A stretch of DNA of 33,553 nt from Oscillospiraceae bacterium (lineage in GTDB: Bacteria; Bacillota; Clostridia; Oscillospirales; CAG-272). The DNA lies in contig SVSW01000013.1 in the NCBI GenBank assembly GCA_015064095.1, positions 1-33,553 on the forward strand. Reading direction: 5' to 3'. The notes beneath the pieces are model-generated. The model did no database searches, was not told the DNA's origin, and saw nothing but the letters and a program-made list of their open reading frames with translations. The stretch's first letter is position 1. Each line of letters begins with the position of its first letter. This document shows positions 1-33,553 of this stretch, piece after piece. The translations under genes and the position numbers were made by a program.

Positions 1-247
1 CGAGCACGCGGTCAAGCTCGGAAAGTCCCGTTGTATCGCGCATATAATGCGGCATTTCAAGTTCCGAAAAGGTCACGGCTTCATTCTCGGAATTTCCCAG
101 TGCGCCGAGCCTTTTTGGCATCTCTGCCGGGGCTTCGATCTCCTCCTCCATTGTGTTCCACTCGCCGCAGGTGGGACATCTTCCGAGCCATTTTGCGCTC
201 TTGTATCCACATTCGGAGCATATATAATAGGTTTTCGGTGCTTTCAT
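1..247 (-). CDS. radA: DNA repair protein RadA, N-terminal part (truncated by window edge)
   Basis: My translation of the reverse complement from ATG at 247: MKAPKTYYICSECGYKSAKWLGRCPTCGEWNTMEEEI...TGLSELDRVLG; CxxC...CPTC zinc finger plus 'GLSELDRVLG' are RadA/Sms hallmarks. Not in the ORF track because there is no stop inside the window. Confidence 0.9.
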   Translation of the reverse strand, partial: MKAPKTYYICSECGYKSAKWLGRCPTCGEWNTMEEEIEAPAEMPKRLGALGNSENEAVTFSELEMPHYMRDTTGLSELDRVL

Positions 248-298
248 AAGTACCTCCGATCTTTACTGAATCCATTATACACCGAAAGCACTTAAAAA

Positions 299-1030
299 TC
301 AATGATTTTGCGAAATATATTCCGATATTGCCTCGGATATCACGTAAGAGAGCTCGGCACGATAGCTTTCTTCCGAAAGCCGCGAACATTCCGACGGATT
401 GCTCAAAAAGCCACATTCGATCAGCACGGCAGGGCACTTTGCCTTATTAAGAAGAAATATATTTTCGTTTGCCGCCTTTATCTTGCGCGTGTTTTCGGGC
501 TGCAAGGTCGCCGCGATCCTGTTTTGAACACTGAGCGCAAGGGATTGACTGCGAGCATCGTTTTGCGAATAATAGACTTGAAGTCCTGAATACCTGCTGT
601 CAGAAAACGCGTTCATATGTATGCTGACAAACACCGCGTTATCAACACTGTCCATGATCTTTCGGCGTGCGGCGAGATCGCTTGCCTTTTTGCTTGATGT
701 TATCATCGGGTCTTCAAGCATTATATCTTCTTTTCGCGTCATGACCACGGTATATCCCGCGTCGCACAAGAGCCTTTGAAGCTTTTTTGAAATGTCGAGA
801 TTGAGATCCTTCTCGACCGTTGTTTTATCATATCCCACCGCGCCTCCGTCGCGTCCGCCGTGACCTGCATCTATCACGATCGTGGGCAAATTCACGGTGT
901 TATCTGCGTCATTATCCAAAAACAGCGTTTCGCGAAAATGTGAAAAACCGAAGATCAGGAAGGCAAATATCAAGGCAAACAAAAGAAACCCGAACACTGT
1001 CAAAAACGGGCGTTTTTTGATATCGGACAT
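299..1030 (-). CDS. N-acetylmuramoyl-L-alanine amidase (CwlD-like, Amidase_3)
   Basis: 243 aa, N-terminal TM segment, 'IVIDAGHGGRDGGAVG', 'VFVSIHMNAFSD', 'PAVLIECGFLSNPSE' motifs. Confidence 0.93.
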   Translation of the reverse strand: MSDIKKRPFLTVFGFLLFALIFAFLIFGFSHFRETLFLDNDADNTVNLPTIVIDAGHGGRDGGAVGYDKTTVEKDLNLDISKKLQRLLCDAGYTVVMTRKEDIMLEDPMITSSKKASDLAARRKIMDSVDNAVFVSIHMNAFSDSRYSGLQVYYSQNDARSQSLALSVQNRIAATLQPENTRKIKAANENIFLLNKAKCPAVLIECGFLSNPSECSRLSEESYRAELSYVISEAISEYISQNH

Positions 1031-1079
1031 AAAAAAACTCCTTACATAAGATATTAAATCTTATAAAAGGAGTTCTTTT
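1031..1079 (-). promoter_or_regulatory. Hairpin overlapping the amidase RBS
   Basis: AACTCCTT (1036-1043) pairs with AAGGAGTT (1067-1074), ATAAGAT (1046-1052) with ATCTTAT (1058-1064). On the minus strand the AAGGAG immediately 5' of the ATG is in the stem. Confidence 0.5.
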
Positions 1080-1090
1080 ATTATGCAAAG

Positions 1091-1116
1091 AAAAAAGCCG
1101 CTGCTGCGGCTTTTTT
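1091..1116. terminator. Rho-independent terminator after acyl carrier protein
   Basis: AAAAAAGCCGC-TGCT-GCGGCTTTTTT perfect 11-bp inverted repeat with T-tract. Confidence 0.85.
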
Positions 1117-1118
1117 TC

Positions 1119-1346
1119 TTATTTTTCGAGAGTTTCGAGATAATCGACAACGTCCTTGATAGTGACAAATCTGCCGATATCGGAGTCATCAATGGTGATT
1201 TCGAATCTTTCTTCGCAGAGCATAACGAGGTCTGCAAGTTCGATGGAGTTGATTCCGAGGTCTGCGGAAAGCTCGGACTCAAGCTTAATATCGTCGGGGT
1301 CAATTCCGATCTCCTCGACGAGGAGCGCTTTGAGCTGTTCAAACAT
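1119..1346 (-). CDS. acpP: Acyl carrier protein
   Basis: 75 aa, 'DLGINSIELADLVMLCEERFEITIDDSDI' matches the ACP phosphopantetheine Ser region. Confidence 0.92.
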   Translation of the reverse strand: MFEQLKALLVEEIGIDPDDIKLESELSADLGINSIELADLVMLCEERFEITIDDSDIGRFVTIKDVVDYLETLEK

Positions 1347-1446
1347 TAGGGTGTATCCTCCGTTTTAATTTAATATGCTAGCACATACAAAGGCATTATA
1401 CACCAAAAATTTACACTTGTCAAGTGCTTTGGATGCATTTCATCGC

Positions 1447-1475
1447 TTGACAACGGTAAAAAAAGGGTCTATAAT
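1447..1475 (+). promoter_or_regulatory. Sigma-A type promoter for AEC transporter
   Basis: TTGACA (1447-1452), 17-nt spacer, TATAAT (1470-1475). Confidence 0.8.
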
Positions 1476-1502
1476 GTATACATCAATTTGACAGAGGGAA
1501 AA

Positions 1503-2432
1503 ATGGAATCTTTTGAGATAACTTTTATAAATGTCGTTATAATGCTTTTGTACATAGTCCCGGGGTATTTGCTTTGCAAGATGAAAAAGTCAAAGTCCGA
1601 TCATCTTTCGAGCATTTCGGCGGTTCTGGTGTACGGTTGCACTCCGTGCCTTATAGTTTCATCTTTTCTTGCGCTTGATTTTTCATGGCAAACGCTGGCG
1701 AAAATGGGGCTCTTTTTCTGTATGACCCTCGTTTTGCAGCTCGTTTTTATGGGAATAATGTGGTTAGCGCTCCGTCGAAAATTCGATGACGCGCGATACA
1801 GAGTTTTCACCGTTGCGTCCGCTATGGGAAACGTCGGCTTTTTCGGATTGCCGATAGTTCGCGCGCTTTTGCCGGGGAATCCCGAGGTCATGTGCTATTC
1901 GGCGATGTATATTGCGTCGATGAATCTCATAATGTATACTGTGGGAGTATATTTTTTAACGCGCGACAAAAAATTCATGACCCCGAAGGCAGCGATCCTC
2001 AATCCCATGATGCTGGGAATGGCGATAGGATTACCGCTTCTAATATTCGGGCTCGGAGCTTATATTCCGGCGCCGTTCACGACAGGGATCAAGCTTGTGG
2101 GTGATATGAGTGCACCTCTTTGTATGATAATACTCGGCATACGCTTGGCGACGGTTAAATTCAAAAAGCTTTTTGAGCGCCCGTTCGTTTATCTTACGTG
2201 CCTTGGCAAAATGCTCCTGTTCCCGATATTTTGCTATGCAGCTGTCTTCTTCCTTCCGCTTGATTTTTCTTTCAAGGCAAGTATTCTTATACTTTCGGGA
2301 ACGCCTTGCGCCTCGGTCGTGTTCAATTTTTCGGAAATGTACGGAGCTGATCCCGAGCTTTCTGCGAACTGCGTGTTGCTCAGCACCTTGTTTTGCTTTA
2401 TTACCTTGCCGACGTTGACATTCCTTTTATAA
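1503..2432 (+). CDS. AEC (auxin efflux carrier) family transporter
   Basis: ORF track starts at TTG 1488; ATG 1503 preceded by AGAGGG is the likelier start. Multiple TM segments, 'AMGNVGFFGLPIVRALLP', 'P...MIILGIRLA'. Confidence 0.87.
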   Translation: MESFEITFINVVIMLLYIVPGYLLCKMKKSKSDHLSSISAVLVYGCTPCLIVSSFLALDFSWQTLAKMGLFFCMTLVLQLVFMGIMWLALRRKFDDARYRVFTVASAMGNVGFFGLPIVRALLPGNPEVMCYSAMYIASMNLIMYTVGVYFLTRDKKFMTPKAAILNPMMLGMAIGLPLLIFGLGAYIPAPFTTGIKLVGDMSAPLCMIILGIRLATVKFKKLFERPFVYLTCLGKMLLFPIFCYAAVFFLPLDFSFKASILILSGTPCASVVFNFSEMYGADPELSANCVLLSTLFCFITLPTLTFLL

Positions 2433-2948
2433 AAGCCTTTCGCGGCAGAATTCTATAAAGCGATAAATAAGCTTGACTTTGTCAAGCGACAGGGCATTGT
2501 CGTTTCCGTGATAGAAAAAAGCATTGAAATTGCCGGGGTTGATATTAAGCTCACGGCAAATTCGGTAATCGCTGAGATCAAGCCCGCGGCGGCGCTCTGC
2601 AATTCGCTTAGCTATTAAGCGCTTGCTTTCATTCTCGGCCTTGTGCGCCTCAAATATACGGGCGTATCCTGCGATCACGCGGCGATAATCTATTGGCAAG
2701 GAATTTGCATCGGCAAAAACATCTTCCACATCGGAAAGAGTTTTTTCGTACTCCGCAAATGCGATCTCACCGAGCAGGGAAGCGATCTCATCTTTGCTCT
2801 TTACCTCATGTAGATAAAGCAGGAAGGGAACGCGCAGACGTTGGCTCTTTTCTGCGACCGGTGCAAGCCTTGAAAGCTGAAAGCGCTCAATGCCGGTCAT
2901 CTCTTTTATTTGACCTTTCAGATAATTTCCGAATGTTTGGTATCTCAT
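2427..2948 (-). CDS. Hypothetical protein with C-terminal HTH-like segment
   Basis: 173 aa; 'DYRICRELNINPGNFNAFFYHGNDNALSLDKVKLIYRF' resembles an HTH. Family not recognised. Ends overlap the convergent AEC gene. Confidence 0.6.
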   Translation of the reverse strand: MRYQTFGNYLKGQIKEMTGIERFQLSRLAPVAEKSQRLRVPFLLYLHEVKSKDEIASLLGEIAFAEYEKTLSDVEDVFADANSLPIDYRRVIAGYARIFEAHKAENESKRLIAKRIAERRRGLDLSDYRICRELNINPGNFNAFFYHGNDNALSLDKVKLIYRFIEFCRERLL

Positions 2949-3053
2949 AATCTCTCCGTTTGATAATAATATTTTTCAAATCGACAATTTACGCTATAAT
3001 TATAACATAAATTTTGAAAATTGCAACACCATTTCGACAAGAAAGGATAAAAA

Positions 3054-3749
3054 ATGTTTTGGTTTTTTGATTATTGGTATATCGTGCTTGTCCTGCCGGC
3101 AATGATACTCGGCATCGTGGCACAGATAAAGGTGCAGTCATCTTACAATAAATATTCGACCGTGTTCTCATCAAGAGGATATACGGCATCTGATGTCGCA
3201 CGCAGAATACTTGATAAAAACGGGCTTCACTCCGTTCGCATCGAACGAGTTCACGGCGAGCTGACGGACCATTTCGATCCGCGTGATAATGTTGTAAGGC
3301 TTTCCGATAATGTTTACGGCTCAAGCTCCGTTGCGGCGATCGGCGTTGCGGCACACGAGGTCGGACACGCAATACAGCACGCAAGGTCGTACGCTCCCAT
3401 GAAGGTGAGGGCAGCGATAATCCCCGTAACCCGTTTTGGATCAACACTTGCCCCGATCCTTATATTGCTCGGATTCTTTTTGTACATTGATTCGCTTGCG
3501 ATATTCGGAATAATTCTTTATTCATCGGTTGCGCTTTTCCAGCTTGTAACGCTTCCCGTCGAGTTCAACGCGAGCCGCAGAGCTATGCAAACGCTCGAAG
3601 GCGACGGGATACTTTCTCGCGGTGAGGAGCTTTACGGCGCGCGAAAGGTTTTATCGGCGGCGGCTATGACTTATGTCACAGCTCTTATCATGTCGCTTGC
3701 ACAAATACTTCGTCTGCTGCTTATCTTTGGCGGACGCAGACGGGATTAA
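3054..3749 (+). CDS. Zinc metallopeptidase, YugP-like
   Basis: 231 aa, 'AAHEVGHAIQHARSYAPMKVRAAIIPVTRFGS' HExxH-type motif and TM segments. Confidence 0.93.
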   Translation: MFWFFDYWYIVLVLPAMILGIVAQIKVQSSYNKYSTVFSSRGYTASDVARRILDKNGLHSVRIERVHGELTDHFDPRDNVVRLSDNVYGSSSVAAIGVAAHEVGHAIQHARSYAPMKVRAAIIPVTRFGSTLAPILILLGFFLYIDSLAIFGIILYSSVALFQLVTLPVEFNASRRAMQTLEGDGILSRGEELYGARKVLSAAAMTYVTALIMSLAQILRLLLIFGGRRRD

Positions 3750-3784
3750 AAAACAAGGCTGAGCAATTTGCTCAGCCTTGTTTT
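3750..3784. terminator. Bidirectional terminator
   Basis: AAAACAAGGCTGAGC-AATTT-GCTCAGCCTTGTTTT between convergent genes. Confidence 0.9.
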
Positions 3785-4062
3785 CAGCATAACAATAATA
3801 TTATTAGTAATGGCACGATATCATTCGAAGCGTCGCTTTGAGCAAGCAAAAATATCAGCCCGATAAGCAAAAGATCTTCGCCGTTAAGTCCCAAAAGGGA
3901 CGGCTTTATCGGAAGGAAGGGCTTTTTATCACATTCCGAGCATGGAATCTCTGTCGGAGGCGGAATGAAATCTTCTTCGGCTTTATGCTCTGAGAAAGCA
4001 ACACCGCCGTAGTTTTCGGGAACTATCGTTCGCCGCCTCTGCGCTTCATGTCTTACATACAT
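3784..4062 (-). CDS. Small hypothetical protein with C-terminal hydrophobic segment
   Basis: 92 aa; 'EDLLLIGLIFLLAQSDASNDIVPLLIILLLC' terminal hydrophobic stretch; N-terminal C-x2-C. Confidence 0.65.
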   Translation of the reverse strand: MYVRHEAQRRRTIVPENYGGVAFSEHKAEEDFIPPPTEIPCSECDKKPFLPIKPSLLGLNGEDLLLIGLIFLLAQSDASNDIVPLLIILLLC

Positions 4063-4074
4063 AATTTAACCTCC

Positions 4075-4434
4075 CTATTTGAAATTTTGCAAAAGTCCGC
4101 CAAGACCGTCCATCTTTATCATGTAATCCACTGCGCGGCAGCGATCGTCTGATAAAAACGGCTTCAGCGCGGTAAGGAGCGCGCAGCTCGGACTCGTATT
4201 TTGCGGCGACGGAGCACCTGTCGGCTTTCCGCCAAGTGCCGAGACCACGGGCAATAGCTTTTTGAGCATTTCGGGATCAATTGAGGGTTGGGGGCTATGT
4301 GGTGTATCTCCTTGTGTGTCTTGGGCGGGCATGCTGAGTCCCGAAACAAGTCCGGATAAAATTGCGGGATTCTCCGTAAGCTTGCTGAGGATAGCCGAAA
4401 GGTCGGGCGTGCCCGTCTCACCGCCCCCACTCAT
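4075..4434 (-). CDS. Small hypothetical protein
   Basis: 119 aa; stop overlaps start context of neighbour (4431-4434), suggesting translational coupling. Confidence 0.65.
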   Translation of the reverse strand: MSGGGETGTPDLSAILSKLTENPAILSGLVSGLSMPAQDTQGDTPHSPQPSIDPEMLKKLLPVVSALGGKPTGAPSPQNTSPSCALLTALKPFLSDDRCRAVDYMIKMDGLGGLLQNFK

Positions 4435-4655
4435 TTTTGCCCTCTGCGTCGCGCGTCTATTTGGCTTTGCGCGAGCGCGATATCAGCGTCTGTAAGGTTT
4501 GAGAGCACCTCGCGGATCTTCTTTGCGTCGTTGGTATTGAGATTAAACTGTCCTATGTCAATACCTGCATTGACCGCGAGGCGCGAGATGACGAATTTGA
4601 GCTGTGCATCGTCAAGAGCGATCAGGGTATCGAGGGCTTTTTTGTCAAGCTGCAT
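4431..4655 (-). CDS. Small hypothetical protein
   Basis: 74 aa, RBS GGAGG upstream, first gene of a three-ORF unit. Confidence 0.65.
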   Translation of the reverse strand: MQLDKKALDTLIALDDAQLKFVISRLAVNAGIDIGQFNLNTNDAKKIREVLSNLTDADIALAQSQIDARRRGQK

Positions 4656-4687
4656 AAATTACCTCCATTTGCGGATCTTTCCTTAGC

Positions 4688-4716
4688 AGTATATTCGCCT
4701 GCGAAATTCTTGACAA
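4688..4716 (-). promoter_or_regulatory. Promoter for the three-ORF unit
   Basis: Minus strand TTGTCA (4716-4711), 17-nt spacer, TATACT (4693-4688). Confidence 0.6.
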
Positions 4717-4722
4717 TCGGTG

Positions 4723-4751
4723 TAGACAAACGGGCGCTTTGGTGATATAAT
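4723..4751 (+). promoter_or_regulatory. Promoter for metallophosphoesterase
   Basis: TAGACA (4723-4728), 17-nt spacer, TATAAT (4746-4751); RBS AAGGAGG at 4756-4762. Confidence 0.6.
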
Positions 4752-4768
4752 AAAGAAGGAGGTATTTT

Positions 4769-5262
4769 GTGGATATTTTGATATTTTCGGATTCGCACGG
4801 AGCAGCGGATCATATAAACGAAGTGATGTCACGGTGCACAGCACCTCCCGATGCCGTTATTTTCTCGGCGACGGGCTGCGAGATCTCGATTTCTTTGATA
4901 CAGGTGATGCCGAGCTTCATTGCGTTCGCGGAAACTGTGATTTCGGTGCGGTCCTTGAAGAAGACGAGGAGATGTTTATTCTCGGAGGTTTGAAAATAAT
5001 GATAACTCACGGCCATAAATACGGGGTGAAAAACGGCTATACATCACTTGCAGAGCATGCAGCGCGTCGAGGTGCGGATATTATCCTTTTCGGTCACACT
5101 CATGTACCGATATTTCACTGCTTTTCGGCAGGCGAACGCATAGGTAACACGGAGCTGAAAAAGCCTCTTTATGTTTTTAATCCCGGAAGCCTTTGGGAGG
5201 GAAGATACGGAACTTTAACACTGCAGGGTGTGAATGTTCTTTTAAACTGCGCGGAAATATAA
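4769..5262 (+). pseudogene. Metallophosphoesterase (YfcE/MJ0936 family) interrupted by an apparent 1-nt frameshift
   Basis: N-terminal frame from GTG 4769 gives MDILIFSDSHG...DAVIF; the frame of ORF 4834..5262 gives FLGDGLRDLDFF...HCVRGNCD...MITHGHKYGVK...ILFGHTHVP...NPGS. The join is at TTTT 4860-4863. Confidence 0.8.
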
Positions 5263-5263
5263 A

Positions 5264-5291
5264 AAAAGAAGACCCCAAAGGATCTTCTTTT
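5264..5291. terminator. Bidirectional terminator (imperfect)
   Basis: AAAAGAAGACCC / GGATCTTCTTTT, one mismatch, between convergent genes. Confidence 0.65.
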
Positions 5292-5595
5292 AAGCCTCGA
5301 TAGGCTCGCCTGCTTCGAAGATTTCGGCGGTTCTTGCCTCTTTGAGTGCCGCTTCGTAAGCTTTTATAACCTCGGTTTCGAGTTCTGCACGGAACTGTGC
5401 GTTGATGGGGTGAACGATGTCGCGGTATGTTTCATCGGGATTTTTGCGACTTGGCATAACGATGAAAAATTTGTCACGGGCATTTATGACCTTGATGTCG
5501 TGAACTGCAAGTTGGGAATCGAACGTGACCGAGACTACGGCTTTCATCGGGCCGTCGTCAAAGAGCTTTCTGACTCTGATGTCTGTGATCTGCAT
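5290..5595 (-). CDS. spoVG: Septation regulator SpoVG
   Basis: 101 aa, 'MQITDIRVRKL...GPMKAVVSVTFDSQLAVHDIKVINARDKFFIVMPSRKN...YRDIVHPIN'. Confidence 0.96.
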   Translation of the reverse strand: MQITDIRVRKLFDDGPMKAVVSVTFDSQLAVHDIKVINARDKFFIVMPSRKNPDETYRDIVHPINAQFRAELETEVIKAYEAALKEARTAEIFEAGEPIEA

Positions 5596-5725
5596 TTTTC
5601 TTTCTCCTTATGTGAGTAAATTCTTTGCTGTAATATATTATAGTTTCCTTTTTTGGCGGTTATTCAACGGTATGGTGTTTTTTGTGTGAAGGCCGCGAAA
5701 AAATAATCGTGTTTTGGGGGTAAAT

Positions 5726-7129
5726 ATGTCGATTGTCAACACTCATTTCGGCGCAGAGGGGATAGACCGTCTTCTTTGCGGCTGCAAAAAAATATTTTTT
5801 ATCGGCATTGGCGGAGTGAGCATGTCTTCGCTTGCGCATATCAGCCGCCTGCGCGGATTTTCGGTTGAGGGAAGTGACCGATCGCCGAGCAAGATAACGA
5901 AAAAGCTTTGCGAAAACGGAATAAAGGTACATATAGGTCATGAGGCTGAAAACGTTTCGGGTTGCGATGCCGTGGTGTATACGCTTGCGATCGGTGAGGA
6001 TAACCCCGAATACGTCGAGGCGAAGCGCCTCGGAATTCCGGCAATCTCGCGTGCCGATTATCTTGGGTATATTATGACGGGCTTTGCCCGTCGGCTCGGT
6101 GTTTCAGGCATGCACGGCAAGAGCAGCTGCACCGGAATGTGCGCGGCGGTATTTATGGCGGCAGGAGCCGATCCCACGGTCGTGTCGGGGGCTTCGTATC
6201 CTGCAATGGGCGGATTTTACCGTATCGGCGGACACGGGAATTTCATATTTGAGGCATGCGAATATAAGGATTCTTTTCTTGATTTCAACCCGACGGACGT
6301 GATAATTTTGAACGCCGAGCTTGAGCATGTTGATTATTTTGCCGATCTTGATGCCGTAATATCGTCTTTTGCGAAATTTGCCGCGCTCACGGGTGAGAAC
6401 GGCAATGTTATAGCAAATGCGGACGACGAAAACGTGCTTGCCGCTTTACGTAAATATAACGGTAACGTTATTACGTACGGATATTCGGAAAATTCCGATT
6501 TTAAAGCAGAAAATATCGATATGTCAAACGGTCGCGCGGCTTTTGATATTTATAAAAACGGCGAATATCTTTGCTCTGTCGCGCTGCGTGTGCCGGGACG
6601 GCACAACATAATGAACGCACTTGCGGTATCTGCGGCGGCAGACCTGTACGGGCTTTCCGCCGAGGCGATAGGACGCGGACTTTCCGAATTTTGCGGTATA
6701 AAACGCCGCATGGAATACCGCGGCAAGCTTTCGGGTGCTGAGGTGTTTGACGATTACGGTCACCACCCGACTGAGATCACCGCAACGCTTGAGGGCGCTC
6801 GCGCATTGACAAAAAAACGTCTTGTTTGCGCGTTTCAATCGCACACCTACTCGCGCACAAAAGCACTGTTTGACGATTTCGTGGCAGCGTTAACTTTGGC
6901 GGACGAAGTGCTTTTAGCTCCGATATATGCGGCGCGTGAAGCAAACGATCCCGAGGTCAGCTCTGAGCGCCTTGCGGCGGCAATAGGTAAGAAAGCGACA
7001 GCTTATGAGAGCACCGAAAGCCTAGTTGCGGCGCTTTCCGAAAAGCTTGAAGTCGGAGATCTGCTCGTTATAATGGGCGCCGGCGATATCGACCGCGCCT
7101 GCGAAATGATAGAATATGATAAGGACTGA
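5726..7129 (+). CDS. murC: UDP-N-acetylmuramate--L-alanine ligase
   Basis: 'FFIGIGGVSMSSLAHI', 'VEGSDRSPSKIT', 'GMHGKSSCTGM', 'FDDYGHHPTEI', 'FQSHTYSRT'. ORF track starts upstream at 5714; ATG 5726 used. Confidence 0.92.
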   Translation: MSIVNTHFGAEGIDRLLCGCKKIFFIGIGGVSMSSLAHISRLRGFSVEGSDRSPSKITKKLCENGIKVHIGHEAENVSGCDAVVYTLAIGEDNPEYVEAKRLGIPAISRADYLGYIMTGFARRLGVSGMHGKSSCTGMCAAVFMAAGADPTVVSGASYPAMGGFYRIGGHGNFIFEACEYKDSFLDFNPTDVIILNAELEHVDYFADLDAVISSFAKFAALTGENGNVIANADDENVLAALRKYNGNVITYGYSENSDFKAENIDMSNGRAAFDIYKNGEYLCSVALRVPGRHNIMNALAVSAAADLYGLSAEAIGRGLSEFCGIKRRMEYRGKLSGAEVFDDYGHHPTEITATLEGARALTKKRLVCAFQSHTYSRTKALFDDFVAALTLADEVLLAPIYAAREANDPEVSSERLAAAIGKKATAYESTESLVAALSEKLEVGDLLVIMGAGDIDRACEMIEYDKD

Positions 7130-7132
7130 AAA

Positions 7133-7873
7133 ATGGAAGGATACGGACCTATTTCGAGAGTTTATGACCGCTTGAACGGCGATATAGATTATGCCGCATG
7201 GGCTGACGGCGTTGAGGCGGCTTTCATCAAAATAATGGGCAAAAAGCCGGAGCTTGTTCTCGATCTTGCGTGCGGAACGGGGAAAATGACGTTTGAGCTT
7301 GCACACCGAGGATATGATATGATCGGAGTGGATCTCAGCATCGAAATGCTTATGCGCGCACGTGAGCGCCAGACAGATGAGCAGATCCTTTGGCTCAATC
7401 AGGATATGAGATCGTTTGAGCTTTACGGTACTGTCGGTGCGGTCGTTTGCTGCCTTGATGCGGTTAATTGCCTTGTGAGCATAAAGGATATTGATAAATG
7501 CTTCTCGCTTGTGCATAATTATCTCGATCCCGAGGGAGTTTTCCTTTTTGACGTGAATACACCGTATAAATTTGAAAATATTTTCTCCGACAACGCGTAT
7601 ATTCTTGAAGATGAAAATGTTTTTTGCGGCTGGCAAAACTACTATAACGAAAAGACCGGAGTGTGCGATTTTTATCTCACTGTGTTTGAAAACGAGGGAG
7701 AGGGCTACCGCCGATATGACGAAACACAAAGAGAGAAAAAATATTCGAAAAAACAGCTTACAGACGCGCTTGAAAGAGCGGGCTTTTCGGTTGTCGGATT
7801 TTTCGGCGGATACGACATGAGCGAGGCGAAAGAGGATTCGGAACGCTGGTATATTGCGGCAAAAAAACGCTGA
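7133..7873 (+). CDS. Class I SAM-dependent methyltransferase
   Basis: 246 aa, 'VLDLACGTGKMTFELAHRGYDMIGVDLSIEMLMRARE'. Confidence 0.92.
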   Translation: MEGYGPISRVYDRLNGDIDYAAWADGVEAAFIKIMGKKPELVLDLACGTGKMTFELAHRGYDMIGVDLSIEMLMRARERQTDEQILWLNQDMRSFELYGTVGAVVCCLDAVNCLVSIKDIDKCFSLVHNYLDPEGVFLFDVNTPYKFENIFSDNAYILEDENVFCGWQNYYNEKTGVCDFYLTVFENEGEGYRRYDETQREKKYSKKQLTDALERAGFSVVGFFGGYDMSEAKEDSERWYIAAKKR

Positions 7874-7904
7874 AAAATATTTTTAAAAAAATTCAAAAAA
7901 GGTA

Positions 7905-7933
7905 TTGACAAGAAAAATTGTTTATGGTATAAT
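7905..7933 (+). promoter_or_regulatory. Promoter for tRNA cluster
   Basis: TTGACA (7905-7910), 17-nt spacer, TATAAT (7928-7933). Confidence 0.85.
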
Positions 7934-7970
7934 CTAACACGTCGCCGCGTTGAGGTGACGGAAAAGACTT

Positions 7971-8046
7971 GGGAGCATAGCTCAGCTGGGAGAGCACCTG
8001 CCTTACAAGCAGGGGGTCACAGGTTCGAGCCCTGTTGTTCCCACCA
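7971..8046 (+). tRNA. tRNA-Val(TAC)
   Basis: Cloverleaf by eye; acceptor GGGAGCA/TGTTCCC, anticodon loop CTTACAA, encoded CCA. Confidence 0.95.
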
Positions 8047-8051
8047 TATCC

Positions 8052-8128
8052 GGCCCGGTAGTTCAGTTGGTTAGAACGCTAGCCTGTCACGCTAGAGGTC
8101 AGGGGTTCGAGTCCCCTTCGGGTCGCCA
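8052..8128 (+). tRNA. tRNA-Asp(GTC)
   Basis: Acceptor GGCCCGG/TCGGGTC, anticodon loop CTGTCAC, encoded CCA. Confidence 0.95.
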
Positions 8129-8157
8129 TTTTTTGGAAACAGCAAGCCCTGCTGTAC

Positions 8158-8233
8158 GCCTCTGTAGCTCAGTTGGTAGAGCAGGGGACTGAAAATCCCC
8201 GTGTCGTTGGTTCGATTCCGACCGGAGGCACCA
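8158..8233 (+). tRNA. tRNA-Phe(GAA)
   Basis: Acceptor GCCTCTG/CGGAGGC, anticodon loop CTGAAAA, encoded CCA. Confidence 0.95.
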
Positions 8234-8238
8234 TATAT

Positions 8239-8314
8239 GCGGATTTAGCTCATTTGGTAGAGCGTCGCCTTGCCAAGGCGAAGGTGGCGGGTTCGAGCCC
8301 CGTAATCCGCTCCA
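8239..8314 (+). tRNA. tRNA-Gly(GCC)
   Basis: Acceptor GCGGATT/AATCCGC, anticodon loop TTGCCAA, encoded TCCA 3' end. Confidence 0.95.
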
Positions 8315-8319
8315 AAAAG

Positions 8320-8345
8320 AAAAGCACCCAATCGGGTGCTTTTGT
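8320..8345. terminator. Terminator after tRNA cluster
   Basis: AAAAGCACCC-AATC-GGGTGCTTTT with T-tract. Confidence 0.85.
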
Positions 8346-8349
8346 TTTT

Positions 8350-8820
8350 TTACAGTATTTTTTCCATTCCGATCTTTTGCGGCACAAGTCCGAGCTTTTT
8401 ATAAAAGCGCAGGGCGTTCTCGTTGCACGACCAAACGTTTAAGGTCAAATTATAGCAGCCGCTTTTCTTGGCAAAATCGACGACGTATTCGTACAAACCC
8501 TGTCCTATATGCTGACCTCGGCAGGCTTCGTCAACGCAGAGATCGTCAATGTAGAGCGTTTTTATATCGGTCAAAATATTATTGCTTTTGTGTTGAATAA
8601 AAACGCAAAAAGCATACCCGACAACGGTGTTTCGTTCATCGCAGGCAACGAATATGGGGCGAGTATCGTCCCGGATCATTTCGGCAAGCTCGTCATCTTT
8701 ATATTTCTTTGCGCCGGCGCGAAATATATCGGGGCGCCCGGCTTGATGAACATTGAGAACCTGGCAAAGAAGGTCGTTTATTTTATTTATGTCCGAAAAT
8801 TCGGCACGTCATACGGTCAT
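8350..8820 (-). pseudogene. GNAT family N-acetyltransferase with in-frame TGA at codon 4
   Basis: ORF track gives only 8350..8679 (starting at an internal Met). The same frame is open up to 8808 and continues GNAT-like: RAEFSDINKINDLLCQVLNVHQAGRPDIFRAGAKKYKDDELAEMIRDDTRPIFVACDE. The RBS (AAGGAA) and ATG are at 8820, then ACC GTA TGA. Confidence 0.75.
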
Positions 8821-9058
8821 AATTTTCCTTCGATAACTGATGGGATTTTTTGAAATTTTCAGTGCGTTTTTTTGCTATCAAGATCTTCTATATGCCGTGC
8901 ATCATTCAAAAGAAGAACTCTGGGGCAAAAAAGCTCTCCGATTTTATTGGAAAACTCAAGCACAGTAATTGAAGTAAAATCGGGACGAAATGCTCGTGGC
9001 TTCGCGGTCTCATTATATCACATTTTTCGATGCTTTTCAATATTCTTCATGTAATATT

Positions 9059-9241
9059 TCAATAGGCGTTCATGCGTACATCTATTTCATCAATTTTGTT
9101 TAGAATAATAAAATATGCCCGGTCGATTACCTTTCGGGCATATCTTTCGTAATCGTCCCTCGTCGGCTCTTTGAGAAAACTTTGTCGCACGCAGACGAGG
9201 GCATATTTTACTCGATAATAGTATTTGATTTCGTATTCCAT
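9059..9241 (-). CDS. Small hypothetical protein (about 60 aa)
   Basis: MEYEIKYYYRVKYALVCVRQSFLKEPTRDDYERYARKVIDRAYFIILNKIDEIDVRMNAY from ATG 9241 with AAAGGAAG upstream; ORF track starts at 9274. Confidence 0.5.
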   Translation of the reverse strand: MEYEIKYYYRVKYALVCVRQSFLKEPTRDDYERYARKVIDRAYFIILNKIDEIDVRMNAY

Positions 9242-9246
9242 ATAAA

Positions 9247-9291
9247 AACTTCCTTTCGGTCGGGTTATCACCATTATACCGAAAGGAAGTT
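9247..9291. promoter_or_regulatory. Perfect 14-bp inverted repeat overlapping the RBS of the small ORF
   Basis: AACTTCCTTTCGGT (9247-9260) / ACCGAAAGGAAGTT (9278-9291), 17-nt loop. Confidence 0.75.
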
Positions 9292-9316
9292 ATAAGTCCA
9301 GATAAATATTTGAAAA

Positions 9317-9670
9317 TTATTTGTTATCAATTTTCTTTTCAATCGTAATACAAGATGAGGTAAGCATTCTTTGAATTCTTCCGCAGAGATTGCGGTAGGT
9401 TTTGAAAGTTTCCTCGTCGATAACTTTCGTATTAAAGAGTAATTTGAGCCAGCTTTCCGTTTCAACGCACTCTTTTCTTGCAATCTTGAATTTGGAAAGC
9501 ATATCGGCAAGACTTTGAGGATATTGCGCCTCGGTGATATTGGCAAACACGCTTGACGAGGATTTGCGTAGTTGGAAAACGGTATTGGAATTGCCGCTGA
9601 TAGATTTACAGATCAATTCGCACTTGGTGGCAAGTTCTTCCGAGTATTCAAGTAATAAGTTTTTAGCCAT
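9317..9670 (-). CDS. Four-helix-bundle protein (23S rRNA IVP / Avd-like family)
   Basis: 117 aa; 'LLLEYSEELATKCELICKSI...QLRKSSSSVFANITEAQYPQSLADMLSKFKIARKECVETESWLKLL' is the pattern of this family. Confidence 0.85.
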   Translation of the reverse strand: MAKNLLLEYSEELATKCELICKSISGNSNTVFQLRKSSSSVFANITEAQYPQSLADMLSKFKIARKECVETESWLKLLFNTKVIDEETFKTYRNLCGRIQRMLTSSCITIEKKIDNK

Positions 9671-9696
9671 ATCGTTCTCCTTTCGCGTCCTCGCAT

Positions 9697-9904
9697 CCTA
9701 ATCAGCCCGTAGGGCTGTATGTAATCAAGGCGAAGCCTTGAATGTAATCCGCCGCAGGCGGTATGGAATCACGGCAACGCCGTGTATGTTATCAAGCCGA
9801 AGGCGAGGGGGAATACACGCTAATGCGTGATGCCATACTGCGCGGGGCGCAGATTACATACACGCCCAAAGGGCGTGATTACATACCAATCCTTCGGATT
9901 GGAT
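9697..9904. repeat. Bidirectional array of about nine mini-hairpins with conserved linker TATGTAATC (left half) / GATTACATA (right half)
   Basis: Hairpins at 9704-9716, 9726-9740, 9749-9761, 9770-9784, 9796-9804 (short), 9816-9829, 9838-9852, 9861-9877, 9886-9902. Stem sequences differ; loops are 3-4 nt. Confidence 0.9.
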
Positions 9905-9942
9905 AAAAAATTAAGCAACCCGATTGGGTTGCTTAATTTTTT
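9905..9942. terminator. Terminator of tRNA-Cys
   Basis: 17-bp perfect inverted repeat AAAAAATTAAGCAACCC-GATT-GGGTTGCTTAATTTTTT. Confidence 0.9.
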
Positions 9943-10015
9943 GGAGGCGCCACCCGGAATCGGACCGGGGATGAAGGTTTTGCAGACCTCTGCCTTACCG
10001 CTTGGCTATGGCGCC
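9942..10015 (-). tRNA. tRNA-Cys(GCA)
   Basis: Reverse complement GGCGCCATAGCCAAGCGGTAAGGC...CTGCAAA...CCCGGTCCGATTCCGGGTGGCGCCTCCA. Confidence 0.95.
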
Positions 10016-10034
10016 GTTTTTTCACAACGGGGAT

Positions 10035-10063
10035 ATTATATCACGCACATTTGCTTTTGTCAA
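10035..10063 (-). promoter_or_regulatory. Promoter for tRNA-Cys
   Basis: Minus strand TTGACA (10063-10058), 17-nt spacer, TATAAT (10040-10035). Confidence 0.85.
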
Positions 10064-10176
10064 TCCCTTTTTCAAAATTCTTTCTCATTTTCCGAAAAAT
10101 GTTCGCGCGCGTGCGCTATATTTATATTAATATTTGTTGTATATAGTAATATTTCAGATTAATAAGTCGAATAACA

Positions 10177-10205
10177 TTGACAATATAGCCGTTGTGTGCT
10201 ATAAT
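10177..10205 (+). promoter_or_regulatory. Promoter for polysaccharide operon
   Basis: TTGACA (10177-10182), 17-nt spacer, TATAAT (10200-10205); about 90 nt leader before ATG 10302. Confidence 0.85.
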
Positions 10206-10301
10206 TACAGTGTATATTTGCGCGTATAGCAGTCATATGCGCGGTATATATTAAAATACGGGGCGAAAAGCCCTGCCGATCATAATAGTGTGAGGTGGAT
10301 C

Positions 10302-10916
10302 ATGTATACAAAATTTTTTAAAAGACTTATCGATATAATCCTTTCCGCGCTTGGACTTATCGTTTTGGCATTGCCAATGCTGATCGTTGCGATCGTCATA
10401 AGATGCGAGGATCCGGGCCCTGTTATATTTAAGCAAAAACGCGTCGGTAAAAACAAAAAGCTCTTCTCACTTTATAAATTTCGCAGCATGAAAATGGATA
10501 CTCCGCACGATATGCCGACCCATATGCTTGAAAATCCCGATCAGTACATACTCAAAGTCGGAAGATTTATCCGCAAAACCAGTATAGATGAGTTGCCGCA
10601 GCTGGTAAATATATTCAAGGGAGATATGTCTGTTATCGGTCCTCGCCCGGCGCTTTGGAATCAGGACGATCTTATCTCGGAGCGCGATAAATACGGAGCA
10701 AACGATATCCGTCCGGGACTTACCGGTTGGGCTCAGATAAACGGGCGCGACGAGCTTGAGATACCCGTGAAAGCAAAGCTTGACGGTGAATATGTTGAAA
10801 AAATGAGTTTTGTTTTCGATATAAAATGCTTTTTTGGCACGATAAAGTCCGTTCTCAAAAGCGAAGGCGTCGTTGAGGGCGGTACGGGTGAGATCAAAAA
10901 GAACAAAAAAGGCTGA
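10302..10916 (+). CDS. Initiating sugar transferase (bacterial sugar transferase, undecaprenyl-phosphate sugar-1-P transferase)
   Basis: 'FFKRLIDIILSALGLIVLALP', 'FKQKRVGKNKKLFSLYKFRSMK', 'GRFIRKTSIDELPQLVNIFKGDMSVIGPRPAL', 'PGLTGWAQINGRD'. Confidence 0.95.
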   Translation: MYTKFFKRLIDIILSALGLIVLALPMLIVAIVIRCEDPGPVIFKQKRVGKNKKLFSLYKFRSMKMDTPHDMPTHMLENPDQYILKVGRFIRKTSIDELPQLVNIFKGDMSVIGPRPALWNQDDLISERDKYGANDIRPGLTGWAQINGRDELEIPVKAKLDGEYVEKMSFVFDIKCFFGTIKSVLKSEGVVEGGTGEIKKNKKG

Positions 10917-10933
10917 TATTATTGGGTGAACAT

Positions 10934-11815
10934 ATGAAAAAGATACTTATAACGGGTGCGGGCAGCTATATCGGCACATCGTTTGAGAAATATATAAATT
11001 TGAATTATCCCGATGATTATTCCGTTGACACGGTTGACATGCTTGACGGATCATGGAGAGAAAAAGATTTTTCAGGATATGATTGTGTATTTCATGTTGC
11101 CGGTATCGCTCATGCAGACGTGGGCAATGTTTCGGACGAAACGCGGGCACTTTACTATAAGGTCAACACGGATCTGACCGTTGAGACCGCGAAAAAAGCA
11201 AAGGAAAGCTCGGTTGCGCAGTTTATTTTCATGAGCTCTGCCATAGTGTACGGTGACAGCGCGCCTATCGGAAAAAATAAGACAATAAAGAAGGATACGT
11301 CACCCGAGCCTTCAAACTTTTACGGTGACAGCAAGATGCAAGCCGAAAACGGCATACTGCCCTTGCAGGACGAAGCTTTCCGTGTCGTTGTTTTGCGTCC
11401 GCCAATGATATACGGGCAGGGTAGCCGAGGAAATTATCCCGTGCTTTCAAAATTCGCAAGAAAGCTGCCGATATTCCCGTATGTAAAAAACGAAAGATCC
11501 ATGCTCTACGTTGAAAATCTTTGTGAATTCGTGCGCCTTATGGTCGATAATAATGAGAGTGGCATTTTCCACCCTCAAAATGCAGAGTACAGCAACACCT
11601 CCGAGCTTGTAAAGATGATCGCAGAGGCTCGTGGGAAAAAGATACTTCTTGTCAAGGGCTTCGCCTGGGCGCTTAAGCTCATGAGCCGTATGACAGGTCT
11701 TATCAACAAGGCGTTCGGAAACATGAGCTATGATATGACGATCAGCGAGTATAAGGATAATTACAGAATTTTTGATTTGAAGGACAGCATAAAAAGGACT
11801 GAAAAAGACATATGA
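10934..11815 (+). CDS. NAD-dependent epimerase/dehydratase (extended SDR)
   Basis: 'KILITGAGSYIGTSF', 'FMSSAIVYGDS', YxxxK in 'YGDSKMQAE', 'VVLRPPMIYGQGSRGN'. ATG 10934 used; ORF track starts at TTG 10922. Confidence 0.9.
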   Translation: MKKILITGAGSYIGTSFEKYINLNYPDDYSVDTVDMLDGSWREKDFSGYDCVFHVAGIAHADVGNVSDETRALYYKVNTDLTVETAKKAKESSVAQFIFMSSAIVYGDSAPIGKNKTIKKDTSPEPSNFYGDSKMQAENGILPLQDEAFRVVVLRPPMIYGQGSRGNYPVLSKFARKLPIFPYVKNERSMLYVENLCEFVRLMVDNNESGIFHPQNAEYSNTSELVKMIAEARGKKILLVKGFAWALKLMSRMTGLINKAFGNMSYDMTISEYKDNYRIFDLKDSIKRTEKDI

Positions 11816-12996
11816 AGATACTTGTTGTTTCTCAGTATTTCTATCCCGAGAACTTTAGGGTCAACGCCCTTTGCGAGGAGCTTGTTCGCCGCGGACACGA
11901 TGTGACCGTGCTGACGGGATATCCTCAGTATCCTCAGGGAAAGATATATGACGGTTATGGCTTCGGAGTGCCGTACGAAAAAGAGTGGAACGGAGTTAAG
12001 ATAGAGCGCGTTAAGGTCAGGCCGCGCGGAAAAACGCCCGTCGGTCTTTTGCTCAACTGCTATACTTTTGTGAGCCAAGGCAAAAAATGGGTCAGAAAAT
12101 GCAAAGAGAAATTCGATGCGGTCTATGTTTTTGAGGTCTCACCCGTCACCGTCGGCTTGCCTGCGGTGGCGTATAAAAAGAAATTCGGCACGCCCGTTTA
12201 CTTTAATGTTCAGGACCTTTGGCCCGAAAACGTTGAGATCGTGCTCGGAATTCACAGTAAGCTTATAATCGGAGCTATAAATAAGATAGTCGATAAGATA
12301 TATTCGGCGAGTGACAAGATACTTTGCTCTTCAAATTCGTTCGTTGAAAACATCGCGGCACGCGGCGTTTCGAGGGACAAGCTCGTATTTTGGCCACAGT
12401 TTTGTAATGAGCCACAGCTTGACGGAGCCGAAAAGCCCGATTGCTATTCCGATGAATTTTTCAATATCGTGTTCACGGGTAATATCGGTGAGGCTCAGGG
12501 ACTTGATCTGCTTGCCGATGCCGCTGCCAAGCTTCGGGATACAAATGTTCGGTGGTTTCTCGTCGGTGACGGCAGAGCGAGAGAAAATCTTGAGAATTAC
12601 GTTGACGAGAACGGGCTTACCGATACGGTGAAATTTGTCGGCAGGGTCTCGGAAAACGAGGCGAACAGATATATTCATTTTGCGGATTGCGCTTATCTTT
12701 CATTCAAGAACAACAGGCTTTTTGATATGACTTTGCCGGCAAAGCTTCAGTCATATATGGCGTGCGGCACGCCGATACTTGCGGCGGCAGGGGGCGAGAG
12801 CGCCCGCGTTGTTAAAGAGGCTCAGTGCGGATTTGTGTGCGAGCAAAATGCAGAAAAGCTTGCCGAAACGGTCAGAAACGAGGTCTTGGTATCGGACGGG
12901 CTTGCGCTTATGAGAAAAAAATCAAGAGAGTATTTTGAAAATAATTTCACAAAGGAGCTCGTTGTCGGTCGCCTTGAAGAAATGATGAAAGAATAA
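11812..12996 (+). CDS. Glycosyltransferase family 4 (WbuB-like, candidate L-FucNAc transferase)
   Basis: 'MKILVVSQYFYPENFRVNALCEELVRRGHDVTVLTGYPQYPQGKIYDGYG' resembles WbuB. ATGA overlap with previous gene. Confidence 0.87.
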   Translation: MKILVVSQYFYPENFRVNALCEELVRRGHDVTVLTGYPQYPQGKIYDGYGFGVPYEKEWNGVKIERVKVRPRGKTPVGLLLNCYTFVSQGKKWVRKCKEKFDAVYVFEVSPVTVGLPAVAYKKKFGTPVYFNVQDLWPENVEIVLGIHSKLIIGAINKIVDKIYSASDKILCSSNSFVENIAARGVSRDKLVFWPQFCNEPQLDGAEKPDCYSDEFFNIVFTGNIGEAQGLDLLADAAAKLRDTNVRWFLVGDGRARENLENYVDENGLTDTVKFVGRVSENEANRYIHFADCAYLSFKNNRLFDMTLPAKLQSYMACGTPILAAAGGESARVVKEAQCGFVCEQNAEKLAETVRNEVLVSDGLALMRKKSREYFENNFTKELVVGRLEEMMKE

Positions 12997-13015
12997 AGTT
13001 ACGGAGTTTTGATAT

Positions 13016-14143
13016 ATGCGAGTTTTACTTATAAATTCGGTTTGCGGTATAAGAAGCACCGGAAGAATATGTACCGATATTGCGAATGCACTTTCCGCCG
13101 AGGGTCATGAGGTCAAAATCGCGTACGGACGCGAAACAGTGCCGGAAAAATATCAAAAATACGCAGTTAAGATCGGTAACGGCACCGATCAGAAGCTCCA
13201 CGGTGTGCTCACTCGCGTTTTTGATAAGCACGGCTTCGGTTCGAAAAAAGTGACCGCGGATTTCCTTGAATGGGCGGAAAAATATGACCCCGATATTTTA
13301 TGGCTGCATAATATTCATGGGTATTATATAAATATCGAAATGCTCTTTAAATGGATAAAAACGCGCCCCGATATGCAGGTCAAATGGACGTTGCACGATT
13401 GCTGGGCGTTTACGGGTCATTGCTCGCATTTCGCCTTTGCAAAGTGCAATAAGTGGAAGGAGCACTGCGAAAGCTGTCCGCAGAAGGGAATGTATCCTAC
13501 AAGCCTTCTTAAAGATAACAGCTATGATAATTTCGAACGCAAAAAAGCCGCTTTTACGGGAGTTCGAAATATGACGCTCATAACTCCGTCAAAATGGCTT
13601 GGGGATCTTGTGTCCGAGAGCTTTTTGGGAGAGTACCCCGTTGAGGTAAAATATAATACGATAGATACGTCCGTATTTAAGCCCACTCCAAGTGATTTCA
13701 GAAAAAAATATGGGCTTGAAGATAAAAAGATCATACTCGGTGTTGCCAGCGCATGGAGCGAGCGCAAGGGACTTTATGATTTTATCAAGCTTTCCTCGAT
13801 GCTTGACGAAAATTATACCATAGTGCTTGTCGGATTGACCGAAAAGCAGCTTGAGGAGCTTCCCGAAGGCATAATGGGAATAAGACGAACTAACAGCGTG
13901 CAAGAGCTCGCCGAAATATATACGGCGGCAGACGTGTTCTTTAATCCCACGTATGAGGATAATTACCCAACGACCAATTTGGAGGCTCAGGCTTGCAACA
14001 CGCCGTGCGTAACGTACAGAACGGGCGGAAGCGTTGAGTCTGTGCCTGCCGAAAACGTGATAGAGCAGGGCGAGCTTGAGGCTTTTATTGCACTGCTTTC
14101 ATCAGAGCTTTCAGTCAATGAGATCTTTGGTGGGGGAAAATAA
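13016..14143 (+). CDS. Glycosyltransferase (GT4-like)
   Basis: 'MRVLLINSVCGIRSTGRICTDIANALSAEGHEVKIAYGR...LWLHNIHGYYIN...WTLHDCWAFTGHC...FFNPTYEDNYPTTNLEAQACNTPCVTYRTGGSVE'. Confidence 0.9.
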   Translation: MRVLLINSVCGIRSTGRICTDIANALSAEGHEVKIAYGRETVPEKYQKYAVKIGNGTDQKLHGVLTRVFDKHGFGSKKVTADFLEWAEKYDPDILWLHNIHGYYINIEMLFKWIKTRPDMQVKWTLHDCWAFTGHCSHFAFAKCNKWKEHCESCPQKGMYPTSLLKDNSYDNFERKKAAFTGVRNMTLITPSKWLGDLVSESFLGEYPVEVKYNTIDTSVFKPTPSDFRKKYGLEDKKIILGVASAWSERKGLYDFIKLSSMLDENYTIVLVGLTEKQLEELPEGIMGIRRTNSVQELAEIYTAADVFFNPTYEDNYPTTNLEAQACNTPCVTYRTGGSVESVPAENVIEQGELEAFIALLSSELSVNEIFGGGK

Positions 14144-15247
14144 ATGACAGTATACATTGTTTTATTGGGGATACTTTTTGTTTTTACGATGCTTTATGAC
14201 AGAAAGTTCTCCGGAAAGCAAAAGAAATCGGCGCTTAGGCTGTGCGGATTTCTCATGTTCGTGCTGTTTTTGGTGGCTGCGCTTCGAAGAAATGTCGGAA
14301 CGGATTACGCTAACTATAAACAGGCCTTTGAGTATTATTTAGCCGGAATAAACCCGACTTGGTTCAATTTTGAGGAGGGCTTCGTTTTCCTCATTAAGCT
14401 GTTTACGGGGCTTAAGCTCGATATTCAGATCTGGTTCGCGGCCTTCGCCGGCATCAGTATGTATTTTACGTTCAGAAGCTATAAAAAAAGCTCACTCAAC
14501 GTAATGTTCAGCGTATATCTCTATTTTGCTCTTTATTTCTATTTCGGATCGCTGAACGTAGTAAGGCAGTTTATTGCGCTTTCGTTTGTGCTTTGCGCGA
14601 TCGGGGCATTGATAAAGAAGCAATATTTTAAATATATCGTTTGGATATTGCTTGCAAGCCTTTTCCACACCACGGCGCTGATCATGCTGCCTTTTGCACT
14701 GATCGCAGCACACAAGTCACGGATACCCGCATATGTTTGGGCAGGCCTTTCGGTGCTTTTTGTGGCGTTTTTCGCGAAGCCTCTTATGAGCTTTCTTGCA
14801 ATGCTGCTCCCGAAATACGCGGCATATCTCAATTATAGCGGCGGAGGAGCAAGCGTTAATCTTATAATATCGGTCGCAACGCTTTTGTTGCTTGATCTTG
14901 CAGGAAAAAGGATTCAACGCATGGACACGCTGCCGCAGATCGGAAACGAGCTGTATTCAGATCGCAAGAACGTTAACCGAATGATGGCAATATTTGAAAA
15001 CGCAAGCATTTTCAGCATTTGCTTTTATTCTCTGGCATCAACAAATACGCTGTTTTCAAGAATTGCGATGTATTTTTACATTGTCGGCACGCTGTCTATT
15101 CCTTTTGCCGTCTATTTCGCTTTCGGCAAACGAAAAGGTCTTGCTAAATTTACTATATGCTTGATATGCGCTGCGGTATGTGTCTATTATCTGATGGGTA
15201 ACAACTCGGGCGTTGTGCCTTATGACTGGATATTTACTCAAAGTTAA
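14144..15247 (+). CDS. EpsG-family membrane protein (candidate Wzy polymerase)
   Basis: 367 aa polytopic; 'RRNVGTDYANYKQAFEYYLAG...NVVRQFIALSFVLCAI...FHTTALIMLP'. Confidence 0.85.
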   Translation: MTVYIVLLGILFVFTMLYDRKFSGKQKKSALRLCGFLMFVLFLVAALRRNVGTDYANYKQAFEYYLAGINPTWFNFEEGFVFLIKLFTGLKLDIQIWFAAFAGISMYFTFRSYKKSSLNVMFSVYLYFALYFYFGSLNVVRQFIALSFVLCAIGALIKKQYFKYIVWILLASLFHTTALIMLPFALIAAHKSRIPAYVWAGLSVLFVAFFAKPLMSFLAMLLPKYAAYLNYSGGGASVNLIISVATLLLLDLAGKRIQRMDTLPQIGNELYSDRKNVNRMMAIFENASIFSICFYSLASTNTLFSRIAMYFYIVGTLSIPFAVYFAFGKRKGLAKFTICLICAAVCVYYLMGNNSGVVPYDWIFTQS

Positions 15248-15273
15248 TTCAAAGAACCAAGGGAGAACGGATT

Positions 15274-16245
15274 TTGGATAATAAGATAATGGTCAGTGTG
15301 TACTGCACTGCGTACAATCATCGGGATTATATAAGAAAATGCCTTGAGGGCTTCGTAAATCAGAAAACAAATTTTGCATTTGAGATTATAGTTAACGATG
15401 ATCTGTCGAAAGACGGTACTGCCGATATAATACGGGAATTTGAAGAAAAATATCCCGATATCATGAGACCCATATATCAAACCGAAAATCAGTATTCGCA
15501 GAATATTTCCATATTTTTTAATCACTTTCTGCCGCGCGCGAGGGGAAAATATTTTGCCATTTGCGAGGGCGACGATTATTGGACCGATGAATATAAGCTC
15601 CAAAAGCAATTTGACGCTATGGAGGCTCACCCCGAAATCAATATCTGCGCTCACGCGGTCGAGCAGATAAATGTGAGAACAGGCAAGACGATAGCGATCA
15701 TCGCGCCGAGGGAAAAAAGCACGGTGATTCCCACCGAGGACGTTATATTCGGCGGCGGCGGCTTCGTTGGCACGAACTCTCTGTTCTTGCGAACCGATGT
15801 TTACAGAAATGCTCCGGAATTTTTCAAGAATTTCGCGTATGATTACACATTTCAAATACTCGGTTCTCTCGGTGGAGGTATGCTTTATATCTCGGACTGT
15901 ATGTCCGTATACAATTATCTCACGGCAGGCTCTTACAGCGAGCGTCGCGAAAAGCAAGCCAAGGAAATGGCAAAAAGCTTCAATGAGAGCTGCATAAAAA
16001 TGCTAAACTCGCTGAACGAATATACTGACGGTAGGTACGAAAAAGCGATCGAAGAAACTCTGCTTTTGCGTGAAATGAGCGCTTTGGCGGAGGATCACAA
16101 ATTCAAGGAATTAAAGGATCCCAAATACAGATCCGTATATAAAAAGCTGCCGATCTCAAAAAGGGTGAAGATGCGTATCAAGGCGATGTCCCCCGCGCTG
16201 ACGAGGTTCGTTCGTAAGTATATACGGAAAGGGGGCTCGCGATGA
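15274..16245 (+). CDS. Glycosyltransferase family 2
   Basis: 'MVSVYCTAYNHRDYIRKCLEGFVNQKTNFAFEIIVNDDLSKDGTADIIREFEEKYPD...FAICEGDDYWTDEYKLQKQ'. Confidence 0.92.
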   Translation: MDNKIMVSVYCTAYNHRDYIRKCLEGFVNQKTNFAFEIIVNDDLSKDGTADIIREFEEKYPDIMRPIYQTENQYSQNISIFFNHFLPRARGKYFAICEGDDYWTDEYKLQKQFDAMEAHPEINICAHAVEQINVRTGKTIAIIAPREKSTVIPTEDVIFGGGGFVGTNSLFLRTDVYRNAPEFFKNFAYDYTFQILGSLGGGMLYISDCMSVYNYLTAGSYSERREKQAKEMAKSFNESCIKMLNSLNEYTDGRYEKAIEETLLLREMSALAEDHKFKELKDPKYRSVYKKLPISKRVKMRIKAMSPALTRFVRKYIRKGGSR

Positions 16246-17696
16246 GGAGCACAAAAAGCGTTATCACTAATTTTTCTTGGCGTCTTGCCGAGAGAATAGG
16301 AGCGCAGGGAATAACCTTCGTTGTCGGAATTGTTCTTGCAAGGCTTCTCGGCCCCGAGGCATACGGAACGATCGCGTTGGTCACGGTGTTTACGACCATT
16401 TTGCAGGTCTTTGCAGACAGCGGACTCGGAACTGCTTTGGTGCAAAAAAAGGATTCCGATGACACGGATTTTTCATCTGTTCTGTTTTTCAATATACCGT
16501 TTTGCCTTGCTTTATATATCATAATGTTTTTTGCGGCACCGCTTATCGCCGCGTTTTACGAAAACGATTCGCTGATACCGATAATTCGCGTTTTGTGTCT
16601 TACCGTTTTGGTGTCAGGTGTCAGAAACATACTGCAAGCCTATGTTTCAAAGAATTTTCTTTTCAAGAATTTCTTTTTCGCCACGCTTTGCGGCACGGTT
16701 GCTGCGGGTGCTGTCGGTATAGGAATGGCTTATCTAGGCTACGGAGTGTGGGCGCTTGTTGCGCAGCAGCTCACAAATTCGGTCGTCGGAACCGTTATGC
16801 TTGCAATCGTTATAAGATGGAGACCTAAGCTTGCGTTTTCGCTCCGCCGCCTCGGCGGACTGGTTAAATTCGGCTGGAAGCTTTTGCTTTCATCTCTTAT
16901 AGATACGGTCTACACGGACCTTACACAGCTCGTCATAGGCAAGGTCTACACAACGGCTGATCTTGCGTATTACAATAAGGGAAACGACCTGCCTCGAATG
17001 GCAACAACAGCTATAAATTCATCTATCGACAGCGTGCTCCTTCCCACTCTGTCCGAAGCGCAGGACGATACGGAGCGCTTAAAGGCAATGGCTCGACGCG
17101 CGATCCGCACGGGCACATATATAATAGCTCCGATGATGATAGGATTCGTGGCGTGCGCCGAGCCTTTCGTTCGTGTGCTGCTGGGGGAGAGGTGGCTTGA
17201 CAGCGTATTCTTTTTGAGAATTTTCTGTATAGCTTATATGTTTTACCCGATCCATACATCTAATCTTAACGCCATCAAGGCTTTGGGACGCAGCGATTGG
17301 TTTTTGAAGCTTGAGATCGCAAAAAAGCTCGTGGGCATTACTTTGCTTGTATCCACAATGTTTATAAGCGTTCGCGCCATGGCGTACAGCGTTATTATAT
17401 CAACGGTAACAAGCCTTTTGATAAATACGTTCCCAAACAGAAAGCTTTTGAAATACAGCTTCATTGCACAGATCAAGGATATTCTTCCTAATTTAGGGTT
17501 AGCTGTGGCAATGGGTATCCCCGTTTATTTCATGCAGTATATTCCGATACCGGCTATTGCGGTCTTGGCATTGCAGATTATAACCGGAGTTGTGCTGTAT
17601 ATTGCTTTGTCGGTGATATTCAAGAATGAAACGTTCTTTTATATTCTCAATATTGCCAAGGGCTTTCTTAAAAGAAGCGAAAAGGAGACAACATGA
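16242..17696 (+). CDS. Polysaccharide flippase (Wzx-like, lipopolysaccharide biosynthesis protein family)
   Basis: 484 aa, about 12 hydrophobic segments, 'NFSWRLAERIGAQGITFVVGIVLARLLGPEAYG'. Overlaps previous gene by ATGA. Confidence 0.93.
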   Translation: MRSTKSVITNFSWRLAERIGAQGITFVVGIVLARLLGPEAYGTIALVTVFTTILQVFADSGLGTALVQKKDSDDTDFSSVLFFNIPFCLALYIIMFFAAPLIAAFYENDSLIPIIRVLCLTVLVSGVRNILQAYVSKNFLFKNFFFATLCGTVAAGAVGIGMAYLGYGVWALVAQQLTNSVVGTVMLAIVIRWRPKLAFSLRRLGGLVKFGWKLLLSSLIDTVYTDLTQLVIGKVYTTADLAYYNKGNDLPRMATTAINSSIDSVLLPTLSEAQDDTERLKAMARRAIRTGTYIIAPMMIGFVACAEPFVRVLLGERWLDSVFFLRIFCIAYMFYPIHTSNLNAIKALGRSDWFLKLEIAKKLVGITLLVSTMFISVRAMAYSVIISTVTSLLINTFPNRKLLKYSFIAQIKDILPNLGLAVAMGIPVYFMQYIPIPAIAVLALQIITGVVLYIALSVIFKNETFFYILNIAKGFLKRSEKETT

Positions 17697-18886
17697 AAAA
17701 AGTTTTATTGCTCGGCGGATCGCGCTATCTGCGCCCTGTTATCAAGGCGATCCATGAGCTTGGATATTATGCTATAACCTGTGATTATTTGCCAGATAAT
17801 TATGCGCATAGGTATGCTGACGAATATCATAACGTAAGCATTCTCGATAAAGAGGCGGTGCTTGAGCTGGCGCGAGATCTCGCAGTTGACGGCGTTATGT
17901 CGTTTGCGTGCGACCCCGGTGTGACCACCGCCGCGTACGTTGCGGAAAAATTAGGATTGCCCACGCACCCGTACAGATCCGTTCAGATATTGCAGAACAA
18001 GGCGCTTTTCCGCGACTTTTTGGCAGAAAACGGATTTAACGTACCGAAGGCAAGGGGATATACGGATATTTTTGAGGCAGTAAACGATGCGGATATTTTC
18101 TCGTGGCCCGTTATCGTTAAGCCGACGGATTCTGCCGGAAGCAAGGGCGTGACAAAGGTTGAGGACAAAAAGGATCTTCGAGCAAGCATAGAATATGCTT
18201 TGAGCTTTTCACACTCAAACGAATTTATAATAGAAGAATTCATTGAAAAGAAGGGCGACTCCTCCGATACCGATTGCTTCAGCGTCAACGGAGAGCTGGT
18301 GTTTGCTTCGTTTGACAATCAAAAATTCGACACGAATGCGGACAACCCGTATACTCCCGCGGCATATACCTGGCCGAGCGAGATGAGCCCCGAAAATCAA
18401 GCCGTTCTTCGCTCGGAGCTGCAAAGACTTATAAGGCTTCTCGATCTCAACACCTCTATATATAACGTTGAAACGAGAGAAAGCACGAACGGCAAGCCGT
18501 ATATAATGGAATTTTCACCGCGCGGCGGCGGAAACAGGCTTGCTGAGATACTTGAATATGCAACTGGAACGGAGCTTGTCAAAAATGCAGTCCGCGCCGC
18601 AGTCGGCGACGAGATACCGCCCATGAGCGATCCCGTTTATAACGGATTTTGGGCTGAAATAATTTTGCATGCGGACAAGGACGGAAAATTCAAGAAGCTC
18701 TCGGTTGATGATGAAACGAAGCCATATGTGTTTGAGACCGATCTTTGGGTCGAGCCGGGCGATGAAGTCCACGCTTTCACTGCCGCGAACTTCGCGATCG
18801 GAACGCTCGTGCTCCGCTTTGATGACAGGGAGACCATGAACCGCATAGTCAACAATATTTACGATCACATAGAGGTCGTTGTCTGA
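17693..18886 (+). CDS. ATP-grasp domain protein (first copy)
   Basis: 'MKKVLLLGGSRYLRPVIKAIHELGYYAITCDYLPDN...WPVIVKPTDSAGSKGVTKV...FIIEEFIEKKGDSSDTDCFS...YIMEFSPRGGGNRL'. Confidence 0.9.
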   Translation: MKKVLLLGGSRYLRPVIKAIHELGYYAITCDYLPDNYAHRYADEYHNVSILDKEAVLELARDLAVDGVMSFACDPGVTTAAYVAEKLGLPTHPYRSVQILQNKALFRDFLAENGFNVPKARGYTDIFEAVNDADIFSWPVIVKPTDSAGSKGVTKVEDKKDLRASIEYALSFSHSNEFIIEEFIEKKGDSSDTDCFSVNGELVFASFDNQKFDTNADNPYTPAAYTWPSEMSPENQAVLRSELQRLIRLLDLNTSIYNVETRESTNGKPYIMEFSPRGGGNRLAEILEYATGTELVKNAVRAAVGDEIPPMSDPVYNGFWAEIILHADKDGKFKKLSVDDETKPYVFETDLWVEPGDEVHAFTAANFAIGTLVLRFDDRETMNRIVNNIYDHIEVVV

Positions 18887-18901
18887 TCTCGGAGGAAAAT
18901 T

Positions 18902-19858
18902 ATGCGTGAATACGGCGGATATATTGAATTTGAATATTTTTCGGGCAGGGAATACCATGCAGATGCAATCGCGCTTAACAGCGGGCGTCACTGCGTTGAA
19001 TACCTAATAAAAGCAAAAAATATACGCAAGATTTATATGCCGTATTTTTTGTGCGATTCGGTCTTCTTGGTCTGTCAAAGGTTGGGCGTTACGGTTGAGT
19101 ATTATCATATTGATATCAACTTTGATCCTGTTTTTGACAAAACACCGGGGGACGGAGAATGGGTTTATGTCGTGAATTTTTACGGTCAGCTCTCTTGTGC
19201 TCGGCTTGAAAAATTAAAAGAAAAATACAAAAATATTATAGTTGACAATGTTCAGGCGTTTTTCGACAAACCGCTGCCGGGCGTTGATACCTGCTACACC
19301 TGCCGAAAGTTTTTCGGCGTGGCGGACGGCGGTTATCTTTACACGAACGCGCGGCTTTCCGGGGAGCTTGAGCGTGATCTGTCATATGACAGAATGGAAT
19401 TCCTTTTCGGACGCGCAGAGCGCACGGCGAGCGAGTTCTATTCGCAGTATGTAAAAAACAATGATCTTTTCGAGACCGAGCCGCTGAAAAGAATGTCGAA
19501 AACCACGCAAAATTTGATGCGAGGTGTCGATTATGAGCGAATACGTAAGATAAGAACGCAAAATTTTTCGCTTATGCACGAAAAGCTCGGCGCGATCAAC
19601 AAGCTTAAGCTGACCGTTCCCGAGGGCGCGTTTATGTATCCATTGTATATCGAAAACGGCGCGGAAATAAGGAAAAAGCTTCAGGAAAGGAAAATATATA
19701 TTCCGACACTTTGGCCAAACGTATTTGAGCTTTGCCGAGAGGACGAGCTTGAATACGATATGGCAAAAAACATATTGCCCTTGCCGATAGATCAAAGGTA
19801 CGGAAAAGAAGATATAAATGAGATTATAAATGCAGTGCTCTGCATTGTAAAAAAATAA
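18902..19858 (+). CDS. Divergent DegT/AHBA-like PLP-dependent aminotransferase
   Basis: 318 aa; 'IIVDNVQAFFDKPL...DTCYTCRKFFGVADGGYLYTN' aligns by eye with '[13 protein letters not shown]...[19 protein letters not shown]' of the DegT at 22545, keeping the Asp and Lys. Confidence 0.7.
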   Translation: MREYGGYIEFEYFSGREYHADAIALNSGRHCVEYLIKAKNIRKIYMPYFLCDSVFLVCQRLGVTVEYYHIDINFDPVFDKTPGDGEWVYVVNFYGQLSCARLEKLKEKYKNIIVDNVQAFFDKPLPGVDTCYTCRKFFGVADGGYLYTNARLSGELERDLSYDRMEFLFGRAERTASEFYSQYVKNNDLFETEPLKRMSKTTQNLMRGVDYERIRKIRTQNFSLMHEKLGAINKLKLTVPEGAFMYPLYIENGAEIRKKLQERKIYIPTLWPNVFELCREDELEYDMAKNILPLPIDQRYGKEDINEIINAVLCIVKK

Positions 19859-19880
19859 AATCAGAGAAAAGGAAAGAAAA

Positions 19881-21257
19881 ATGTATACTGCTTATTCATT
19901 ATTATTAGACTTCTGTTTTATGTCGGGAGCTTTGTTCATCGCAAAGCTTCTTCGCAGTAAGATCAAGTGGCTCCAAAATCACTATATTCCCGCGTCGGTC
20001 ATTGCCGGCTTTATCGGACTTTTGCTCGGCCCGCAGGTGGCAAAGCTTATTCCTTGGAGCTCTGAGGCTTCGTCCTATCCCTACTTACTTATATGTGTTC
20101 TCTTTGCAACGCTGTTTATCGGCCGCAAGGAAAAGGTCAAGGTGAAAAAGGTATTCAAAAACGTCGGTGACACCTTCTTTATGAATATGGGTGCCGAGAT
20201 ATTCACCTTCGGTATGGCTTTGCTTGTCGGTGGTGGAATACTTATGATATTCTTCCCGAACATATTCCCCGAAATGTCGCTCCTGCTTCCCGCAGGCTTC
20301 ACGGGCGGACACGGATATGCAGCTGCCATCGGCGGCTCTCTTAATCAGCTTCTCGGAAGAGAAGATGCAGTCTCGATCGGACAGGTATTTGCAACGGTCG
20401 GCCTTCTTGTAGGTCTTATCGTCGGCATTGTTTGCATCAATATCGCCGCAAAGAGAGGCGCAACAAGGTTTGTAAAGAAAGTATCCTCGCTTCCCGAGGA
20501 ATACAGAACGGGTCTTATAAATGAGGAAAACGCACCGTCCTTGGGTAAGGCAACGATGCACCCGACGTCCATGGCTTCGCTTACATGGAATCTTACTTTG
20601 ATCCTTTGTGCAACCGGACTTGGATACGGAGCCGAAAGACTTCTCAATATGTGGTTCCCGGAGCTCGGATTCCCGCTTATGTGCCTGACTATGATCGCAG
20701 GTATGCTGATCCAGCTCGTTTTGAAGCTTATAAAGTATGACAAATACGTTGATAAAAAGGTTATTGACGGCATCGGCAGCTCTGTGACGGACTATCTTGT
20801 TGCCTTCGGAGTTGCAACGATAAAGCTTTCGGTCATTGCGGAATTTTGGCTTCCGATCGTCATTCTTTGCGTGCTCGGACTTACTATGTCCTTGCTCGTT
20901 GTTTTCGTCTTCGGAAACAAGCTCTTCCACAATTTCTGGTTTGAGCGCTCCATATTCATTTTCGGCTGGATAACCGGAGTTGTTGCCGTCGGTATCACGC
21001 TTTTGCGTTGCGTTGACCCCGATATGAAATCAAAAACGCTTGATGATTACGGAATAGCGTACAGTATAATTTCCATCGTTGAGGTCTTCTTTGTGTCCTT
21101 CATTCCGTTGATAGCGGTTACGATAGGTGCTGTGTGGGCAGGTGCGATATTCACTGTCGTGGGCCTTCTGCTGTTCGGCGCGTGTGCGCTCATTTACGGT
21201 ATTCAAAAGAAGAAATGGGCGGAGCTTCGCGAAGGAGAAGAAGCAATAAACCAATAA
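19881..21257 (+). CDS. GltS-type sodium/glutamate symporter family transporter
   Basis: 'SGALFIAKLLRSKIKWLQNHYIPASVIAGFIGLLLGPQ', 'LPAGFTGGHGYAAAIG', 'VFATVGLLVGLIVGIVCINIAAKRG'. Confidence 0.85.
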   Translation: MYTAYSLLLDFCFMSGALFIAKLLRSKIKWLQNHYIPASVIAGFIGLLLGPQVAKLIPWSSEASSYPYLLICVLFATLFIGRKEKVKVKKVFKNVGDTFFMNMGAEIFTFGMALLVGGGILMIFFPNIFPEMSLLLPAGFTGGHGYAAAIGGSLNQLLGREDAVSIGQVFATVGLLVGLIVGIVCINIAAKRGATRFVKKVSSLPEEYRTGLINEENAPSLGKATMHPTSMASLTWNLTLILCATGLGYGAERLLNMWFPELGFPLMCLTMIAGMLIQLVLKLIKYDKYVDKKVIDGIGSSVTDYLVAFGVATIKLSVIAEFWLPIVILCVLGLTMSLLVVFVFGNKLFHNFWFERSIFIFGWITGVVAVGITLLRCVDPDMKSKTLDDYGIAYSIISIVEVFFVSFIPLIAVTIGAVWAGAIFTVVGLLLFGACALIYGIQKKKWAELREGEEAINQ

Positions 21258-21270
21258 TTTGGAGGATATT

Positions 21271-22539
21271 ATGAAAAGCATACTTGAAGGCAAAAAGCTT
21301 TTGATACTCGGAGCGACATACAGCGAGTGTGTGCTCATAAAAAGAGCAAAGGAGCTCGGTGTATATACGATAGTTACGGATAATCAGCTCGATCACAGTA
21401 TAAGCATGGCAAAGGATTATGCCGATGAATATTGGGATATCAGCTGGTCCGATATCGATACGCTTGCGGAGCTTTGCCGCGAAAAAGGCGTTGACGGTAT
21501 CACGGCAGGCTGGAGCGAGATCAGAGTTGATTGCCTGATAAAGCTCTGCAAAAGACTTGGTCTTCCTTGCTATTGCACCGATGAGCAGCTCGACATAACG
21601 CGAAACAAGAGAAAATTCAAAAACGAGTGTATATATAACGGTGTTCCGGTCGTCAAAGAATATAAAAAGCCCGATGAGGTTGAGAATTTTCCCGTTATTA
21701 TAAAGCCGGTCGACCGTGCAGGCTCGATCGGTATAAGCGTTGCCAATAACCGCGAGGAGCTTGACTGCGCATATGCATATGCTATGGAGCTCTCGCTTTG
21801 TAAGGACGTTATTATCGAGGACTATATAAGTGATGCCGTTAAGATAGATTCGTATTATATCGTTATGGACGGCGAAATATATTTTGTTTCCACGGACGAC
21901 GTTATAATGGCGGCAAACAACGGAACAGACCGAATTGTTCAAAGCGGTTGGGTGCTTCCGTCTCGCCATCACGATGAATATCGCGAAAAGGTTGACGAAA
22001 AAGTGGTAGCTATGATCCGCCACATGGGAATCGAATACGGAACGCTGTTCTTCTCCGGATTTGCAAACGATAAAGGATATTTCGCAATGTTTGAAACCGG
22101 ATTCAGACTTGACGGCGGATATTTGCAGGAGTATTTTGCCGAAAAGGGATATGTAAATATGCTCGATGTTTACATTTATCATGCGCTGCTGGGTCACACC
22201 CGCGATCTCTCTATCGGAAGTGATAAAAAGCCCGAGCTTAAATGCGCAACGGTAAACATCTATGCGACCAGAGGAAAGATCGCAAAGATCGGCGGATTCG
22301 ATGAAATAGGAAAGCTTGAAACCTGCTCGTTCACCTTGAGATCCGCGCGGATTGGCCAGGTATGCGATGACGATAAGGCTATCTTGGATAAGATAGGAAT
22401 GTATTATTTCTGCTCGGAGTCGGCTGAAGAATTGAGCAGCGATGTGAAAACCGCATATAAATTGCTTGTTACGACCGATGAAAACGGGAATGATATGATA
22501 TATGACAGATTTGATCCCGAGCTTGTAAAAAGGTGGTAG
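21271..22539 (+). CDS. ATP-grasp domain protein (second copy)
   Basis: 'KKLLILGATYSECVLIKRAKELGVYTIVTDNQ...FPVIIKPVDRAGSIGISVANN...VIIEDYISDAVKIDSYY...YFAMFETGFRLDGGY'. GGAGG upstream of ATG 21271. Confidence 0.9.
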   Translation: MKSILEGKKLLILGATYSECVLIKRAKELGVYTIVTDNQLDHSISMAKDYADEYWDISWSDIDTLAELCREKGVDGITAGWSEIRVDCLIKLCKRLGLPCYCTDEQLDITRNKRKFKNECIYNGVPVVKEYKKPDEVENFPVIIKPVDRAGSIGISVANNREELDCAYAYAMELSLCKDVIIEDYISDAVKIDSYYIVMDGEIYFVSTDDVIMAANNGTDRIVQSGWVLPSRHHDEYREKVDEKVVAMIRHMGIEYGTLFFSGFANDKGYFAMFETGFRLDGGYLQEYFAEKGYVNMLDVYIYHALLGHTRDLSIGSDKKPELKCATVNIYATRGKIAKIGGFDEIGKLETCSFTLRSARIGQVCDDDKAILDKIGMYYFCSESAEELSSDVKTAYKLLVTTDENGNDMIYDRFDPELVKRW

Positions 22540-22544
22540 GACTG

Positions 22545-23633
22545 ATGTCTCAGATCAACGTTACCCGATCCTCGATGCCGTATTATGAGGAATATTGCGA
22601 GGAGATAAAGGACCTTTGGGAGAGCCGATGGCTTACCAATATGGGAGTAAAGCACAATCGACTTAAAGGTGAGCTTTGCGAGTATTTAAAGGTTCCGAAT
22701 ACAGAGCTTTTTTGCAACGGTCACATCGCGCTTTACTGCGCGATCAAGGCGCTTCGCCTCACGGGCGAGATAATCACAACTCCTTTTACGTTTGCATCAA
22801 CGACCAATGCGATCGTTCAGGCAGGCTGCACGCCCGTTTTCTGTGACGTCGCGGACGATTATACGATCGACACGACGAAGATAGAGGAGCTTATAACCGA
22901 AAGAACCTCAGCGATACTTGCCGTTCACGTCTACGGCAACATCTGCGATGTTGAGGCGATCGAAAAAATAGCGAAGAAGCACTCGCTGCGAGTGATATAC
23001 GATGCGGCTCATGCCTTCGGCGTTGAATATCGGGGCAGGGGAATTTGCACTTACGGAGATATCTCCATGCTTTCATTCCACGCAACTAAGGTGTTCCATA
23101 CGATCGAGGGCGGCGCACTTTGCTATAACGATGCGAGCTTAACTCCCGAGATCGTTAAGCAACGCGGCTTCGGACTTAACGGCGAAGAAATAGATTGCTT
23201 TGGCACAAACGGCAAAATGAATGAGTTTTGTGCCGCAATGGGACTTTGCAATCTGCGCCATATAGATGATGAGATAAAATCACGCGGTGAGGCGTACGAG
23301 CTTTACGAAAAACTGCTTTCGGGTGTGAACGGGCTCACGCTTTTGCCCCTGCGAGACGGTATAAAGCAGAATTTTGCATATTATCCCGTGCTTTTCGATA
23401 AAGCCGTTTTCGGCAAGAGCCGCGATGAGGTCGCTGCGCTTTTGGCGGAAAACGGGGTCGTTGCAAGAAAGTATTTTTATCCGCTTGTTTCATCAAACAA
23501 GGAATTTTCGGAGGATCTTTCGTATCTGACCCCAAGGGCAGAGGAATTTTCGAAAAACGTTCTTTGTCTGCCCATGTATGCTCATCTCGGTGCTGCCGAT
23601 ATTGAAAGAATTTGCAAAATAATTTTAGAATAA
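22545..23633 (+). CDS. DegT/DnrJ/EryC1/StrS aminotransferase
   Basis: '[46 protein letters not shown]', '[25 protein letters not shown]', '[15 protein letters not shown]', '[16 protein letters not shown]'. Confidence 0.95.
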
Positions 23634-23644
23634 AAGGAGAAGCT

Positions 23645-24520
23645 ATGAAAGGTATAATTTTAGCAGGCGGTAAGGGAACAAGACTTTACCCTATGACAAA
23701 GGTGGTTTCAAAGCAGCTTTTGCCGATATATGATAAGCCCCTGATCTACTATCCGCTTTCGATGCTCCTTTTGGCGGGAATACGGGAGATACTCATTATA
23801 TCAACACCCGATGACCTGCCCAATTACGAAAAACTCCTCGGTGACGGAGAGCGCATCGGCGTGAAATTCTCATATAAGGTTCAAGAAACGCCGCGCGGAC
23901 TTGCCGATGCATTTATACTAGGCGAGGAATTTATTGGTGATGACAATGTTTGCTTAATACTCGGCGACAATGTTTTCTACGGACAAAACATGAGCCGTGT
24001 GCTTTGGAATGCACGCGACAGGCGCGTGGGCGCAACCATTTTCGGTTATCCCGTTAAGGACGCAAGAGCCTTTGGCGTGGTTGAGTTCGATGAAAATTAT
24101 AAGGTCGTTTCAATCGAAGAAAAGCCCGAAAATCCGAAATCTAATTATGCCGTACCTGGACTTTATTTTTACGATAACAGAGTTGTCGAGATAGCGAAGA
24201 ACGTTAAGCCGTCGGCACGCGGCGAGATCGAGATAACCGCCGTCAATAATGCATATCTTGAAATGGGTGAGCTCCATGTTGAGCTGCTCGGACGAGGTAT
24301 GGCATGGCTTGACACGGGCACACCTGAGGGTATGCTCAAAGCAGCGGAATTCGTCCAAGTCGTGCAGGACAGACAGGGATTCTATCTTTCCTGCATCGAG
24401 GAGATCGCATTCCGCCGCGGATTTATCAGCGCGCAGCAGCTGCTTTCACTCGGTGAGGAGCTTAAAATGACGGACTACGGACAGTATCTTATCGGCATAG
24501 CTAAGGAGAACTTAAAATGA
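23645..24520 (+). CDS. rfbA: Glucose-1-phosphate thymidylyltransferase
   Basis: '[68 protein letters not shown]'. Confidence 0.97.
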
Positions 24521-25542
24521 AAAAAACCGTTCTTGTTACCGGAGGAGCCGGATTTATAGGATCAAACTTTGTTTATCTTCTTCTTGAAGAAAGACCGCAG
24601 TGGCGCGTCGTTTGCGTTGACGCACTCACCTATGCTGCCAATATTCATACATTGAACGACGCAATGAGATCCGAGAATTTCGTGTTTTACAAAGAGGACA
24701 TTCGAAACCGTGAGGGCATTTTCCGGATATTTGAGCGTGAGCGCCCCGATATCGTTGTCAATTTTGCCGCAGAATCTCATGTTGACCGTTCGATCGAAAA
24801 TCCCGGCATATTCCTTGAAACAAATATAATCGGAACGCAGGTTATGATGGACGCATGCCGCAAATACGGCGTTGAGCGTTTCCATCAGGTCGGCACCGAC
24901 GAGGTCTACGGAGATCTGCCGCTTGACCGCCCCGATCTTTTCTTCCATGAGGACACGCCGATACACACATCATCGCCGTATTCAACATCAAAGGCGAGCG
25001 CGGATCTGCTTGCGATGGCTTATTACAGAACATACGGCTTGCCCGTAACCATCAGCCGCTGCTCGAACAATTACGGTCCGTATCAGTTCCCCGAAAAGCT
25101 CATTCCGCTTATGATAAACAATGCCTCGCAGGACAAGCCTCTGCCCGTTTACGGAGAGGGGCTCAATGTGCGCGATTGGCTTTATGTCAAGGATCATTGC
25201 TACGGTATTCTCGCCGTGCTTGAAAAGGGCAAGGTCGGAGAGGTCTATAATCTCGGCGGACACAACGAAAAGGCGAATATCGAGATAGTCAAGATCATTT
25301 TGAAGGAGCTCGGCAAGCCCGAGAGCCTTATCACCTATGTTGCCGACAGAAAGGGTCACGATCAAAGATACGCGATCGATCCGTCAAAGGCAAACCGCGA
25401 GCTCGGCTGGGGGCCGACGACTATGTTCGCCGACGGCATAAAGCTCACGATCAAATGGTACCGAGAGCACATGGATTGGCTTAATGAATGTACCTCCGGC
25501 GAGTACACAAAGTACTACGAGCAGATGTACGGCAACAGATGA
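24517..25542 (+). CDS. rfbB: dTDP-glucose 4,6-dehydratase
   Basis: '[19 protein letters not shown]', '[26 protein letters not shown]', '[10 protein letters not shown]', '[11 protein letters not shown]'. Confidence 0.97.
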
Positions 25543-25552
25543 GGAACGTAAT

Positions 25553-26359
25553 ATGAGGAAAATATCTTCTGACAAAGAATTGATGCAGATAGAAGTGAAC
25601 GTTTTGGACGAGCTTCATAATTTTTGCGAGGAAAACGGGCTCGTATATTACTTGTGGGGCGGAACGCTTCTCGGCGCTGTCCGCCACAACGGGTATATAC
25701 CGTGGGACGACGATATAGATATCGTGATGCCTCGTCGGGACTATGAATTTTTGATCAAGAATTTTGGAAATGAACACTATTCTGTCTATTCATGCGATAA
25801 CTGTGATAAATATCCGCTTTGGTACGCCAAAGCATTTGATAAGAGGACCGAAAAGATAGAGCCTATATTCAGAAAGAAAAATTATCACATAGGTATTGAT
25901 GTTGATATATTCCCAATGGACGAGTTCTCGGATAAATCACTCGTTGAAGCTACCGAGAAATGGCGTATTATGTGTCGTAAAAAATGGCAATTCAGCCTTT
26001 TGAGAAACAGCAATACGTCCTTTGCAAGAAAAACAGCCGGAATAATAGCCCGCAACATTCTGAGATGGAATGCTAACAAAATTGCAGTTAAGATAAACAA
26101 AAAGGCAAAGACCTTCGGCTCGTGCTCTGAAAGTGTAATGATGTACGCGGACAGCAACATAAGAAAGCCTTTGTATATGCCAAAGACTTGGTTTGCCGAT
26201 AGAGAATTGCATCAGTTTGAAGACAAAAAATATTATATCCCGACGGAATACGATGCACTGCTTACGGCGTTATACGGAGATTATATGACCCCCCCACCGC
26301 CCGAAAAGCAGGTAACACACCACACGTTTGAAGCCTATTATAACGATCAAGGAGAATAA
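25553..26359 (+). CDS. LicD family phosphotransferase
   Basis: 'YYLWGGTLLGAVRHNGYIPWDDDIDIVMPRRDYEFL' is the LicD nucleotidyltransferase-fold motif. ATG 25553 used. Confidence 0.93.
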   Translation: MRKISSDKELMQIEVNVLDELHNFCEENGLVYYLWGGTLLGAVRHNGYIPWDDDIDIVMPRRDYEFLIKNFGNEHYSVYSCDNCDKYPLWYAKAFDKRTEKIEPIFRKKNYHIGIDVDIFPMDEFSDKSLVEATEKWRIMCRKKWQFSLLRNSNTSFARKTAGIIARNILRWNANKIAVKINKKAKTFGSCSESVMMYADSNIRKPLYMPKTWFADRELHQFEDKKYYIPTEYDALLTALYGDYMTPPPPEKQVTHHTFEAYYNDQGE

Positions 26360-26362
26360 ATT

Positions 26363-27073
26363 ATGAAAACAACCGCTTTGATTCTTGCAGGAGGCTGCGG
26401 TTCACGAAGCGCGCAAGCCGTTCCGAAACAGTTTCTGACTGTTGATGACATTCCTGTCATAGTATATACCATGAAAAATATACAGGCAGTCGAACAAATA
26501 GATTCGATCGTGGTGGCAGGACCGCAGGGTTGGGAAAATTTTATATATACCTATGCCAAGCAGTTCGGAATATCAAAGCTTGATATGGTTGTTGTTGGAG
26601 GCTCGACCCGCCACGAATCTATCTGCAACGGAATAAAATATATTGCAGACGCCGGCGGAACCGAAAGAGTATGCCTGTTTGATGCAAATCGCCCGTTAAT
26701 ACCAAAGCAAATGATAGTTGATACGATAGAGCTTTCCGAAAAGTGTGATTGCGCTCTTCTCGTTGAACCGAGCTACGACAGTATGTTTATATCGCACGAT
26801 GAAAACAGTTTGGAAACGTATACCGACAGAAGCTGTCTTTACAGGGGCGAAATGCCAGAGTGTGCACGTCTTGAGGCATTGGTAGATATATACAAAAGAG
26901 CAGAAAAAGAGGGGCTGACCGAGCTCACAACAACATCGCTCTTCCTTCATTTTGGAAAAAAAGTGTTAACAACACGGGGAAATATAAGGTGCTTTAAGAT
27001 CACAACGGCAGATGATTTTGAGCTGTTCCGCGCATTGCTTAAAGTCGAAAAAATGGAAAATTTAATGAAATGA
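26363..27073 (+). CDS. IspD/TarI-like cytidylyltransferase
   Basis: 'ALILAGGCGSRSAQAVPKQFLTVDDIPVIVYTM', 'VVVGGSTRHESICNGI', 'DANRPLIPKQMI'. Confidence 0.87.
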   Translation: MKTTALILAGGCGSRSAQAVPKQFLTVDDIPVIVYTMKNIQAVEQIDSIVVAGPQGWENFIYTYAKQFGISKLDMVVVGGSTRHESICNGIKYIADAGGTERVCLFDANRPLIPKQMIVDTIELSEKCDCALLVEPSYDSMFISHDENSLETYTDRSCLYRGEMPECARLEALVDIYKRAEKEGLTELTTTSLFLHFGKKVLTTRGNIRCFKITTADDFELFRALLKVEKMENLMK

Positions 27074-27099
27074 CGGTAGTATAGATTAAGGAGATAAAA

Positions 27100-28140
27100 A
27101 TGTCACTTTTTGAAAACAAAACACTTTTGATTACAGGCGGAACCGGAAGCTTCGGTAACGCGGTGCTCAACCGCTTCCTTAAAACCGACATCGGTGAGAT
27201 ACGCATCTTATCCCGCGACGAAAAAAAGCAGGACGATATGCGACATGAATTTCAGGCTAAAATGCCCGAGGTGGCGGAGAAGATCAGCTTTTATATCGGA
27301 GACGTGCGCGATCTTCAGTCCGTTAAGAATGCCATGCACGGCGTTGATTATATATTCCACGCAGCGGCATTAAAGCAGGTCCCGTCTTGCGAATTTTTCC
27401 CGATCGAGGCGGTCAAGACCAATGTTTTCGGAACGGAAAACGTGCTGACGGCAGCTATCGAGGCGGGGGTAAAAAATGTCGTTTGTCTTTCAACCGATAA
27501 AGCGGCATATCCCGTTAACGCGATGGGAACCTCGAAAGCCATGATGGAGAAGGTCATAGTTGCAAAGGCGAGAACGACAAAAACGACCAAGATCTGCTGC
27601 ACGCGCTACGGAAACGTTATGTGCTCGCGCGGTTCTGTCATTCCGCTTTGGATAGACCAGATAAGAGCCGGAAACCCGATCACGATCACCGAGCCTACAA
27701 TGACGCGCTTTATTATGTCGCTCGATGAGGCGGTAGACCTTGTGCTCTTTGCGTTCGAGCACGGTGAGTCCGGAGATATACTTGTTCAAAAGGCCCCCGC
27801 TTGCACCATTAAAACTCAGGCAGAGGCTGTTTGCGAGCTGTTCGGAGGAAATAAAGAGGATATCAAGATTATCGGTATACGTCACGGTGAAAAAATGTAC
27901 GAAACTCTCCTTACAAACGAGGAGTGCGCTAATGCCATAGATATGGGCAATTTCTATCGCGTTCCTTGCGACAAGCGCGGACTTAATTATGATAAGTATT
28001 TCAACAAGGGCGATACGGAGCGCAACCCTCTGACGGAATTTAATTCAAACAATACCGAGCTTTTGACCGTTGAAGAAACAAAGGCGAAGATCGCATCGCT
28101 TGCTTATATTCAGGAAGAGCTCGCGAAGGGTAAAAACTAA
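27100..28140 (+). CDS. fnlA: UDP-GlcNAc 4,6-dehydratase/epimerase (FnlA/CapE-like)
   Basis: 'KTLLITGGTGSFGNAVLNRFL', 'RDEKKQDDMRHEF', 'HAAALKQVPSCEFFPIEAVKTNVFGTENV', 'LSTDKAAYPVNAMGTSKAMME'. Confidence 0.9.
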   Translation: MSLFENKTLLITGGTGSFGNAVLNRFLKTDIGEIRILSRDEKKQDDMRHEFQAKMPEVAEKISFYIGDVRDLQSVKNAMHGVDYIFHAAALKQVPSCEFFPIEAVKTNVFGTENVLTAAIEAGVKNVVCLSTDKAAYPVNAMGTSKAMMEKVIVAKARTTKTTKICCTRYGNVMCSRGSVIPLWIDQIRAGNPITITEPTMTRFIMSLDEAVDLVLFAFEHGESGDILVQKAPACTIKTQAEAVCELFGGNKEDIKIIGIRHGEKMYETLLTNEECANAIDMGNFYRVPCDKRGLNYDKYFNKGDTERNPLTEFNSNNTELLTVEETKAKIASLAYIQEELAKGKN

Positions 28141-29339
28141 TGAATATACTTGTTACCGGTGCTGAGGGCTTTGTCGGTAAAAATCTTTGTGCCGCGCTGA
28201 AAAACAGCAGAGACGGCAAGGATCGCACGCGACCGGCACTTGCGATCGGCGAGATATTCGAGTACGATATCGATACCGATCCGACTTTGCTCGATAAATA
28301 CTGCGCCGCCGCAGATTTCGTTTTCAATCTTGCAGGCGTCAACCGCCCGAAAGATCCGAAGGATTTTATGGAAGGGAATTTCGGCTTTGCCTCGACCTTG
28401 CTTGAAAGCCTTAAAAAGCACAAGAACACTTGCCCCGTTATGATCTCCTCGTCCATTCAGGCAACCTGTATCGGACGCTATGACAGTGACTACGGCAGAA
28501 GCAAGAAGGCAGGCGAGGAGCTTTTGTTCGCCTACGGCGAAGACACGGGGGCGAAGGTTCTGGTGTACCGTTTCCCCAATCTTTTCGGAAAGTGGTGCAG
28601 ACCCAATTATAACAGTGCAGTCGCCACGTTTTGCAACAATATTGCCAACGATCTGCCGATAACGGTGAACGATCGCTCGGTGCAGCTTGAGCTTCTTTAT
28701 ATTGACGATCTTGTGACAGAAATGCTCGATGCACTTGAAGGCCACGAGCACAGATGTGAGTTTGACGGCATTGAAACCGTGCTCACGGACGGTGGCAAAT
28801 ATTGCGCCGCGCCGGTCACACACAAGGTAACGCTCGGCGAGATCGTAGATCTGCTCGATACCTTTAAGGCGCAAACGGCTACTCTTATGATGCCCGAGAT
28901 CCCCGACGGAAGCTTTGCAAAAAAGCTTTACAGCACCTATCTTTCATACCTTCCGAAGGAAAAGGTCGCTTTCCCTTTGAAGATGAACTGCGATGACCGC
29001 GGAAGCTTCACGGAGCTTTTGAGAACGGAAAAATGCGGTCAGTTTTCGGTGAATATATCAAAGCCCGGAATAACGAAGGGTCAGCATTGGCACAACACAA
29101 AATGGGAATTTTTCATTGTCGTTTCGGGGCACGGACTTATACAGCAGCGCAAAATAGGCTCTGACGAGGTGCTGAATTTTGAGGTCTGCGGCGAAAAGAT
29201 CGAGGCAGTTCATATGCTGCCGGGATACACGCATAACATAATCAATCTTTCAAATACGGAAAACCTTGTAACGGTTATGTGGGCAAACGAGAGGTTTGAT
29301 CCGAACCGTCCTGATACTTTTTTTGAGGTGGTGGAATAA
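28140..29339 (+). CDS. fnlB: FnlB/CapF-like bifunctional reductase/epimerase with C-terminal cupin
   Basis: 'MNILVTGAEGFVGKNLCAALKN...FVFNLAGVNRPKDP...' plus cupin 'RGSFTELLRTEKCGQFSVNISKPGITKGQHWHNTKWEFFIVVSG'. Confidence 0.93.
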   Translation: MNILVTGAEGFVGKNLCAALKNSRDGKDRTRPALAIGEIFEYDIDTDPTLLDKYCAAADFVFNLAGVNRPKDPKDFMEGNFGFASTLLESLKKHKNTCPVMISSSIQATCIGRYDSDYGRSKKAGEELLFAYGEDTGAKVLVYRFPNLFGKWCRPNYNSAVATFCNNIANDLPITVNDRSVQLELLYIDDLVTEMLDALEGHEHRCEFDGIETVLTDGGKYCAAPVTHKVTLGEIVDLLDTFKAQTATLMMPEIPDGSFAKKLYSTYLSYLPKEKVAFPLKMNCDDRGSFTELLRTEKCGQFSVNISKPGITKGQHWHNTKWEFFIVVSGHGLIQQRKIGSDEVLNFEVCGEKIEAVHMLPGYTHNIINLSNTENLVTVMWANERFDPNRPDTFFEVVE

Positions 29340-30523
29340 TGAATATTAAACTTGACTATTCCGATGTAAAATTTAAGGATAACGGCAAATTAAAGCTGCT
29401 CATTATCGTCGGCACACGCCCGGAGATCATTCGTCTTGCGGCGGTTATCAATAAGTGCCGTCAATATTTTGATACAGTGCTCGCTCACACGGGTCAGAAC
29501 TATGATTATAACTTAAACGGCGTGTTCTTCAAGGATCTGAAGCTCGCCGATCCCGAGGTCTATATGGACGCGGTGGGAGACGATCTTGGCGCAACTGTCG
29601 GAAACATAATCAACTGTTCTTACAAATTGATGAATCAGATAAAGCCCGATGCGCTTCTCATTTTAGGCGACACAAATTCCTGCCTTTCCGCAATCGCGGC
29701 AAAAAGACTGCACATTCCGATCTTTCATATGGAAGCCGGTAACCGTTGCAAGGACGAGTGCCTGCCGGAGGAGACCAATCGCCGAATAGTTGATATTATT
29801 TCAGATGTCAACCTCGCATACTCCGAGCACGCAAGAAGATATCTTGCCGAGTGCGGACTTCCGAAGGAAAGAACATATGTCACAGGCTCGCCGATGGCAG
29901 AGGTGTTGCACGCAAATCTTGCCGAGATCGAGGCAAGCGATGTGCTCGACCGCCTCGGACTTCAGCCGCAAAAATATATTTTGCTCTCTGCGCACAGAGA
30001 AGAGAATATCGACACCGAAAAGAACTTCACAAGCCTTTTCACGGCTATAAACAAGCTTGCGGAAAAATACGATATGCCGATACTTTATTCCTGCCACCCG
30101 AGAAGCCGCAACAGACTTGAAAAATCAGGATTTAAGCTCGATCCGAGAGTTATTCGCAATGAACCTCTCGGCTTCCACGATTATAATAAACTGCAGATGA
30201 ACGCCTACGCAGTCGTTTCGGACAGCGGAACGCTCCCCGAGGAAAGCTCGTTCTTTACGAGCGTCGGTCACCCGTTCCCGGCAGTCTGCATAAGAACGTC
30301 GACCGAGCGCCCCGAGGCACTTGACAAGGCTTGCTTTATTCTTGCCGGTATTGATGAAAACAGCCTGCTGCAAGCGGTCAAGACCGCGGTTGACATGAAT
30401 GATAACGGCGATCACGGAATACCGGTGCCGAATTACGTTGAGGAAAATGTGTCGACGAAGGTTGTGAAGATAATTCAGTCGTATACGGGCGTTGTCAATA
30501 AAATGGTTTGGAGAAAAGCATGA
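29339..30523 (+). CDS. fnlC: UDP-N-acetylglucosamine 2-epimerase family (FnlC/CapG-like)
   Basis: 'KLLIIVGTRPEIIRLAAVINKC', 'LAHTGQNYDYNLNGVFFKDL', 'HMEAGNRCKDECLPEETNRRIVDIISDVNLAYSEHARRYL'. Confidence 0.93.
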   Translation: MNIKLDYSDVKFKDNGKLKLLIIVGTRPEIIRLAAVINKCRQYFDTVLAHTGQNYDYNLNGVFFKDLKLADPEVYMDAVGDDLGATVGNIINCSYKLMNQIKPDALLILGDTNSCLSAIAAKRLHIPIFHMEAGNRCKDECLPEETNRRIVDIISDVNLAYSEHARRYLAECGLPKERTYVTGSPMAEVLHANLAEIEASDVLDRLGLQPQKYILLSAHREENIDTEKNFTSLFTAINKLAEKYDMPILYSCHPRSRNRLEKSGFKLDPRVIRNEPLGFHDYNKLQMNAYAVVSDSGTLPEESSFFTSVGHPFPAVCIRTSTERPEALDKACFILAGIDENSLLQAVKTAVDMNDNGDHGIPVPNYVEENVSTKVVKIIQSYTGVVNKMVWRKA

Positions 30524-31626
30524 ATTTCAATGTGTTTATACCCGTGCGGATCATATCCGGCGTCGGGTGCGTAAAAAACAATCAAGATAAGCTGGCACTT
30601 GGCAAAAAAGCATTTATCGTGACCGGAAAAAGCGGTGCGGCGAAAAGCGGCGCGCTTGATGACGTTGTTTCTGTATTGGATTCAAACGGTATCGCATGGT
30701 CGCATTTTAACGGCTGCCGCGAAAATCCGCTTTTAACAGATTGCTTTGAAGCGGGAAAGATGGCGGCGGAGTTTGGCGCGGATTTCATTATTGCGATCGG
30801 CGGCGGCTCGGCTATTGATTCCGCAAAAGCTATCGCGGCTTTTGCCGCGAACCGCGATATATCCGCTACGGATATTTTTGATCCGAAAAAGCTTGAAAAC
30901 GATCCTTTGGCACTTGTTGCCATACCGACTACATCGGGAACGGGAAGCGAGGCAAACGGCACGGCGGTCATGACGATGCCCGACGGTGAGAGCAAAAAGT
31001 CATTTGGCGGCGAGCGCAATTGGCCGTGCATATCGTTCCTTGATCCTGTATATACTTACTCGCTCGGCCACTATTCGTCAGTCAGCTGCGCGCTCGACGC
31101 GTTTGCGCACGCGATGGAATCGTACCTCTCGCCGAAATCGACAGATGTTTCAAGAATGCTCGCGGTCTATGCCGCAAAGAACATTTGGGATATACTTAAA
31201 TCCGAGCCGAAGGAGTTTTCCGAAAACGACCGCGCGATCTTGCAGGCGGCATCATGTGCGGCGGGAATCGACATCAGCATCACGGGCACGGGCTTTCCGC
31301 ACCCACTCGGATATTCGCTGACTATGCTTGACGGCGTTCCTCACGGTGCGGCGTGCGCGGCGTTTTACGGCGAATATATCGCATATAATATGAGATCCGA
31401 AGAAGGCAGAGAGCTGATCGAGAGCTTTTGCGAAAAGATAGGCGCGACGGCAGAGGAGCTTGAGGCGGTCTTGCCCAAGCTTGCAAACGTTGAGCTTTCT
31501 CTCGACGAGGACGGCATAAAAAAGCGTGTCGATCTCATTGTCGGCGCGAAAAACTATCTCAACAGCCCATATGTCCTTTCTGATGAGGAAAAATACGCAA
31601 TTTATAGAAAACTGTTCTTAAAATAA
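30520..31626 (+). CDS. Iron-containing alcohol dehydrogenase
   Basis: 'IIAIGGGSAIDSAKAIA', 'IPTTSGTGSEANG', 'DAFAHAMESYLS', 'PHGAACAAFYGEYIAYN'. Start ATGA overlaps fnlC stop. Confidence 0.92.
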   Translation: MNFNVFIPVRIISGVGCVKNNQDKLALGKKAFIVTGKSGAAKSGALDDVVSVLDSNGIAWSHFNGCRENPLLTDCFEAGKMAAEFGADFIIAIGGGSAIDSAKAIAAFAANRDISATDIFDPKKLENDPLALVAIPTTSGTGSEANGTAVMTMPDGESKKSFGGERNWPCISFLDPVYTYSLGHYSSVSCALDAFAHAMESYLSPKSTDVSRMLAVYAAKNIWDILKSEPKEFSENDRAILQAASCAAGIDISITGTGFPHPLGYSLTMLDGVPHGAACAAFYGEYIAYNMRSEEGRELIESFCEKIGATAEELEAVLPKLANVELSLDEDGIKKRVDLIVGAKNYLNSPYVLSDEEKYAIYRKLFLK

Positions 31627-31630
31627 ACTA

Positions 31631-31660
31631 AAAAAGCCTCGGCATTCGCCGAGGCTTTTT
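31631..31660. terminator. Bidirectional terminator at end of operon
   Basis: AAAAAGCCTCGGC-ATTC-GCCGAGGCTTTTT. Confidence 0.92.
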
Positions 31661-31678
31661 ATTTGGTTTGATCTTAAA

Positions 31679-33553
31679 TTACTTAAGAGCTGCCTGTGCT
31701 GCTGCAAGTCTTGCGATCGGAACGCGGAAGGGCGAGCAAGATACATAGTCAAGGCCGACCTTATGGCAGAACTCAACAGACGTGGGGTCACCGCCGTGCT
31801 CACCGCAGATACCGACATGGAGGTTCGGATTTACGGGACGTCCGAGTGTGACAGCCATGTTCATGAGCTTGCCAACACCGGTCTGGTCGAGCTTTGCGAA
31901 AGGATCGTTCTCGAAGATCTTTGCATCGTAGTATGCGCCAAGGAACTTGCCTGCGTCGTCACGGGAGAAGCCGTAGGTCATCTGAGTGAGGTCGTTTGTA
32001 CCGAAGCAGAAGAAGTCTGCGTTAGCGGCGATCTCATCAGCGGTAAGGCAAGCTCTCGGGATCTCGATCATAGTACCGACCTCGTACTCGAGCTCGACAC
32101 CTGCTTTTGCGATCTCAGCATCGGCAGTTGCAACAACAACAGCCTTAACGTACTTGAGCTCCTTAACGTCGCCAACCAGCGGGATCATGATCTCGGGCTT
32201 GACGTTCCAGTCAGCGTGGTTCTTCTTAACGTTGATAGCTGCGCGAATGACAGCGGTGGTCTGCATCTTTGCGATCTCGGGATAAGTTACGGCGAGACGG
32301 CAGCCACGGTGACCCATCATGGGGTTGAACTCGTGGAGCGATGCGATGATAGCCTTGATGTCCTCAACGGACTTGTTCTGTGCCTTAGCAAGGAGAGCGA
32401 TGTCTTCCTCGGTTGTAGGAACGAACTCGTGGAGAGGCGGATCAAGGAAACGAATGCAAACGGGGTTGCCCTCGAGAGCCTCATAGAGAGCCTCGAAGTC
32501 TGCCTGCTGGTAGGGAAGGATCTTTGCAAGAGCAACTTCTCTTTCCTCAGCGGTGTCGGAGCAGATCATCTCGCGGAATGCTGCAATTCTGTCTGCCTCG
32601 AAGAACATGTGCTCGGTACGGCAAAGGCCGATACCCTCAGCGCCAAGCTCGCGAGCCTTCTTTGCATCTGCGGGAGTATCTGCGTTTGTTCTGACCTTGA
32701 GGGTGCGGAACTCGTCAGCCCAGCCCATGATAGTGCCGAAGTTGCCGGAGATCTCAGCGTCAACGGTCGGGATAAGACCGTCGTAGATGTTACCGGTAGA
32801 ACCGTCGATCGAGATGCAGTCGCCCTCATAGTAGGTCTTGCCTGCAAGAGTGAACTTCTTGTTCTCCTCGTCCATTGCGATGTCGCCGCAACCGGAAACG
32901 CAGCACTTACCCATACCGCGAGCAACAACAGCTGCGTGAGAGGTCATACCGCCGCGAACGGTGAGTATACCCTGAGCAGCCTTCATTCCCGTGATGTCCT
33001 CGGGAGAGGTTTCAAGTCTGACAAGAACGACCTTCTTGCCTGCTGCCTTCCAAGCCTCAGCGTCCTCAGCGGAGAAGACGATCTGACCGCAAGCAGCACC
33101 GGGCGATGCGCCGAGACCGCGACCCATGGGAGTTGCAGCCTTGAGTGCCTTTGCGTCGAACTGCGGGTGGAGAAGTGTGTCAAGGTTTCTGGGGTCGATC
33201 ATAAGAACGGCCTCTTCCTTGGTCTTGTGTCCCTCTGCAACGAGGTCAACTGCGATCTGGAGAGCTGCGGGAGCGGTTCTCTTACCGTTTCTCGTCTGGA
33301 GCATGTAGAGCTTCTCATCTTCGATGGTGAACTCCATGTCCTGCATATCGTGATAATGGTTTTCAAGGATCTCGCAAACCTCAACGAACTGCTTGAACGC
33401 TGCGGGGAACTTGTTTGCCATTTCGGCAATGGGCATAGGTGTACGAACACCTGCAACAACGTCCTCGCCCTGTGCATTGGTGAGGAACTCACCCATGAGC
33501 TTCTTTTCGCCGGTAGCGGGGTCACGTGTAAATGCAACACCGGTGCCGCAGTT
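31679..33553 (-). CDS. ppdK: Pyruvate phosphate dikinase, C-terminal part (5' end outside window)
   Basis: 'GGMTSHAAVVARGMGKCCVSG', 'LCRTEHMFFE', 'MMGHRGCRLAVTYPEI', 'FCFGTNDLTQMTYGFSRDD', 'NLHVGICGEHGGDP'. Confidence 0.97.
   Translation of the reverse strand, partial: NCGTGVAFTRDPATGEKKLMGEFLTNAQGEDVVAGVRTPMPIAEMANKFPAAFKQFVEVCEILENHYHDMQDMEFTIEDEKLYMLQTRNGKRTAPAALQIAVDLVAEGHKTKEEAVLMIDPRNLDTLLHPQFDAKALKAATPMGRGLGASPGAACGQIVFSAEDAEAWKAAGKKVVLVRLETSPEDITGMKAAQGILTVRGGMTSHAAVVARGMGKCCVSGCGDIAMDEENKKFTLAGKTYYEGDCISIDGSTGNIYDGLIPTVDAEISGNFGTIMGWADEFRTLKVRTNADTPADAKKARELGAEGIGLCRTEHMFFEADRIAAFREMICSDTAEEREVALAKILPYQQADFEALYEALEGNPVCIRFLDPPLHEFVPTTEEDIALLAKAQNKSVEDIKAIIASLHEFNPMMGHRGCRLAVTYPEIAKMQTTAVIRAAINVKKNHADWNVKPEIMIPLVGDVKELKYVKAVVVATADAEIAKAGVELEYEVGTMIEIPRACLTADEIAANADFFCFGTNDLTQMTYGFSRDDAGKFLGAYYDAKIFENDPFAKLDQTGVGKLMNMAVTLGRPVNPNLHVGICGEHGGDPTSVEFCHKVGLDYVSCSPFRVPIARLAAAQAALK

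Follow-up and report, generated by a model that had tools for sequence, protein, structure and literature searches.

What is an array of small hairpins, divided into two opposed halves, doing between a tRNA gene and the gene for a small four-helix-bundle protein? The question arises in a 33,553-nt stretch of DNA from an Oscillospiraceae bacterium (hereafter the window), whose minus strand reads, in order, tRNA-Cys, a symmetrical intrinsic terminator, a hairpin array (9703-9904) and a four-helix-bundle (S23) gene. An earlier note, made from the letters of this DNA alone, had described hairpins with diverged stems, a conserved linker and a flip of polarity. Sequence reading and a repeat search recovered all of the hairpins and linkers that it had named, together with the reversal of linker polarity within the array.

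In plus-strand coordinates, the gene-side half-array (9703..9792, plus strand, linkers reversed) holds the hairpins CAGCCCGTAGGGCTG (9703-9717), CAAGGCGAAGCCTTG (9726-9740), CCGCCGCAGGCGG (9749-9761) and CACGGCAACGCCGTG (9770-9784), and the tRNA-side half-array (9816..9904, minus strand) holds CACGCTAATGCGTG (9816-9829), CTGCGCGGGGCGCAG (9838-9852), CACGCCCAAAGGGCGTG (9861-9877) and CCAATCCTTCGGATTGG (9886-9902). Both halves were delimited by sequence reading, repeat search, covariation and covariance model R1, which gave hits in the tRNA-side half. Between them lies the array centre (9793..9815, no strand; by inspection and arm-centre comparison) with a weak half-hairpin, CAAGCCGAAGGCGAG (9793-9807), which the earlier note had counted as an ordinary unit, GCC-GAA-GGC. 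The centre complements, imperfectly in the window and exactly in most relatives, the left arm of the hairpin that comes first on the tRNA side. Window linkers are 8-mers, TATGTAAT, AATGTAAT, TATGGAAT and TATGTTAT and, reversed, ATGCCATA followed by two copies of ATTACATA; read on the minus strand, those of the tRNA side are TATGTAAT, TATGTAAT and TATGGCAT. A C and a G previously counted with the linker are stem bases, so the linker proper is the 8-mer (TATGTAAT). The alternation of hairpins with 8-nt linkers and the polarity switch agree with the view that this is not a CRISPR array, and neither sequence reading nor repeat search gave near-identical direct repeats with even-length unique spacers.

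The array is genuine, and chance does not account for it: stems are swapped and pairing is retained. Among 16 units from three arrays of the window's own genome, 95.7% of cells are paired, and sliding the partner lowers this to 24-39%; 16 compensatory cells compare with 3.5 in shuffles. Across 98 units, mostly from relatives, 97.0% of cells are paired (17-36% slid) and 113 are compensatory against 37, in an alignment that was fitted to the model and leans to structure. Both sets support the earlier suggestion that structure, not stem sequence, is under constraint. Folded as single-stranded DNA, the array region lies 10.6 standard deviations below its own shuffles, and in that fold the linkers of opposite half-arrays pair with each other. 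Triloops of the C-GNA-G kind form stable DNA mini-hairpins, and the enrichment of GNA loops first noticed in the window extends to the wider set, where they make up 66 of the 111 triloops among 169 unique array hairpins. A role in recombination or as single-stranded DNA, at which the earlier note hinted, is a conjecture. Among arrays of the window's kind, those of three arm types have a centre that matches their own first arm in 72/88, 8/11 and 3/4 cases; where the linker differs, 20 of 22 arrays have a centre that complements 9-13 nt of first arm and linker, a stretch that partly includes the linker, against about 5.4 in shuffles. G-T wobble pairs are modestly rarer in array stems (5.0% and 1.1%) than in tRNA stems (7.0%), and their frequency was dropped as a discriminator between RNA and DNA.

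The flanks define the element further. The tRNA-Cys (GCA) gene (9942..10015, minus strand; ARAGORN and Rfam) has a perfect TTGACA-17-TATAAT promoter at 10063-10035 on the minus strand, and its 3' CCA is the left boundary of the element. There follows the terminator (9905..9942, no strand), an A6-stem-loop-stem-T6 structure whose 17-nt arms are 100% complementary in the repeat search; nearly the same terminator and left half-array recur behind tRNA-Val in L006. At the other end a tail, ATTAGGATGCGAGGACGCG (9684..9702, minus strand), leads to the S23 ribosome-binding site, and relatives have comparable tails (GATTGGGACGCGA, GATTGCGACGCGAG). No promoter was found between the window array and the S23 gene, unlike in most relatives. 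The gene itself (9317..9670, minus strand) encodes an S23, or 23S rRNA-intervening-sequence-type, four-helix-bundle protein of 117 amino acids that matches PF05635 (E 7.9e-19, 68.3 bits, cut-off 33.8), TIGR02436 (E 1.5e-19, 70.2 bits, cut-off 24) and PDB 2rld (E 5e-12). It is a member of a divergent, array-linked subfamily of PF05635. Just downstream, at about 9058-9241 on the minus strand, a small ORF of roughly 60 amino acids starting MEYEIKYYYRVKYALVC is possibly a second gene of the unit. Elsewhere in the window, a long run of ORFs at 10290-31626 on the plus strand begins with a bacterial sugar transferase (PF02397) and is probably a surface polysaccharide cluster.

The earlier interpretation had hinged on further loci that combine this linker with different stems; covariance model and pattern scan showed these to be numerous in the own genome and in relatives. 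The unit covariance model found 13 units at four places in the own genome; of the 39 genomes to which it was applied, 13 contained units, own genome counted. In the GTDB collection, a left-end pattern blind to tRNAs matched at least 120 stretches; among the matches listed, all left-end stretches came from Clostridia or Oscillospiraceae-type metagenome-assembled genomes (MAGs), mostly from ruminant gut. Phage and plasmid records gave no array match, and IMG/VR gave one contig with an array. In 50 of 85 left ends taken from the tRNA-blind pattern (one from IMG/VR), a tRNA 3' end lies 30-44 nt upstream, on the same strand in every case, and the tRNAs before these docked ends represent 15 amino acids. 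A tmRNA end directly precedes three arrays, two among the 85 left ends and one in another relative; about a dozen arrays are preceded by an 18-23-nt piece of a tRNA 3' end, and some left ends by another array. Further arrays in the own genome stand behind tRNA-Leu, tRNA-Val and tRNA-Trp with a terminator in between. Identical terminators recur behind different tRNAs, which makes the terminator part of the unit.

Over an unchanged stem, the loop of the terminator reads either GTCTACC or GGTAGAC, which gives the impression of an inverted hairpin (L116 and L139 versus L129 and others). Direct target-site duplication of the tRNA end was considered and rejected: a downstream copy of the tRNA 3' end was present in only 3 of 50 cases, and there is therefore no regular target duplication. 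In L155 (after 5900) and L062, an inverted repeat that is conserved (GGATTTTGCAAGAC...GTCTTGCAAAATTC in L155) precedes partial tRNA 3' ends; it may be where a different island, also integrating at tRNAs, ends.

The window-type array is missing from many PF05635 genes of relatives, which have instead arrays built on other linkers (GTGAAAT, GTGATAT, AATGATG, GTGATGT, GTGAAGT and more), with the same mid-array reversal and often a tRNA in front. In all, about 14 linker types share one architecture with S23 as a neighbour. The 77-nt Rfam family Gut-1 (RF01706), described from the human gut as a noncoding RNA candidate without function (PMC2864571), corresponds to one half, the tRNA-side one, of arrays whose linker is GTGAAAT or akin to it. 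In arrays of relatives this half scored 66.9 and 56.8 bits against the Gut-1 model (threshold 50), and the opposite half scored 35.0 and 29.6 bits on the opposite strand. The window array, whose linker differs (TATGTAAT), gave no hit to Gut-1 at the Rfam gathering threshold. The remark that the array had no published name is thus only partly true: half of the other-linker arrays is already catalogued as Gut-1.

Gut-1 copies reach up to 60 per genome and occur in 24 of the 39 relatives, but under stricter filters in only 2 of a phylum-wide draw of 150 genomes, the own genome being one of these; its copy (G000:C46) follows part of a tRNA-Asn end. One-way arrays with no tRNA are found among the copies, and near-identical copies occur within G001 and within G014. 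A conserved tail, TGTAAAGGAAGAAAACCTTCGGTTTTCGATTTTATTG...ACCGATAAATCGGAGTTTG, follows one-way Gut-1 arrays in G001 (L307-L324, with L313 as an example of such a Gut-1 copy); these tailed arrays, present in many near-identical copies behind protein genes, look like a second, recently amplified element type. Separately, promoter-less arrays upstream of PF05635 in L226, L243, L256, L266 and L272 sit at the 3' ends of protein genes whose C-termini read HVESVV... and, by inspection, resemble RlmD/TrmA-type methyltransferases (ParA-like in L272); in some of these the end of the protein gene itself forms a hairpin before the array.

Co-occurrence with four-helix-bundle genes, the other expectation of the earlier note, was upheld on several counts. 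At least 5 hairpins lie upstream of 32 of 58 PF05635 genes of relatives (window included), against about 1.3 expected, and a same-strand tRNA lies within 480 bp of 28 of the 58 (opposite strand, 0/58). S23 similarity follows linker similarity (Mantel r 0.54, reached by 0 of 2000 permutations; linkers assigned by script and eye), and several S23/linker types coexist in one genome. Across genomes, S23 gene number correlates with Gut-1 copy number (rho 0.74, p 8e-8, kinship ignored), and 384 of 407 Gut-1 copies are in genomes with S23. The association appears not to extend to the whole PF05635 family: at the 16 control loci examined elsewhere in the phylum, canonical members had no tRNA upstream and mostly few hairpins. 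A PF05635 branch without an array (L211, L212, L216, L220) carries short tandem repeats of the AATGCAGAATGCAGAATTATGG type right before the start codon.

S23 proteins are not known to be catalytic. Tyrosine recombinases, serine recombinases, Y1 transposases and reverse transcriptases were considered as partners of the array and rejected, as their presence does not track arrays. The own genome (G000, 92% complete) has a single tyrosine recombinase, Xer-like and closest to XerD in PDB, and none of the relatives is without a tyrosine recombinase. G000, G001, G005 and G015, all of which carry copies, lack serine recombinases; Y1 transposase PF01797 is absent from G000, G001, G003, G015 and G019; and reverse transcriptase RVT_1 from G000, G001, G013, G014 and G017, several of them copy-rich. 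Counts of tyrosine recombinases, Y1 transposases and reverse transcriptases showed no link to Gut-1 copy number across genomes.

Behind the array there is usually a promoter and then a cargo gene or S23. In 20 of 34 units a promoter-like pair (at least 10 of 12 matches) lies between the array and S23, against 2.2% when shuffled; its -35 box overlaps or abuts the last linker. Cargo is diverse: 131 of 158 cargo ORFs are singletons, S23 accounts for 13 of 67 first genes, and the others include ankyrin repeats, Imm26, DUF3885, DUF2695, uracil-DNA glycosylase and HTH proteins. Defence cargo was considered and set aside, since PADLOC matches among the 67 first genes were few and mostly to generic HTH or ankyrin models. 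Sixteen array-array pairs stand in tandem in one orientation, one of them repeating a place already counted, spaced 280-291 bp without a gene and 696-1626 bp with one or two. The left end of the cassette, unlike the right, is well defined by the tRNA junction scan and by the pair L116 and L139, which are 100% identical over 3.5 kb beginning exactly at the CCA|terminator junction; upstream of it lies the end of another cassette in L116 and tRNA-Leu in L139. These two MAG contigs point to the precise gain or loss of one cassette. A recurrent cassette 3' end, GTACTTTTAGTCGTTCTTACCC...ACCTTTTGGTCGCTCTTTCGCA, resembling two direct repeats about 30 nt apart, immediately precedes the following terminator in several genomes (L073 1600-3700; L089, L116, L142, L157 and L065; L139 about 890-910) and may be the other recombination half-site.

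What, then, is the array? Comparison among genomes establishes its architecture and recurrence, the tRNA/tmRNA junction, the tandem cassettes, stem covariation, arm-centre complementarity and the match of linker to S23 clade. On balance, we lean towards the array being the cis-acting DNA site of small, S23-dependent cassettes that dock behind tRNA and tmRNA 3' ends. Each unit would follow the plan of stable-RNA gene 3' end, terminator, bidirectional hairpin array, promoter and gene or genes; autonomous-looking units would carry S23 first, as in the window, and others cargo alone or nothing. The array would act as DNA, its hairpins folding when single-stranded or supercoiled, S23 would recognise the pattern of linkers and hairpins that goes with its own type, and a host enzyme, with Xer or replication/repair as candidates, would use the folded site to insert or excise the cassette beside a second folded structure, the tRNA-like one. 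With a terminator before the array and a promoter after it in most units, neighbouring transcripts keep off it, an arrangement that suggests a DNA-level site.

The same hairpins might instead work as a structured noncoding RNA, made by read-through from the tRNA and bound by S23, with mobility incidental, an account we consider unlikely. Gut-1, which matches half-arrays, was after all catalogued as a noncoding RNA candidate (PMC2864571). Folded as RNA, the array region likewise falls far below shuffles (z -8.9), and in some types, the window included, it runs without a promoter into the S23 ribosome-binding site. Such a transcript is, however, hard to square with a terminator immediately ahead of the array and, in most units, a promoter immediately behind, with opposed half-arrays that let either strand fold equally, or with the dominance of C-GNA-G triloops, the stable DNA mini-hairpins. 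We favour the DNA reading because terminator and promoter shield the array and its two opposed halves make both strands alike; it is something we infer, since the promoter is missing from the window and some other types and wobble pairs are too common to decide the matter.

We give rather little credence to the idea that the units are passive terminator-plus-hairpin repeats, REP/BIME/MITE-like transposon debris that gathers behind tRNAs, spreads by recombination and picks up cargo by chance. Non-autonomous copies do far outnumber S23 genes, copies in G001 and G014 are near-identical, and searches for tyrosine, serine, Y1 and RT enzymes found no dedicated one. Yet debris would not be expected to join exactly after CCA on one strand only, to keep one architecture through about 14 linker types with an S23 neighbour, to preserve arm-centre complementarity or to yield an insertion pair with the same boundary, as in the MAG contigs L116 and L139. 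Least probable of all is an operator array, with inverted sites for S23 or another protein controlling the abutting promoter and hairpins as a by-product of dyads: the position of the -35 box at the last linker and the covariation of linkers with S23 clade fit it, but operators keep their sequence whereas array stems vary freely with pairing kept, half-array copies number up to 60 in a genome, many of them lacking a promoter or gene downstream and some in one-way arrays, and the tRNA/tmRNA junction and tandem cassettes are left unexplained.

Returning to S23-dependent docking, a bolder version, which we put forward tentatively and regard as possible, is an unrecognised class of mobile cassette in which an S23/Avd-like protein, matched to its linker, would direct insertion of a folded multi-hairpin DNA exactly behind tRNA/tmRNA genes without a dedicated known recombinase. 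In the open literature we found no paper linking Gut-1, S23 and tRNA; within that scope the system is new as a system, with half of its architecture already catalogued as an orphan motif, Gut-1. Two orphans, the Gut-1 'RNA', whose function has been unassigned since 2010, and a branch of the four-helix-bundle family, thereby gain a home, neighbours and a testable role. If the mechanism is true, gut Clostridia would possess a gene-capture system comparable to integrons and anchored on tRNA genes, and a structural DNA code of linker and hairpins would be read by a small protein. For searches of RNA motifs, the arrays are a reminder that covariation can arise from DNA hairpins.

Among known systems, we set the arrays apart from integrons, REP/RAYT, IS200/IS605, CRISPR and retroelements because in each comparison a defining part that was tested for is missing. 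With Gut-1 (RF01706) the window array shares hairpins split by a conserved linker and covarying stems; its linker differs, and it is bidirectional, whereas Gut-1 as described is one-way, without a known neighbour and reported from the human gut alone (PMC2864571). The S23-bearing intervening sequences of 23S rRNA have a protein of the same PF05635 family and are also tied to stable-RNA genes, but the arrays lie behind tRNA/tmRNA and not inside 23S rRNA. Avd of diversity-generating retroelements is related to PF05635; unlike in those elements, there is no reverse transcriptase in G000, G001, G013, G014 or G017. REP/BIME sequences with RAYT resemble the arrays in being scattered hairpin repeats, most copies non-autonomous, that have a protein as partner, but the partner here is S23 and not a Y1 transposase, and G000 and G001 are without PF01797. 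Islands integrated by tyrosine integrases also use tRNA/tmRNA 3' ends, and some partial 18-23-nt tRNA-end copies recall them; in contrast, the arrays accept any tRNA species, join after CCA, belong to a unit without an integrase and usually have no second tRNA end. Integron attC cassettes offer tandem gene cassettes (here 16 pairs) between large imperfect palindromic sites, with attC boxes judged by inspection, as well as diverse, mostly singleton cargo and insertion apparently beside the anchor (L116/L139). No integron integrase (IntI) was found in G000 (92% complete), whose sole tyrosine recombinase is nearest XerD in PDB. Unlike integrons, the arrays anchor on any tRNA or tmRNA 3' end, and their site is a bidirectional multi-hairpin array set before the gene.
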